From Microbacterium endophyticum (GTDB lineage Bacteria; Actinomycetota; Actinomycetes; Actinomycetales; Microbacteriaceae): a stretch of 64,000 nucleotides of DNA. The stretch's first letter is position 1. The number at the start of each line of letters is the position of its first letter. The stretch is taken from assembly GCF_011047135.1 (NCBI RefSeq), contig NZ_CP049255.1, positions 1 through 64,000 of the forward strand. Direction: 5' to 3'. The position numbers were made by a program, and so were the translations under genes. The notes below the pieces were generated by a model that saw nothing but the letters and a program-made list of their open reading frames with translations, had not been told where the DNA came from and did no database searches. Shown piece by piece: positions 1-64,000 of the stretch.

Positions 1-1632
<1,632 letters not shown>

Positions 1633-1638
1633 ACAACC

Positions 1639-1644
1639 ATCCTA
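1639..1644 (-). promoter_or_regulatory. -10 box of leaderless pepA promoter
   Basis: On the minus strand TAGGAT is followed by six bases (GGTTGT) and then the pepA ATG. This places the transcription start at or next to the start codon. No good -35 hexamer is evident. Confidence 0.6.
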
Positions 1645-1698
1645 GGTTCGTGTCTCGGGTAGGGCGCGAAAGGCGGACCTACAGGGCGCGTCGGATCG

Positions 1699-1704
1699 TA
1701 GAGT
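1699..1704 (+). promoter_or_regulatory. -10 box of leaderless PAC2-gene promoter
   Basis: TAGAGT is followed by six bases (GGAACT) and the ATG at 1711, the same geometry as the divergent pepA promoter. No Shine-Dalgarno sequence fits between the box and the start. Confidence 0.55.
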
Positions 1705-1710
1705 GGAACT

Positions 1711-2637
1711 ATGTCCCTTTCCGCCTCTTTGTTCGAGAGCCCTGAGCCTTCACCGCACGTGCCACAGGGCCTTCCGCTTGTCATTGCATTGACGGGGTTC
1801 ACTGATGCAGGTGGAACTGTCTCGCAACTCGTGGATTATCTTCGTGGCGAACTAGGTCACGAAGTGATCGCGTCTTATCGCAACGATGTTTTGCTGGATT
1901 ACCGGGCTCGCCGCCCACTTATCTCGTTCGATTCCGATCACCTCACGGCGTACATCCCACCACGCCTCGAGCTCAGCACCGCCCACGATTCGCTGGGGCA
2001 ACCGTTTCTGCTGCTCGCCGGTTACGAACCCGACTTCGGGTGGGAGGCGTTTGTTCAGTCGGTACTGACGTTTGCAGAAAGATATGGGGTGTCCCACGTG
2101 ACATGGGTACACGCCATACCGATGCCGGTCCCGCACACGCGTCCACTGGGAACAACAGTTTCTGGCACACGTAAGGATCTGGCCGAAGCACATTCCGTCT
2201 GGAAACCGCACACGCAGATTCCAGCCACCGTCGGCCATCTCATCGAATATCGATTCGCTCAGCAGGGCGACAAAGTCGCGGGTTTCGCCCTCCTCGTCCC
2301 GCACTACTTGGGCGACACCGAATATCCGGGAGCAACACTCGCTGCTCTTGACAGCATCACGGTCGCGACAGACCTGGTGTTCGCCGTCGACGATCTACGA
2401 GAAGAGAACCGCGAGTACCTCGAAAAAGTCTCGGAACAAGTTGCGGGCAGCGAAGAACTCACAAGAATGCTTGAGAATCTCGAAGAGCGCCATGACGCCT
2501 ACATGGCCGGTTCGACCCTCGGAACTCCCATCCTTCATGCCGGCGATCTGCCCAGTGCTGATGAACTTGCTGCGGAACTAGAGCGTTTTCTTGCGAATCA
2601 TCCTGGTGACGACGACAAGCGAAACCCGCTGCAGTAG
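1711..2637 (+). CDS. PAC2 (proteasome assembly chaperone) family protein
   Basis: A 308-residue protein of the PAC2 family, widespread in actinobacteria. It has the N-terminal block PLVIALTGFTDAGGTVSQL, an LLLAGYEPDFGWEAF block, and a C-terminal acidic helical segment. In eukaryotes PAC2 proteins help assemble 20S proteasomes; the role of the bacterial members is not established. It stands alone, diverging from pepA and upstream of rpoD, with a leaderless start at 1711. Confidence 0.85.
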   Translation: MSLSASLFESPEPSPHVPQGLPLVIALTGFTDAGGTVSQLVDYLRGELGHEVIASYRNDVLLDYRARRPLISFDSDHLTAYIPPRLELSTAHDSLGQPFLLLAGYEPDFGWEAFVQSVLTFAERYGVSHVTWVHAIPMPVPHTRPLGTTVSGTRKDLAEAHSVWKPHTQIPATVGHLIEYRFAQQGDKVAGFALLVPHYLGDTEYPGATLAALDSITVATDLVFAVDDLREENREYLEKVSEQVAGSEELTRMLENLEERHDAYMAGSTLGTPILHAGDLPSADELAAELERFLANHPGDDDKRNPLQ

Positions 2638-2851
2638 GCACGTAAGGAATGTCGGCGGGCATCTGTGCGTTGTGCCTTGCAGAGAATGACTCATCGTGTC
2701 AAGAGCGCGATGACAATGTGAGACAATGGACTTCTTGACCCGTTGTCACGGGGTCTACCGATAGTTTTTTGGTAGTCCGAGTTGACAAGGGTCTTACTAG
2801 TGTCCGAAAACTACCGGATGTGTGAAGATCGCTCCCGGTGAAAGGCGAACC
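2638..2851 (+). promoter_or_regulatory. Leader and promoter region of rpoD
   Basis: A 214-base gap holding the rpoD promoter. A hairpin (GACCCG...CGGGGTC, about 2738-2756) is followed by a second small stem (CTACC...GGTAG) and a run of six T at about 2765-2770, which could terminate the PAC2 transcript. A TTGACA hexamer lies at 2782-2787, but no -10 box sits 16-18 bases downstream, so the exact promoter is unclear. AAAGG at 2841-2845 serves as ribosome-binding site for the GTG at 2852. Confidence 0.35.
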
Positions 2852-4170
<1,319 letters not shown>

Positions 4171-4174
<4 letters not shown>

Positions 4175-4869
4175 TCGGCGACGCAAACGAGGGCAAAGCT
4201 CTCACTGTCCAAATTGACGGTGAGAGCTTTGCCCGAATCCCGATTCGTACGCGAGTCGTCATGCCCGGTGATGACCTGGATGGTTTCATCTCCGAGTACG
4301 CGAAGAGCGCGGTGCGCTCGGGAGACCTTCTCTTCGTCACCGAGAAGATCGTTGCGATCACGCAGGGCCGGTCTTTTCCGATCAGTGAGATCACACCTCG
4401 GCGCCTCGCTCGCGTGCTCTCACGCTACGTCGTTAAAACGCCGTATGGAATCGGTCTCGGCATGCCCGAGACCATGGAAATGGCGCTGCGCGAATGTGGG
4501 ACGCCCCGCATCCTCTTTGCTGCTGCAGTATCTGCAGTGACGAAGGTTTTCGGTCGCCGCGGGGATTTCTACCGTGTCGCGGGCGATAAGGCTCGCGCTA
4601 TCGACGGACCTACGAGCGGCACGATCCCGCCGTACAACGAGGCTGTCGTGCTCGGTCCGGAGCGCCCACGTGACGTCGCAAAGCACCTAAAGAGCCTTCT
4701 TGCCGACGGGGTTGACGTCGCAGTCGTCGATATCAATGACATCGGTGGCAACATTTTGGGTTCAACTCTTGACCGCGCCGGAGAGGCTCGTCTCGTGAAG
4801 ATCTTGAGCGACAACCCGCTTGGCCAGGGCCACCAGTCGACGCCGCTCGGCATTATCCGAGCGGCGTAA
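4171..4869 (+). CDS. Coenzyme F420-0:L-glutamate ligase (CofE)-like protein
   Basis: A 232-residue protein resembling the CofE/FbiB ligase domain, which forms gamma-glutamyl bonds using GTP. Visible blocks are [16 protein letters not shown] (51-66, equivalent to the usual QKIVSKAEG), a [14 protein letters not shown] block, the [18 protein letters not shown] block (133-150) and [10 protein letters not shown] (185-194, the probable metal-binding loop). It differs clearly from true F420 CofE, and no other F420 gene is in the window, so the substrate is probably different. The GTG start overlaps the rpoD stop by four bases, so it is likely translated by coupling to rpoD. It ends 16 bases from the convergent ATP-grasp gene, and the three genes after rpoD look functionally linked. 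Confidence 0.75.
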
Positions 4870-4885
4870 CTGCCGTCTTTTCCGG

Positions 4886-5908
4886 CTAGAACCCGATCGC
4901 TGACCGGTAACGTCCTTTGTTCCCGGTACGGATACCGGTGGCACTGGGTTTGTTCTCGTACACTCCAGCTCCCCAGTTCCCCTCCACGAGCACAGGTCCT
5001 TCTGGCGTGACGACGATGTCCCATCCGACGTACTGCACCTGCGGGATCACACGTGCGACCTGATCGACGAACGCGATGACCTCATCGATCATCGGGAGTT
5101 GGAAATCGGCAATCCGAGCCCCGCTGTCGGGGTGGAATTCGTGCACATGACTGTGTGAGTCGTATCCCGGCCCTCGTGAGCGGCCTCGTTCATCCAGCAT
5201 TGTGTAGAAGCCGCCAAAGGTCATTTGGTCGCTCACTTCTCCGCGACCAAATTTTTGGGCGATCGCGAGAATGTGTGTCTTGGTTCCGTCGAAGAACGCC
5301 GTAACTCGCGTGGTGTTTACCGTGCCGGGACACACAGCAGCGAGGTCGGCATGCTGGTTGATGACTTCTTCAATCAGCAACTCGCCTCGCGAGAGAAGTC
5401 CCGCATGAAAATCAGCCCAGTCTGTGACGTCGGCGGCGTGGTAGCGGTGGACGCCGGTGCCCGCCTGCCCGATTGGTTCTTTCGTGACGATAGTTCCCAG
5501 CCGCTGCGTGAGCTCCTGCACCGCATCTGCGTTACCAGGCTCTACGACGAGCCATTCACGCCGGAGGTACTCGGCGAAAACACGGTCGAACTCGAGCTTG
5601 TCATGAAAGATGTGACGATACGCCGGGTCGTCATACTTCTGAGAAAGCTGATTCGACACAGGGTGGGTCATATAAGTCGCGCGCTCAGCGCGAGTGAGAA
5701 TTGCGAAGTCGTAGTCGACGTAGTCCTGAAAACCGACATTCTTGAAGCCCGCTTGCCAAAGCATGTCGACGACAACTGCGGGAGTCCGCTTGTTGTGGGC
5801 CGCGGAGGTTTCCTTCGCCCGCTCGATGACGGAGCCTACGTCGATTCGTTGCGCACGGGCGGCGAGATAACGAAGACGGGTAGAGAGGCCGAGGCGCTGG
5901 TTTGACAT
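4886..5908 (-). CDS. ATP-grasp ligase, sugar-transfer-associated type
   Basis: A 340-residue ATP-grasp enzyme with the closest resemblance to sugar-transfer-associated / alpha-L-glutamate-ligase-like proteins. It has an N-terminal helical region, a nucleotide-binding Lys block (VTKEPIGQAGTGVHRY), an adenine-contact EEVINQH stretch, and a C-terminal metal site VLVEGNWGAG with Glu309 and Asn311. Members form amide or peptide bonds via an acyl phosphate; the substrate here is unknown. The ATG at 5908 has GGAG eight bases upstream. It is transcribed divergently from the split racemase genes, from a shared -10 region. Confidence 0.8.
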   Translation of the reverse strand: MSNQRLGLSTRLRYLAARAQRIDVGSVIERAKETSAAHNKRTPAVVVDMLWQAGFKNVGFQDYVDYDFAILTRAERATYMTHPVSNQLSQKYDDPAYRHIFHDKLEFDRVFAEYLRREWLVVEPGNADAVQELTQRLGTIVTKEPIGQAGTGVHRYHAADVTDWADFHAGLLSRGELLIEEVINQHADLAAVCPGTVNTTRVTAFFDGTKTHILAIAQKFGRGEVSDQMTFGGFYTMLDERGRSRGPGYDSHSHVHEFHPDSGARIADFQLPMIDEVIAFVDQVARVIPQVQYVGWDIVVTPEGPVLVEGNWGAGVYENKPSATGIRTGNKGRYRSAIGF

Positions 5909-5939
5909 GCATTCTCCGGATAAGAACAGGGGACCCGGA

Positions 5940-5946
5940 TAGTCTA
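5940..5946. promoter_or_regulatory. Palindromic shared -10 element between ATP-grasp and split-racemase genes
   Basis: The seven bases TAGTCTA read TAGTCT on the plus strand (5940-5945, seven bases before the GTG at 5953) and TAGACT on the minus strand (5946-5941, about 32 bases before the ATP-grasp ATG). Both fit actinobacterial -10 boxes, so the two divergent promoters would occupy the same DNA and compete for polymerase. Confidence 0.5.
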
Positions 5947-5952
5947 GATGGC

Positions 5953-6621
5953 GTGAATGTAGACCAGTCGGAAGCCGAGCGCGCCGCTGGAACCTCGACA
6001 CCAATTGCGTTCGTCAATATGACCGCGCTCGTCGAAAATGCGCGCCTCATCGTTGAGGAAGTCGGCACAGATCTGGTGTTAGATCTTCGCGCAAATGCTT
6101 GGGGCTTCGGGGCTGATCGCGTCGCGTCGGTACTTCGCGATGTCGGTCTGGAAGCATCTCGCTTCACGGGCGCCCCGCATCCGGGCTTGACCGAGCGTTT
6201 GTACGGACTCGGCGACGAGCGTTCAGCCTCGGTGCTGAGCCTGCACGGCACTGTGTTATCGGTCAAGCCTTTACTACGCGGCGAGGGCGTGTCGTATGGA
6301 TTTCGACACCGAGCATCAACCGACACAAACGTCGCACTTGTGACTGGCGGGTATGCACAAGGAATAGTGCGTGCATTGGGTAACCAGGCTTACGTCACTG
6401 TCGCGGGCGCGCGGTGCCCGATCGTGGGCCGCGTAGCAATGGATGTGAGTGTGATTGACGTAAGCCACCATCCGGTTCGGCGTGGGGACACTGTGGTGTA
6501 CCTGGGCGACAGTGCATTAGGAGAAACATCGCTGCGCGATTGGTGCGCCATGACGGGGCTGAATGTGCGCGAGATCGTCGCCGGTATTTTGACGCGCGCT
6601 CGAACGGAGCATCATTCGTGA
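5953..6621 (+). CDS. Split alanine racemase, subunit A: C-terminal domain with degenerate barrel stub
   Basis: A 222-residue protein matching alanine racemase at both ends but lacking most of the PLP barrel. Residues 18-66 resemble the first barrel strands, but the PLP-lysine motif (usually KANAYGHG) reads RANAWGFG, with Arg46 in place of Lys and Trp50 in place of Tyr. About 150 barrel residues are missing. Residues 91-222 form the C-terminal beta domain: GEGVSYG with Tyr115 (equivalent to catalytic Tyr265 of Geobacillus Alr), GGYAQG, and VGRVAMD with Met163-Asp164. It cannot hold PLP itself but carries the residues Alr donates to the partner subunit. The GTG start is placed by a TAGTCT box seven bases upstream. 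The stop overlaps subunit B by GTGA. Confidence 0.82.
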   Translation: MNVDQSEAERAAGTSTPIAFVNMTALVENARLIVEEVGTDLVLDLRANAWGFGADRVASVLRDVGLEASRFTGAPHPGLTERLYGLGDERSASVLSLHGTVLSVKPLLRGEGVSYGFRHRASTDTNVALVTGGYAQGIVRALGNQAYVTVAGARCPIVGRVAMDVSVIDVSHHPVRRGDTVVYLGDSALGETSLRDWCAMTGLNVREIVAGILTRARTEHHS

Positions 6622-7643
6622 CGACACACCTGGACGTTGACCTCGGCACGCTTGCCGCGAATATAGCGAGCATCCGACGTCGGATAGATGGCACCGAGCT
6701 CATGCTCGTTGTCAAAGACGACGCCTATGCGCACGGAATCGTTTCCGTTGTCTCTCGGGCATTTGCTGAAGGCGTGCGCTGGTTCGGAGCCTTCGACATC
6801 GCTTCTGCGGCACGGGTTCGCCACGCTGTAGGCGATCGCGCACGTATTTTTGTTTGGATCGCAGTCACGCGGGAAGAAATCGAGGAAGCACTCAGTCTCG
6901 ATCTCGACTTCGGCGTCGGTGACGCTGCGATGCTCGAGGATGTCGCGGCTGCCGCGCTCGATCAACGTGCTCGAGTCCATCTGAAAATCGACACCGGACT
7001 GCACCGCAACGGTATCCGCCCAGAGAGCTGGCGACGGACGGCTGCGCGGGCACACGACCTCGAGATGGCGGGCGCTATTGAGGTTGTTGGTATATGGAGT
7101 CACATTGCCGAAGCATCGGATGACGAGGATGACGAGGCGCGCGAATGTTTTGACCGCGCTGTCAGGGAGGCGCGAGCAGTCGGGCTGAATCCCTCGATCT
7201 TGCATTTGGCCGCAAGCGCCGCATCGTGGGAGCGTCCTGAGTTCCGCTACGATTTGGCTCGAGTCGGAGCATATTGCTACGGCATCCGCCCGGCCGGCGG
7301 TCCGTCAGAGGCCGAGCTCTCCATTTCGCCGGTCGGGTCCCTTTGGGCCGATATCACGGCGGTCGGCGCGGACGTTACGTTGGGGATTGGGTCGCTCCAC
7401 GGACTACCATCGACGCTCGCCGGCAAATGTGAAATTCAGACAAGAGACGGATGGCGGCGTCTCACCCGCATCGGTGACACCGAATCGTGGGCGGAAAGCT
7501 GGCCCTCGGCGCGTGTGGGAGAAGAAGTCAAGATCTACGGCACCGACGCCATGTCGGCGACCGATCTTGCAGAGAAAATAGAAACGATCGGCGAGGAGAT
7601 TGCATTGCGCGTCTCGCCGATCGTTCCTCGAAGGTATGTGTAG
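6618..7643 (+). CDS. Split alanine racemase, subunit B: intact PLP barrel, degenerate C-terminal domain
   Basis: A 341-residue alanine-racemase homologue of nearly full length. The barrel is complete: PLP lysine Lys33 in VVKDDAYAHG, Tyr37, HLKIDTGLHRNG with Lys123 and Arg130, His162 in WSHIAEA, Ser200 in LHLAASAAS, and Arg215 in LARVGAYCYG, which contacts the PLP ring nitrogen. In the C-terminal domain the GxSxxYG motif is replaced by GIGSLHG and the Met-Asp motif is gone, so the acid/base tyrosine normally supplied to the other subunit is missing. Subunit A, overlapping by GTGA just upstream, supplies exactly these. The pair is most simply read as an obligate heterodimer with one active site; the amino acid racemised is unknown. 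It ends three bases from the convergent DUF7455 gene. Confidence 0.84.
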   Translation: MTTHLDVDLGTLAANIASIRRRIDGTELMLVVKDDAYAHGIVSVVSRAFAEGVRWFGAFDIASAARVRHAVGDRARIFVWIAVTREEIEEALSLDLDFGVGDAAMLEDVAAAALDQRARVHLKIDTGLHRNGIRPESWRRTAARAHDLEMAGAIEVVGIWSHIAEASDDEDDEARECFDRAVREARAVGLNPSILHLAASAASWERPEFRYDLARVGAYCYGIRPAGGPSEAELSISPVGSLWADITAVGADVTLGIGSLHGLPSTLAGKCEIQTRDGWRRLTRIGDTESWAESWPSARVGEEVKIYGTDAMSATDLAEKIETIGEEIALRVSPIVPRRYV

Positions 7644-7646
7644 GAG

Positions 7647-7865
7647 CTAAACCGCTTCGGTAAGACGCGATGTCTCGTCGTGCCACGACGTGGCAATGCT
7701 CCGAAGCTTCTCTTCATATTTGCGGCCATGGTGCGCGCAAAAGAGAAGCTCGCTGCCGTTGACCTCGGCGGCGATATAAGCCTGGGCGCCACAAGAGTCG
7801 CAACGGTCGGCGGCGGTCAGGCGGTACTCCATCGTGGGCTCTGCGGTACTCGTGAGCGTTGTCAT
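7647..7865 (-). CDS. Small zinc-ribbon-like protein, DUF7455 family
   Basis: A 72-residue protein with an N-terminal DRCDSCGAQAY motif and a later FCAHHGRKY motif. Together these give a likely Cys4/His metal site. Actinobacteria carry such a protein next to primary sigma factor or topoisomerase genes, as here beside parE; its function is not known to me. The ATG at 7865 has a strong GAGGAGG eight bases upstream and is preferred to longer in-frame starts. A TTGGTA / TGTATG pair with 18-base spacing upstream may be its promoter. Confidence 0.8.
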   Translation of the reverse strand: MTTLTSTAEPTMEYRLTAADRCDSCGAQAYIAAEVNGSELLFCAHHGRKYEEKLRSIATSWHDETSRLTEAV

Positions 7866-8043
7866 GTCGGTGCCTCCTCTGTCATACAGCCTGTGACTGC
7901 GGGTGTTACCAATACAACCACGCGTTTGTTTCTGGTATGCCGCCGTGTGGTGACATTTCGCTGAGCGCGTACGCCGCGGCGTGACAGGCATGCGTCAGCT
8001 GTGAAACGCGCAGAGTGTCTGCGGCCCGCGTGTCGTCAACGCT

Positions 8044-8049
8044 TATAAC
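8044..8049 (+). promoter_or_regulatory. Probable parE -10 box
   Basis: TATAAC lies ten bases before the GTG at 8060, implying a leader of only a few bases. No Shine-Dalgarno sequence is present, and no convincing -35 hexamer is seen. Confidence 0.4.
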
Positions 8050-8059
8050 CTTGAAGATT

Positions 8060-10129
8060 GTGACCCCAGAGTATTCCGCCCACCATCTGCAGGTTCTCGA
8101 AGGACTTGAAGCTGTACGCAAGCGCCCGGGTATGTACATCGGGTCGACCGACTCTCGCGGGCTCATGCACTGCCTGTGGGAGATCATCGATAACTCGGTA
8201 GACGAGGCGCTCGGAGGATACGGCGAGAAGATCGAAATCGTCCTCCATTCCGACGGGAGCGTCGAGGTTCGGGACCGCGCCCGCGGCATTCCGGTCGATA
8301 TCGAGCCGCGCACGGGCTTGAGTGGCGTCGAGGTCGTCTTCACGAAGCTTCACGCGGGCGGCAAGTTCGGGGGCGGCTCCTACGCCGCATCCGGAGGCTT
8401 GCATGGTGTCGGTGCATCCGTGGTCAACGCACTTTCCGAGCGCCTCGATGTAGAGGTCGATCGGGGCGGTAAGACCTGGGCAATGTCCTTCCACCGTGGT
8501 GAACCCGGCAATTTCGCCGGAGACACCCCTGACTCCGCATTCACACCGTTCGAGTTCGGAAGCGAACTGCGGATCGCGGGCAAGGCTCCGCGCGGCGTTA
8601 CCGGCACGCGGATTCGGTATTGGGCCGATAGTCAGATCTTCACCAAGGATGCCGCTTTCAACCTTGCCGAGTTGGAGCAGAGGGCACGTCAGACAGCGTT
8701 TCTCGTTCCGGGCCTTGAGATCGCCATTCGCGATGAGCGCGGCGAAGAGCCCATTGACACGAGTTATCGCTTCGACGGGGGTATCTCGGAATTCGCCGAA
8801 TTTCTTGCCCCCGATGCTCCGATAACCGACATTTGGCGTCTGACCGGATCGGGAACGTTCACCGAGACAGTGCCGGTCCTGCAGCCCACTGGCGCAATGG
8901 TTCCCACGGACCTCGAGCGTACGTGCGAGGTGGATCTCGCGGTCCGCTGGGGGATCGGCTATGAGACGAGCATGCGCTCATTCGTCAACATCATTGCAAC
9001 GCCCAAGGGCGGTACCCATCAACAGGGCTTCGAGCAGGGCTTGATGAAGTTCCTGCGTTCGCAGGTAGACCAAAACGCGCGTCGTCTCAAAGTCGGCAAC
9101 GACAAACTTGAGAAGGATGACATCCTCGCTGGACTCACAGCGGTCTTAACAGTCCGGGTTCCTGAACCGCAGTTCGAGGGGCAGACCAAAGAAATTCTTG
9201 GAACCCCTGCTGTGCGCCAGATCGTGTCACAGGTCGTGACTGCCGCTTTGAAGGAGCGTTTCACATCAACGAAGCGTGATGACAAAGCGCAAACGTCTCA
9301 GCTGCTCGAAAAAATAGTCTCCGAGATGAAAGCACGGATCTCGGCACGCACCCACAAAGAAACCCAGCGCCGGAAGAACGCTCTGGAGTCTTCTACGCTG
9401 CCCGCCAAGCTCGTTGATTGCCGTTCTAGCGACGTCGCCGACTCAGAGCTTTTCATCGTGGAGGGCGACTCCGCTCTCGGCACTGCAAAGCTTGGACGCA
9501 ACAGCGAGTACCAGGCGCTCCTGCCAATCAGGGGCAAGATCCTGAACGTGCAAAAGGCCTCGATCAGTGACATGCTCTCGAACGCTGAATGCGCCTCGAT
9601 CATTCAGGTCGTGGGGGCAGGATCCGGTCGCAGTTTCGATCTGAGCGCGGCGCGCTACGGCAAAATCATTCTGATGAGCGATGCTGACGTTGACGGAGCG
9701 CACATCCGCACGCTCCTTCTCACGCTGTTTTTCCGCTACATGCGTCCACTGATCGAAGACGGTCGCGTGTATGCCGCAGTTCCTCCGCTGCATCGAGTGA
9801 TTGTGCAGCACCCGGGCACTAAGCCGAACGAGATGATCTACACCTACAGCGAGAAGGAGCTTCATGACCTCATGAAGAAGCTTCGCTCGTCGGGCAAGAA
9901 GTGGCAAGAGCCGGTGCAGCGCTACAAGGGCCTCGGCGAGATGGATGCGGAACAGTTGGCGACCACCACGATGGACCGCCAGGGGCGACTGCTGCGCCGC
10001 GTGCGGGTGCAGGATGCCGAAGCTGCGGCGACGGTATTCGAACTGCTCATGGGCAATGAAGTCGCGCCTCGACGCGATTTCATCGTCACCTCCAGCGACC
10101 AGCTTGGCCGGGAACGCATCGACGCGTAG
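8060..10129 (+). CDS. parE: DNA topoisomerase IV subunit B (ParE/GyrB type II topoisomerase ATPase)
   Basis: A 689-residue GHKL ATPase subunit that drives strand passage. The ATP-site Glu/Asn block IIDNSVDEALGG, the glycine-rich GGLHGVGASVVNALS lid and the QTKEILGTPA block are intact. The TOPRIM domain shows EGDSALG and the metal-binding DADVDGAHI. The second GHKL motif reads DRARGIP rather than DNGRGIP. The GTG at 8060 is chosen because relatives begin close to this EYSAHHLQVLEGLEAVRKRPGMY region; longer in-frame starts exist to 8015. The partner parC lies convergently 28 bases after the stop, an unusual tail-to-tail arrangement shared by related actinobacteria. Confidence 0.93.
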   Translation: MTPEYSAHHLQVLEGLEAVRKRPGMYIGSTDSRGLMHCLWEIIDNSVDEALGGYGEKIEIVLHSDGSVEVRDRARGIPVDIEPRTGLSGVEVVFTKLHAGGKFGGGSYAASGGLHGVGASVVNALSERLDVEVDRGGKTWAMSFHRGEPGNFAGDTPDSAFTPFEFGSELRIAGKAPRGVTGTRIRYWADSQIFTKDAAFNLAELEQRARQTAFLVPGLEIAIRDERGEEPIDTSYRFDGGISEFAEFLAPDAPITDIWRLTGSGTFTETVPVLQPTGAMVPTDLERTCEVDLAVRWGIGYETSMRSFVNIIATPKGGTHQQGFEQGLMKFLRSQVDQNARRLKVGNDKLEKDDILAGLTAVLTVRVPEPQFEGQTKEILGTPAVRQIVSQVVTAALKERFTSTKRDDKAQTSQLLEKIVSEMKARISARTHKETQRRKNALESSTLPAKLVDCRSSDVADSELFIVEGDSALGTAKLGRNSEYQALLPIRGKILNVQKASISDMLSNAECASIIQVVGAGSGRSFDLSAARYGKIILMSDADVDGAHIRTLLLTLFFRYMRPLIEDGRVYAAVPPLHRVIVQHPGTKPNEMIYTYSEKELHDLMKKLRSSGKKWQEPVQRYKGLGEMDAEQLATTTMDRQGRLLRRVRVQDAEAAATVFELLMGNEVAPRRDFIVTSSDQLGRERIDA

Positions 10130-10157
10130 TTCGGTGTCGTCGCAGGACAGCTTCGCT

Positions 10158-12605
10158 CTAGCTGATGCTCGCCCCGATCGCGCCGATGACACCGTCCGCG
10201 GGCTGACCCGATCCGTCGCGTTTCGCGCCGCCTTCGGGAAGCTTGCGCGCGGCACCATCGGTTCCGACCGCGCGCGGTCCGGCGCCTACCCAGGCGAGTG
10301 CGAGTGTGTCCTCGCCGCGGCTGAAGCGATGCGCGCGGACGCCTCCGGTAGCGCGGCCCTTGGCTGGGAATTCGCCGTATGCACTCACCTTGGTATTACC
10401 GATATCGGTTCCCGGTAGCGCAGAAGAGTTCGTAGAAATCGTTATCACTTCTGCCGTTTCGGCGCGATCCGCGGTAACGACGGCGAACTCAACGACCGTC
10501 GCCCCCGGCGAAAGACGGATTCCCGCCATTCCACCTGCGGAGCGGCCCTGCGGGCGCACTGCCGCAGCGGAAAAACGCAGAAGTTGAGCGTCCGACGTGA
10601 CGAAGACAAGCTCAGAATCATCCGGTGCGAGGCTCGCGCCGACAACAGAATCGCGGGGCTTCAGTGTGATGAGTTCGGCTTCTTGCTTCGCTCCGATTTC
10701 GGTCGCAGCGACACGCTTCACAGTTCCCTGCGCCGTGCCAAGGGCAATCATGGGTGAGTCCTCTGTCAATGGCACCAGAGCGAGGATCTTCTCGTGCTTG
10801 GCGAGGCCAAGATATTGATCCGCGCGAACTCCCGCAGACAGCTGAACCGAGTTTCCTGGTACTGAGGGCAAGTCAACGGGGGAGAATCGCACGATCCGAC
10901 CGCCTGACGTCACCGCGCCAATGTCGCCGCGCGTTGTTGCCGTAACCGACGACCGCACAGCATCGTGTTTCATCCGCCGCGTGGGCGGAACTATGCCATC
11001 ACCATCTTCGGCGAGTTCGGCGCGCACCATCCGTCCTGTCGCCGAAAGATAAACACGGCAGGGCGTGTCAGCAATCTGCAGATCGCCCTTCGGCTTTGAT
11101 GAGCGCGACACGACAGGACCACCATTGAGCAGCACAGTTCGGCGCGGGTCGCCATGTGCCTCGGCGACGGCTTCCAATTCGCGCGCGACCTGAGCGCGCA
11201 AGCGCGCGTCGCTCCCCAAAAGTTCTTCGAGTTCGGCGATTTCTGCGCGCAGCGCGTCGCGCTCAGCTTCAAGTTCTACGCGAGAGAAGCGGGTGAGGCG
11301 ACGCAGACGCAGTTCAAGAATGTACTCAGCTTGCGGATGCGAGAGATCGAAGACGCTCATCAGGCGACTACGTGCCTGTTCAGCGTCATCAGAGCTGCGT
11401 ATGACCTGGATAACCTCGTCAATGTCAAGAATTGCGATCAGCAATCCTTCGACGAGGTGGAGGCGCTCTTTGCGACGAGCGAGACGATAGAGACTGCGCC
11501 TCGTCACGACCTGTATGCGGTGGTCAAGGTAGACGCGCAGCATCTCCTTGATGCCGAGGGTACGCGGCTGGCCCCCAACTAGCGCCACATTGTTGATCGA
11601 GAACGAGTCTTCGATCGGCGTGTATCGGTACAACTGCTCAAGAACCGCTTGCGGATCAAAGCCGGTCTTGATCCCAATCACGAGTTGGAGTCCGCGCGTC
11701 CTGTCTGTGAGGTCGGTGACGTCGGAGATGCCCGTGAGCTTTTTGCTGCCGACGGCATCCTTGATTTTTTCGATCACGCGCTCCGGGCCCACCATGTACG
11801 GCAGCTCCGTAATGATGATTCCGGTTCGTCGCGGCCCGATGGATTCGATCGACGTTTTCGCGCGCGTGCGGAATGAGCCACGGCCGGTGGTGTACGCATC
11901 CTTGATTCCGTCGAGGCCAACGATGATGCCGCCCGAAGGAAGATCGGGTCCGGGCATGTACTCCATGAGCTCTTCGACGGATGCCTCGGGATGCTCAAGA
12001 AGATATGTGGCCGCGCCGACGACTTCGATGAGGTTGTGTGGCGCCATATTCGTCGCCATGCCCACGGCGATACCCGTCGCGCCGTTCACCAAAAGATTCG
12101 GGAAAGCGGCAGGAAGAACTTCGGGTTGCTGAAATTGACCGTCGTAGTTGGGTATGAAATCTACGACGTCTTCATCGAGATCCGCGGTAAGGGCGAGCGC
12201 GGCGGGTGCCAGCCGCGCCTCCGTGTAGCGAGCTGCAGCGGGACCGTCATCGAGCGAGCCGAAGTTCCCGTGTCCATCGACCAGTGGCACCCGGAGAGCC
12301 CATGACTGCGCGAGGCGCACGAGCGCGTCGTAAATCGGCGAATCGCCGTGCGGGTGGAGTTTTCCCATGACCTCTCCCACGACGCGAGCGCTTTTCACGT
12401 GCCCACGGTCGGGCCGTAGGCCCATTTCAGCCATTTGGTAGAGGATCCGGCGCTGGACCGGCTTCAGGCCGTCGCGCGCGTCGGGGAGAGCGCGTGAATA
12501 GATCACTGAGTATGCGTACTCAAGGAATGAGCCTTGCATTTCGGCGGAGACATCAATGTCTTCTATGCGGCCGTGATCTGTGGGAGCTTTGGAGGCAGAA
12601 GGCAT
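10158..12605 (-). CDS. parC: DNA topoisomerase IV subunit A (ParC/GyrA type)
   Basis: An 815-residue breakage-reunion subunit. The catalytic tyrosine is Tyr127 in AARYTEARL. The quinolone-resistance-determining region reads [12 protein letters not shown] with Ser89 and Asp93 unchanged, the usual sensitive residues. The C-terminal beta-pinwheel half lacks a QRRGGKG GyrA box, which supports a topoisomerase IV rather than gyrase assignment. The ATG lies at 12605, with GAGG about 12 bases upstream. It converges with parE and diverges from the phosphatase-like gene by a very short gap. Confidence 0.93.
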
Positions 12606-12666
12606 CGTGGAGAACCTCGGATGGCGGTCGGGAAGGGTCGAGCGACGTATGAAAGACTGACCCAGA

Positions 12667-13793
12667 TGTTAGAAAGCCTACCGGCGGAGCCCGCAAACGC
12701 CCGGAGCCTCACCGCAGTACTACCCGAAGTACTGGCCTCTCTCGAGCGAGCAGGAACTTGGCTGCGACCTGCGCGTAGCGCGATTGTTTTCGTCGTCGAT
12801 GGGCTCGGTGCGGCTCAACTTTCTGCCCGTGCTGGCCATGCACGAACCCTGGCGGCTGCCATGGGAAAAAGAGATACCGCACGAACCGTTTTTCCCAGCA
12901 CGACAGCGGCCGCACTCACAAGCCTTCTTACAGGAACTCCTCCTGGTACCCACGGCCTGCTCGGCTATACGGTACGTGTGCCTGGAACTGACGTTGTAGC
13001 GAATCAGCTCAAGGGATGGGGCGCCGACGGCCTCGACCCGTACACCTGGCAACGAGCGACTCCAATCCTTTTTGAGCAAGCCGCTTCGGGGCGCTTGTGC
13101 TTCGTTGTGTCTCGGCCAGAATTCGAGGTCAGCGGCTTCACAGAAGCGACAATGCGGGGCGCAACCTTCGTTGGCGCATCCGACCTTTCCGAGCGGGTCG
13201 CGGCAGCGACGCAACTCGCGATCGACCATGACGGTGCGCTGATTTACCTTTATGCACCCGAACTCGATAGCGCGGGCCACAAGTACGGATGGGAATCTGG
13301 CGAATGGGAGGCCGCACTCGAAGACATCGATGCCGCAGTTGCACAACTCGCTCGGACTGTTCCACGCGGCATCGGTGTCGTTGTAACCGCTGATCACGGG
13401 ATGGTTGACGTGCCATCGTCGAAGCACGTGCTTCTCGACGAAGACGATCAGCTCATTTCAGGGATCGACCTCATCGGGGGAGAGCCGAGAATGCTGCATC
13501 TCTACGCGCATCCAGGTGAAGAATCTGCGATTTTCGAGCGCTGGAGACAGTCCGAATCGCATCGATCTTGGGTCTTCACTCGCGAACAGGCTGTGTCTAG
13601 TGGGCTGTTCGGCCCTGTCGATCGCGCTGTACTTTCCCGAATCGGGGACGTCATCGTCGCCGCTCGCTCGGACATCGCGTATTACGACAATCGCCTCACC
13701 AATAAGACCCCACAGCGGATGATCGGCCAGCACGGCTCACTGACTCCAGCAGAGCGGGTGGTCCCGCTCATCAGGTTGGGCGCCTACGCGTAA
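12667..13793 (+). CDS. Alkaline phosphatase superfamily protein (nucleotide pyrophosphatase/phosphodiesterase type)
   Basis: A 375-residue predicted metal-dependent phosphohydrolase. Superfamily hallmarks are [12 protein letters not shown] (metal Asp), [17 protein letters not shown] (nucleophile Thr region), [11 protein letters not shown] (metal Asp and His) and TADHGMVD (metal Asp and His). The substrate is unknown. No signal peptide is seen, so it is probably cytosolic. The start is uncertain: the ATG at 12667 starts just before the conserved [11 protein letters not shown] stretch, while an ATG at 12621 has GGAG upstream and would add 15 residues. It abuts the convergent sepH with no gap. 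Confidence 0.8.
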
Positions 13794-14831
13794 TCACTCG
13801 TCCGTGCGAGCGCCGAAAACGATCTCGTCCCAGGACGGCATCGATGATCGGCCTTTTCGTCGGCTGGAGTCAACCGACGGGCGTCCCTGTGCAGAGGCGT
13901 CAGGGGAGCGGGGTGCCTCCGACTGATCATCGATCTCGTAACCCGGTTCAAGGGCATCGAACAGTGCTACTGGCGCCGGCGACAGTTCGTCGTTGCTCGG
14001 TTCAGGCGCGGGCTCGCGCTGGCCACGACGCCTGCGAAGGGCTTCCAAGAGATCTGCTGTTTCGCTCGACGCGCTAGGAGCATCTGGTGCTCGCTTAATG
14101 GCCGCGTCCTGGGCGGCCGAATGCGCTTGAGAAACCGGGCCCGTTGGCGAGGTCGATTCATCGGCTTCTTCAACAGTACGTCGGGGACCGAATGCTCCGC
14201 TGTCGAATCTCGACTCATCTTTCAGCCCTGGCACATCCAGCGCGCGAAGCCGAGGGATCAAGCCCTCTGGCATCGCTCCTTGACGCGAGAGCTGCGTGGC
14301 GTCCGTATTGAGCGGAGCGAGAGTGCTTCTGCGCGGGTCGAAACTCCATCGAGCGTCGCGCTCCACCTCAGCCGCGGCGAACTCCAGCTTGACTATCCAG
14401 CCCGTTTCATCTTTCCAGCTACTCCAACGTTCAGCGGTAGCGCCTGCCTCTGCGAGCTTCGCTCGGACAGCGGTTCCAAAAGTCGAAGGACCGTCGTGGT
14501 CGAAATCACCGCCAAGCAGCACCGGAACCGATAGCGCCTGGCCCACGATGAACTCTCGCTCAGCCAGGACTGGACGCTCGTAGCGGACGACATCCTCAAG
14601 TTCGATGCCGAGTACTGCAGCAACTTCGGCAGTAGAAAGCCCAGAACGTATCTGTGCCTGAATGTCGCGAGGGCTTGGACGAACCGCGCGAGACGACGGA
14701 TCGCGGTCACGTTGGGATCGACGAACCTCAGCTCGCAGTACCTCGTCGACGGGAACTGAAAAACGTTCACCGGACTCGGTGGCCAAAATAAGTTTGCCGT
14801 CTTCGTTCCCGATGACTCTGAGCTGTTCCAT
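13794..14831 (-). CDS. sepH: Septation protein SepH (DUF3071)
   Basis: A 345-residue actinobacterial cell-division protein. The conserved N-terminal DUF3071 domain (about 1-200) starts MEQLRVIGNEDGKLILATESG and includes a helix-turn-helix-like segment (DIQAQIRSGLSTAEVAAVLGI). The C-terminal ~140 residues are acidic, proline-rich and probably disordered, ending in a short conserved tail (SMPSWDEIVFGARTDE). SepH is known in Streptomyces and mycobacteria to bind FtsZ and stimulate its assembly. The ATG at 14831 has GGAGGGG nine bases upstream and is preferred to a longer in-frame start. Confidence 0.92.
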   Translation of the reverse strand: MEQLRVIGNEDGKLILATESGERFSVPVDEVLRAEVRRSQRDRDPSSRAVRPSPRDIQAQIRSGLSTAEVAAVLGIELEDVVRYERPVLAEREFIVGQALSVPVLLGGDFDHDGPSTFGTAVRAKLAEAGATAERWSSWKDETGWIVKLEFAAAEVERDARWSFDPRRSTLAPLNTDATQLSRQGAMPEGLIPRLRALDVPGLKDESRFDSGAFGPRRTVEEADESTSPTGPVSQAHSAAQDAAIKRAPDAPSASSETADLLEALRRRRGQREPAPEPSNDELSPAPVALFDALEPGYEIDDQSEAPRSPDASAQGRPSVDSSRRKGRSSMPSWDEIVFGARTDE

Positions 14832-15037
14832 GCGCGACACCCCTCCGATCTGCGGCGTTCTCACATCGTGACACAGCACAATCAACCTGCCTGGAATATC
14901 CCGCGCGCGCCGCGAGTTTCACAGGTACGACCCCGAGAAACGCGCCAGCATTTGCGAATTGTCAAGAGGTCGTGCAAACTATGCCCGCCCGTTCGAGAAA
15001 CGGCACAAAAGCATTCTGGAAGTAGAGACACACACGC
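14832..15037. other. Divergent sepH / DUF4193 intergenic region
   Basis: About 200 bases with promoters for both flanking genes. On the plus strand a TTGTCA at about 14958 and a downstream AACTATGC region could drive the DUF4193 gene. The small stem GCCCGTTCGAGAAACGGC lies in its leader. No coding sequence is evident. Confidence 0.35.
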
Positions 15038-15331
15038 ATGGCCACCGATTACGACGCACCCCGCAAAACCGAGGACGACAGCGAGTCGATTGAAGCGCTC
15101 AAGGAACGAGTTCCTGACAGCCGCTCAGCCTCCGTCGACGCCGAAGACGCTGACAACCCTTCGGGTTTCGAACTGCCGGGAGCAGATCTTTCCGACCTCG
15201 AACTCGATGTCGTCGTTCTCCCTCCCCAGGAAGACGAGTTCACCTGTATGGAATGTTTCCTCGTGAAGCACCGCTCGCAGCTCGACCACGATGGCGGCTC
15301 CGGCCCTATCTGTGTGGAGTGCGCGGCGTAA
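15038..15331 (+). CDS. DUF4193 family zinc-ribbon-like protein
   Basis: A 97-residue acidic protein ending in two CxxC motifs (FTCMECFLVKHRSQL and PICVECAA), which probably bind one zinc ion. The family is confined to actinobacteria and is conserved between sepH and dut; its role is unknown. The start has GGAAGTAGAGA upstream. The last 26 bases overlap the 3' end of the convergent DUF3093 gene, so the two mRNAs are complementary there. Confidence 0.88.
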   Translation: MATDYDAPRKTEDDSESIEALKERVPDSRSASVDAEDADNPSGFELPGADLSDLELDVVVLPPQEDEFTCMECFLVKHRSQLDHDGGSGPICVECAA

Positions 15332-15794
15332 CTTTCGCGCGGCGAATCGCTGACGCAACCCGTTCCGGCGTGCGAGTGGAAAACACCCACGTCGGAACGG
15401 GGTCGTCCTCGTCATCGACGGGAACGACCAGAATTCCATCAATGCCACCTCTGATGAAGTGCCAAGACCGCGAATCCAAGCCGGGACCGCGCTGAGTGCG
15501 AGCGTCTTCGCCCAGGTACACAGCAGGTTCCCCCAGATATTCCACGTCTATTTTCGCCCGTCCTACGTGGAGAAACCCGTCGCGAAGTTCGATAACGGGC
15601 GAAAGCGCGATCGCACCGGTGATGATGACAACGGCGACCATCACGCCGACGATCAGAGCAACAACCGCACCCAGCGGCACGAACACGAGCGCTGCCATCG
15701 GTGCGCAGATAGCGGCCGCGACGATCATCCACAAAGACGGACTCAGCCGTTCTCGGTAGGTAGCCGCGGGTTGGCGGGTGCTGACGATTGTCAT
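15306..15794 (-). CDS. DUF3093 family membrane protein
   Basis: A 162-residue protein with two predicted membrane helices near residues 20-60 (IVAAAICAPMAALVFVPLG, then VALIVGVMVAVVIITGA) and a soluble C-terminal domain. It is an actinobacterial family of unknown function that regularly sits next to dut. ATG codons at 15800 and 15794 are both possible; neither has a clear Shine-Dalgarno sequence. It is transcribed divergently from dut across about 18 bases. Confidence 0.85.
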   Translation of the reverse strand: MTIVSTRQPAATYRERLSPSLWMIVAAAICAPMAALVFVPLGAVVALIVGVMVAVVIITGAIALSPVIELRDGFLHVGRAKIDVEYLGEPAVYLGEDARTQRGPGLDSRSWHFIRGGIDGILVVPVDDEDDPVPTWVFSTRTPERVASAIRRAKVTPRTPHR

Positions 15795-15800
15795 CTGCAT

Positions 15801-15806
15801 TAGCCT
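15801..15806 (+). promoter_or_regulatory. -10 box of leaderless dut promoter
   Basis: TAGCCT is followed by six bases and the GTG at 15813, which places the transcription start on the start codon. Confidence 0.55.
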
Positions 15807-15812
15807 CGTGTG

Positions 15813-16262
15813 GTGAGTGAATCGGTGGACGTTCCCATTATCGCGCCGCAAGTGCCCCAGTACGCGCACCCGGGCGATGCTGGGGCAGATCTTGTCTCAG
15901 TTGAAACCGTGCTGCTGAAGCCCGGACATCGTGCGCTAGTCGGAACCGGAGTGAGCATCGCCCTTCCTGATGGCTTCGTAGCATTCGTCGTCCCTCGGAG
16001 CGGGCTAGCTGCAAAACATGGCGTAACGGTGGTGAATGCCCCCGGCACGGTAGATGCTGGATATCGCGGCGAGATTAAGGTCGCACTCCTAAACACCGAC
16101 CCGACCGAGCCGTATCAAGTCACGGCGGGGGATCGCATCGCGCAACTCATAGTGATGGCGATACCTCGAGTGCAGTTTCTTCCCGTGACGACTCTTCCGG
16201 AGAGCACGAGAGGCACCGGCGGTTTTGGATCGACGGGTTACCAGACAGGGAGCACGAAATGA
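15813..16262 (+). CDS. dut: dUTP diphosphatase (dUTPase)
   Basis: A 149-residue trimeric dUTPase that hydrolyses dUTP to dUMP, keeping uracil out of DNA. The five motifs are present: AHPGDAGADLVS (1), PRSGLAAKHG (2), VVNAPGTVDAGYRGEIKV (3), GDRIAQLIVM (4) and the C-terminal arm GTGGFGSTG (5). A GTG at 15810 is an alternative, but 15813 is six bases after the -10 box. It heads the operon dut-DUF3710-DUF3159, with ATGA overlaps between successive genes. Confidence 0.95.
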   Translation: MSESVDVPIIAPQVPQYAHPGDAGADLVSVETVLLKPGHRALVGTGVSIALPDGFVAFVVPRSGLAAKHGVTVVNAPGTVDAGYRGEIKVALLNTDPTEPYQVTAGDRIAQLIVMAIPRVQFLPVTTLPESTRGTGGFGSTGYQTGSTK

Positions 16263-16861
16263 CAGATGTGACACCGGAAGGAATTCCGCGCAAGGCGGCG
16301 CCCGCCGAACGAGACACCAGCGGGCCATTTGACGACACCGAAGCGAACCCAGTTCGGCCTTATATCGATCTGGGAGGCATCAAAGTGCTACCGCGCGAAG
16401 GTTTGAATCTTCGCCTAGAGGTCGAAGAGCAGACGAAGCGCATTGTTGCGGTTGGGCTCGACTACGCGGATTCGACGCTGCAGGTCCAGCCGTTTGCCGC
16501 GCCACGCACCAGCGGATTGTGGGATGAGACCCGCGAGCAGATCAAGGCCCAGGTTAAAGAACAGGGCGGCCGCGTAGAAGAACGCGAAGGTCCTCTCGGT
16601 GCCGAACTCCTCGCTGAGGTTCCGGTGACTGTTGGAGGCGATTCGTCGCAGTCATCAAAGCGCCTTGCACGATTCGTCGGCGTCGACGGTCCGCGATGGT
16701 TTTTACGGGGCGTGATCGGGGGCGCTGCGACGTCGGACGTCGAAGCCGCCGCGAAGGTCGAGGATCTCTTCCGCTCTCTGGTGGTCGTGCGCGGCACGAC
16801 ACCAATGCCGCCGCGCGACCTCATCCCACTCAAAATGCCCGCGACTCCTGGGACGGTATGA
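16259..16861 (+). CDS. DUF3710 domain protein
   Basis: A 200-residue soluble protein of an actinobacterial family that follows dut. Recognisable blocks are DLGGIKVLPREGLNLRLEVEEQT and GPRWFLRGVIGGAA. No catalytic motif is evident and the function is unknown. Its ATG overlaps the dut stop by four bases and its own stop overlaps the DUF3159 start by four, so the three genes are translated in series. Confidence 0.87.
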   Translation: MTDVTPEGIPRKAAPAERDTSGPFDDTEANPVRPYIDLGGIKVLPREGLNLRLEVEEQTKRIVAVGLDYADSTLQVQPFAAPRTSGLWDETREQIKAQVKEQGGRVEEREGPLGAELLAEVPVTVGGDSSQSSKRLARFVGVDGPRWFLRGVIGGAATSDVEAAAKVEDLFRSLVVVRGTTPMPPRDLIPLKMPATPGTV

Positions 16862-17577
16862 GCCAGCAGCCTTCGGACGGTCGCGAATCAGAGCGTCCCT
16901 CATCCGCCGCAGAAATTTTCGGCGCGGCCCTGGGGGGAGCCGCACGGAAAGCTGGCCTCGACCCGAACGACGCGCGCAGCACGCCGCACGTGGTGTGGCA
17001 TGCCATGGGGGGTTGGCGTGGCGTTGTGGAATCCGTGCTCCCGTCGCTCGCTTTTCTTCTGGTTTACACGGTATCGACGAATCTTCCTCTGGCTCTCGGT
17101 ATCTCGGTCGGGACCGCCGTCTTGTTTACGATCGCGCGTTTTGCGCAGCGCCAGCCTCCGAGTGCCGCGCTCGGGGGGCTTGTCGCTGTCGCGGCCGCCG
17201 CCGCGCTCGCGCTTTTCACCGGGCGCGCGCAAGACAACTTCGTCCCCGGCCTGATCATCAACGGCCTCTATGCCAGTGGGCTACTTATTTCCGCGCTCGT
17301 AGGCTGGGCGATCATTGGGGTTGCCGTTGGCTTCCTGATGGGCGAAGGCACCGCGTGGCGCACTGATAGACGGAAGCGTCGAGTTTTCTTCTGGCTGACG
17401 ATCGCCTGGGCTGGATTGTTTGCAGCACGCCTCGCCGTGCAGTTACCCCTGTATCTCGCGGGCAACGTCGCCGCGCTCGGGACTTTGAAGCTGGTGATGG
17501 GATTACCGCTGTTCGCCCCACTGGTCGCACTTACTTGGCTCACCGTGCGCGCCCTCTATCGTTCTACTCCAGAGTGA
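16858..17577 (+). CDS. DUF3159 family membrane protein
   Basis: A 239-residue protein with a polar N-terminal ~50 residues and about five or six membrane helices (for instance SVLPSLAFLLVYTVSTNLPL and LGGLVAVAAAAALALF). It belongs to an actinobacterial family of unknown function found between DUF3710 and aconitase. Its start overlaps the DUF3710 stop. The acnA operator palindrome begins two bases after its stop codon. Confidence 0.85.
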   Translation: MSQQPSDGRESERPSSAAEIFGAALGGAARKAGLDPNDARSTPHVVWHAMGGWRGVVESVLPSLAFLLVYTVSTNLPLALGISVGTAVLFTIARFAQRQPPSAALGGLVAVAAAAALALFTGRAQDNFVPGLIINGLYASGLLISALVGWAIIGVAVGFLMGEGTAWRTDRRKRRVFFWLTIAWAGLFAARLAVQLPLYLAGNVAALGTLKLVMGLPLFAPLVALTWLTVRALYRSTPE

Positions 17578-17578
17578 T

Positions 17579-17606
17579 ACATTTATCTTGACATCAAGAT
17601 AAATGT
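17579..17606. promoter_or_regulatory. Perfect 28-bp palindrome upstream of acnA (putative operator)
   Basis: Two 13-base arms, ACATTTATCTTGA and TCAAGATAAATGT, match exactly around a CA spacer. The element is AT-rich against its surroundings and lies 110 bases before the acnA start. This is the layout of a dimeric repressor or activator site. The core ATCTTGA-TCAAGAT resembles MarR-type operators, but no regulator gene lies nearby. It contains TTGACA, though no -10 box sits at the proper distance. Confidence 0.65.
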
Positions 17607-17716
17607 GACTCGTGGTCGGCAGTAAGGATTACCTTGCTAGCACCACGATCCAGGGGCAGGGATGATGTACTTCAGGCCCTCTTTATGAGCCTCTTGGCCG
17701 ACGAAGGAGACGAACA

Positions 17717-20545
17717 GTGTCCACTGTTGACAGCTTCGGTGCAAAAAGCACCCTGACGGTCGGCAGCACCGACTACGAGATCTTCCGCATCGATAAGGTG
17801 CCGGGCTACGAAAAGCTTCCTTTCAGCCTCAAGGTGTTGCTGGAAAACTTGCTTCGCACCGAAGATGGGGCGAACGTCACGAAGGCGCAGATTGAAGCTC
17901 TGGGGTCTTGGGATGCAGGGGCCGAACCAGACACGGAGATTCAGTTTTCTCCGGCACGTGTCGTCATGCAGGACTTCACCGGCGTTCCCTGCATCGTAGA
18001 CCTCGCGACCATGCGCGAGGCCGTCGCTGAACTCGGCGGCGACCCGACGAAGATCAACCCCCTCTCGCCAGCTGAAATGGTCATCGACCACTCGGTGATC
18101 GCGGATCTCTTCGGTAGCGAAAACGCACTTGAGCGAAACGTCGAGATCGAATACCAGCGCAATGGTGAGCGCTATCAGTTCTTGCGTTGGGGCCAGACAG
18201 CATTCGACGACTTCAAGGTTGTTCCTCCCGGAACCGGCATCGTGCACCAGGTCAACATCGAGCACCTGGCGAAGGTGACCTACGACCGCGAGGTCGGGGG
18301 AGTGCTTCGCGCATACCCCGACACGTGCGTTGGTACCGATTCACACACGACCATGGTCAACGGGCTCGGCGTTCTGGGCTGGGGCGTCGGTGGCATCGAG
18401 GCCGAAGCAGCAATGCTCGGCCAGCCAGTTTCGATGCTGATTCCTCGCGTTGTCGGCTTCAAGCTCACCGGTTCAATTCCCGCGGGCGTTACCGCGACTG
18501 ACGTGGTGCTCACGATCACCGACATGCTGCGTCAACATGGTGTCGTCGGAAAGTTCGTCGAGTTCTATGGCGAGGGAGTGGCATCCGTTCCCCTCGCAAA
18601 CCGTGCAACCATCGGCAACATGAGCCCGGAGTTCGGTTCCACGGCGGCGATGTTCCCAATCGACTCCGTGACTGTCGATTACCTTCGCTTGACCGGCCGG
18701 AGCGAGCAGACACTTGCTCTAGTCGAGGCATATGCGAAGCAGCAGTCGCTATGGCACAACTCGGACCACGAGCCCACCTTCAGCGAATATATGGAGCTGG
18801 ACCTCTCCACGGTGGTTCCATCGATTGCCGGACCGAAGCGTCCACAGGACCGCATCGAGCTTTCCCGCTCGAAGGAGCAGTTTGAGAGCGACCTGCAGAA
18901 TTACGCTCAGGTGGAGCAGGATCTCGTAGATCTCGAGGGATCGGAGTCTTTCCCCGCATCGGACCCGCCCGGAAACAGCCCCGAAGATACCGGCAACACT
19001 CACGACTATCACTCACATTCGCACGCACCGGAGTCGGTCTCGAAGCCGACGAGCGTGACCCTCGCCGATGGTCAGTCGTTCACGCTCGACCATGGTGCGG
19101 TCACAATCGCTGCCATCACCTCGTGCACCAACACGTCCAACCCCTCGGTGATGCTCGCTGCCGGACTGCTCGCGCGCAACGCAGTGAAGAAGGGCTTGAA
19201 GGCGAAGCCCTGGGTCAAGACGACCCTCGCTCCCGGCTCAAAGGTGGTCACCGACTACTACGAGAAAGCCGGCCTCACAAAGGACCTCGAAGACCTTGGT
19301 TTCTTCACAGTCGGCTACGGCTGCACGACGTGTATCGGTAACTCCGGTCCGCTGATCGAAGAGGTCTCGGCGGCGATCAACGACAATGATCTCGCAGTGA
19401 CTGCAGTGCTCTCGGGCAACCGAAACTTCGAGGGACGCATCAACCCCGACGTCAAGATGAACTATCTCGCGAGCCCGCCGCTCGTGATCGCATATTCGCT
19501 TGCCGGCTCGATGAACTTCGACTTCGAGGCTGACCCGCTCGGTACTGATTCAGACGGCAACGACGTTTTCTTGGCCGACATCTGGCCGGACGCCGCAGAA
19601 GTTCAAGCGACGATTGACTCATCCATCAACAAAGAGATGTTCGACACGCAGTACGCGAGCGTCTTCGAGGGTGACGATCGGTGGAAGAACCTCCCGACAC
19701 CGACCGGCAATGTGTTCGAGTGGGATGCCGAGTCGACGTATGTGCGGAAGCCTCCGTACTTCGATGGCATGACCATGGAACTCACGCCAGTCAGCGACAT
19801 CACAGGTGCGCGCGTCATGGCAACGCTGCTCGATTCGGTCACGACCGACCACATCAGCCCCGCGGGAAACATCAAAGTGGACAGTCCTGCTGGGCACTAT
19901 CTGGCGGAGCACGGCGTCGAGCGTAAGGACTTCAACTCGTACGGTTCGCGTCGCGGTAATCACGAGGTCATGATCCGCGGTACGTTCGCGAACATTCGGC
20001 TGAAGAACCAGCTCGTTCGCTCGGTGAACGATGGCGCGGAAGTTGAGGGTGGGTACACGCGTGACTTCACCCAGGCCGGCGGCCCCCAGTCATTCATCTA
20101 CGACGCCAGCCAGCACTACCAGGAGCAGGGCACACCGCTCGTCATCTTCGGAGGCAAAGAGTATGGTTCCGGGTCCTCTCGCGACTGGGCCGCTAAAGGT
20201 ACAAGCCTTCTCGGTGTCAAGGCAGTCATCACCGAAAGCTTTGAACGTATCCACCGATCGAACCTCATCGGTATGGGAGTAGTGCCCCTGCAGTTCCCCG
20301 CCGGTGAATCATGGGCATCGCTCGGACTCGACGGCACTGAGATCGTCTCGATCGCGGGGCTCGAACAGCTCAATGAAGGTACGACGCCGAAGACAGTTAA
20401 GGTCACGGCTACTCCGAGTGAGTTCTCGGATGCAGGTAAGGCCACCGTGGAGTTTGATGCGATCGTTCGCATCGATACGCCCGGTGAGGCCGATTATTAC
20501 CGCAACGGCGGCATTTTGCAGTACGTACTTCGCTCGCTCGTCTGA
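17717..20545 (+). CDS. acnA: Aconitate hydratase A (TCA cycle)
   Basis: A 942-residue monomeric aconitase that interconverts citrate and isocitrate. Cluster-binding cysteines are visible in [13 protein letters not shown] and [14 protein letters not shown]. The substrate-site SRxG-like block appears as [12 protein letters not shown] in the C-terminal swivelling domain. There is a low-complexity acidic/His linker (residues ~395-440), as in other actinobacterial AcnA. The GTG start has GAAGGAG eight bases upstream. A strong terminator follows the stop, so acnA ends its transcription unit. Confidence 0.97.
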
Positions 20546-20553
20546 GCGGTAAC

Positions 20554-20601
20554 GCGGAGGGCTTCACGGGCATTGTTCCGTGAAGCCCTCCGCTGTTTTT
20601 T
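20554..20601 (+). terminator. Strong Rho-independent terminator after acnA
   Basis: The stem GCGGAGGGCTTCACGG pairs perfectly with CCGTGAAGCCCTCCGC across a loop of about eight bases, followed by TGTTTTTT. Confidence 0.92.
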
Positions 20602-20708
20602 GAGCCAAGCTCTTTGCCCCCAAGCCAGGCAGTTCTACGCCCACTAGACTCGCCACAAGGCCATAACGCACTTTCGGCCAAGGGCCGTTAGCAAGCGAAA
20701 GGACACGT

Positions 20709-22670
20709 ATGGCGATTCTTCCTACGATCCGCAGTCCCCGCGATCTCGACTATCTTTCCGAGCCCCAACTCATTGAGCTCGCGCAAGAGATCCGTGAGTT
20801 CTTGATTGAAAACGTCGCGCGGACAGGTGGTCACCTCGGGCCGAATCTCGGCGTCGTTGAATTGACGATAGCGATGCATCGCGTTTTCGATTCACCGAAA
20901 GACCCGATGATTTTTGACACCGGCCACCAGTCGTATGTACACAAGATGCTTACTGGCCGCCAGGACTTTTCGAACCTACGCACACGCGAAGGTCTCGCGG
21001 GGTACCCGCAGCGGTCAGAGAGTATCCACGATGTTGTGGAGTCCTCGCACGCTTCGAGCTCACTGAGTTGGGCCGACGGAATTTCTCGAGCGCTATCGCG
21101 GACGGGCCGGCGCGATCGGCACGTTATCGCTATGGTCGGCGACGGCGCGCTCACCGGGGGAATGACCTGGGAAGCGCTGAACAACATTTCCGATGACAAC
21201 GACCGCAACCTCGTCATTATCGTTAACGACAACGGTCGGTCTTACGCCCCTACGATCGGCGGAATGGCTCGGTATCTCAACCGCGTGCGGACCGCCGACA
21301 CGTATCGCGAATTGCGGCACCGTTCCGACACGATGTCGCGGCGACTCGGGCCGGCTGGACGCGCGCTTTACCGCGGCCTCCGCGGCGGAATGCACGGATT
21401 TCTCTCCCGATTCACGAATAACGAAGCACTGTACTCGAACCTGGACATCAAGTACCTCGGGCCAGTCGATGGGCATGATCTACCAGGAATGATCGAAACC
21501 CTGCGCCTCGCGAAAGACTACGGCGCACCGGTGATTGTGCACGCGATTACCGAGAAGGGCCGCGGCTACGAACCTGCAAGAAACGACGAAGCCGATCAAT
21601 TCCATGCTGTCGGACGCATCGACCCCGTCACTGGCGAAGCGATCGGCGGCGGCGGCGGTAGCTCCTGGACCGACGTATTCGCGGCGGAACTCCCTGAAAT
21701 TGCCGCGGAACGTGATGACGTTATTGCCATTACAGCAGCGATGCTTCGACCCACGGGCCTCCAACTATTCGCGGAAAGATATCCGGACCGCGTGCTCGAC
21801 GTCGGCATCGCGGAGCAGCACGCTGTCACGTCAGCGGCAGGACTAGCCTTTGGTGGTCTGCATCCTGTAGTGGCGCTCTATGCGACATTTATCAACCGCG
21901 CGTTTGACCAGGTGCTAATGGATGTTGCGTTGCACCGCGCCGGAGTGACTTTCGTTCTCGATCGTGCCGGAGTGACGGGTCCAGACGGTCCGAGTCATCA
22001 CGGGATCTGGGACCTCGCGATGCTCCAGATCGTTCCAGGCATCCGAATTGCCGTGCCACGGGATGCTGCGCGCGTTCGTGAAGAATTGCGCGAAGCAGTG
22101 GAAGTGAACGATGCGCCCACGGTGCTGCGGTTTCCCAAAGGCAGCGTTGGCGAGGAAATTCCTGCCATTGAGCGTCTGGAAGATGGCGTCGATGTCTTGG
22201 CCCGAAGCAAGACTAGGGACGTCCTTGTCATCGGTATCGGCCCGATGGCTCACGTAGCCGTCGACGTCGCCCGGCGGCTAGAAGCCCAGGGTATCGGCGC
22301 GACTGTCGTTGACCCGCGGTGGGTGATTCCAGTTCAACCCTCGTTGGTAGAACTGTCCGCGCAGCATCGCCTCGTCATCACTATCGAAGACGGCATCCGG
22401 GTGGGAGGCATAGGTACCCGCATCAGACAGGTTCTCCGAGAGGCGGGGGTCGACACGGCCGTTGACGAGTTGGGAGTCCCAGACGAGTTCATCGCGCACG
22501 CGAGCCGCGAACAGATCTTGGATGACGCCGGCCTCACTGCTGCCAAGATCGCTCAAGACGTTGTAGCGCAGGTACTAGGGACTCGAATTCCGGTGGCGCG
22601 CCAAACAAATGAGACGGCGCCGATTTGGATGGCCGACGAAGCGAAGTCCAACGCTAGAGACGACGCTTAA
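20709..22670 (+). CDS. dxs: 1-deoxy-D-xylulose-5-phosphate synthase
   Basis: A 653-residue thiamine-diphosphate enzyme that condenses pyruvate and glyceraldehyde 3-phosphate in the first step of the non-mevalonate isoprenoid pathway. It has the TPP motif GDGALTGGMTWEALNN, an N-terminal GHLGPNLGVVELT block, and the C-terminal pyrimidine-domain DVGIAEQHAVTSAAGLAFGG. The ATG has AAAGGA seven bases upstream. It is a single gene between terminators, separated by about 100 bases from the acnA terminator. Confidence 0.96.
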   Translation: MAILPTIRSPRDLDYLSEPQLIELAQEIREFLIENVARTGGHLGPNLGVVELTIAMHRVFDSPKDPMIFDTGHQSYVHKMLTGRQDFSNLRTREGLAGYPQRSESIHDVVESSHASSSLSWADGISRALSRTGRRDRHVIAMVGDGALTGGMTWEALNNISDDNDRNLVIIVNDNGRSYAPTIGGMARYLNRVRTADTYRELRHRSDTMSRRLGPAGRALYRGLRGGMHGFLSRFTNNEALYSNLDIKYLGPVDGHDLPGMIETLRLAKDYGAPVIVHAITEKGRGYEPARNDEADQFHAVGRIDPVTGEAIGGGGGSSWTDVFAAELPEIAAERDDVIAITAAMLRPTGLQLFAERYPDRVLDVGIAEQHAVTSAAGLAFGGLHPVVALYATFINRAFDQVLMDVALHRAGVTFVLDRAGVTGPDGPSHHGIWDLAMLQIVPGIRIAVPRDAARVREELREAVEVNDAPTVLRFPKGSVGEEIPAIERLEDGVDVLARSKTRDVLVIGIGPMAHVAVDVARRLEAQGIGATVVDPRWVIPVQPSLVELSAQHRLVITIEDGIRVGGIGTRIRQVLREAGVDTAVDELGVPDEFIAHASREQILDDAGLTAAKIAQDVVAQVLGTRIPVARQTNETAPIWMADEAKSNARDDA

Positions 22671-22682
22671 CGTCAAAAGAAT

Positions 22683-22718
22683 GGGGGTGGCCGCAGAGTA
22701 ACTTCTGCTGCCACCCCC
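22683..22718. terminator. Bidirectional terminator between dxs and fadB
   Basis: GGGGGTGGC...GCCACCCCC with an inner GCAGA...TCTGC stem forms a long hairpin. TTCTAATTTTATT follows on the plus strand and ATTCTTTT on the minus strand, so it can end both convergent transcripts. Confidence 0.85.
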
Positions 22719-22729
22719 TTCTAATTTTA

Positions 22730-24874
22730 TTAGGAGCTGAACCCGACAATGGGAGGGTGATGGAATGTATCTGAGAAAACACGCTCCGACGCGCCCTCCC
22801 TGTCGAGGTAGGGCGATGCACCACCGTCGATGAAGGGCCACGCGGCGCCCAGAATCAGGCAAAGATCAATGTCTTCTACCTCCGGCACGACGCCCTCATC
22901 AAGCATGGTTTTGATCTCACGCGCGAGGCCATCCTGCACGCGAGAGAGGATTTCTTCCGCTGTCGCAGGAGTCGTACCCACGTTGCCCTTCAAGACCTTC
23001 TCAGCGGGTTTGGTCCACCCCGTGACTTTGCCATTCTTGTCTTTTTCGACAACGCGCTCGAGGGCCGCCAACTCGTGGAGGTTTTCGGACGAGAAGAATC
23101 GGTCGGGGAATGCTGATGCCATCGTGTCCTGCACGTGCGCTGCCACTTTCCACCCCACGAGGTCGATGAGCTGGAACGGCGTCATCGGCAGTCCCAGCGG
23201 GCCGAACGCTTTCTCAACTGTCAACAATGGTGTGCCCTCGTAAACGGCACGAGCGGCCTCTCCCATGACCTTCGCAAGCAATCTATTGACAACGAACCCG
23301 GGAGCATCCGCGGTCAACACGGCGTTTTTACCCAATCCGCGAGCCACGACGAACGCAGTCGACAGGGCGGCGTCATTCGCGAGCGGGGTGTTGACGATCT
23401 CGATCAATGGCATGACTGCGACCGGATTGAAGAAGTGGAATCCGACGAGACGTTCGGGGTGTTCTAACTTGGAGCCGATCTCTTCCACCGACAGCGACGA
23501 AGTGTTCGTTGCCAAAATCGCGTCAGGCGCGATGATTCGTTCGATCTCTCCGAAGACCGCCTGTTTGACGCCCACCTCTTCGAAAACCGCCTCGATAACG
23601 AAGTCACAATCGGCGTATTCGCTTTTGTCTGTGGTGCCTCGAACCAGGTCGCGCAATCGATTGGCGGTGTCGCCGTCGAGTCGACCCTTTTGCTCGAGCT
23701 TGGAAATCTCGCCATGTATCGACTCAACCCCCTTGTCGACGCGGGATTGGTCGAGATCAGTGATGAGGACCGGCACCTGAAGCTTGCGGACGAAAAGCAG
23801 CGCAAATTGGCTTGCCATGAGGCCTGCTCCGATAATGCCAACTTTTGACACCTTCTTTGCCAGGGACTTGTCCGGTGCACCCACAGGTCGCTTGGCCCGC
23901 TTCTGGACTAGGTCGAAAGCGTACATAGACGCCGCGAACTGGTCTCCGGATATCAGATCCGCAAGTGCTTCATCCTCGCGCGCGAATCCTTCATCCGGAG
24001 TCCCGCTTTTTGCTGCATCGAGTAAATCGAGCGCAACATAGGGGGAGCGAGGGACAGTGCCGATGCGACTCTCGAGCATAGTTCGCGCCATCTTGATGGC
24101 AATCGGCCATTTCGTGATCCGCTCGAACTTCCCGGGCACGTTCTTGCGGTTGACCTTGGTCGCGCCTGTTAATACAGCGTCGGCCCAACGGAGAGAGTCT
24201 TCGAGGTAGTTCGCTGCCGGAAAAATAGCGTCCACGATCCCAAGCTCGTACGCGGCAGCGGGCTTCAGCGTTCGGTTCTGCTTCAGTGGGTTGGAGACGA
24301 CCACATCGAGAGCTTTCTCGATACCAATCAAATTCGGAAGCAAGTAGGCGCCTCCCCAACCGGGGATAATTCCAAGGAACACCTCTGGGAGCGCAATCGC
24401 CGCAGCTGAGGCGTCGACTGTTCGGTACGTCGCATGGAGCGCGATCTCGAGACCGCCGCCGAGAGCAAGACCATTGACGAAGACGAAACTCGGAACGCCG
24501 AGCGTGCTCAGCTTGGACAGTACCTGGTGACCGCGTTGCGCAACAAGGCGGGCATTCTCTTTCGAACCGACCCGCGAGATGTCGCTGAGATCCGCACCGG
24601 CAGCAAGGATGTACTGCTTTCCCGTGATCGCAACAGCATCAATCTCGCCAGCAGCGGCCCGGGTCTTCATCTCGTCGAGCCTCTCGCCCAACTCGGCGAG
24701 AGTCGCGGGACCAAGGGTATTTGGACGTGTGTGATCTCGGCCATTATCGAGCGTGATGAGAGCAAGCTTTCGTCCCGATGCCAGTGTCACATCACGGGAT
24801 ATTGAATGCGTGACTACTTCGCCCTCCGTCAGAGCATTGAGAGGAGTGAAGTCGATGTCGTCGTAGGTCATCAT
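22730..24874 (-). CDS. fadB: Fatty-acid oxidation complex alpha subunit: enoyl-CoA hydratase / 3-hydroxyacyl-CoA dehydrogenase
   Basis: A 714-residue two-enzyme protein of beta-oxidation. Residues ~1-300 form a crotonase fold with GGGLEIALHATYRT and the later ECH block LPEVFLGIIPGWGGAYLLPNL. Residues ~340-620 form the NAD-dependent dehydrogenase with Rossmann motif GIIGAGLMASQFA, the ATNTSSLSVEEI block and the catalytic-His stretch VGFHFFNPVAVMPLIEI. Two ATG codons (24874, 24871) are equivalent starts. It is 11 bases after the fadA stop, so the genes form an fadA-fadB operon. Confidence 0.93.
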   Translation of the reverse strand: MMTYDDIDFTPLNALTEGEVVTHSISRDVTLASGRKLALITLDNGRDHTRPNTLGPATLAELGERLDEMKTRAAAGEIDAVAITGKQYILAAGADLSDISRVGSKENARLVAQRGHQVLSKLSTLGVPSFVFVNGLALGGGLEIALHATYRTVDASAAAIALPEVFLGIIPGWGGAYLLPNLIGIEKALDVVVSNPLKQNRTLKPAAAYELGIVDAIFPAANYLEDSLRWADAVLTGATKVNRKNVPGKFERITKWPIAIKMARTMLESRIGTVPRSPYVALDLLDAAKSGTPDEGFAREDEALADLISGDQFAASMYAFDLVQKRAKRPVGAPDKSLAKKVSKVGIIGAGLMASQFALLFVRKLQVPVLITDLDQSRVDKGVESIHGEISKLEQKGRLDGDTANRLRDLVRGTTDKSEYADCDFVIEAVFEEVGVKQAVFGEIERIIAPDAILATNTSSLSVEEIGSKLEHPERLVGFHFFNPVAVMPLIEIVNTPLANDAALSTAFVVARGLGKNAVLTADAPGFVVNRLLAKVMGEAARAVYEGTPLLTVEKAFGPLGLPMTPFQLIDLVGWKVAAHVQDTMASAFPDRFFSSENLHELAALERVVEKDKNGKVTGWTKPAEKVLKGNVGTTPATAEEILSRVQDGLAREIKTMLDEGVVPEVEDIDLCLILGAAWPFIDGGASPYLDREGASERVFSDTFHHPPIVGFSS

Positions 24875-24885
24875 TGCGTTGCTTC

Positions 24886-26091
24886 TCACTTCTTCTTCTT
24901 GCCGTCAAAGAACGGGTTTTCCCAGATGACCGAACCGCCCTGACCAAGGCCCACGCACATGGCAGTGAGGCCGTAGCGAACATCGGGGCGTTCTGCGAAC
25001 TGGGCAGCGAGCTGAATCATCAGGCGCACCCCGGAAGCCGCGAGCGGATGCCCCACCGCAATTGCGCCTCCCCACTGATTCACTCGGGGATCGTCGTCGG
25101 CGATGCCAAAGTGATCGAGGAACGAGATGACCTGTACCGCGAAGGCCTCATTCAGCTCGAACAGCCCAATGTCGGAAATTGAGAGTCCGGCCTTCTTCAG
25201 CGCTTTCTCTGTCGAGGGAATGGGGCCAATGCCCATGATCTCGGGTTGAACTCCGGCGAAGGCGAACGAGACGAGCTTCATCTTGGGTGTCAGAGATAGC
25301 TCTTTTACGGCCTGGCCCCCCGCAAGTAGTCCCATCGTGGCGCCGTCAGTGAGTGGTGACGCGGTGCCCGCGGTCACACGACCGTGCGGACGAAACGGCG
25401 TTTTCAGCGTCGCAAGTCCCGCGAGAGTCGTTTCTGGCCGTCGCCCCTCATCCTCGGTCGCAAGCCCCCAAGCTCCGTCTGCGTCTTTCGTTGCTACTGA
25501 AACCAGGTCGGGCTGGATCTTGCCTGCGTCGTATGCGGCTTGCGCCTTCTGCTGGCTGAGCATTCCGAAAGTGTCAGTGCGCGCCTTCGTCAAGTGCGGG
25601 AAGCGGTCGTGGATGCGTTCCGCTGTTACTCCCATGTTGAGCGCGCCAGGGTCGACCATCCGCTCCGCGACGAACCGCGGGTTCGGGTCAGCGTTGGCGC
25701 CAATGGGATGACGCCCCATGTGCTCGACGCCACCGGCGAGAGCTATGTCATACATACCGATGCCAATAGACCCGGCCATCGTCGTCACGCTCGTCATCGC
25801 ACCCGCACACATGCGGTCAATCGCGAAACCTGGAACTGTCATAGGAAGTCCAGCGAGAATCGCGGCTGATCGCCCGAGCGTCAGGCCCTGATCGCCAGTC
25901 TGGCTCGTCGCAGCGATCGCTACATCATCCACGCGCTCGGGCGATACGCCCGGATTTCGCTCCATCACGCCAATGATCGTCTTAACGACGAGGTCATCGG
26001 CCCGGGTGTTCCAATACATGCCCTTCTCGCCGGCGCGTCCAAACGGTGTTCTCATGCCATCGACGAAAAAGACGTCTGCAATGTGGGCCAC
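24886..26091 (-). CDS. fadA: Acetyl-CoA acyltransferase (3-ketoacyl-CoA thiolase)
   Basis: A 401-residue thiolase, the beta subunit partner of FadB, which cleaves 3-ketoacyl-CoA. The nucleophile Cys is in DRMCAGAMTSV, the catalytic His in VGHPLAASG, and the second Cys in MCVGLGQGG. It ends in an unusual poly-lysine tail (GKKKK). The GTG at 26091 has GGAGG six bases upstream and is preferred to a 41-residue-longer frame. A TAGGCT box about 35 bases before the start may be its promoter. Confidence 0.94.
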   Translation of the reverse strand: MAHIADVFFVDGMRTPFGRAGEKGMYWNTRADDLVVKTIIGVMERNPGVSPERVDDVAIAATSQTGDQGLTLGRSAAILAGLPMTVPGFAIDRMCAGAMTSVTTMAGSIGIGMYDIALAGGVEHMGRHPIGANADPNPRFVAERMVDPGALNMGVTAERIHDRFPHLTKARTDTFGMLSQQKAQAAYDAGKIQPDLVSVATKDADGAWGLATEDEGRRPETTLAGLATLKTPFRPHGRVTAGTASPLTDGATMGLLAGGQAVKELSLTPKMKLVSFAFAGVQPEIMGIGPIPSTEKALKKAGLSISDIGLFELNEAFAVQVISFLDHFGIADDDPRVNQWGGAIAVGHPLAASGVRLMIQLAAQFAERPDVRYGLTAMCVGLGQGGSVIWENPFFDGKKKK

Positions 26092-26164
26092 TCTGCCTCC
26101 AACTTTCGGGAATGAAACCAGCCTAGAGAGCGGGAGTGAGCCCCAAGAATCGCTTGGGTTGAAC

Positions 26165-27361
26165 CTACGAAGAGCTCTCCGGCGTGGGCTCAGCGCTTTG
26201 CACGGAATCCACAAAGGCTGAAGCGATCACCTGTGCGGTTTGGGCAATTTGCCATTGACGCGCGTGTGCTGCTGCGAGTGCCTCAGCGATGGATTCCTTG
26301 TTTAATGGTTCCGGAGGCGACCACGCTAGCCGTCGGAGCGTGTCAGGGGTTAACAAATTTTCGGTCGGCATCCCTAGCGCCTCGGCGAGTTCTTCGATCT
26401 TCGGCCGAACGTTCTTTAGCCGCGCGTCTGCCGCGGGGTTCCGATCCACCCACGCACGAGGGGGAGGCAGCGTATCACTCTGGATACGTTCGGGTGGAAG
26501 GATTTCTGCCGATCTCCCGCGCTCGATGGCATCCCACCAGCGGTCAAGTTGGGTGCGACTCGCGCGGCCGGTGAAGTCCTTCAGAGCTCCGAGCTCCCGC
26601 TTGGTCTTCGGATTGGCTCGAATGGCAGCCACAAGAGCCCGATCCGGGACCAACCTGCCTGGGGAGACATCTTCGGCACGCGCAAAGTCCTCGCGAGCTG
26701 TCCAGAGCTCTCGCGCTATAGCAAGCGATTGACGCCCTCGGACGGTGTGAAGGCCGCTGAGCCGTCGCCAGGGATCTTCACGCGGCGGTTTCGGAAGACG
26801 CGCGAGAACCGCGGCGAACTCCTCAGCTGCGATGTCCGACTTCTGTTGGTCCTGGAGTTCCTGATCGAGCGCATCCCGAACATCGATCAGGTGGGCGACG
26901 TCCAAAGCTGCGTATTCGAGCCAGCTTTGGGGGAGAGGTCTCGTCGACCAATCAGCAGCCGAATGTGCCTTGGCAAGAGATATTCCGAGCGTCGACTCCA
27001 CGACGGCACCGAGTCCCACACGTTCGTGTCCCAGGAGGCGCGCAGCAAGTTCGGTGTCGAAAATAGTTGCAGGCGAGAGGTCGAGCTCGCGCAGAGAGGG
27101 AAGATCTTGGCTCGCGGCGTGTAGAACCCATTCGACGTCGCCGATAGCCTCCTGCAGCAGAGTGAAGTCGCCGATCGGCGGCGGATCAAACAGGAAGAGA
27201 CCAGCATCTCTGCGGAACACCTGAACGAGATACGCGCGCTGTGAGTACCGAAACCCCGAGGCGCGCTCAACATCGACAGCCACGGGGCCGTGGCCCGCGG
27301 CGAGTGAAGCCGCTGCCGCTGCGAAATCCTCCTGGCGATCAATGACTTCGTACTCAGTCAT
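26165..27361 (-). CDS. rnd: Ribonuclease D
   Basis: A 398-residue 3'-5' exonuclease of the DEDDy type with an HRDC domain. The exonuclease residues are visible: AVDVERASGFRYSQ (Asp, Glu), LHAASQDLPSL (Asp) and EYAALDVAHL (Tyr, Asp). The HRDC domain is around residues 200-280 (WRRLSGLHTVRGRQSLAIARELW). It probably acts in tRNA or structured-RNA 3' maturation. The ATG at 27361 overlaps the DUF3000 stop by eight bases (ATGACTGA), so the two are coupled. Confidence 0.93.
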   Translation of the reverse strand: MTEYEVIDRQEDFAAAAASLAAGHGPVAVDVERASGFRYSQRAYLVQVFRRDAGLFLFDPPPIGDFTLLQEAIGDVEWVLHAASQDLPSLRELDLSPATIFDTELAARLLGHERVGLGAVVESTLGISLAKAHSAADWSTRPLPQSWLEYAALDVAHLIDVRDALDQELQDQQKSDIAAEEFAAVLARLPKPPREDPWRRLSGLHTVRGRQSLAIARELWTAREDFARAEDVSPGRLVPDRALVAAIRANPKTKRELGALKDFTGRASRTQLDRWWDAIERGRSAEILPPERIQSDTLPPPRAWVDRNPAADARLKNVRPKIEELAEALGMPTENLLTPDTLRRLAWSPPEPLNKESIAEALAAAHARQWQIAQTAQVIASAFVDSVQSAEPTPESSS

Positions 27362-27938
27362 CCTGTCGCGCTCCTGCACTAATCACCTGGATTCCTTCCG
27401 AGCCGGGCGGCAACCCAGCGAGCATGCACACAAGTTCTGCCCACGCCTCAACGTGTACAGCGAGCGATCCCGTGGGAGTCCACGAAGCTCGCAATTCTAT
27501 CTGTGCTCCGTCACCTTCGTCGGCGAGGTGACCGAAGCCTTTCGACAAAGTCTTGGTGGCCGTGCCTGAGGCGGAGCTATATTCCGCAGCACGAGAGTCC
27601 AGTGCGTCCATTAGCCACGACCAGGCGACGTCCGTGACGAGTGGGTCGATTCCGATATCTGGCTCGAGAGGGGCTTGCGCGAAACAAACTACTCGCCACG
27701 AACCCTCCCAAGCATCGGGCGATTCTGGATCGTGCAGCAGGATGAAGCGTCCGGTTCCATACGGTGAATCCTCGGAATGCTCCTCAGGTCTCACATCACC
27801 CGCAAGCGCGATTGCGAAGGGAGCAAGACCGGAAGGCGCCGGAATTTCTCGCACGACGAAGTCATCGCGAAAGCTGATTTCACGGATTTCAGCTTCGGCG
27901 CGCTCGAATGTCGCGGAGAGAAGACGGGGGTCGGCCAC
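27354..27938 (-). CDS. DUF3000 family protein
   Basis: A 194-residue soluble acidic protein of an actinobacterial family that precedes RNase D. A conserved stretch near the N-terminus is REIPAPSGLAPFAIALAGDV. The function is unknown. The GTG start lies six bases after a TAGTCT -10 box on the minus strand, so the mRNA is leaderless. It heads the DUF3000-rnd operon. Confidence 0.87.
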   Translation of the reverse strand: MADPRLLSATFERAEAEIREISFRDDFVVREIPAPSGLAPFAIALAGDVRPEEHSEDSPYGTGRFILLHDPESPDAWEGSWRVVCFAQAPLEPDIGIDPLVTDVAWSWLMDALDSRAAEYSSASGTATKTLSKGFGHLADEGDGAQIELRASWTPTGSLAVHVEAWAELVCMLAGLPPGSEGIQVISAGARQDD

Positions 27939-27944
27939 GGCGAC

Positions 27945-27950
27945 AGACTA
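27945..27950 (-). promoter_or_regulatory. -10 box of leaderless DUF3000 promoter
   Basis: TAGTCT on the minus strand is followed by GTCGCC and the GTG start. It overlaps by two bases the plus-strand -10 box of the divergent hydrolase gene. Confidence 0.55.
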
Positions 27951-27954
27951 GGAT
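27949..27954 (+). promoter_or_regulatory. -10 box of the hydrolase promoter
   Basis: TAGGAT is followed by nine bases and the ATG at 27964. It shares its first two bases with the minus-strand DUF3000 -10 box, so the two promoters cannot both be occupied. Confidence 0.5.
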
Positions 27955-27963
27955 GAACCGACG

Positions 27964-29187
27964 ATGATGCCTTCCAGGCGCGCCGGGTCGCGCAACGCCT
28001 CTCCTGCCCTCAAAGCTGGCCTAAAGACCGCTCTTGTCGTTCTCAGCGGCGCTTTCGCTGTCGTGATGGGCGCGCTCGGAGTCGTCTCTGCGCACGTCGC
28101 CCGACTAGTGGTCACGCCGGCCGCTCGACGAGCCGATCTCAAAGTGCTCACTCTCGACACCAGCGCCCAAACGATCACTCTCTCGCGGACGCTCGACACC
28201 TCACTACCCGGCCGTTATGGCCTTTTCACCGTCGGCACCGAGCAGTACGTGAAAATCGGCACAGTTCTTGCCGAAGATGAAAAGACAGTCACGAGGAAGC
28301 TGCTGACGCACATCGGCCCCCACTCCAGGCTTGCACCCGATGCTGCGTTCAGCGGCTGGTACTTCGACCGGCCAGAGCAGCTTCATCTGCCATATGTTTC
28401 TGAGCTCATCGGATCCGCTGTCGGTCCATGCCCAGCGTGGCTCTTTCCGGCGCAGGAACCGTCGGATACGTGGTGCATCCAAGTTCATGGGCGCGGAACG
28501 ACTCGTGCCGAATGTCTGCGCGCCGTACCTCTCTTTCACTCGCTAGGAATCAACACGCTCGTCGTTTCGTACCGCAACGACGGCGAGGCGCCGCGCAGCC
28601 GTACTGGTACCTACGCGCTAGGTGCCACAGAGTGGCGGGATGTCGACGCGGCTGTTGGCTTTGCGCGCCGGCGTGGCGCGCAGCGGATCATCCTGATGGG
28701 ATGGTCGATGGGGGGAGCAATTGCTCTGCAACTGGCCCTCAGCTCGGCCCACCGCGACCGTATTGCGGGGATCATCCTTGACTCGCCGGTGATCGACTGG
28801 CGAGTGGTTCTGGACTACCAGGCTGCACAACTCGGGCTGCCACGGGTTGTCCGCGACCTCGCCATCCAAACCCTCAGCTCGGAGTGGGGAACCATGATCA
28901 CGAGGACCGGTGCTCCGATTCCGTTTGACCGGCTTGATGTGGTGTCCCGCGCTGATCACTTGCAGCATCCGATCCTCATTCTTCACAGCGACGATGACGG
29001 ATTCGTGCCTTCAGATGCGTCCCACGATCTTGCCACTGCACGACCAGATCTTGTCGAGATGAATGTTTTCGACACTGCCCGGCATACGAAACTCTGGAAC
29101 TACGACTCACAGCGGTGGGAACGAACGATCCGTGCTTGGATTCAAGAACGAGACGTCATACAACCACGCGCAGACGAAGGTAATTGA
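27964..29187 (+). CDS. Membrane-anchored alpha/beta hydrolase
   Basis: A 407-residue serine hydrolase-fold protein. The catalytic triad is readable: Ser in GWSMGGAIAL, Asp in LHSDDDGFVP, and His in DTARHTKLWN. Residues ~18-50 form one hydrophobic helix (TALVVLSGAFAVVMGALGVV) after a basic N-terminus, so it is probably membrane-anchored with the hydrolase domain outside or lipid-associated. The substrate is unknown. The last 32 bases overlap the 3' end of the convergent RibD-like gene. Confidence 0.82.
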   Translation: MMPSRRAGSRNASPALKAGLKTALVVLSGAFAVVMGALGVVSAHVARLVVTPAARRADLKVLTLDTSAQTITLSRTLDTSLPGRYGLFTVGTEQYVKIGTVLAEDEKTVTRKLLTHIGPHSRLAPDAAFSGWYFDRPEQLHLPYVSELIGSAVGPCPAWLFPAQEPSDTWCIQVHGRGTTRAECLRAVPLFHSLGINTLVVSYRNDGEAPRSRTGTYALGATEWRDVDAAVGFARRRGAQRIILMGWSMGGAIALQLALSSAHRDRIAGIILDSPVIDWRVVLDYQAAQLGLPRVVRDLAIQTLSSEWGTMITRTGAPIPFDRLDVVSRADHLQHPILILHSDDDGFVPSDASHDLATARPDLVEMNVFDTARHTKLWNYDSQRWERTIRAWIQERDVIQPRADEGN

Positions 29188-29890
29188 ATCCGGCACTGTC
29201 AGCGAGATGCCCCGCGACCTCTGTGCGAGGTCTGAATGCACGTTCGATGGTGAGAAACGGCGCATTGGCGGGCTCCAAAAGCGGCGCTACCGTGACGCAG
29301 TATTCGTCGATCACCCCCGCCTGAACAAATTGGGAAGCCAGCGAAGGGCCGCCTTCGCACACGACGCGGTGAAGTGCTCGTTCAGCCAACGCATCGATGA
29401 TGTCCTGCGGCGCAATCCGGCCGTCGGCTCCGCTCGCCAAAGCGACTATCTCGACAGGGTGGCTACCCAACTGGCGGCGCACCTCTTCGGCGCGTTCTTT
29501 CGCGCACACAATCAGCACCTGTCTGATTGACTCTTCATCATCCAGTCGTAGCTGATGTCCGGTCAGATTTCCCGATGAAGTGACAACGGCAAGCCGCGCG
29601 GTTCGCGGCACTATGTAGCCTTCCGCTCGCACGCTCTGTGCGCCGACGACAACGACATCAGCGTCACTCCTCACGACACCGAGAATCATTCGATCGACGG
29701 GATTCGTCAGCGTGTCACTGGTCCCGTCGGTACCCGCAGCTGAGCCCGTCAGGCTGGTAATCATGTTGAGGCGAACATACGTCGCGTCAGTTCGGGCGTA
29801 CTGACGCGTAATGAGATCGCGACACTCGGATGCATCGAGATCCACATCGACGGATGTGCTGTATTCGGTGGCTATCTGGGTCAGACGCAT
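29156..29890 (-). CDS. RibD C-terminal / dihydrofolate-reductase-like pyrimidine reductase
   Basis: A 244-residue protein of the RibD-C fold, the NADPH-dependent reductase class used on diaminouracil in riboflavin synthesis. Visible blocks are YVRLNMITSLTG, DRMILGVVRSDADVVVVGAQSVRAEGY (substrate/NADP site) and VCEGGPSLASQFVQAGVIDEY. There are no other riboflavin genes nearby, so its true substrate is open. It starts seven bases after sufE and is probably the last gene of the sulfurtransferase-sufE operon. Confidence 0.82.
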   Translation of the reverse strand: MRLTQIATEYSTSVDVDLDASECRDLITRQYARTDATYVRLNMITSLTGSAAGTDGTSDTLTNPVDRMILGVVRSDADVVVVGAQSVRAEGYIVPRTARLAVVTSSGNLTGHQLRLDDEESIRQVLIVCAKERAEEVRRQLGSHPVEIVALASGADGRIAPQDIIDALAERALHRVVCEGGPSLASQFVQAGVIDEYCVTVAPLLEPANAPFLTIERAFRPRTEVAGHLADSAGFNYLRLRVVV

Positions 29891-29897
29891 AGCACAT

Positions 29898-30335
29898 TCA
29901 CTTCATCGATTTTGCGCGGACCTGGCGCTTTGCTCGAAGCAGCATTCCCGTCATCCCTGAGATGCGAAGCGGCGACACCACTTTCGTCAGTCCGATCGAT
30001 TGCGGGTAGTCCTCTGGTATCGCTAAGACTTCTGTCACGGTGAGACCGGAAAGTCCCTGAACCAGGATGCTGGCAAAACCTCGCGTCGTCGGAGCTTCCT
30101 GGGGTGCTGTGGCGTACATGCGCACAGTATCTCCATCAACCTCGATCGCGATAAAGACGGGGGACTGGCATTCGGCGACCCGCTCGTAGAGCTCCGGATG
30201 GTCGGCATACTCGGCAGGCGCGGCTGGAAGTTCTTGGGAAAACTCAAGCAGCAGCTGTAGCCGCTCGGCTTCGGGTAGATCGAGAAAATCATCGCGAATT
30301 TCAGCGAGTGAGTCGGGAAGAAGATTTTCAGTCAT
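29898..30335 (-). CDS. sufE: SufE-family sulfur acceptor
   Basis: A 145-residue SufE homologue. SufE takes persulfide sulfur from a cysteine desulfurase onto a single cysteine; that cysteine is seen in RVAECQSPVF. The C-terminal half has the typical LSGLTVTEVLAIP stretch. GAGGAC lies about 12 bases before the ATG, and the gene begins 20 bases after the sulfurtransferase stop. No sufS lies near, so here it is paired with a rhodanese-type enzyme. Confidence 0.88.
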   Translation of the reverse strand: MTENLLPDSLAEIRDDFLDLPEAERLQLLLEFSQELPAAPAEYADHPELYERVAECQSPVFIAIEVDGDTVRMYATAPQEAPTTRGFASILVQGLSGLTVTEVLAIPEDYPQSIGLTKVVSPLRISGMTGMLLRAKRQVRAKSMK

Positions 30336-30355
30336 GTTGTATACGTCCTCTCGTA

Positions 30356-31258
30356 TCAACGCGCGTTCGGTACGGCGCCGGGCTCACTTCCCACAGCGAT
30401 CGGTACCCGTACCGCGCTTCCCCATTCAGTCCATGATCCGTCGTAGTTTCGGACATCGGCTAGACCGAGCAGGTGAGCGAGGACAAACCACGTGTGGCTG
30501 GAGCGCTCGCCGATCCGGCAGTAAGCGATCACAGAGTCTTCACGCTCGATCCCGGTTTCGCTCAAGTAGATATCTTCAAGCTCAGCGCGCTGCTTGAAAC
30601 GCCCATCTTCGGCGACGGCGCGAGCCCAGGGCACGCTTTTGGCCGACGGGATGTGTCCAGCGCGCAATGCGCCCTCCTCGGGGTACGCCGGAGCAGACGT
30701 ACGCTCTCCGCTGTATTCCTCGGGGGAACGTACATCGATGAGGGGAGAACCAAGATGCGCGAGAACATCGTCTTTGTATGCACGCAGCACGCTGTCGTCA
30801 CGCTCAACCACTGGGTATGAGGTGTATTCACGGGAGGCGCGTTCGGTAGTGAAGGGGCGCTCCTCCCGAATCCAAGCGTCACGGCCGCCGTCGAGCAGTC
30901 GAACATCTTCGTGCCCGAACAAAGAGAACACCCATAGCGCATACGCCGCCCACCAATTGTTCTTGTCTCCATAAATCACGATCGTGTCGTCGCGCCGGAT
31001 TCCCTTTCGAGAAAGCAGGTCGGAGAAACCCACCCCATCGAGATAGTCGCGAACGACCGGATCATTCAGCTCCGTGTGCCAATCGACTTTGATAGCACCG
31101 GGGATATGCCCCGTTTCGTAAAGCAGAACATCTTCGTCTGATTCGACCACAACGAGACCGGGCGCACCCAAGCGCGCCTCCAACCACTCCGTAGACACGA
31201 GTCGCCCAGGGTGAGCGAAGTTGGCGAATTTGGGGGAGCTATCGAACTCGACAGTCAC
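30356..31258 (-). CDS. Two-domain sulfurtransferase (rhodanese / 3-mercaptopyruvate type)
   Basis: A 300-residue enzyme with two rhodanese domains. The N-terminal domain is inactive; the C-terminal domain carries the persulfide cysteine in [14 protein letters not shown]. The CRxGxR loop favours thiosulfate over 3-mercaptopyruvate as donor. GGAG lies six bases before the GTG start. It is the first gene of the set with sufE and the RibD-like gene, so it may feed sulfur to SufE. Confidence 0.9.
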
Positions 31259-31398
31259 AGGTACTCCTTGAGTCAGCGGCTTGCAGGGAAAAGTTTGGGG
31301 TGATGCGACGGCTTAGGCTTATATCGCCTCCTCGACTCTATGTACCGCTGGCGCGGAGTGCACCTTGTTTCTCTTCCAGCGACACACAGGATGCCTGC

Positions 31399-32436
31399 AT
31401 GAGCTCGCCCACACCCACCGTCGGCCGTATGCGGCTGGCCGACCGTCTTCCGGAACTTTCCGGCGCTGAGATGTTGGCAACGCTTGTGCCGCCACCGCAG
31501 TTCGATGGCGCAACCTTCGAAACGTATCGAGTTGACGAGGATTTTCCCTCGCAACAGCAAGCCAAAGACGCCCTGATCGCCTTCAGTGGCGGCAACGCGC
31601 CAGCAAAGGCGAGGGGTGGTCTGTTTCGGCGCACACCGAAATCTCCTGACGTGAAACCTGGGGTGTACCTCGATGGCGGGTTCGGCGTCGGCAAAACCCA
31701 TCTTCTTGCAGCGATCTATCACGCTATGCCTGCACGGCGAAAGTACTTCGGGTCCTTCATCGAATACACCGCGCTCGTAGGAGCCACAGGCTACAAGAAC
31801 ACCGTTGAGCTGTTCCGCGGTGCTGATCTGCTCTGTATAGATGAGTTCGAACTCGACGATCCCGGCGACACGATGGTGATGACTCGATTGCTTGGCGAAC
31901 TGGTTTCTTCGGGCACGAAGCTCGCAGCTACCTCGAATACGCCGCCCAATGCACTTGGAGAAGGCCGGTTTGCGGCACAGGACTTCCTTCGCGAAATTCA
32001 CGCGATGGCAGACAACTTCGAGACGATCCGGATCGACGGTGTCGACTTTCGACAGCGCACGCTCGACGGACATGCTCTTGCACTCACCGCTGCTGAGTAC
32101 GAATCGGCGCTCTCGGATGCCGCAGGCAACGGTGTCGTTTCGGATGACACTTTCGCCGACCTAATTGCGCATCTCGCTCGCGTTCACCCGTCGCGATACA
32201 TCCGTTTGATCGATTCCGTCGATGTCATCGGACTGCAGGATGTCACTGAGCTCACCGATCAATCCGCAGCACTCAGATTTGTCGCTTTCATCGACCGCGC
32301 CTACGACGCGCAAATTCCGCTCCGTGCGACAGGCATCAGCCTCGACCGCGTTTTCAGCGAAGAGATGCGCGCTGGCGGATACCGAAAGAAGTACCTGCGT
32401 GCAATCTCACGACTGATTGCCCTCACGCATAGCTGA
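31399..32436 (+). CDS. zapE: ZapE-family AFG1-like ATPase
   Basis: A 345-residue P-loop ATPase of the AFG1/ZapE family. Walker A is GGFGVGKTHLLAA; Walker B is LLCIDEFELDD. It has the sensor-like block LAATSNTPPNALGEGRF and the family stretch RYIRLIDSVDVIGL. In E. coli ZapE acts at the division ring under stress; the actinobacterial role is not established. The ATG at 31399 is preferred to an upstream in-frame ATG at 31300. A TAGGCT sequence near 31312 in the 140-base upstream gap may be the promoter. Confidence 0.88.
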   Translation: MSSPTPTVGRMRLADRLPELSGAEMLATLVPPPQFDGATFETYRVDEDFPSQQQAKDALIAFSGGNAPAKARGGLFRRTPKSPDVKPGVYLDGGFGVGKTHLLAAIYHAMPARRKYFGSFIEYTALVGATGYKNTVELFRGADLLCIDEFELDDPGDTMVMTRLLGELVSSGTKLAATSNTPPNALGEGRFAAQDFLREIHAMADNFETIRIDGVDFRQRTLDGHALALTAAEYESALSDAAGNGVVSDDTFADLIAHLARVHPSRYIRLIDSVDVIGLQDVTELTDQSAALRFVAFIDRAYDAQIPLRATGISLDRVFSEEMRAGGYRKKYLRAISRLIALTHS

Positions 32437-32467
32437 GAGCAACTAGTGAGCTAGTTCGAGGCGCTCC

Positions 32468-32514
32468 GAAACACGATGTTTACACAAGAAGGCGTCGCGT
32501 TACTTTCTGGAAAC
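32468..32514 (+). promoter_or_regulatory. GlnR-type nitrogen-regulation boxes upstream of amtB
   Basis: GTTAC-TTTCTG-GAAAC at 32499-32514 matches the actinobacterial GlnR consensus gTnAC-n6-GaAAC exactly. A second related element, GAAAC-ACGATG-TTTAC, lies at 32468-32483, 31 bases (about three turns) upstream. amtB is a classic GlnR target. Confidence 0.65.
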
Positions 32515-32632
32515 ACTTCTCGCATCCGACCGGAATTCGCTTTCGCGAAACTAGGGTTCGCCCGACGCACCGCGACCCGACGTGCGGCCGCTATGGGCCA
32601 AAGTTACACAACACACATGGATGAGGAATCTC

Positions 32633-33853
32633 ATGGATAGCGGAAATCTCGCCTGGTCCGTCGCTGCGACGGCGCTGGTGCTTTTCATGACGCCCGGTGT
32701 GGCCTTCTTTTACGGAGGCCTAGTCAAAGCCAAGAGCGTCGTCAGCATGATGATGATGAGCTTCGGAGCTTTGGGCCTCGTCAGCGTTTTGTGGATCCTT
32801 TACGGATTCAACATGAGCGCTGTCGAGAGCACTTGGGCGTTTGCAGGCAACCCCTTCTCAGACTTCGGTCTGACTAACCTCGACGACAACGGCTTGGTCG
32901 GTGCCACATTCGGCGCGACCTTCGCCATCATCACCGTTGCGCTGATCTCTGGCGCGATCGCTGACCGCGCAAAGTTCGGTGCGTGGATGATCTTCGCCGG
33001 CATTTGGTCGACGGTCGTCTACTTCCCGGTCGCCGCATGGGTCTGGGGCGGTGGCTGGATCATGGGTCTCGGTGAGACCTTCGGATTCTCGACCAGCGTT
33101 ATTGACTACGCCGGTGGTACCGCAGTTCACATCAACGCTGGTGCCGCGGCGCTCGCGCTTGCCCTGGTGCTCGGAAAGCGCATTGGCTTCCAGAAGGGCA
33201 TCCAGAAGCCCCACAACGTGCCGCTCGTCATGCTCGGTGCTGCGATCCTGTGGTTCGGCTGGTTCGGCTTCAACGCCGGCGCCGAGGGTACCTTTGGCCT
33301 CCTGGGCACGGAAGACTCATCGGTCGGACTCATCATCGTCAACACGCTGGGTGCAACCGCTGCAGCCATCATCGGTTGGTTGATCGTTGAAAAACTCAAG
33401 GACGGCAAGGCGACGTCGGTTGGCGCTGCATCCGGTGCTGTTGCCGGTCTGGTTGCCATCACCCCCGCGTGTGCAAACCTGGCGCCCGGTTGGGCACTAC
33501 TGCTCGGTGTCCTCACCGGTGCCGTTTGTGCTCTCGCTGTTGAGCTCAAGTGGAAGCTCGGCTACGACGACTCTCTCGACGTCGTGGGCATCCACCTCGT
33601 CGGTGGCATCATCGGAACCGTCTACCTCGGCTTCTTCGCGACCGAGACCGGCCTGTTCCTCGGCGGCGGTGCAGAGCAGCTGATCCTCCAGGTCATCGCG
33701 GCTCTCGGTGTGCTGATCTACTCGTTCGTTGTTGCCTTCATCATCGGCTTCGCGATCGACAAGACGATCGGCTTCCGCATCAAGAACGAAGACGAGCTCG
33801 CTGGCGTCGACACTTCGGTGCACGGCGAAGAGGGCTACGCTCTCGCAGAGTAA
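32633..33853 (+). CDS. amtB: Ammonium transporter (Amt/Mep/Rh family)
   Basis: A 406-residue integral membrane channel with about 11 helices and no cleaved signal peptide. The pore histidines are visible in AVHINAGAAALAL and VVGIHLVGGIIGT, and the family signature in DYAGGTAVHINAGAAALA. GAGGA lies six bases before the ATG at 32633, which is chosen over an ATG at 32621. It is followed at once by a terminator, so no glnK or glnD is cotranscribed, unlike many bacteria. GlnR-like boxes upstream suggest induction by nitrogen limitation. Confidence 0.95.
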   Translation: MDSGNLAWSVAATALVLFMTPGVAFFYGGLVKAKSVVSMMMMSFGALGLVSVLWILYGFNMSAVESTWAFAGNPFSDFGLTNLDDNGLVGATFGATFAIITVALISGAIADRAKFGAWMIFAGIWSTVVYFPVAAWVWGGGWIMGLGETFGFSTSVIDYAGGTAVHINAGAAALALALVLGKRIGFQKGIQKPHNVPLVMLGAAILWFGWFGFNAGAEGTFGLLGTEDSSVGLIIVNTLGATAAAIIGWLIVEKLKDGKATSVGAASGAVAGLVAITPACANLAPGWALLLGVLTGAVCALAVELKWKLGYDDSLDVVGIHLVGGIIGTVYLGFFATETGLFLGGGAEQLILQVIAALGVLIYSFVVAFIIGFAIDKTIGFRIKNEDELAGVDTSVHGEEGYALAE

Positions 33854-33882
33854 TTCTCGCGTCTGACCAAAAGTCAGACCTC

Positions 33883-33912
33883 AGGGGCGTCGTGGTTATC
33901 CGCGACGCCCCT
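33883..33912 (+). terminator. Terminator after amtB
   Basis: AGGGGCGTCG pairs with CGACGCCCCT across a 10-base loop, followed by CTTCTGT-rich sequence. The T tract is weak. Confidence 0.7.
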
Positions 33913-33926
33913 CTTCTGTGCGCCGG

Positions 33927-33932
33927 TAGCAT
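33927..33932 (+). promoter_or_regulatory. -10 box of leaderless promoter for the PemK-like gene
   Basis: TAGCAT is followed by six bases (TTCGCC) and the ATG at 33939. Confidence 0.5.
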
Positions 33933-33938
33933 TTCGCC

Positions 33939-34451
33939 ATGGCTGTCTTCTCAAAGCTCTCGACCGCTCTGCGCAACCTTTTGGCTCCGCGGCGCACGAA
34001 TGCGCCGCGCCAAGACAAAGCTCATCCTCGCAACGCCGAGTCGGTCACTCGCGAAGTTGACCCTTCGACGATTCGGGATATACAAATCTCCTACTCACCA
34101 TTTGCAGACGGACGAGCGGATGCCGGTGAAATTGTTTGGACGTGGGTTCCCTACGAGGAAGATGATGGCCGTGGCAAGGATCGCCCCGTACTCGTTGTTG
34201 CGAGAGCGAGCGCGAATCGCGTCTACGCGGTGAAACTCACAAGCCGTTCGCACATCGGCGATCGTAACTATCAGCCAATCGGATCGGGGGCGTGGGATTC
34301 ACAACGTAGGCCGTCCTGGGTCGACCTCGACCAGATGTATAGCGTGCACGACGACGGGCTCAGACGTGAGGCATCCGCGCTAGAGCCCCAGCGTTTCGCT
34401 GACGTCGCAAAATCGCTACAGCGCCGCTACGGCTGGGGTATTGATATGTGA
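33939..34451 (+). CDS. PemK/MazF-family toxin-like protein, no adjacent antitoxin
   Basis: A 170-residue protein. Residues ~60-170 show a PemK/MazF-like fold: GEIVWTWVPYEEDDGRGKDRPVLVVAR (the basic GxxRPxxVv block typical of the family) and a WVDLDQMY strand. The first ~55 residues are a basic extension not found in classical MazF. No small antitoxin ORF lies directly before or after it. It may be a stand-alone RNase-fold protein rather than part of a toxin-antitoxin pair. It lies between the amtB terminator and a convergent DUF1275 gene. Confidence 0.78.
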   Translation: MAVFSKLSTALRNLLAPRRTNAPRQDKAHPRNAESVTREVDPSTIRDIQISYSPFADGRADAGEIVWTWVPYEEDDGRGKDRPVLVVARASANRVYAVKLTSRSHIGDRNYQPIGSGAWDSQRRPSWVDLDQMYSVHDDGLRREASALEPQRFADVAKSLQRRYGWGIDM

Positions 34452-34455
34452 GATG

Positions 34456-35103
34456 TTAGGCGCCCGATGGCAACTCGGGTTTGGGTGGGATGACGTAGAT
34501 CGCACCCAGCACAGCAACAATCACCCACAGTGCGATGTTCTGAATCACTGCGAAGCTCAATGCGCCCAGGGCTGCTCCTACGGCGATAGACACCCACATG
34601 ATGAAGTGACGAACCCACGCGGTGCGACTCCCGCCCCTGGCTGCTGCAACGAGGCCCTGCCCCAGCTTCACGAGAGCGCCTGTCATGTATGTGACGCCGA
34701 AAGATATCTCGCCGTCTCGCGTAAAGACGGTATTGAGTGCGCCCATTGCGAGCGCCAGCAGGATGCCGGAAACCCAGCGGAGATCAAACGTCGCGGAAGT
34801 CGCCGCGAATGCAACTATCAAGACGACGAAGCCGAGGATTCGCTTTTGGTCACGGACGTGGCCACGCAGGATGAGCGTTCCGGCCATCGCGCCAGCGACG
34901 AAGGCGCCGATCAAAGCGAATGCGATTCCGGCAGCTCCCCACGAGCTACCGGCGAGATCGACGCTCGCTCGGGTGGTGTTTCCACTCATGAATGACACGA
35001 AATAGCCGCCGAGATAGACAAACGCGAAGCCATCGACGTAGCCCGCGCACAGCGACAAGAGTGAGGCAGAAATCAGGCTTCTACCGCTCAGTTGCCGAAC
35101 CAC
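34456..35103 (-). CDS. DUF1275 (YoaK-like) membrane protein
   Basis: A 215-residue protein with about six membrane helices. The family signature GYVDGFAFVYLGGYFVSFMSGNTT lies near the N-terminus. Its transport or regulatory function is unknown. The GTG start at 35103 has GAGG seven bases upstream. It ends four bases from the convergent PemK-like gene. Confidence 0.87.
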   Translation of the reverse strand: MVRQLSGRSLISASLLSLCAGYVDGFAFVYLGGYFVSFMSGNTTRASVDLAGSSWGAAGIAFALIGAFVAGAMAGTLILRGHVRDQKRILGFVVLIVAFAATSATFDLRWVSGILLALAMGALNTVFTRDGEISFGVTYMTGALVKLGQGLVAAARGGSRTAWVRHFIMWVSIAVGAALGALSFAVIQNIALWVIVAVLGAIYVIPPKPELPSGA

Positions 35104-35167
35104 GATGCCTCAATTCGATCGCCTCGCTGATCGACGTCAATCCTGCCGAAAATTCAAGAGTGAACTG

Positions 35168-35240
35168 TGGGCGATACCGGACTCGAACCGATGACCTCTT
35201 CCGTGTGAAGGAAGCGCGCTACCAACTGCGCCAATCGCCC
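35168..35240 (-). tRNA. tRNA-Val (CAC)
   Basis: Read on the minus strand the gene begins GGGCGATT and ends TCGCCCA, giving a seven-pair acceptor stem. The anticodon loop is TTCACAC with anticodon CAC. The T-arm contains GGTTCGAGTCC. The 3' CCA is not encoded. It closely resembles tRNA-Val(GAC) at 35627 on the opposite strand. Confidence 0.95.
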
Positions 35241-35390
35241 ATTAGCCCGTGAGGACCAGTAAATGATCCTAGCCGATACCGGTGGTCGGCACCGAATTAC
35301 ACGGGTGTGACACGCGCGGACGCCACGGGTTTTGCGTTGACGGAAACGTCGGCTAAAGTCATTCAAGCGCCGGGAGAGATTCCGGAGCAT
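35241..35390 (+). promoter_or_regulatory. Promoter region of the plus-strand tRNA cluster
   Basis: A TTGCGT-like -35 (about 35332) and a TAAAGT -10 (about 35354) with 16-base spacing lie about 30 bases before tRNA-Gly. The remainder of the 150-base gap contains no gene; it also holds the promoter for the minus-strand tRNA-Val. Confidence 0.45.
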
Positions 35391-35462
35391 GCGGATGTAG
35401 CGCAGTGGTAGCGCATAACCTTGCCAAGGTTAGGGTCGCGAGTTCGAATCTCGTCATCCGCT
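35391..35462 (+). tRNA. tRNA-Gly (GCC)
   Basis: The acceptor arms GCGGATG and CATCCGC pair perfectly. The anticodon loop is TTGCCAA with anticodon GCC. The T-loop is GTTCGAATC. The 3' CCA is not encoded. Confidence 0.96.
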
Positions 35463-35530
35463 CGAGTGCTGGGGATCGCCACACGGAGAAATTCGAAAGA
35501 CGATCACTAGACGTGGGTCGAACCACATAT

Positions 35531-35601
35531 GGTGGCGTGGCCGAGCGGCTAGGCACCGGCCTGCAAAGCCGTTTACACGGGTTCGAATCCCGTCGCCACC
35601 T
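35531..35601 (+). tRNA. tRNA-Cys (GCA)
   Basis: The acceptor arms GGTGGCG and CGCCACC pair perfectly. The anticodon loop is CTGCAAA with anticodon GCA. The T-arm is CGGGTTCGAATCCCG. The 3' CCA is not encoded. Confidence 0.95.
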
Positions 35602-35626
35602 CGTTCACAACTTAATAGCCTTTTAG

Positions 35627-35698
35627 GCGCGATTGGCGCAGCGGTAGCGCGCTTCCCTGACACGGAAGAGGTCACTGGTTCGATCCCAGTATCGCGCA
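35627..35698 (+). tRNA. tRNA-Val (GAC)
   Basis: The acceptor arms GCGCGAT and ATCGCGC pair perfectly. The anticodon loop is CTGACAC with anticodon GAC. The T-loop is GTTCGATCC. It is followed a few bases later by a terminator. Confidence 0.95.
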
Positions 35699-35704
35699 CA
35701 GACA

Positions 35705-35730
35705 GAAACCCCCGAGAAATCGGGGGTTTC
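35705..35730. terminator. Terminator between the tRNA cluster and the anion transporter gene
   Basis: GAAACCCCCGA pairs with TCGGGGGTTTC around a GAAA loop. The TTTC arm ends in a T-rich stretch in the plus direction. It abuts the stop codon of the convergent transporter gene and can probably serve both strands. Confidence 0.85.
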
Positions 35731-36897
35731 TTACGTTGTAGCGAAGAGCACCAGGGCAGACGCTGCCACCGTCAGCGGCGCGACCACCAGGCCTGTCAGC
35801 ACGAATGAACGCCAAGTGATCTTGACGTCCATCGCCGATAGGCGCTGGTACCAGAGCAGCGTCGCGAGAGACGCCCAGGGCGTGATGAGCGGCCCCGCGT
35901 TGACTCCGATGAGAAGCGCACCGACCCGCGGTGCACTGGTGGCGGCAGGCTCCATCGCGAGGTAAGCGGGCAGGTTGTCAATGAGGTTCGCTGTCGCCGC
36001 GGACACGAACGATAACCGCATGAGATCGAGAAGATTCTCACCCTCTCCGGCGATCGCTGCGACGATCTGTGCCGAGCCCAACGCTTCTGCGGCAGCAGTG
36101 GCGAGAAAGAGCCCAGACGCGAAGACCAGGAGCGACCAAGGCACAAGAGTCAGGCGAATAACGCCCGGTCGACGCCACAAGAACAACAGGATCAAAATTC
36201 CCGCGGCAATCGACGCAGGCACCCACGGGCTGCTCGCCACAACGAGAAACGGCAGCAGCGCCACGACCACAACTGCTGTCAGTCGGAAGAGCAGGATGTC
36301 GGCAGGCCGAGTTGCATTCATCGGCGTGAAATGCCCAGCAAGCGATCGTCGGTATTTGATTCCAAGTACCGACGCACTCACGACGATTGCTGCAAGGGAT
36401 GCCGCTCCCATCAGAGTGAGGAACGACACATCGCCCAACCGGGCCAGCAGGTCGGTTGCTAGAAGATTCGTCAAGTTCGACACCGGCAGCGTCAATGACG
36501 CGGTGTTTGCAATGACAACCGTCGCCATCGCGAACGGCAGCACCGGCAATCCATTCGATCGAGCGAGCACGATCACAATCGGTGTCAACAAAACCGCCGT
36601 GGTGTCGAGCGACAAGAACGCCGTTGCTACGACGCCAAACATCAGGACGAGAACCCACAACACCCAGATGCGCCCACGGGAGACACGGGCAAGGACCGCT
36701 GCAACCGCATCGAAGATGCCGGCGCGTGCGCTGAGTTCGGCAACGACCGTAATTGCGACCACGAAACCGAGGATGGGGAGCACACGGTCGGCAACCACAA
36801 CTACGTCAGAAGGAAGGAGCACACCGCTCAACATGGCCACACAGCCAGCCGCGAGCAGGAGCACTCCAACAAGGGTGAGTTTCACGGCATCCATCAT
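35731..36897 (-). CDS. Anion permease, SLC13/ArsB-like ion transporter superfamily
   Basis: A 388-residue membrane protein with about ten helices. It contains the ion-transporter-superfamily stretch FLSLDTTAVLLTPIVIVLARS and a second-half match VSAATANLIDNLPAYLAMEP, the inverted repeats typical of ArsB/NhaD/SLC13 carriers. The substrate is unknown: arsenite, dicarboxylate or Na+/H+ exchange are all possible, and no arsR or arsC is nearby. The start is one of two adjacent ATG codons, with GAAGGG just upstream. It is divergent from thrS. Confidence 0.78.
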   Translation of the reverse strand: MMDAVKLTLVGVLLLAAGCVAMLSGVLLPSDVVVVADRVLPILGFVVAITVVAELSARAGIFDAVAAVLARVSRGRIWVLWVLVLMFGVVATAFLSLDTTAVLLTPIVIVLARSNGLPVLPFAMATVVIANTASLTLPVSNLTNLLATDLLARLGDVSFLTLMGAASLAAIVVSASVLGIKYRRSLAGHFTPMNATRPADILLFRLTAVVVVALLPFLVVASSPWVPASIAAGILILLFLWRRPGVIRLTLVPWSLLVFASGLFLATAAAEALGSAQIVAAIAGEGENLLDLMRLSFVSAATANLIDNLPAYLAMEPAATSAPRVGALLIGVNAGPLITPWASLATLLWYQRLSAMDVKITWRSFVLTGLVVAPLTVAASALVLFATT

Positions 36898-36914
36898 GCG
36901 CCCTTCGTGCGCGA

Positions 36915-36920
36915 TAGGAT
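36915..36920 (+). promoter_or_regulatory. Probable -10 box of the thrS promoter
   Basis: TAGGAT lies 30 bases before the TTG start of thrS, leaving a short leader that contains AGGAG. Confidence 0.45.
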
Positions 36921-36950
36921 TTCCCATCGAGCGACTTACAGGAGATTTCC

Positions 36951-38963
36951 TTGACCGACCCCGTTGTGCCCGCAGATATCGTCTTTCCCACCGACGGTTT
37001 CACCCTCTTCCCGGATCGCAACGTCGTTGCCATCCGCATCGATGGGGAGCTGAAAGACCTCGCGACGACGATTGACGCGCAAGACAACGCCGAGGCTGTC
37101 ACTATCGAGAGTCCGGAAGGTCTCAGCATCCTGCGCCACTCGGCCGCACACGTGCTGGCCCAGGCGGTGCAAAGGATCAACCCGCAGGCAAACTTGGGTA
37201 TCGGACCCCCCGTGACCGACGGGTTCTACTACGACTTCGGTGTGAACGAAGCCTTCACCCCAGAAGACATCAAGGCCATCGACAAAGAGATGCAGCGCAT
37301 CGTTCGCGAGAATCAGCATTTCGTGCGTCGAGTGGTCACTGACGACGAGGCACGCGCTGAGCTTGCGGCAGAACCGTTCAAGCTCGAGTTGATCGGCCTC
37401 AAGGGTGGCAAGAAAGAAGCCGCCGAGGGCGCGTCCGTCGAAGTTGGGGCGGGCGAACTCACGATTTACGACAACGTCAACCCGAAGACGCGGGAGACGA
37501 TCTGGAAAGACCTCTGCCGCGGCCCGCACGTCCCCAGCACAAGAATGCTCGGCAACGGGTGGGCGCTGACTCGCATCGCAGGAGCGTACTGGCGGGGGAG
37601 CGAAAAGAACCCTCAGCTGCAGCGCATCTACGGTACAGCTTGGCCCTCCAAAGATGAGCTGCGCGCATATCAGGACCGCCTCGCTGAAGCGGCAAAACGC
37701 GACCACCGCAAGCTCGGCAAGGAGCTGGATCTGTTCTCGTTCCCCGACGAGATCGGCTCTGGCCTCTCGGTGTGGCACCCCAAGGGCGGCATAGTTCGCC
37801 AGGAGATGGAGCAGCACGCACTGCACCGTCACCGCGCTGCTGGTTACACCTACGTGTACACGCCGCACATCGCTAAAGAAGACCTCTTCTTGCAGTCGAA
37901 CCACCTCGTCACCTACCGGGAGGGAATGTTCCCGCCCATCCGGATGGATGAAGAGCGTGACGAGGCCGGTGAAGTGACAAAGGCCGGGCACGACTACTAC
38001 CTCAAGCCGATGAATTGCCCGATGCACATCCTGATCTTCAAGGAACGTGCCCGCAGCTATCGTGACCTTCCGATGCGTCTCGCCGAGAACGGCACCGTCT
38101 ACCGCAACGAGCTCTCAGGAGCCCTTCACGGCCTCACCCGCGTTCGAGGCTTCACTCAAGACGACTCACACCTATTCGTGCGACCCGATCAGCTCGAAGA
38201 AGAGACCGCGCGAGTTCTCGATTTCGTGATCTCGATGCTCCGCGACTTCGGGCTGAGCGATTTCGAACTTGAGCTTTCGATGCGGGACGACGAAAAGTCG
38301 AAGTGGATCGGAACTGACGAGTTCTGGGAAGACTCGACGAACGCTCTCCGCAAGGTAGCGAAAGCCAGCGGCTTGAAGCTCACCGAAGTCCCGGGCGAAG
38401 CTGCGTTCTATGGCCCCAAGATCGACTTGAAAACGAAGGATGCCATCGGCCGCACCTGGCAGCTCTCCACCGTGCAGGTTGACCCTAACCTTCCAGAACG
38501 CTTCGAGCTTGAGTACACAGATCGTGACGGGCAGAAGAAGCGCCCGATCATGATTCACCGTGCACTATTTGGCTCAATTGAGCGCTTCTTCGCGATCCTG
38601 CTCGAGCACTACGCCGGCGCTTTCCCGGTTTGGCTGAGCCCGGTCCAGGTCATGGGTATTCCGGTAGCCGAAGAATTCGGCGACTACCTCAGCGACATCA
38701 TCGGACGCCTGCAAATCGAAGGCGTACGCGCGGAGGTCGATCACAGCGATGACCGGATGCAGAAGAAGATCCGCACCCACACGACGCAGAAAGTGCCGCT
38801 GCAGTTGATTGCGGGGGAACAGGATCGTGCCGCCGGCACTGTCTCGTTCCGATTCCGCGACGGAACTCAGACGAACGGGGTACCGGTCGACGAAGCAATC
38901 TCACGCATCCGTGCGGCGATCGATGGAAAGCTCCTTATCAACACCGCTGAGGACTTTGCGTGA
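36951..38963 (+). CDS. thrS: Threonine--tRNA ligase
   Basis: A 670-residue class II aminoacyl-tRNA synthetase. It shows the editing-domain [12 protein letters not shown] motif, the zinc/catalytic block [13 protein letters not shown], motif 2 ([26 protein letters not shown]) and motif 3 ([16 protein letters not shown]). A rare TTG start at 36951 is supported by AGGAG seven bases upstream and by divergence from the transporter just before it. Its stop overlaps the HIT gene start by GTGA, a standard actinobacterial pair. Confidence 0.96.
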
Positions 38964-39514
38964 CGTCGGAATCTTTCCCCGACGTTCCTGTCGTATCTTC
39001 AGCTGATATGGCAGGCGTTCCAGATGAGTTTCAAAGACTCTGGACGCCGCACCGGATGGTCTACATTCAAGCTGGCGCCCAAGCAATGCGCGATGAGTGC
39101 CCGTTTTGCGCGGCCCCTGAAAAGGCCGATGAAGAGGGGCTCATTGTTCGCCGTGGTCGCACGGCCTATGTGCTCTTGAATCTTTTTCCTTACAACTCTG
39201 GGCACCTGCTGGTGTGCCCGTATCGTCACGTTGCGACGTACGACCAGGCGACGCCGGAAGAAACCGCTGAGATTGCCGCTCTAACGCAGCAAGGAATGCG
39301 TGCTTTGCGGCAGGTGTCGCGGTGTGACGGCTTCAACATCGGCATGAACCAGGGGCAGATCGCAGGCGCGGGTGTCGACGAACATCTTCACCAGCACATC
39401 GTGCCGCGCTGGGCCTCCGACTCCAACTTCTTCCCGATCATTGCGAAGACCAAAGCGCTGCCTCAACTTCTCGGCGATGTTCGCGAAGCTGTCGCGTCAG
39501 CCTGGGAGCACTAG
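38960..39514 (+). CDS. HIT-domain nucleotide hydrolase/transferase (AP4A phosphorylase-like)
   Basis: A 184-residue HIT-family protein. The catalytic triad motif is [11 protein letters not shown], and the zinc/nucleotide block is CPFCAAPEK with [19 protein letters not shown]. Related actinobacterial enzymes act on AP4A or ADP-sulfate-like nucleotides. The GTG start overlaps the thrS stop by four bases. In many actinobacteria a phosphatidylinositol-synthase-like gene follows; here it is replaced by a convergent pdxY four bases away. Confidence 0.88.
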
Positions 39515-39518
39515 ACGC

Positions 39519-40370
39519 TCAGCGCACTTGTCGGGCAGAGAACTGCATGCGCGGGTGAGCATATGACTCCTGCGCCTCAACGAGCTGCAACTCACGTTCA
39601 CACGACAGATGCGTGCGTTCCAGCAGGTCGAACACGCTCGATGTGGTGCGCGCGAGCGCATCGGAGGCGTCGCGCGACGAACGATAGTGAGCCGTGAAGA
39701 GCGCGGCCGTTACATCGCCGGACCCATTCGCCTTCATCGGCAAAAGCGGAGTTTCCACGATCCAAGCGCCCCGCTCATCGACCGCGAGCATTTCGATCGT
39801 GCTGGAATCGCGGTGTGGTTGCTCGACGCTGGTCACCAAAACCGCACTCGGTCCCATCGCGCGAGCGACATCGACGGCGGCCAGCGTCTCCTTGAGAGTT
39901 TTCGGTTCCGTTCCGGTGAGATAGCCGAGTTCGAATTGATTTGGAGTGATGATGTCCGCGGCGGGCACGACGCGCTCCCGAAGGAGCTGCGGAATAGCGG
40001 GGGCCACGAAGCATCCCGATTTCGCATTTCCCATAACGGGATCGCATGCGTAGATCGCGGTGGGGTTGGCAGCTTTGACCCGAGCCACAGCGTCGATGAT
40101 GACCTCGCCGATGCCCTCTCCACCCTGATAACCCGACAAGACAACGTCGATCTCGGAGAGCACGCCGCGCTCTTCGATACCGGTGATGACCTCGCGCACG
40201 TCATCAGGAGAAATGAGAGGTCCCCGCCAGGAACCGTATCCGGTGTGGTTCGAGAAATTTACTGTGTAGACGGGCAGTACCTCGACACCAATACGCTGCA
40301 GGGGAAACACCGCCGCAGAGTTTCCCACGTGGCCGTAAGCGACCGCGGACTGAATCGAGAGAATCTTCAT
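39519..40370 (-). CDS. pdxY: Pyridoxal kinase
   Basis: A 283-residue ribokinase-fold vitamin-B6 salvage kinase that phosphorylates pyridoxal with ATP. Visible are the N-terminal SIQSAVAYGHVGNSAAVFPLQ, the substrate-site GYGSWRG, DPVMGN and the anion-hole/catalytic KANGSGDVTAALF with the GxGD aspartate. It is divergent from pdxS, so salvage and de novo PLP genes face one promoter region (40371-40444). Confidence 0.93.
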   Translation of the reverse strand: MKILSIQSAVAYGHVGNSAAVFPLQRIGVEVLPVYTVNFSNHTGYGSWRGPLISPDDVREVITGIEERGVLSEIDVVLSGYQGGEGIGEVIIDAVARVKAANPTAIYACDPVMGNAKSGCFVAPAIPQLLRERVVPAADIITPNQFELGYLTGTEPKTLKETLAAVDVARAMGPSAVLVTSVEQPHRDSSTIEMLAVDERGAWIVETPLLPMKANGSGDVTAALFTAHYRSSRDASDALARTTSSVFDLLERTHLSCERELQLVEAQESYAHPRMQFSARQVR

Positions 40371-40431
40371 CGGACGATCTTCGCATTTCTCTGCGCGTCA
40401 TGCGCGGTCGCCTCGCGCCTCACCATCGGAA

Positions 40432-40437
40432 TAGAAT
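40432..40437 (+). promoter_or_regulatory. -10 box of leaderless pdxS promoter
   Basis: TAGAAT is followed by seven bases and the pdxS ATG at 40445, so the transcript begins essentially at the start codon. Confidence 0.55.
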
Positions 40438-40444
40438 CTGACGT

Positions 40445-41353
40445 ATGACGGACAGCACGCCTCAGAGTGAAGCACAGCACGGATCACGACGCGTTAAGCG
40501 CGGCCTCGCAGAGATGCTCAAGGGTGGCGTCATCATGGACGTCGTCACCGCAGAGCAAGCAAAGATCGCAGAGGATGCCGGAGCAGTCGCTGTCATGGCG
40601 CTCGAGCGCGTTCCCGCCGACATTCGTGCCCAGGGCGGCGTTGCACGCATGAGTGACCCCGACTTGATCGACGAGATCATCGCCACTGTGTCGATCCCGG
40701 TCATGGCCAAAGCACGCATCGGTCATTTCGTCGAGGCGCAGGTTTTGCAGCAACTCGGTGTCGACTACATCGATGAGTCAGAGGTGCTCTCGCCGGCTGA
40801 CTACGTGAACCACATCGATAAATGGGGCTACACGGTTCCGTTCGTGTGCGGCGCGACCAATCTTGGCGAGGCCCTTCGTCGGATCAACGAGGGTGCCGCC
40901 ATGATCCGGTCCAAGGGCGAGGCCGGGACCGGGGATGTGTCCGAAGCAACGAAACACATCCGAAAGATCACGGGCGAGATCAACACTCTCCGTTCGATGA
41001 CAAAAGATGAGCTGTACGTCGCTGCCAAGGATCTGCAGGCTCCGTACGAGCTCGTCGCAGAAATTGCGGAGACCGGCAAACTTCCCGTTGTGCTCTTCAC
41101 CGCCGGGGGAGTGGCGACACCCGCCGACGCCGCCATGATGATGCAGCTCGGTGCAGATGGCGTGTTCGTGGGTTCTGGAATCTTCAAGTCCGGAAATCCC
41201 GCGGAGCGCGCCGCCGCCATCGTGAAGGCGACAACCTTCTTCGATGACCCCGCAGTGGTGACCGAAGCCTCCCGCGGCCTCGGTGAAGCCATGGTCGGCA
41301 TCAACGTCAGTGACCTGGCGGCGCCCCACCGCCTCGCTGAGCGTGGCTGGTAA
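40445..41353 (+). CDS. pdxS: Pyridoxal 5'-phosphate synthase, lyase subunit
   Basis: A 302-residue barrel subunit that makes PLP from ribose 5-phosphate, glyceraldehyde 3-phosphate and ammonia. It is almost identical in design to other Pdx[41 protein letters not shown], the Schiff-base lysine in VMAKARIGH, and the C-terminal GMVG-like block GEAMVGIN. The stop overlaps the pdxT start by 11 bases, typical of the pdxST pair. Confidence 0.97.
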
Positions 41354-41936
41354 GCCACGCGTTGGCGTTCTCGCCCTGCAGGGAGATGTTCGTGAGCACG
41401 AACTCGTACTGACGAACCTCGGGGCCGATGTGACCCTTGTGCGGCGGCCCGCCGAGCTGTCGTCGGTTTCCGGCCTTGTGCTCCCGGGCGGCGAATCGAG
41501 CGTTATCGATAAGCTCGCGCGTCTATTCGGGATGCAGGAACCGATCAAAGCCGCAATTGCCGACGGCATGCCCATGTATGGGACGTGTGCCGGGCTCATC
41601 TTGCTTGCGGATCGGATTACCGATGGAATCGCGGGTCAGCAAACGTTCGGCGGGCTCGACGTGACGGTGCGCCGGAACGCTTTCGGGAGTCAAGCAGATT
41701 CGTTTGAAACACGCGTCGCAGTACCGGCGCTGGGTACGCCGGATATGCACGCTGTGTTCATTCGCGCTCCGATCGTCGAAGCGTTAGGGCCGCGTGCTGA
41801 AGCCCTCGCGTCACTTGAAGATGGACGCGTCGTTGCGGTTCGGCAAGCTCATCTCACGGGAACATCGTTTCACCCGGAGGTGACGGGGGACTACCGCTTT
41901 CACGAGTACTTCCTCGATCTCGTGCGTTCGGCATAG
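41343..41936 (+). CDS. pdxT: Pyridoxal 5'-phosphate synthase, glutaminase subunit
   Basis: A 197-residue class I glutamine amidotransferase that feeds ammonia to PdxS. The nucleophile Cys is in [12 protein letters not shown], and the catalytic His-Glu pair in SFHPEVTGD. The family start [13 protein letters not shown] follows the GTG at 41343. This start overlaps pdxS by 11 bases and is preferred to a longer in-frame start at 41283. Confidence 0.95.
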
Positions 41937-41945
41937 GGCCAGCCC

Positions 41946-42506
41946 ATGACACTGTGGGTTGCGCTGTTGCGCGGCGTAAACGTCGGCGGCGTCAATGTGA
42001 AGAGCGCAGAGCTTCTGGAAGTATTCCGCGGACTCGGCCTCACCCGGCTCACAGCAGTCCTCGCGAGCGGAAACATGATTTTTGAAGAGCCCACTGGCAC
42101 ACTCACGCGGCAACAACTCGAGACGAGGATCGAAGACGCGCTTCACACCCGGTTCTCGTACGACGCTCACGTGCATACTCGAACAACCGCTGAGATCGCG
42201 AGTGCCCTGAGCGAGTTCCCGTTCGATGCGACCGACACGTCTCGACAGCCTTACATCGTCTTCTGCTCCGACGTAGATGTCGTGGATTCATTGCTGGCCG
42301 GTATTGGTTCCCCTCGAAGCGCAGCCGAGGCCGTTTCCCCCGGCGAAAGCGTGCTCTACTGGTGGCCTGTGAAAGGCCGCTCAACCGACACGCCGCTGGC
42401 GAAGGTGCTCACACGAACCCGTTACAAACCCACGACAACAACGCGGAATGTTCGTACCGTGGAGCGAATCCTCGCGACCATGCACAAGAGCGCGCCTTCG
42501 ACCTGA
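41946..42506 (+). CDS. DUF1697 domain protein
   Basis: A 186-residue soluble protein of the DUF1697 family. The N-terminal signature LWVALLRGVNVGGVNVKSAEL and the stretch VLASGNMIFEEP are clear. The function is unknown. It lies nine bases after pdxT, so it may be cotranscribed. Confidence 0.87.
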   Translation: MTLWVALLRGVNVGGVNVKSAELLEVFRGLGLTRLTAVLASGNMIFEEPTGTLTRQQLETRIEDALHTRFSYDAHVHTRTTAEIASALSEFPFDATDTSRQPYIVFCSDVDVVDSLLAGIGSPRSAAEAVSPGESVLYWWPVKGRSTDTPLAKVLTRTRYKPTTTTRNVRTVERILATMHKSAPST

Positions 42507-42508
42507 AC

Positions 42509-42514
42509 TAGAAT
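42509..42514 (+). promoter_or_regulatory. Probable -10 box of the yebC promoter
   Basis: TAGAAT lies 43 bases before the ATG of yebC; a GCGGGGG ribosome-binding site lies just before the start. Confidence 0.45.
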
Positions 42515-42556
42515 CGTCTGTGGCCTTTCCGGCCGAAGAACACGAGCGGGGGTTTT

Positions 42557-43318
42557 ATGTCCGGACATTCCAAGTGGGCAACGACCAAACACAAGAAGGC
42601 CGTCATCGACGGGCGCCGTGCGAAGTCGTTCGCGAAGCTGATTAAGAACATTGAAGTCGCCGCCAAGCTTGGTGGAGCAGACCTGACCGGCAACCCCACG
42701 CTGTACGACGCGGTACAGAAGGCGAAAAAGACCTCGGTCCCTAACGACAACATTGACCGCGCCATCAAACGAGGCGCTGGCATCTCGGGCGAGTCGATCG
42801 AATACGTCACGATCATGTACGAAGGCTACGGCCCCAATGGCGTCGCTCTTCTCATCGAGTGCCTCACTGATAACAAAAATCGTGCCGCAGCTGAGGTACG
42901 CACAACACTTTCGCGCAACGGCGGGACACTGGCGGACCCAGGCTCAGTCGCGTACAACTTCTCACGCAAGGGTGTCATCGTCGTCTCAGGCGAGGGCACG
43001 ACCGAAGACGATGTCATGCTTGCCGCGCTCGAAGCGGGCGCTGAAGAAGTGGAACCACACGCGCAGGGATTCGAAGTCATCGCTGATGCATCCGATCTCG
43101 TGAGCGTTCGTGTTGCACTGCAGGCAGCTGGGCTCGACTACGAGTCAGCTGATGTCGAATTCGTACCCAGTTTGAAGGTGGAGGTAGATGCCGACACCGC
43201 GCGCAAGGTGTTCCGACTGATCGACGCGCTCGAAGACAGCGACGATGTGCAGAACATCTTCAGCAATTTTGACCTCACGCCGGAAGTGCAGGCTGAGCTC
43301 GAGAACGACGAGGAATAG
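42557..43318 (+). CDS. yebC: YebC/PmpR-family transcriptional regulator / translation factor
   Basis: A 253-residue, three-domain YebC protein. The family start [21 protein letters not shown] is exact, and [17 protein letters not shown] follows. YebC proteins act as DNA-binding regulators or, as shown more recently for some members, help ribosomes through difficult sequences. The position just before ruvC is conserved across actinobacteria. Confidence 0.94.
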
Positions 43319-43352
43319 GGCGCGCCTGGACTGCGGCCAGGTAGGCCGGACG

Positions 43353-43358
43353 TAGCGT
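43353..43358 (+). promoter_or_regulatory. -10 box of the ruvC promoter
   Basis: TAGCGT is followed by six bases (AGAAGG) and the ruvC ATG at 43365. The intervening AAGG is too close to act as a good ribosome-binding site. Confidence 0.45.
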
Positions 43359-43364
43359 AGAAGG

Positions 43365-43928
43365 ATGGCTGGACATCTTCGCGTTCTTGGTATCGACCCG
43401 GGTCTCACCCGGTGCGGAGTCGGCATCGTGGATGTCGCCAGCAATCGTTCGGCATCCCTCGTCTATGTCGGGGTCGTTCGCTCCGCTGCGGATGCGCCCA
43501 TCGAGCGGCGTCTCGCCACGATCGCGGCCGGTATCCGTACTGCGATAGCTGAACATCGTCCGGATGTCGTCGCAGTTGAGCGAGTTTTCTCGCAACAGAA
43601 CCGCAGTACCGTCATGGGAACAGCTCAAGCTTCCGGAATCGCATTGCTGATCGCAGCAGAAAGCGACTTGCCCGCTGCGACTCACACACCAACGGAAGTG
43701 AAAGCAGCAGTTACCGGATACGGCGGGGCTGACAAGCTCCAGGTACAGACAATGGTGGCTCGAATACTTCGCCTAGACACTCTCCCGCAGCCGGCGGACG
43801 CGGCCGATGCGCTCGCGCTCGCGCTCTGCCACGCGTGGCGGTCTGGCCCGCGCGCAACCACTGCCAACGGAGCGCTTACTCCGGCCCAACGCGCGTGGGC
43901 AGATGCGGAGCGGCTGACACGTCGCTAA
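43365..43928 (+). CDS. ruvC: Crossover junction endodeoxyribonuclease RuvC
   Basis: A 187-residue Holliday-junction resolvase. The catalytic acidic residues are visible: Asp in [12 protein letters not shown], Glu in [12 protein letters not shown], and the C-terminal Asp pair in [16 protein letters not shown]. It is followed by ruvA and ruvB after a separate LexA-type promoter, so ruvC has its own promoter outside the SOS box. Confidence 0.95.
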
Positions 43929-43938
43929 AGCGTGTCGG

Positions 43939-43954
43939 TCGAACAAATGTTCGT
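43939..43954 (+). promoter_or_regulatory. LexA (SOS) box upstream of ruvA
   Basis: TCGAAC-AAAT-GTTCGT differs from the actinobacterial consensus TCGAACnnnnGTTCGA only in the last base. It lies between the likely -35 and the -10 box (TAGAGT at 43965) of ruvA, where LexA would block transcription of ruvAB. Confidence 0.8.
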
Positions 43955-43964
43955 CTCCATTCCA

Positions 43965-43970
43965 TAGAGT
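43965..43970 (+). promoter_or_regulatory. -10 box of leaderless ruvA promoter
   Basis: TAGAGT is followed by six bases (GGGATC) and the ruvA ATG at 43977. The LexA box lies 10 bases upstream. Confidence 0.55.
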
Positions 43971-43976
43971 GGGATC

Positions 43977-44597
43977 ATGATTGCTTCCCTCCGCGGCACC
44001 GTCGTGCATGTTGCAGATGATGCTCTCGTCATCGACGTGGGTGGAGTCGGCTATTCAGTCTCAGCGACACCCGCGCTCACAAGAGTCGTCTCCCAAGGAT
44101 CGGAAGTTTTCGTTCACACGATGATGATCGTCCGCGAAGACTCGATGTCACTTTTCGGATTTGAATCCCGCGACGAACTGGCCGCATTCTCGCTGCTGCT
44201 CGGAGTGTCGGGCGTCGGACCCAAGTCAGCTCTCGGAGTTCTCTCACATCTGACCGTTCCGCAAATTGCCCAAGCCATCGATGCTGACGACGACGCAGCC
44301 TTTCGCCGCGTATCCGGCATCGGACCCAAGACTGCCAAACTTATCGTTGTTCAACTTGCGGGCAAGCTTGTGGCTACGGCGTCCGCTGCCGGACAAAACC
44401 TGCAGCCGAAAACTGACATCTCAGCTCAGGTGATCGCCGCACTTGTGGGACTCGGCTGGTCAGAACGAGTCGCCGACGAAGCCGTGGCGCGAGTCGTGAG
44501 CTCGGGCTCCGCTCCAACGTCTGCGACAGTTTCTTCGCTCCTGCGCACTACCCTTGCCGAGTTGGGTCCCGCACGTAAGGAGATGGGCGATGGGTGA
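43977..44597 (+). CDS. ruvA: Holliday junction branch migration protein RuvA
   Basis: A 206-residue junction-binding protein. The OB-fold start [10 protein letters not shown] and two helix-hairpin-helix motifs ([19 protein letters not shown] and [16 protein letters not shown]) are clear; the C-terminal RuvB-binding helices follow. Its last eight bases overlap the ruvB start. Confidence 0.95.
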
Positions 44598-45630
44598 TCT
44601 CACCGATGCTGCGGAACCGGTAGACGATAGCGAGCTCGCGATCGAAGGCGCGTTGCGCCCGGCTGCGCTCGCTGAATTCATCGGCCAACAAAAGGTTCGC
44701 GGTCAACTTCAGCTACTTCTCGACGCGGCACGTATTCAGCAGCGCCCCGCGGATCACATTCTGTTGGCCGGCCCGCCCGGCCTCGGCAAGACGACGCTCG
44801 CGATGATCGTCGCCCACGAAAGCCAGCGTCCGCTCCGGATGTCGAGTGGTCCAGCGATCCAGCATGCTGGCGACCTCGCAGCACTACTTTCGAGCCTGAC
44901 ACCGGGGGAGGTGCTCTTCATCGACGAGATCCATCGGATGGCCCGCGCCGCAGAAGAGATGCTTTATCTCGCGATGGAAGACTTTCGAATCGACATCATG
45001 GTCGGAAAGGGCGCTGGTGCGACCAGCATCCCGCTTGATCTCGCGCCCTTCACGCTCGTCGGTGCTACTACGCGCTCAGGCATGTTGCCCAATCCGCTCC
45101 GCGACCGATTCGGTTTCACAGGCCACCTGGAGTTCTACGAGACCTCCGAGCTCGAACAAGTTGTTGCGCGCTCTGCAGCAATGCTGAGTGTCGATCTGCC
45201 CGCGAGTGCTCGCTTGGAAATCGCCCGGCGTTCGCGGGGTACTCCGCGCATCGCTAATCGCCTGCTCCGTCGAGTACGCGACTACCTCGTCGTACATGGC
45301 CATGACGCCGGTCGTGATGGCACAGTCGATGTTGCGCTCGTAGATGCTGCGCTCGATCTTTACGACGTGGACTCCATTGGGCTCGACCGGCTCGACCGCG
45401 CCGTCCTTGACATGGTTGTTCGACGGTTCAGAGGTGGTCCGGTGGGGCTCAACACTCTCGCGGTCGCGGTTGGTGAGGAATCCGACACCATCGAGTCAGT
45501 TGTCGAACCATATCTAGTGCGGATCGGATTTCTCGGCCGCTCGCCACGAGGCAGAATCGCGATGCCGGAGGCCTACGCACACCTCGGGGTTCACCACCCG
45601 GACGGGGCAGTGACTCTCGATGACCTATAA
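44590..45630 (+). CDS. ruvB: Holliday junction branch migration ATPase RuvB
   Basis: A 346-residue AAA+ motor. Walker A is [14 protein letters not shown]; Walker B is [10 protein letters not shown]. The arginine/sensor region is [20 protein letters not shown] and the C-terminal winged helix [17 protein letters not shown]. The ATG at 44590 overlaps ruvA by eight bases, with AAGGAG ahead of it. A perfect TATAAT sits across its stop codon and may serve the downstream yajC-secDF genes. Confidence 0.96.
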
Positions 45631-45631
45631 T
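45626..45631 (+). promoter_or_regulatory. Consensus -10 (TATAAT) overlapping the end of ruvB
   Basis: TATAAT crosses the ruvB stop codon and lies 78 bases upstream of yajC. No good -35 hexamer is seen at 16-18 bases, so promoter activity is only likely. Confidence 0.4.
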
Positions 45632-45708
45632 CGCTGAAGGCTTTCGCCCGAATTCCTTCTCTTGTCATCGCCTCGCGATGCGCCTGATCCGAAAGGCCCA
45701 TTTCCTCC

Positions 45709-46146
45709 ATGGATTTCGCGTCATTCTTTGCCAATTACGGTCTGATTATTCTGCTGGTAGTCCTGCTCGTGTTCATGTTCTGGAGCTCGCGCCGCCGCAT
45801 GCAGAAGCAGAAGCTGGAGCAGGAAGCAAAGGCACGTGAAACCGTCCCCGGATCCGAGGTACTTCTTCAGGGCGGCATCTACGGCACGATCGTCGAGTAC
45901 GACGCAGAAAATCTCGACGAGCCTGCGCACGTCGAAATCGCACCGGGCACGATTATTCGGGTACACAGCCAGGCAATCCTTCGCGTAGTGAACCCTGCCA
46001 CGGGATTCGTCACAGAAGACGAGTTCATCGACGCAGAAGTATCTGAAGAGGGATACATCGAAGGCGTTGCCGATGGTGAGATCACCTCGATTAGCGATGA
46101 CCAGAAGCGTGCGAACGCAGAGAAGAAAGACAACCCCGAGGTCTGA
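45709..46146 (+). CDS. yajC: Preprotein translocase subunit YajC
   Basis: A 145-residue single-pass membrane protein of the SecDF-YajC complex. The N-terminal helix (about 10-27, YGLIILLVVLLVFMFWSS) is followed by the basic stretch RRRMQKQK and the conserved GGIYGTIVEYD domain. The C-terminus is acidic. It is 43 bases ahead of secD. Confidence 0.9.
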   Translation: MDFASFFANYGLIILLVVLLVFMFWSSRRRMQKQKLEQEAKARETVPGSEVLLQGGIYGTIVEYDAENLDEPAHVEIAPGTIIRVHSQAILRVVNPATGFVTEDEFIDAEVSEEGYIEGVADGEITSISDDQKRANAEKKDNPEV

Positions 46147-46189
46147 GTCGGGTCTCCCCGCCCTTCTTTCTCGAGAAAGCTGAACCTCC

Positions 46190-47899
46190 GTGGCGACATC
46201 CACCCCCGTCCGGCACGCTTGGCGTGCGCTGACCGGCCTTCTGATCATCACCGGCGTGCTTTTCGGCATCAATGCACTAGGCGTTTATGTCTTCAAGGGA
46301 AGCGCTTGGACTCCTGATCTGGCGCTAGACCTTCAGGGCGGAACGCAGATCATTCTGCAGGCCCAGACCGAAGACGGTGCCGACCCGACCAGCGAACAGC
46401 TGAATCAGGCGGTCACGATCATCCGCCAGCGCGTCGACGCCTCGGGCGTCGGCGAAGCAGATGTCACCACGGAGGGCGGCAAGAACATCGTCGTCCAGAT
46501 CCCGGGCGAAGCAGACGAGCAGACGCGAGAGCGGATTCAAGCGTCCGCTCAGTTGCAGTTGCGACCCGTCCTGTACAGCGGCTCACCCGCGACCACGTAT
46601 ATCGGCGACGACAACACGGCAACTCCGTACCCCACACCCGACCCGTCGCTGGAGTCGACTCCGACGACCTCGCCAACCAACGGCAGCGACACGAGCTGGA
46701 TCACTCCGGCGCTGCAGGCCGAGTTCCTCGCGTACGACTGCGCTGATCAGAACAATTCGCCAGGCAGCGCGCCGACGGATGAGCCGCTCATCACCTGTGA
46801 TGAGGACGGTACGGCCAAATACATCCTCGGCCCCGTCGAGCTCGATGGAACCTCGATCGACGATGCGACTGCAGGGATAAATTCCCAGAACGGGCAGTGG
46901 GTCATCAACATCACGTTCGATGGCGAAGGAACAAGCACGTTCGGCGAAATCAGCCAGCGCCTCTACAACGAAACTTCACCGCTCAACCAGTTCGCCTTCG
47001 TGCTCGACGGCAAAGTTTTGTCGGCGCCATCGATGAACGGCGTGATTCTCGACGGTAAGCCTCAGATTTCTGGAAGCTTCACGCAGGAGAGCGCGCAAAG
47101 CCTCGCGGACCAGCTCAAGTACGGTGCGCTTCCGCTCAGCTTCGCCGTCGTGAGCTCCGATACGATCTCGGCAACACTCGGTTCTCAGCAGTTGCAGATC
47201 GGGTTTATTGCCGGGCTCATCGGTCTCGCCCTGGTCGCCCTGTACTCGCTCGTTGTCTACCGAGCTCTCGGTTCGATCATCATCGCTTCCCTTGCGGTTA
47301 TGGCGGTTCTCACCTACATCGCGCTATGCATCCTGGCGTGGCGCATGGGCTTCCGGCTGTCCCTCGCAGGTGTAGCCGGACTAATCGTCACCATCGGATT
47401 CACAGCGGACTCGTTCATCGTGTATTTCGAACGAATACGAGATGAATTGAGAGATGGCAAGTCGATCACTGCGGCCGTGGAGGACGGCTGGGGTCGAGCG
47501 AAGCGCACGATCTACATCTCGAAGTCGGTGAATATCCTTGCGGCCGTGGTGCTCTACATCCTGGCTGATTCCACGGTGAAGGGCTTTGCATTCACCCTTG
47601 GTCTCACTACGGCCATCGACATCCTGATCTTCATCTTGTTCACTCACCCTGTGCTCCAGCTCCTCGCACGAACCAGGTTCTTCGGGTCTGGTCATCCGCT
47701 TTCCGGCCTTGATCCCACGGCGCTCGGTGCGGTGTATCGCGGTCGCGCTCAGTTCCGTGCGCCCACAGCGGTAGCAACAGGTCGCACGTCACGCTCTCGT
47801 GGCGAGGCCGAAAGACGCCAGACCATCGCCGAACGCAAGCGCGCCGCGGAGCTCGAGAACACAGACGCGGCTTCAAAGTCGAAGAAGGGCGAAAGCTGA
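46190..47899 (+). CDS. secD: Protein translocase subunit SecD
   Basis: A 569-residue membrane protein that uses the proton motive force to complete protein export. Six membrane helices are expected: one near residue 20-40, then five in the C-terminal third. The signature LALDLQGGTQIILQAQ starts the first periplasmic domain. A Pro/Thr/Ser-rich insertion at about 140-185 is typical of actinobacteria. The GTG start is at 46190. The stop overlaps the secF ATG by one base. Confidence 0.94.
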   Translation: MATSTPVRHAWRALTGLLIITGVLFGINALGVYVFKGSAWTPDLALDLQGGTQIILQAQTEDGADPTSEQLNQAVTIIRQRVDASGVGEADVTTEGGKNIVVQIPGEADEQTRERIQASAQLQLRPVLYSGSPATTYIGDDNTATPYPTPDPSLESTPTTSPTNGSDTSWITPALQAEFLAYDCADQNNSPGSAPTDEPLITCDEDGTAKYILGPVELDGTSIDDATAGINSQNGQWVINITFDGEGTSTFGEISQRLYNETSPLNQFAFVLDGKVLSAPSMNGVILDGKPQISGSFTQESAQSLADQLKYGALPLSFAVVSSDTISATLGSQQLQIGFIAGLIGLALVALYSLVVYRALGSIIIASLAVMAVLTYIALCILAWRMGFRLSLAGVAGLIVTIGFTADSFIVYFERIRDELRDGKSITAAVEDGWGRAKRTIYISKSVNILAAVVLYILADSTVKGFAFTLGLTTAIDILIFILFTHPVLQLLARTRFFGSGHPLSGLDPTALGAVYRGRAQFRAPTAVATGRTSRSRGEAERRQTIAERKRAAELENTDAASKSKKGES

Positions 47900-48888
47900 T
47901 GCGCTCCATGAGCCAGGTCGGCAACGATCTCTACTCGGGAAAGACGTCTTTTCCCTTTGTCGGCCGTCGCCGACTGTGGTTCCTCATCGCCGCAATCCTT
48001 GTCGTCGGGTCTGCGCTGGTACCGCTCTTCCAGCCAATCCAGCTTTCGATTGAGTTCACTGGCGGATCACAATTCACGGTGACGGGGCTATCCAATCCGA
48101 ACCAAGACGACGCGACGACAGCTGTCCAGACGGTTGTGCCGGATGCCACTACCAAGGTCACCACGGTGGGAAGTACTGCCGTACGGTTGCAGACCGACCA
48201 GATGACAGCCGACCAGACGCAGCAGGTTACCAATGCGCTTGCTGAGGCTTACTCGGTGCCGACGTCCGAAGTCACTGCGTCGTTCATCGGTCCTTCTTGG
48301 GGTAATGACGTCACACGTCAGTCGCTCTGGGGCCTGGGTATCTTCCTGGCTCTGACGTTCTTGATCCTCGCGCTCTACTTCCGTACCTGGAAGATGTCAG
48401 CCGCGGCTGTCATCGGTGTAGTCGACGTGCTCATCATCACTGTGGGCGTCTATGCGCTGTGTGGTTTCGCAATCTCTCCAGCGGCGGTGATCGGATTCCT
48501 CACTGTGCTGTCGTACTCGCTATACGACACGACAGTCGTGTTCGACAAGATTCGAGAGAACACCCGTGAAGACGGCGAAGTCTCGGAGCGAACGTTCGGA
48601 GATTCGGTCAACCTCGCGGTGAACCAGACTCTGATTCGCTCAATCAATACGACTGTCGTCGCTATCTTGCCGACAGGAGCGATTCTTTTCATCGGCGCGT
48701 TCGCGCTGGGCGCGCAGACCCTCACGGATATCTCGCTCTCGATCTTCGTGGGCACAATCGTCGCCGCATACTCGACGCTGTTTGTCGCGGCACCGTTGTA
48801 CTCGTACTTCCGCGAGAGCGAGCCGAAGATCAAGACACGAGATGCGCGGGTATTGGCCGCCCGAGCGAAGGCGCGCGACAACGCGTGA
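47899..48888 (+). CDS. secF: Protein translocase subunit SecF
   Basis: A 329-residue partner of SecD with six predicted helices. The N-terminal block FVGRRRLWFLIAAILVVGS and the conserved IEFTGGSQFTV loop are visible. The RND-type segment VIGFLTVLSYSLYDTTVVFDKIRENTRE lies in the C-terminal half. It overlaps secD by one base (TGATG) and precedes relA by 66 bases. Confidence 0.94.
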   Translation: MRSMSQVGNDLYSGKTSFPFVGRRRLWFLIAAILVVGSALVPLFQPIQLSIEFTGGSQFTVTGLSNPNQDDATTAVQTVVPDATTKVTTVGSTAVRLQTDQMTADQTQQVTNALAEAYSVPTSEVTASFIGPSWGNDVTRQSLWGLGIFLALTFLILALYFRTWKMSAAAVIGVVDVLIITVGVYALCGFAISPAAVIGFLTVLSYSLYDTTVVFDKIRENTREDGEVSERTFGDSVNLAVNQTLIRSINTTVVAILPTGAILFIGAFALGAQTLTDISLSIFVGTIVAAYSTLFVAAPLYSYFRESEPKIKTRDARVLAARAKARDNA

Positions 48889-48954
48889 ACGCCGCCGGCG
48901 GTCTGAATTCGGGATTAGGATTGATCCACCTCGAGCGAGGGCGGAGGTAGTCTG

Positions 48955-51207
48955 ATGGCTGAGACGGTTCCAGGCGCCACGCCAAACTCATCGCTTCGTA
49001 GGCTTATTCCTCGGATATTTTCGCGCGCCAACCGCGTAAACGATGTTGAACATCTGGAACGGGCCGTCCGTGTGCACCATCCCAAGGGTGATCTCACGAT
49101 CATCAAAAGGGCCTATGTCGTTGCCGAGCGAGCGCACAAGGATCAAAAGCGTCAGAGCGGTGAGCCATACATCACTCACCCCCTCGCTGTCGCTCAGATT
49201 CTTGCTGAGCTGGGCCTCGGGCCGAAGGCGATTGCCGCAGCGCTGTTGCACGACACCGTGGAAGACACCGGGTATGGCCTTGATGAGCTGACCGCCGAGT
49301 TCGGCGATGAAGTCGCGATGCTCGTCGATGGCGTCACCAAGCTCGACAAAGTCAAGTACGGCGACGCGGCCCAGGCCGAGACAGTTCGAAAGATGATCGT
49401 CGCGATGTCGCGCGACATCCGGGTTCTCCTCATCAAACTGGCAGACCGTCTCCATAACGCTCGAACGTGGGGTTTTGTGCCTCCGGAAAAGGCATCGAAG
49501 AAGGCCACTGAGACTCTTGAGATCTATGCACCCTTGGCAAACCGTCTCGGTATTCAGGCGATCAAGTCGGAGCTCGAAGATCTTTCTTTCGCTGTGCTCC
49601 ACCCCAAGATCTACGTCGAGATCGACAGCCTTGTAAAACAGCGAACACCGCAGCGAGAGCAATATGTGGGTCACGTCATCGACGATGTCGAGAAAGACCT
49701 CCGCGAGCTACGAATAAAGGGTCGCGTCGCTGGGCGCCCGAAACAGCTCTACTCGGTCTATCAAAAGATGATCGTCCGAGGCCGGGAATTCGATGACATC
49801 TATGACCTGATCGGAATTCGGATCATCGTCGGAACCGTGCGGGACTGCTATGCCGTTTTGGGCGCCATACATGCTCGCTGGACTCCGCTCCCTGGTCGCT
49901 TCAAGGACTACATCGCGACGCCCAAGTTCAATCTGTACCAGTCGCTACACACCACCGTGATCGGCCCGAGCGGCCGTACCGTGGAGATCCAGATCCGTAC
50001 CAATGAGATGCACCAGCAAGCCGAGTTCGGTGTGGCGGCTCACTGGAAGTACAAAGAGCGGATGGCAGGCAAGACAGCGGACACCAGGACCGCGGACAAC
50101 GACATGGCGTGGTTGGCTCACATCTCCGATTGGCAAGCCGAGACCGCCGACCCCGGTGAATTCCTCGACTCTTTGCGCTTCGAGATAGGCGCCAAAGAGG
50201 TTTACGTCTTCACGCCAAAGGGTCGCGTTATCGGTCTTCCCGCCGGCGCGACTCCTGTTGACTTCGCGTATGCCGTGCATACCGAGGTCGGGCACCGCAC
50301 GATGGGTGCAAAGGTCAACGGGCGCCTCGTTCCGCTGGAATCAGAGCTGACGAGCGGCGATGTCGTAGAAGTCTTCACATCGAAGAACCCGGACGCAGGC
50401 CCGAGCCAAGACTGGCTGGGCTTCGTCAGGAGCACTCGCGCTCGCAATAAGATTCGCGGTTGGTTCACGAAAGAACGTCGTGAAGAAGCCATCGAACAGG
50501 GCAAGGAGTCGATCGCCCGAGCGATGCGGCGACAGAACCTTCCGTTGCAGCGGTTGATGGCCGAAGATACGTTCAGTGAGCTTGCGCATCAGCTCAATTA
50601 TGAAGACGTTTCCGCTCTTTATGCCGCGGTCGGCGAGGGCCATGTGTCGACGCAGTCGGTGCTCGAGAAGGTCACCGCCATGGTCAAGGCGGATGACTCG
50701 ACGACGGGTCCGATCGATATCCCCACGATCGGGAGGAGCCGCGCGCCCCGTCACGGCGACTCCGGTGTTCTCGTGCGCGGTGCCCCCGACATTCTGGTCA
50801 AGGTCGCGAAGTGCTGTACACCGGTACCGGGCGACGACATCGTCGGGTTCGTGACGCGGGGGAGCGGCGTATCTGTGCACCGCGCAGACTGCACGAACGT
50901 AAAAACCCTCATGACCGAGCCTGAGCGCATGATCGATGTGGAGTGGGCTCCGACCACCAAGAGCGTGTTTCTCGTTCAGATTCAGGTCGAAGCGCTCGAC
51001 CGAGCTGGGCTACTCAGTGATGTCACCCGAGTGCTTAGCGAGCACCACGTCAATATTTTGTCGGCGACGGTAGCAACGAACAACGATCGCCTTGCGATCA
51101 GCAAGTTCGTCTTCGAGATGGGGGACACCGTGCATCTCGACCGTGTGCTGAACGCGGTTCGGCGAATTGACGCGGTATACGACGTATATCGTGTCACGTC
51201 GTCGTAG
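48955..51207 (+). CDS. relA: Bifunctional (p)ppGpp synthetase/hydrolase (RelA/SpoT, Rel)
   Basis: A 750-residue Rel enzyme that makes and degrades (p)ppGpp in the stringent response. The hydrolase HD domain is intact ([14 protein letters not shown], and [11 protein letters not shown]). The synthetase domain shows [21 protein letters not shown] and [24 protein letters not shown] ([28 protein letters not shown]), the [13 protein letters not shown] block and a C-terminal ACT domain follow. GGAGG precedes the ATG, and a TAGGAT at about 48917 may be its promoter. Its last 14 bases overlap the AbiEi-like gene on the other strand. Confidence 0.97.
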
Positions 51208-51742
51208 CAGCGCATTCGTTTAAGAAGGCGATTGCCCGGCGTTTGTAGGGAAATGGCGCGTTGTGAGTTTCGATCCAGCCTAGAGCGGCGGTTCGGCGTT
51301 CAGGTACGGCCAAGATCATTGCTGTTGCAGCGGCAGCGAACTCTGCGCTACCGCCTCGGAGCAGGTCAACGACGGTACGCGTCGGTGTCGTCACCTTGAT
51401 ACCGGCCCAATTCTCGAGATCGCCCTCGGGAACGAACGCATCCCGATAGATAAATCGCCGTCCTATGCGAAAGTGAAGGCGCCGGCTGACCGAACGCACC
51501 ACCGTATGGCGCGGTGGTGCCTCAACGATCGCTCCGTGAACCCAGGCGGCGCTGAGATGGGATGCCGCGAGCTCGGGCGGCAAAAGGGGAGCGAGTGATG
51601 CAGCTCGCAGCGCAGTCGTCTCGACTGCATCGGCGGGAATGAAGCCCTCGCCCAGTTCGACAACGTCACCGTCGAGCCGCGCTGCGCTCAGCTCTGCCAG
51701 TGAAAGCCGAGTGTCTGCGAAATAGAGAAACGGGGATGCCAT
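51194..51742 (-). CDS. AbiEi-antitoxin-like protein, no partner toxin
   Basis: A 182-residue protein. The central block [18 protein letters not shown] resembles the SAAWxHG core of AbiEi-family (type IV toxin-antitoxin) transcriptional regulators, and [14 protein letters not shown] matches their later strand. No AbiEii-type nucleotidyltransferase lies beside it, so a toxin-antitoxin role is not supported. It could be a stand-alone regulator. The 3' end overlaps relA by 14 bases. Confidence 0.6.
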
Positions 51743-51803
51743 AAGGGCAATCGTTGCTCAGATCACTTCTACCCCGGTCAGCTGCTGACGCATCTGTGGA
51801 ATA

Positions 51804-51837
51804 AACGGCGTGCGCTACAGAATGTGCGCACGCCGTT
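51804..51837 (-). terminator. Terminator after the DUF349 gene
   Basis: A perfect 11-pair stem (AACGGCGTGCG with CGCACGCCGTT) with a 12-base loop lies just after the DUF349 stop on the minus strand and runs into TTTATTCC. Confidence 0.75.
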
Positions 51838-51843
51838 CCAGAG

Positions 51844-53133
51844 CTAGTCTCCGATGACTTTCAGCCAGGCGCGGCGTGCGTCGAGCGCCTCGCGAGCGGC
51901 AGCGATCTTTCTCGCATCTCCCGACTTTTCAGCGGACGCGAGTTCAGCTTCAAGCTTGTCGATAGCGTCCGTGAGCTGGCGTGTCATGTCGTTGGCACGG
52001 GCTTTGGTCTCTGGATTGTTGCGTTTCCAGTCGACTTCTTCGCGTGATCGCAGCGCCTGTTCAATCTTCCGCAACTCATCATCAAGTGCGCGCTCTTGAT
52101 CTCGAGGGAAGATGCGGCCGATGTCGTCCCACTTGCGCTGGATACTAGTCAACAGCTGACGAGCGGTAGCGATGTTCGACTCATCTGCGACGGTCGCCGC
52201 CTCAACCAGAAGTTCTCGTCGAGCGGCGATCTTTTCTTTGGACTCTTCAGCCTCAACACTTTCGCGCTGTACGCGTGCTCCGTAGAGGGCATCACCTGCA
52301 GCCTTGAAGCGCGCCCACAGAGCATCGTCGACTTTTTTGCCGGCGCGCCCGGCCGCTTTCCATTCGTCGAGAAGATTGCGATAGTCGGCAATGCCGTCCT
52401 CGCCCTTCGGCGCGAGCGCTTCTGCACGCTCGGCGAGACGAGATTTACGTTCGCGCGCACCCTTGTGCGTGTCATCGAGTTCTGCGAAAAACTCGCGACG
52501 ATGCTTCTCGACTGTGCTTCGCGCGTCACGGAATCTCTTCCACAGGTCCTGAGCCGCACCTTTCGGCAGCCGAGGGCCATTCTGCTGGTGCGTCTGCCAT
52601 TTATCGAACATCGCTTGAAGCTCGGCCGATGCCTGCTTCCACTGCACCGTCTGCGGGTCACGAGCGGCCAGCGCTTCAGCCTGCTCAACCAGCACCGTTC
52701 GCTCGGCAATGGCCGCATCGACAGCAGCGCGTGCTTCTTGCGCCTCGCTCGCGGATGCTGCTTCGAGCGACGAGGCAAGCGCAACGACTCTGGCATCCAG
52801 CGCAGCGATGTCGCCGACAGCGGCAGCATCAACCAGTTTTTTGCGGAGAGTCTTCGAAGCACTGCGCAGATCTGATGCGGACGCGCCGCCGCGTCGATGA
52901 CGCACTTCGAGCAGCGTCACCTCGCTCGCGAGATCGTTGTACTTACGCTCGTAGTACGCAAGCGCCTCAGCCGGGGGAGAGTCGGGGAACTGTCCCACAA
53001 CTCGCCAGTCATCGCCGGTACGCACCGAGACAGTTCCGTCGTCGTCGACGCGGCCCCACGGGGATGCAGTTGTCGTCTCGACCTCGTCACTCGAAAGTGG
53101 CTTGTCGTTGGTGGGGTCTGTGTCAGCAGTCAC
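51844..53133 (-). CDS. DUF349 domain protein, coiled-coil rich
   Basis: A 429-residue protein that is mostly helical, with repeated DUF349 units (for example RKLVDAAAVGDIAALDARVVAL and DLWKRFRDARSTVEKHRREFFAEL). The N-terminal ~70 residues hold a small beta module (PWGRVDDDGTVSVRTGDDWRVVG). DUF349 proteins are abundant in actinobacteria; the function is unknown. The GTG start has GAGG about seven bases upstream. It is a single-gene unit ended by its own terminator. Confidence 0.87.
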   Translation of the reverse strand: MTADTDPTNDKPLSSDEVETTTASPWGRVDDDGTVSVRTGDDWRVVGQFPDSPPAEALAYYERKYNDLASEVTLLEVRHRRGGASASDLRSASKTLRKKLVDAAAVGDIAALDARVVALASSLEAASASEAQEARAAVDAAIAERTVLVEQAEALAARDPQTVQWKQASAELQAMFDKWQTHQQNGPRLPKGAAQDLWKRFRDARSTVEKHRREFFAELDDTHKGARERKSRLAERAEALAPKGEDGIADYRNLLDEWKAAGRAGKKVDDALWARFKAAGDALYGARVQRESVEAEESKEKIAARRELLVEAATVADESNIATARQLLTSIQRKWDDIGRIFPRDQERALDDELRKIEQALRSREEVDWKRNNPETKARANDMTRQLTDAIDKLEAELASAEKSGDARKIAAAREALDARRAWLKVIGD

Positions 53134-53231
53134 GTTGGCACCTCAATGCGGCTCACACCGTATGCGGGGAAAGGACATCCCCACCTTATACGGGTCGGCC
53201 AGTTTGGTTCGATAGCCGAGCCGCGTCGCGG

Positions 53232-53492
53232 CTAGGGCGTTGGTATGAGTATGGGGGCCGCTGGTGTTGTTGCACTGGGCGAGGGCGATGCGCTGGCATC
53301 CGATGCGCCGTCAGCGTCCACATGGAAGGCGTACTGGCCGACAGCGAGAGCGACGATGAGAATTCCGCCGAAGACGCTCGCCATGAGGTTGTCTCTGCGG
53401 CGCCGGAGCTCCTGATCGGAATGAAACCGCAGTCGTCCGGCGTAGATGCGGGCCCTCTCGCGTTCGGCACGCGTACGGTCTTGCTTGGCCAC
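53232..53492 (-). CDS. Small single-pass membrane protein
   Basis: An 86-residue protein. A basic, Arg-rich N-terminus (AKQDRTRAERERARIYAGRLRFHSDQELRRRRDN) is followed by one helix (LMASVFGGILIVALAVGQYAF) and a Ser/Pro/Ala-rich tail. The N-terminus is probably cytosolic. Similar small proteins occur beside rarA in related genomes; the function is unknown. The GTG at 53492 has GGAGGGAG upstream and is preferred to the 60-residue-longer frame. Confidence 0.72.
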   Translation of the reverse strand: MAKQDRTRAERERARIYAGRLRFHSDQELRRRRDNLMASVFGGILIVALAVGQYAFHVDADGASDASASPSPSATTPAAPILIPTP

Positions 53493-53573
53493 CGACTCTC
53501 CCTCCGTAGCTGTCGAGATTGACGACAGGTAGTTGAAAATCTTACGCATCTGCCTGATGTCGGCACGCACAGC

Positions 53574-53579
53574 TAATCT
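53574..53579 (+). promoter_or_regulatory. -10 box of leaderless rarA promoter
   Basis: TAATCT is followed by six bases (GTGTGG) and the rarA ATG at 53586. Confidence 0.55.
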
Positions 53580-53585
53580 GTGTGG

Positions 53586-54974
53586 ATGTCTTCTGCGCTC
53601 TTTCACGGGCAAACACCGCTTGCAGTGCGGATGAGACCGGTCTCTCTCGATGAGGTTGCTGGACAGCGCCACCTTCTCCGTAGAGGCTCCCCGCTGGTGG
53701 CGCTCGCTGACTCCGACTCCAAAAGTCCAGCTGCGACCTCAGTAATTCTCTGGGGCCCGCCGGGCACCGGAAAGACGACGTTGGCGCAGGCAATTGCCCG
53801 GTCATCAGGCAGACGTTTTGTCGAGCTATCGGCAGTGACCGCAGGCGTACGCGATGTTCGCGAAGTGATGCAAGACGCACTGACTCAGCGGGACATGTAC
53901 GGAATGTCCACCATCCTGTTCCTCGATGAGATCCATCGATTCACGAAGGCTCAGCAGGATGCGCTTCTTCCTGGGGTCGAGAACGGTTGGGTCGTCCTCA
54001 TTGCAGCCACGACGGAAAACCCGTCGTTCTCGGTGATTTCACCGCTGCTTTCACGCTCGCTTCTCCTCACCCTGCAACCGCTCTCTGACGAAGACCTCGG
54101 CAGTCTTATCGACCGCGCAGTCGAAGACCCACGTGGTCTCGCCGGGGCAATAGCTCTTGATGACGAGGCGCGTGCTGCACTGATTCGGCTCGCGTCGGGT
54201 GATGCCCGGCGCGCACTCACCGCCTTAGAAGCTGCTGCAGCCATGGCTGAGCTTCCGCCGTCAGACGAAACCAGTTCCGAATCGGACGTTGCAGATGGGG
54301 ATCGCGATTCTGCTGCTTCGTCGGACTCGGAGGCGCGGCCGATGATCTCAGCCGAGCACATCGCCCAGGCCGTTGATCGCGCGCTCTTGCGCTACGACCG
54401 CCAAGGCGACGAACACTATGACGTCATCAGCGCGTTCATCAAGTCCATCAGAGGCTCCGATGCCGACGCGGCGCTGCATTACCTCGCTCGAATGATCGAG
54501 GCGGGTGAAGATGCTCGTTTCATCGCGCGACGCCTGGTTATTTCGGCATCGGAGGATATTGGGTTAGCTGACCCCCTTGCGCTGAACATCGCAGTCGCGG
54601 CGGCAGACGCCGTGCAGTTCATTGGAATGCCCGAGGGCCGAATTCCGCTCGCGGAGGCCACAACATACCTCGCCACAGCCGCGAAATCGAACGCTTCGTA
54701 TCTCGCCATCGACAAGGCGATCGCAGACGTCAAGGCTGGCGGCTTTGGCTCTGTGCCACTCCACCTGCGAGATGCGCACTACGCCGGCGCGAAGCGCCTC
54801 GGACACGGCAAAGGCTACAAGTATCCCCATGACAGCGACATCGGCGTCGTGGCCCAGCAATATCTCCCTGAAGAGCTTCGTGGACGCCGCTACTACGAAC
54901 CCACTGCTCACGGCCAAGAACGCGACATTAGCGCGCGACTCGAGAAGATCCGCCGCATCCTCGGCTCGACATGA
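53586..54974 (+). CDS. rarA: Replication-associated recombination protein A (RarA/MgsA)
   Basis: A 462-residue AAA+ ATPase related to clamp loaders and RuvB, acting at stalled replication forks. Walker A is [14 protein letters not shown]; Walker B is [19 protein letters not shown]. The RarA block [24 protein letters not shown] follows. Between the ATPase and C-terminal domains there is an acidic Ser/Asp-rich insertion (about residues 223-252) not usual for the family core. The leaderless ATG at 53586 is preferred to a GTG two codons upstream. Confidence 0.93.
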
Positions 54975-55133
54975 GGCGTCTGATAAGATGAATCGGCTCT
55001 AGACCCAGTTCTCGAGCATCTCCTTTCCTCCACGAAACCATCGGTGCGCTGCGACGTGCGCCCGATTGGTGGAGGTTGGTGATACGTCCGTGAGCCGTGA
55101 AATGCATGGCCACGTCATCGGAAGGACACACCT
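54975..55133 (+). promoter_or_regulatory. rpsD promoter and structured leader
   Basis: A 159-base leader. TAAGAT at about 54981 fits a -10 box. A hairpin at 55027-55075 pairs CCTCCAC with GTGGAGG and includes further pairing (CCATCGG with CCGATTGG). Ribosomal protein S4 represses its own mRNA in several bacteria, so this structure is a candidate autoregulatory site; the sequence does not match a leader I know. Confidence 0.4.
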
Positions 55134-55763
55134 GTGCCCACGAAGTCCCAGGACCGCCGCAAGGTCCGCCTGTCCCGTGCTCTCGGCATCCCGCTAACGC
55201 CGAAAGCAGCACGCTACCTCGAAAAGCGTCCCTACGCTCCGGGCGAGCACGGCCGCACGAAGCGTAAAGCCGACAGCGACTACGCCGTTCGTCTCCGTGA
55301 GAAGCAGCGTCTGCGCGAGCAGTACGGCATCCGCGAGAAGCAGCTGCGTATTGCGTTCAACGAAGCTCGTCGCCACGACGGCCTGACAGGTGAAAACCTC
55401 GTCGAGCAGCTCGAAATGCGTCTTGACGCTCTTGTCGTTCGTTCGGGCTTCGCTCGCACGACCGCGCAGGCTCGCCAGTTCGTCGTTCACCGCCACATCA
55501 TGGTGGATGGCCAGCTCGTTGACCGCCCGTCGTTCCGCGTCAAGCCGGGTCAGCTCATTCACGTGAAAGAGCGAAGCGAAGGCACCGAGCCGTTCCAGGT
55601 TGCCGCCGCAGGCGCGCACGCCGAGGTTCTGCCCCCGGTTCCGTCCTACCTCGAGGTAGAGCTCGACAAGCTGCAGGCACGCCTCGTGCGCCGCCCCAAG
55701 CGCGCCGAGGTGCCCGTCACCTGTGACGTGCAGCTCGTCGTTGAGTACTACGCGGCACGCTAA
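55134..55763 (+). CDS. rpsD: 30S ribosomal protein S4
   Basis: A 209-residue assembly-initiating 30S protein. The S4 RNA-binding domain LEMRLDALVVRSGFARTTAQARQFVVHRHIMVDGQ is intact, and the basic N-terminus KSQDRRKVRLSRALG is typical. There is no zinc-binding cysteine set, so it is the C-minus form. The GTG start has GGAAGGA upstream. It stands outside the usual ribosomal operon, as in other actinobacteria of this group. Confidence 0.95.
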   Translation: MPTKSQDRRKVRLSRALGIPLTPKAARYLEKRPYAPGEHGRTKRKADSDYAVRLREKQRLREQYGIREKQLRIAFNEARRHDGLTGENLVEQLEMRLDALVVRSGFARTTAQARQFVVHRHIMVDGQLVDRPSFRVKPGQLIHVKERSEGTEPFQVAAAGAHAEVLPPVPSYLEVELDKLQARLVRRPKRAEVPVTCDVQLVVEYYAAR

Positions 55764-55782
55764 GCAGCGCATCGCAATTCAG

Positions 55783-55815
55783 CCAAGGGCGTCGGGTTTA
55801 TCCCGGCGCCCTTGG
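55783..55815 (+). terminator. Hairpin after rpsD, probable terminator
   Basis: CCAAGGGCGTCGGG pairs with CCCGGCGCCCTTGG (one mismatch) around TTTAT. Only a weak T tract follows (TCGTTCTC). Confidence 0.55.
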
Positions 55816-55878
55816 TCGTTCTCGCCTACGATGGATGAACCCGCCGAGATTCGCGCGGTCAAAATGAGGGAGTGTCAC

Positions 55879-56139
55879 GTGAAAAATGTGGTGTGGTTCG
55901 TGCTGGGGGCCGGTGCCGGTTTCGTTCTCGCGCATTTCGTGGACAAAGACCCACGTGGGCACGAAGTTTTGGCTGACATCGACTCTCGGATCACGGAGTT
56001 CACCGATCGAATCGGTGACGCGTACCGCGAACAGCAGTCGCGCTTTACAGAACTCGCCGAAGAGATGAAAGACGCAGCAACCGACGCGGCCGAGAAGCTC
56101 GCGAGCGCTGCTGCTGATGTGACATCCGACAAAGACTGA
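55879..56139 (+). CDS. Small membrane-anchored protein, YtxH-like
   Basis: An 86-residue protein. One N-terminal helix (about 4-19, VVWFVLGAGAGFVLAHFV) is followed by an amphipathic, Ala/Glu/Asp-rich helix (SRITEFTDRIGDAYREQQS to the C-terminus). The pattern resembles YtxH-type small proteins; the function is unknown. GAGGGAG lies six bases before the GTG. It sits between rpsD and alaS, as in related genomes. Confidence 0.68.
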   Translation: MKNVVWFVLGAGAGFVLAHFVDKDPRGHEVLADIDSRITEFTDRIGDAYREQQSRFTELAEEMKDAATDAAEKLASAAADVTSDKD

Positions 56140-56193
56140 CTCCGCCTCGACCGGGGTTCCCGGATGAACTGCGCCTGAAAAAGGAACACCCGC

Positions 56194-58857
56194 ATGAAAA
56201 CTGCCGAAATCGCTCAGCGATATCTCAGCTACTTCGAGAAAAACGACCACACCATCGTGCCGTCGTCCTCGCTGGTCACCGACGACCCGTCGTTGCTTTT
56301 CACTGTCGCCGGAATGGTTCCGTTCATTCCTTATCTGACAGGGATGGTTCCAGCGCCGTATAGTCGCGCCGCCGACGTACAGAAGTGCATTCGCACCAAC
56401 GACATCGAAGAGGTTGGGCATACGGCTCGGCACGGCACTTTCTTCCAGATGTTGGGCAACTGGTCGTTCGGTGACTATTTCAAAGAAGGCGCTATCGGCT
56501 ACGCCTGGGACCTCTTGACAAGCGCAGAGTCTGACGGTGGGCTGGGATTTGAAGAGCGTGACCTCTGGGTCACCGTGTACGAAGACGATGACGAAGCTGC
56601 CAGCCTGTGGCAGAAGATCGCCGGGCTACCCGAGAGCCGAATCCAACGCCTCGGCCGAGAAGACAACTACTGGTCTACAGGTCAGCCCGGTCCCGCTGGG
56701 CCGTGCTCGGAAATCTACTTCGACCGCGGCCCGAAGTACGGCCGGGATGGTGGACCGGCGGTTGACGATAACCGCTTCACTGAAATTTGGAACCTCGTCT
56801 TCATGCAGTATTCGATTGCGAATGTGCGATCGAAGATCGATTTCGACATCGTGGGCGATCTGCCCCATAAGAACATCGATACTGGAATGGGTCTCGAGCG
56901 CGTCGCTTTCATCAAGCAGGGCGTCGACAACATGTACGAAACAGATCAGGTACGTCCGGTCTTAGATCGTGCTGTCGAGATGTCAGGACGCCGCTACGGC
57001 GCTGAGCACGAAGACGACGTACGATTCCGCGTCATCGCCGATCATGTGCGTTCGTCTCTGATGCTTCTGTCCGACGGTGTCACGCCTTCGAACGAGGGCC
57101 GCGGTTACATCCTTCGTCGTTTGATGCGTCGAACTGTGCGCTCCATGCGTCTGCTCGGCGTCGACGGCGCGACATTCCCAGAGCTCTTCTCCGCCTCGCG
57201 CGACGCCATGGCAACGTCATATCCCGTCGTGGCTGATGACTGGTCTCGAATCTCACAGTACGCGTTCGCCGAAGAGGAAACCTTCCTCCGAACTCTGGCT
57301 TCCGGTTCCACCATTCTCGACGTCGCTGTGACGGACGCGAAAGACGCGGGCAAAAGCGCACTGAGCGGCCCTGACGCTTTCCTCTTGCACGACACCTACG
57401 GTTTCCCGATCGATCTCACTTTGGAGATTGCTGAGGAAGCAGGGCTTTCAGTCGACCGCGAGGCCTTCAACGCGTTGATGCAGGAGCAGCGCTCACGGGC
57501 GAAAGCTGACGCCAAGTCTCGTAAACGCGCGATTGCAGACCACAGCGTTTATCGCGATTTCCGCGCCCTTGGCGAGACAGTCTTCACCGGATACACGGAC
57601 ATGGAGACCAGCTCGCGTGTTCTCGGCGTTCTCGTAGATGGAGTCGCGGTCTCCTCTGCCGGCGTGGGACAGATCGCTGAAATCATTCTCTCGGAGACGG
57701 CGCTTTACGCTGAGTCCGGCGGGCAGGTTGCCGACAAGGGACTCATCGTCGGACCTGGCTACGAACTTAAAGTTCTCGACGTCCAAAAGCCGGTGCCCGG
57801 GCTGATCAGCCACACAGTGGAGGTCACTCAGGGCGAGGTCGGTGTTGATCAGCCCGCCACCAGCGTCGTTGATGCTGCAAATCGACGGTCCGCGCAACAG
57901 GCTCACTCAGCGACGCACCTGGTACACGCTGCGCTTCGCGACACTCTCGGAAAGAGCGCAACCCAGGCGGGATCTCTCAATCGTGCGGGCTACCTTCGTT
58001 TCGATTTCTCGTGGAATCAAGCCCTTTCCGCTGCAACCAAAAGCGAAATTGAAGAGATATCCAACAACGCTGTTCGCGACAACCTCACCGTCACAACGCG
58101 TGTACTTCCGATCGCCGAAGCGAGAGAGCTTGGCGCGATGGCCCTTTTCGGTGAGAAATACGGCGACACCGTGCGCATGGTTGACATCGGCGGTCCGTGG
58201 TCGCGTGAACTCTGCGCTGGCACTCACGTGACATCTAGTGCAGAAATCGGGCTGATTAATCTGATCGGAGAGTCGTCGGTGGGTGCATCCAACCGCCGCG
58301 TCGAGGCGCTTGTCGGTCTAGACGCTTTCCGTGATCTCGCAGCTGAGCGAGCAATCGTGTCGCAGCTCAGTTCGTCATTGAAGACACCTCGAGAGCAGCT
58401 TCCCACCCGCATTGCAGAACTTTCCGCAAGCCTCAAAGCCGCCGAGAAGAAGATCGCGGCTTACGAGGCGCGAGCTCTTGCGGACCGTGCGCCTGACCTC
58501 GCTTCCCGGGCACGACCGCTCGGCGCATACCGTGTCGTGGCGGAATCGATGGGCACGGCGAGTTCAGCTGACGACGTACGCGCACTCGCGCTTCAGATTC
58601 GCGACCGCCTCTCAGCAGAGCCGGCCGTTATCGCGCTCGGTGCCGATATTGGCGGTCGAGCTGTTGTGATCGTTGCGACTACTCCCTCTGCGCGCGACGC
58701 TGGAGCGAAGGCAGGCGTGCTGGCCAAAGTTGCCGCCGCCACCCTCGGCGGCGGCGGCGGCGGACGAGACGACGTGGCACAGGGCGGTGGCACAGATGTA
58801 CCGGCGCTCTCGGCGGCTCTGTCTGCTGTGACCGCGTCGTTGTCGATGGGCGCATGA
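56194..58857 (+). CDS. alaS: Alanine--tRNA ligase
   Basis: An 887-residue class II synthetase. The catalytic core has RTNDIEEVGHTARHGTFFQMLGN and GPAGPCSEIYFD. The editing domain keeps the zinc-binding HSATHLVHAAL and CAGTHV. The C-terminal dimerisation domain ends with the Gly-rich GGGGGGRDDVAQGGG. AAAGGAA precedes the ATG. The stop overlaps ruvX by ATGA. Confidence 0.97.
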   Translation: MKTAEIAQRYLSYFEKNDHTIVPSSSLVTDDPSLLFTVAGMVPFIPYLTGMVPAPYSRAADVQKCIRTNDIEEVGHTARHGTFFQMLGNWSFGDYFKEGAIGYAWDLLTSAESDGGLGFEERDLWVTVYEDDDEAASLWQKIAGLPESRIQRLGREDNYWSTGQPGPAGPCSEIYFDRGPKYGRDGGPAVDDNRFTEIWNLVFMQYSIANVRSKIDFDIVGDLPHKNIDTGMGLERVAFIKQGVDNMYETDQVRPVLDRAVEMSGRRYGAEHEDDVRFRVIADHVRSSLMLLSDGVTPSNEGRGYILRRLMRRTVRSMRLLGVDGATFPELFSASRDAMATSYPVVADDWSRISQYAFAEEETFLRTLASGSTILDVAVTDAKDAGKSALSGPDAFLLHDTYGFPIDLTLEIAEEAGLSVDREAFNALMQEQRSRAKADAKSRKRAIADHSVYRDFRALGETVFTGYTDMETSSRVLGVLVDGVAVSSAGVGQIAEIILSETALYAESGGQVADKGLIVGPGYELKVLDVQKPVPGLISHTVEVTQGEVGVDQPATSVVDAANRRSAQQAHSATHLVHAALRDTLGKSATQAGSLNRAGYLRFDFSWNQALSAATKSEIEEISNNAVRDNLTVTTRVLPIAEARELGAMALFGEKYGDTVRMVDIGGPWSRELCAGTHVTSSAEIGLINLIGESSVGASNRRVEALVGLDAFRDLAAERAIVSQLSSSLKTPREQLPTRIAELSASLKAAEKKIAAYEARALADRAPDLASRARPLGAYRVVAESMGTASSADDVRALALQIRDRLSAEPAVIALGADIGGRAVVIVATTPSARDAGAKAGVLAKVAAATLGGGGGGRDDVAQGGGTDVPALSAALSAVTASLSMGA

Positions 58858-59312
58858 GCGACTTTCGTCGGGGCGTTCGCCTAGGCGTTGATGTGGGTAA
58901 GGCTCGAGTGGGTGTTGCCCGGTGTGATCCAGATGGCATGCTTGCCACACCCGTCGAGACCGTGCCGCGCAACGACGAATCGATCCGACGGGTCTTGGAA
59001 CTCGCAAATGAGTTCGACGCTATCGAAATCGTGGTCGGACTTCCGCTGAGCTTGAATGGAACCGACACGGCCTCGACCGCCGATGCGCGAGATTTCGCTG
59101 CCAGCCTCGCGCGCGGCTCGCGACCCGTACGGCTGTCGGACGAGCGTCTCAGCACCGTCTCCGCACACGCCGCGCTGCGGCAGTCTGGGCGCTCGCAGCG
59201 TAATTCTCGTAGCATTGTCGATCAGGTCGCCGCGGTTATTCTCTTGCAGAACGCGATCGACGTCGAAAAGCGTTCAGGAAGAGCACCCGGCATTCCCGTT
59301 TCTTCGGCATAG
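58854..59312 (+). CDS. ruvX: Holliday-junction-resolvase-like protein RuvX/YqgF
   Basis: A 152-residue RNase-H-fold nuclease. It contains LGVDVGKARVGVARCDPDGMLA and the acidic DERLSTVSAHAAL and DQVAAVILLQNA blocks. YqgF proteins act in rRNA 5'-end maturation and related processing. It overlaps alaS by four bases and precedes mltG in the standard alaS-ruvX-mltG order. Confidence 0.92.
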   Translation: MSDFRRGVRLGVDVGKARVGVARCDPDGMLATPVETVPRNDESIRRVLELANEFDAIEIVVGLPLSLNGTDTASTADARDFAASLARGSRPVRLSDERLSTVSAHAALRQSGRSQRNSRSIVDQVAAVILLQNAIDVEKRSGRAPGIPVSSA

Positions 59313-59325
59313 GAGCCCGCCCAAC

Positions 59326-60648
59326 ATGACTGACGCCATGCTTCCAGACGATCCGTCCTCGGGGCTGAACGAATCGTCGCCCCGGCGCACAGACGGGTCC
59401 ACTCCCTCCTCTCGGCGTGCCGCAAGAGAGGCACAGCGAGAGGAAAGTGCGGTCCCACCAGTTTCGGCAGCGGCCCCCGAAGAGACGTCGCGCATGAGCA
59501 CCCGACCTCAACACACGCCCCCCATCCACGAGATGTTCCAGCCCGAGCCCTCGGCCCGGGGCCCTCGTTCGTCAAAGAGCAAGAATCGGCTCGGCTGCGG
59601 GATTGTGCTGGCACTCATCCTGTTGCTGGTCGGGGGAGTGGCCGCGGGTGGCTGGTGGGTGTGGAGCACCTACGAATCTCAGATTCGCGAGTTGATGGGA
59701 TGGGAAGAGCCCAAAGACTACGAAGCAGGAATGGCCGAAGGCGAGGTCCTCGTGACAATCGCTGACGGTGACGGCGGCCAACAAATTTCGCAGACGCTTT
59801 TCGATCAGGGCGTCACGAAAACTTCCGACGCCTTTTACGACATGCTCGTCGACACCGGAGCGACGACAACGTTCTATCCCGGCACGTATCAACTTCAGTT
59901 GAAGATGACGGCGGCCGCGGCACTCGAAGCACTCGAAGATCCCGCCAACAAGATGGAGAATTCAGCGCAGCTCCCGGAAGGGCTCACCGTTGAGCAAACG
60001 CTGACGCGGCTGAGTGAGAGCACAACTATTTCACTTGACGAACTCGAGGCCGCTGTCGCGAAACCCTCCGACTACGGTGTGTCAGCCGATTCGCTCGAAG
60101 GCTGGTTGTTTCCGGCCACCTATACCTTCGAACCAGGCACTACGGCGACGGCTGTTATCCAAACGCTTGTCGATCGTGCTGTCGAATCGCTCGACGCGGC
60201 CAGTGTTCCGGTGGACGAGCGACAGCGTGTTCTCACCGTGGCGTCGATCATTCAGCGTGAAGCCGGATCTGAAGCTGATTTCTACAAGGTCTCGAGGGTC
60301 ATCCAGAATCGACTCGACGACAGCATGCTGCTGCAGATGGACTCCACTGCTCAATATGGCTACGGCGAGATGCACGACGGCACAGTGAGTTCTTCAGCAG
60401 AAGCTCTCTCGGATGACAATCCCTGGAACACATACGTCCGGCAGGGCTTACCCGCCGGTCCGATCGCGAACCCCGGAGATATCGCCATCGATGCGGCAAT
60501 GCACCCCGCAGACGGTGATTGGTTGTACTTCGTGACTGTCAATCTCGAGACCGGTGAGACCGTATTCACCAACAATCTCGCTGACCATGAGGCTGCAGTA
60601 GCGCAGTGGCGCGCATGGTGCACAGAGAATCCCGACGCCGGATGTTAG
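59326..60648 (+). CDS. mltG: Endolytic murein transglycosylase MltG
   Basis: A 440-residue cell-wall enzyme that cuts nascent glycan strands. A long polar N-terminal cytosolic region (about 1-85, Ser/Pro/Arg/Glu-rich) precedes a single helix (CGIVLALILLLVGGVAAGGWW). The extracytoplasmic YceG domain follows, with LSESTTISLDELEAAV and the catalytic Glu in IIQREAGSEADFYKVSRVIQNRL. AGGAG lies before the ATG at 59326. Its stop overlaps aroE by seven bases. Confidence 0.92.
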   Translation: MTDAMLPDDPSSGLNESSPRRTDGSTPSSRRAAREAQREESAVPPVSAAAPEETSRMSTRPQHTPPIHEMFQPEPSARGPRSSKSKNRLGCGIVLALILLLVGGVAAGGWWVWSTYESQIRELMGWEEPKDYEAGMAEGEVLVTIADGDGGQQISQTLFDQGVTKTSDAFYDMLVDTGATTTFYPGTYQLQLKMTAAAALEALEDPANKMENSAQLPEGLTVEQTLTRLSESTTISLDELEAAVAKPSDYGVSADSLEGWLFPATYTFEPGTTATAVIQTLVDRAVESLDAASVPVDERQRVLTVASIIQREAGSEADFYKVSRVIQNRLDDSMLLQMDSTAQYGYGEMHDGTVSSSAEALSDDNPWNTYVRQGLPAGPIANPGDIAIDAAMHPADGDWLYFVTVNLETGETVFTNNLADHEAAVAQWRAWCTENPDAGC

Positions 60649-61478
60649 TCACTCCCCGCTGTGAAGTCTGGGGAGATCCGATTGCACATAGTCGTTCCCC
60701 GGAGCTGCATCGCGCCGCCTACCGTGTGCTCGACCTCGAGTGGGAATACGACCGTCGCCGCGTCACCGAATCACGCTTCACGAGCGAACTGAACTCCCTA
60801 GGTCCACGATTCCGAGGGCTCTCCGTCACCATGCCGCTCAAATCCGCGGCATACCGAGCCGCCAGCCGTCGTGACAGGCGGGCTCAGCTCACGGGCGCCG
60901 TAAATACATTGGCATTGTCAGCGCGTGGGGCACACGGCTTCAACACCGATATCGGTGGCCTCGTGCAAGCTCTAAAGGATGAGGGCATGGATGCTCTTGA
61001 CCATGTTCGGATCGTGGGAGCTGGCGCGACCGCGACGTCGGCACTTGTCGCTGCTGCAGAGATGGGAGCTACCCGCATTGACGTGGTGGCTCGGCGCCCG
61101 GACGCAACTCATCACCTCATTGCTCTCGGTGAAACGCTCGGCGTGCAGGTCGAAGCACGTTCATTCGATTCACGTTCTGATTCCGCCGTCGAACTGACGA
61201 TTGCGACGCTGCCTGGTGATGCCCCGCTTTCTGACGCACACACTGATGCGCTCGCTGCGACAGGCGGAACACTGTTCGATGTCGTCTACGGACAGTGGCC
61301 GACCACCCTCGCAGCAGCGTGGCAACGCAACGATGCGATCGCCATTTCGGGCCTCGGGATGCTACTTCACCAGGCGCTTCTTCAGGTCCGAGCGTTTACC
61401 ACCGGTGATATCGAAGAACCGATTGCCGACGAACCGGCAGTGCTCGCCGCGATGCGTGCTGCTCTCGTGGGAGACTAG
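60642..61478 (+). CDS. aroE: Shikimate dehydrogenase
   Basis: A 278-residue NADP-dependent enzyme of aromatic amino acid synthesis. The substrate motif [18 protein letters not shown] and catalytic-Lys region [10 protein letters not shown] are clear. The Rossmann motif is [14 protein letters not shown], with NADP contacts in VARRPD. The ATG at 60642 overlaps mltG by seven bases and is chosen over a longer start at 60606. It begins the aroE-aroC-aroK-aroB run. Confidence 0.93.
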
Positions 61479-61482
61479 AAGA

Positions 61483-62709
61483 ATGCTCCGCGTGCTCACG
61501 GCCGGCGAATCGCACGGCCCCGAACTCATTGCTGTCATGGAGGGTCTGCCAGCTGGCGTCCCCATCTCCCGTGCTGCTATCCAAGCTGACCTCGCCCGCA
61601 GAAAGCTCGGCTACGGCCGAGGATCGCGGATGAAGTTCGAAGAAGACGAACTCACCCTCTCGACCGGCGTCCGCCACGGCTCAAGCCTTGGAAGTCCGAT
61701 CGCTCTTCGTATCGGCAACACAGAATGGCCAAAGTGGGCTGAAGTCATGAGCCCCGAGCCAATCGAGATCACAGAGAAGTCTCGGGGTCGCAGCGCAGCT
61801 CTCACTCGCCCTCGACCCGGCCATGCCGACCTTGTCGGCATGCAAAAGTACGGCTTCTATGAAGCTCGACCGATCCTTGAGCGCGCGAGCGCACGTGAGA
61901 CCGCCGCCCGCGTGGCGCTCGGCGCTATTGCCCGCTCGTTTCTCTCAGAGCTCGGCATACGACTCGTCAGTCACACGCTGTCGATCGGGCCCGTGCAGGT
62001 TCCCGAAGGGTCGGCTCTTCCGACAGCAGACGACGTTGACGCACTCGATGCCGACCCGTTGCGATGCTTCGACTCTGAGACGTCAGCGCGCATGGTCGAT
62101 GAGGTGGATGCTGCGCGTAAGGATGGTGACACGCTTGGCGGAATCGTGGAGGTTCTCGCTTACGGCCTTCCTCCGGGGCTCGGCTCCCACGTGCAGTGGG
62201 ATCGCAAACTCGATGCCAAGCTGGCACAGGCGCTCATGAGCATTCAAGCAATCAAGGGTGTCGAGATCGGTGATGGTTTCGAGACAACCCGACGCCGTGG
62301 TTCTGCTGCGCATGATGAGCTTTTCGCAGATGACGGCGGCATAACGCGCACGACTGATCGTGCGGGCGGAACCGAGGGTGGCATGTCGACCGGAACACTG
62401 CTGCGGGTCCGAGCAGGTATGAAGCCGATCGCAACCGTGCCCCACGCTCTTCGAACAATCGACGTGGCAACCGGGGAAACGGCATCCGCTCACCATCAGC
62501 GTTCCGACGTGTGTGCTGTACCGGCGTCAGGCGTTGTCGCTGAAGCGATGGTCGCGATCACTCTTGCGGACGTTGTGCTGGAGAAGTTCGGCGGTGACAG
62601 TGTCGCGGAGACGGCGCGGAACCTGGCGAACTATCTCGCGGCCATCCCTGAGACGCTCCGCACAGCGTCTGAGAGTTCAAGCGCGCTCTTCTCGGATGAT
62701 CGCGCCTGA
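61483..62709 (+). CDS. aroC: Chorismate synthase
   Basis: A 408-residue FMN-dependent enzyme that makes chorismate. It begins [26 protein letters not shown] and has [19 protein letters not shown]-like [15 protein letters not shown], and [14 protein letters not shown]. The start at 61483 is four bases after aroE. The stop overlaps aroK by 14 bases. Length is normal for the actinobacterial form. Confidence 0.95.
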
Positions 62710-63229
62710 GTCGCGATCGCTGGTTCTCGTCGGTCCGATGGGAGCGGGCAAGACGAGCGTGGGCCGCCGTGTGGCGCGCGCACTCGGCGAGCGGTTTGTC
62801 GACACAGATAAGTCGGTGATTCGCGAGCACGGAGCTATCGCTGAGATCTTTTCACAGCAGGGCGAGCGCCACTTTCGAGAGCTTGAGCGTGCTGCCGTCA
62901 TCGACGCACTCTCTCATGGCGGCGTAATTGCACTAGGTGGGGGCGCGGTGCTTGACCCGAGCACACGCTCGGATCTGGGCGCACACCGCGTCGTCTTTCT
63001 TACCGTCAACGCCAAGATCGTCGCGTCCAGGATTGCAAGCGACGACAGACCACTTCTTTCCGGGGAAGATCCTCTCGCACGGTGGCAGAAGATCTATCGA
63101 GAACGCCTACCGCTCTACGAAGAAGTGGCGGACGCAACTTTCGATACATCGGCTGGTCCGCTTGCGCATGCTGTGGCAGCGATAGTCGATTGGGCCAAGC
63201 ACGACGACAACCGTCTGGAGAATTCATGA
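62696..63229 (+). CDS. aroK: Shikimate kinase
   Basis: A 177-residue kinase. Walker A is [15 protein letters not shown]. The shikimate-binding region reads [11 protein letters not shown], and the lid and [11 protein letters not shown] blocks follow. The ATG at 62696 overlaps aroC by 14 bases and is preferred to longer in-frame starts. The stop overlaps aroB by ATGA. Confidence 0.93.
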
Positions 63230-64000
63230 GCGACAACACCATCATTTCCGTAGCTGGTGCCGAACCGTATGACATCACTGTCGGACGCGAAATCCTGTCG
63301 CTCACACCGCAAGCGCTCGCGCCGACGGTCAAGAAAGTGCTTGTCGTGCACGCTCCGACGGTGAGCGCTAAAGCAGCTGAACTCCGTGAGCTTCTCATGG
63401 CATCCGGCGAACGTGAGGTTCTCCTCGCTGAAATTCCAGACGCCGAAGCAGGAAAGCGCATTGAAGTTGCCGCATTTTGTTGGCAGATCATGGGGCAAGC
63501 TGATTTCACACGCACCGACGCTGTTGTGGGATTCGGCGGCGGTTCAGTCACCGACGTAGCCGGATTCGTTGCCGCTACCTGGCTTCGTGGCGTGCAGATC
63601 GTTCAGATCCCCACGACAGTGCTCGCCATGGTGGATGCGGCCGTCGGGGGGAAGACCGGCGTCAACACAGCAGAGGGCAAGAACCTCGTTGGGGCGTTCT
63701 GGCCGCCACGAGCAGTGCTGTGCGACCTCGACCTCCTAGAGACACTCGGCGAAAACGAGCGGGTCGCCGGTTTCGCCGAAGTCGTCAAAGCCGGCTTCAT
63801 TTGGTACCCAGAAATTCTCGATCTGATCGAGCAGGACCCGGTTGCTGCGGTCGATCCCACGAGCCCGGCATTTCGTCGCTGCATCGAACTAGCGATCGAG
63901 ATGAAAGCTCGAGTCGTGGGCGAAGACCTGCGAGAAGCCGGTCTTCGCGAAGTCCTCAACTACGGTCACACTCTCGGTCACGCCATCGAGCACGCGGAGC
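63226..64000 (+). CDS. aroB: 3-dehydroquinate synthase, cut by window end
   Basis: The first 258 residues of AroB, which turns DAHP into 3-dehydroquinate. NAD-binding and metal motifs are visible: VVGFGGGSVTDVAGFVAA, VDAAVGGKTGVNTAEGKN and the metal His in LNYGHTLGHAIEH at the window edge. The start overlaps aroK by four bases. No stop is reached. Confidence 0.95.
   Translation, partial: MSDNTIISVAGAEPYDITVGREILSLTPQALAPTVKKVLVVHAPTVSAKAAELRELLMASGEREVLLAEIPDAEAGKRIEVAAFCWQIMGQADFTRTDAVVGFGGGSVTDVAGFVAATWLRGVQIVQIPTTVLAMVDAAVGGKTGVNTAEGKNLVGAFWPPRAVLCDLDLLETLGENERVAGFAEVVKAGFIWYPEILDLIEQDPVAAVDPTSPAFRRCIELAIEMKARVVGEDLREAGLREVLNYGHTLGHAIEHAE

Follow-up and report, generated by a model that had tools for sequence, protein, structure and literature searches.

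A pair of overlapping, complementary alanine racemase-like genes in Microbacterium, predicted to encode a heterodimeric racemase

Two overlapping genes that each resemble an alanine racemase (Alr) gene, each lacking what the other retains, raise the question of whether they encode a single enzyme built from two proteins, how such a pair could have arisen and what it makes. The pair lies in the window, i.e., the whole 64-kb stretch of DNA analyzed here, which forms the start of a 2.9-Mb genome consisting of a single contig; the best-matching named relative is Microbacterium halimionae. Gene A (5953..6621, forward strand; 222 aa) runs from a GTG start at 5953 to a TGA stop at 6621 and gene B (6618..7643, forward strand; 341 aa) from a GTG start at 6618 to a TAG stop at 7643; according to the ORF translations, the start of B and the stop of A share a 4-nt GTGA overlap (6618..6621, forward strand), by which the two genes are translationally coupled. 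These are the reading frames that had been described in an earlier, sequence-only reading of this DNA, which took them for an alanine racemase divided into two genes.

Gene A encodes an Alr-like C-terminal domain with Tyr115 (codon 6295..6297, forward strand; Tyr265 in the usual Alr numbering) and Met163-Asp164, together with a barrel remnant in which Arg46 (codon 6088..6090, forward strand) occupies the position of the PLP lysine. Gene B encodes a PLP barrel with the PLP lysine Lys33 (codon 6714..6716, forward strand; Lys39 in the usual numbering), Tyr37, Lys123, Arg130, His162, Ser200 and Arg215, and a degenerate C-terminal domain that has neither the Tyr loop nor the Met. Comparison with the genome's own full-length Alr, which is encoded elsewhere (C1:802121-802774, reverse strand), bore out the residues that the sequence-only reading had assigned to A and to B, as well as its estimate of about 150 missing barrel residues in A (40 of 190 barrel columns are kept).

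Pfam searches matched A to PF00842 (E 1.4e-29, residues 94-217) and not to PF01168, while B matched PF01168 over its full length (E 2.5e-50) and showed a C-terminal PF00842 tail below threshold (21.1 vs. 25 bits). Both proteins also scored below the 168-bit cut-off of TIGR00492, the NCBIfam alr equivalog (98.6 bits for A and 132.4 bits for B). AlphaFold models predict an Alr-like single-chain fold for each protein; the model of A (pLDDT 86.6, pTM 0.84) has M. tuberculosis Alr (8ahw; TM 0.80 by query) as its best PDB match, and the model of B (pLDDT 93.5, pTM 0.89) has S. coelicolor Alr (5fag; TM 0.94 by query).

The distribution of active-site residues was assessed in 122 split A-B pairs with B proteins less than 95% identical to each other, representing Microbacterium and 23 other genus codes (24 genera) of the Microbacteriaceae, whose members live in soil and on plants; four loci with contig ends or broken frames (L060, L072, L121 and L170) as well as exact duplicates were excluded. 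As a search for the Tyr motif proved to be a poor control (it recovered 75 of the 76 A proteins and none of the 76 B proteins, yet just 19 of 29 canonical Alr), residue calls were based on alignment instead. In A, Tyr265 and Met312 (usual Alr numbering) were found in 122/122 pairs each, and position 313 was Asp in 112 and Asn in 10. The position of the PLP lysine in A was occupied by Arg in 57 pairs, Ala in 28, Ser in 9, Thr in 7, Asp in 6, Gly in 4, Glu in 2, and Leu and Pro in 1 each, with a gap in 7 and Lys in 0/122. Conservation of Arg46, which the sequence-only reading had put forward for checking, was therefore rejected, and the constant trait of A is the absence of Lys. In B, Lys39, Tyr43, Arg136, His166, Ser204 and Arg219 were each present in 122/122 pairs, and Lys129 in 121 (Gln in one). 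The region around Tyr265 was reduced in B to between 0 and 5 filled columns out of 17, with Tyr in none of the 122 pairs; Met was found at position 312 in 0/122, while the residue aligned at position 313 was Asp in 40. The loss of Tyr and Met from B that had been noted in the window thus extends to all pairs.

The number of barrel columns kept in A ranged from 3 to 183 of 190 (at least 130 in 14 pairs, 30 to 100 in 103 and fewer than 30 in 5). As erosion of the A barrel varies this widely, the rule that applies across the pairs is loss of the lysine site in A and of the tyrosine loop in B; the decay of the A barrel appears to have followed the loss of the lysine site. Mean pairwise identity of the barrel was 0.305 for A, 0.469 for B and 0.53 for Alr, and that of the C-domain was 0.428, 0.381 and 0.634, respectively, although the contrast between the C-domains was blurred when only same-genome sets were used (0.395 for A, 0.398 for B and 0.626 for Alr). 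These values show that the presumably dead half-sites, i.e., the barrel of A and the C-domain of B, are the less conserved ones. The lower conservation of the C-domain of A as compared to that of Alr, on the other hand, counts against a heterodimer.

Of 366 Microbacterium genomes, 294 gave a match to B (E up to 1e-55), as did 39 records of a named genome collection; B was absent from 23 genomes representing other families, whose best matches were weaker than 1e-42 and resembled ordinary Alr. A search of 398 genomes yielded 109 that passed E 1e-80, a number not used as a count of B since this threshold also admits other Alr; inspection covered the fetched loci. In 120 of the 122 pairs, A immediately precedes B (118 within 30 nt and 2 within 150 nt, as measured from the stop of A to the first aligned residue of B), the remaining two being single ORFs, and the overlap was exactly 4 nt in 59 of 66 loci with starts chosen by rule. 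Co-occurrence, which the sequence-only reading had named as a check, was assessed in 52 Microbacterium genomes, of which 26 carry B and the other 26 were drawn from the 72 that lack it. Both genes were present in 26 of these genomes, neither in 25, and broken pieces of both in one (locus L121 of G123, a 68%-complete assembly); none of the 52 carried one gene without the other, a finding that, according to the sequence-only reading, would have refuted the heterodimer. Every one of the 26 genomes with B was matched by the A profile at an E value of 7e-71 or lower, and in the 26 genomes without B, G123 excepted, this profile matched ordinary Alr only.

Natural A-B fusions without a stop between the two parts occur in two genomes of one genus (frames of 766 codons at L109, 3925-6222, and 729 codons at L151, 2960-5146, both on the reverse strand). 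The best Pfam match to the C-domain falls in the A half of these fusions and the best match to the barrel or N-domain in the B half; only here, and in neither A nor B of the window, are a complete barrel and a complete C-terminal domain joined in one chain. Distances between A proteins and between B proteins were correlated across 18 genomes after removal of the intact Alr distances (partial r = 0.54, P = 0.0002), and so were A and Alr distances with B removed (0.47, P = 0.0006), but not B and Alr distances with A removed (0.03, P = 0.39); genetic linkage confounds the A-B correlation and can yield part of the signal. Overall, complementarity in 122/122 pairs, co-occurrence in 52/52 genomes, translational coupling and two fusions argue for the obligate heterodimer proposed by the sequence-only reading. 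As the parts missing from either protein are present in its partner, a pair of the two would have one complete site, and the residue losses in both argue against homodimers; A and B thus very probably form a heterodimer with one active site.

How the pair arose was addressed with FastTree trees of a thinned set (76 split pairs, L170 included, four tandem pairs and 29 Alr), in which support values are local supports rather than bootstraps. In the C-domain tree, all 76 A sequences fell into one clade and all 76 B sequences into another (0.97 for B). Four genomes, which belong to three further genus codes, carry tandem pairs of intact racemase genes (L140, L147, L156 and L171); both copies keep Lys39, Tyr43, Arg136, His166, Ser204, Arg219, Tyr265 and Met312, and no third Alr homologue was found in these four genomes at E up to 1e-20. 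Lys129, which is usually carbamylated, is replaced in all 8 tandem copies. The first tandem copy was sister to A in both trees (0.97 for the barrel and 0.87 for the C-domain). The second grouped with B in the barrel tree, where B and the four second copies formed one clade (0.96), and with A in the C-domain tree (0.92), a mosaic that could reflect either the ancestral state of an intact pair or an event of gene conversion.

By these trees, A and B appear to be tandem duplicates with complementary losses and not one racemase gene cut in two. In this respect the earlier description of a divided racemase is corrected; its account of the complementarity of the genes stands. A frameshift or split of one gene, which the sequence-only reading had already dismissed because of the gene order, was rejected, as the C-domain precedes the barrel, a separate full-length Alr is present and A and B are paralogues in the trees; tandem duplication followed by reciprocal loss accounts for the order that a frameshift cannot explain.

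We thus propose that an alr-like gene was duplicated in tandem and that each copy then lost the opposite half-site. A and B would pair as the two chains of an Alr dimer do, PLP would be bound to Lys33 of B, and the alpha-proton of the substrate would be taken and given from two faces by Lys33 of B and Tyr115 of A, while Met163-Asp164 of A would complete the pocket. The second site, formed by the eroded barrel of A and the stripped C-domain of B, would be dead. With less weight, we suggest that the substrate would be L-Orn (or L-Dab) and that the D-form would be ligated to the D-Glu branch by neighboring enzymes.

A different possibility is that B is active alone, as a homodimer using another catalytic acid or as some other one-base enzyme, with A in a regulatory or stabilizing role. 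B does retain a full PLP barrel and a C-domain that is folded though degenerate, and activation of a weak enzyme by a catalytically dead partner is described, in the available portions of PMC3663545 and PMC5201418, for trypanosomatid prozyme and deoxyhypusine synthase. However, A keeps exactly Tyr and Met-Asp/Asn in 122/122 pairs with the rest of its site lost, which is more than pure regulation would need, and the natural A-B fusions also speak against a B that acts by itself; we regard this possibility as very unlikely. That A and B represent a decaying pseudogene pair or a sequencing artefact might be suggested by the absence of most of a domain from A, but B occurs in 294 of the 366 Microbacterium genomes and the residue pattern is invariant in 24 genera, which refutes this explanation and makes its probability negligible.

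What the heterodimer would make was approached through its gene neighborhood, which lies between rpoD and parE. Divergent from A is an ATP-grasp gene (PF14397; 4889..5908, reverse strand, start inferred), which adjoins A in Microbacterium relatives and shows 91% identity to its M. halimionae counterpart (77% for B). A CofE-like amide ligase gene (PF01996; 4171..4869, forward strand) scored 26.6 bits as compared to a cut-off of 180.65 for true CofE. On the other side, a small DUF7455 protein is encoded between B and a gyrase B-like gene (7647-7991, reverse strand). Among 99 split loci with flanks, CofE-like and/or ATP-grasp genes were present in 56, MurT plus GatD in 38, a mixture in 2 and neither module in 3, one of which is cut by a contig end. 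In one genome (L144 of G610), two A-B pairs are clustered with two ATP-grasp genes. MurT was found in exactly 8 of the 52 Microbacterium genomes, namely the ones that have neither a CofE-like nor an ATP-grasp gene. The two enzyme pairs, which are unrelated, were thus mutually exclusive at this place in 52/52 genomes, so that one replaces the other; this suggests that the peptidoglycan amidotransferase MurT-GatD has been replaced non-homologously by the CofE-like and ATP-grasp proteins. Type B cross-bridges start from the alpha-carboxyl of D-Glu. This is the group in lipid II that MurT-GatD amidates, according to the available portions of PMC3266927 and others. The ATP-grasp protein of the window is likely to be a ligase of the same cell-wall module as A-B.

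CofE-like and ATP-grasp genes were also present in 24 of the 26 genomes without B and are therefore not specific to A-B; the idea that they are dedicated partners of A-B was weakened accordingly, the genomes without A-B having other ATP-grasp types. In five loci without A-B (L122, L123 and L128-L130), the CofE-like gene is accompanied either by one ATP-grasp gene with 54-60% identity or by two in tandem with 35-40%, which are perhaps ligases for L-lysine, and some genomes without A-B (L124-L127) have a further ATP-grasp gene, 67-71% identical to that of the window and far from the CofE-like gene. The links of A-B to MurT-GatD and CofE may in part reflect old synteny between rpoD and parE.

Residues near the B site bear on the substrate as well. 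The residue three positions after the PLP-site His of B (E165 in the window) is Glu or Asp in 76/76 B proteins as compared to Asn, Gly or Trp in 29/29 Alr, and 62 of 76 B proteins have Ala or Gly where Alr has Ile, Leu or Val; an acid and a smaller residue would fit a larger, basic side chain of the substrate. D34 and H129 of B, initially considered as a family-wide signature, were present in 67/67 proteins of the Microbacterium set and variable in other genera, and only the acid at E165 holds family-wide.

The occurrence of A-B was also compared with reported wall chemistry. Nine genomes with a Dps protein 91-100% identical to PDB 2yjj, which we take to be the Dps of M. arborescens, have no B and just an Alr-like match at 35-38%; as these nine represent one clade, they count as one event. 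The available portion of PMC10757982 reports L-Lys for M. arborescens and M. imperiale. A-B is present, among others, in the named records of M. testaceum, M. hydrothermale and M. proteolyticum; the same portion lists these three as the cluster IV species with D-Orn. It is also present in that of M. oxydans, a reference strain whose diamino acid is given there as identical to that of the strains of the D-Orn study. M. enclense, also reported there to have L-Lys, carries both A and B (L051) and is a counterexample to a D-diamino acid substrate. M. radiodurans, a member of the L-Lys clade, is reported in that source to have D-Orn; it may be among the nine genomes without B, which would count against a role in D-Orn formation. 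On the neighborhood, these few residues and the reported wall chemistry, we consider it fairly probable that A-B makes a D-diamino acid for the cell wall.

Two other substrates or uses have to be weighed against this assignment. A-B could be a second alanine racemase that provides a backup or regulated supply of D-Ala; it belongs to the same family as Alr, and in the four genomes with intact tandem pairs these pairs are the only two Alr homologues (E up to 1e-20). However, 24 of the 26 Microbacterium genomes that carry A-B have a separate Alr, identified by its C-domain (the two exceptions, G003 and G030, are fragmented), which indicates that the substrate of A-B is probably not alanine, and this role is further opposed by the acid and the smaller residue near the B site and by the absence of A-B from whole clades that must make D-Ala. 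We consider a second alanine racemase unlikely, and think the same of a D-amino acid destined for catabolism, signalling or a polymer made by the CofE-like/ATP-grasp pair instead of the wall. PF14397 is named for sugar-transfer loci and 6 of the 26 genomes with B have A-B without CofE-like and ATP-grasp genes, which would be compatible with such a use; those six genomes have MurT instead, though, with MurT-GatD beside A-B in the fetched loci, and the D-Glu that MurT-GatD amidates is that of peptidoglycan (PMC3266927 and others, in the portions available).

For the explanation as a whole, i.e., an obligate heterodimeric PLP racemase that arose from a tandem alr-like duplicate and makes the D-diamino acid of a type B wall, we put the probability at roughly 75%. 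The product would be D-ornithine in Microbacterium and another D-amino acid, such as D-diaminobutyrate, in other genera, and would enter the type B cross-bridge. We lean, with some reserve, towards the broadest form of this proposal, in which intact tandem pairs, pairs with a dead full-length barrel partner, pairs with a Tyr-donating C-domain partner and two A-B fusions would be coexisting stages, and A-B would be a family-wide obligate heterodimeric racemase that supplies type B peptidoglycan with its D-ornithine or D-diaminobutyrate.

The A-B system is real and widespread, and it is undescribed to the extent that the open-access literature was searched. The statement of the sequence-only reading that no characterized example was known agrees with a search of the open-access PMC literature by titles and starts of abstracts, in which no heterodimeric alanine racemase was recognized; the open-access PMC literature likewise yielded nothing that links a racemase to D-ornithine or diaminobutyric acid in this taxon and, in the papers searched, named no racemase for the D-diamino acid of type B peptidoglycan. 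To our knowledge, no other racemase of the Alr fold is an obligate heterodimer, and A-B, if our reading is correct, would be the first. It would also offer a natural series leading from a homodimer with shared sites to two mutually dependent genes, a candidate for a missing step, namely how type B peptidoglycan obtains its D-diamino acid, and, with the CofE-like and ATP-grasp proteins in place of MurT-GatD, candidate ligases. The novelty would be that of a variant of a known fold and reaction and not of new chemistry.

An active site composed from two chains is a known design of Alr (PF01168 plus PF00842; PDB 1xfc, 5fag and 1vfh), whose fold is common to A and B and whose key site residues are all present if A and B are combined. 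Alr, however, is the product of one gene and forms a homodimer with two sites, whereas the half-sites of A-B are located in two proteins, and the barrel of A is largely gone. Broad-spectrum, lysine, serine and histidine racemases (PDB 4beu, 4dza, 4ecl and 5zl6) share this fold and act on substrates other than alanine; unlike A-B they are single-gene enzymes according to the structure listings by which they were compared. MurT-GatD, which is found beside A-B in 38 of 99 split loci, is a partner module and not a relative. A parallel in assembly is provided by trypanosomatid prozyme and deoxyhypusine synthase, where, in the available portions of PMC3663545 and PMC5201418, an active heteromer consists of an impaired and a dead paralogue derived by duplication. 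A and B are likewise paralogues derived by duplication, and a partner without the catalytic residue was co-present in all 26 tested genomes with B. Folds and reactions are unrelated in the two cases, though, and in A-B the loss is reciprocal, with each subunit predicted to contribute part of one site.
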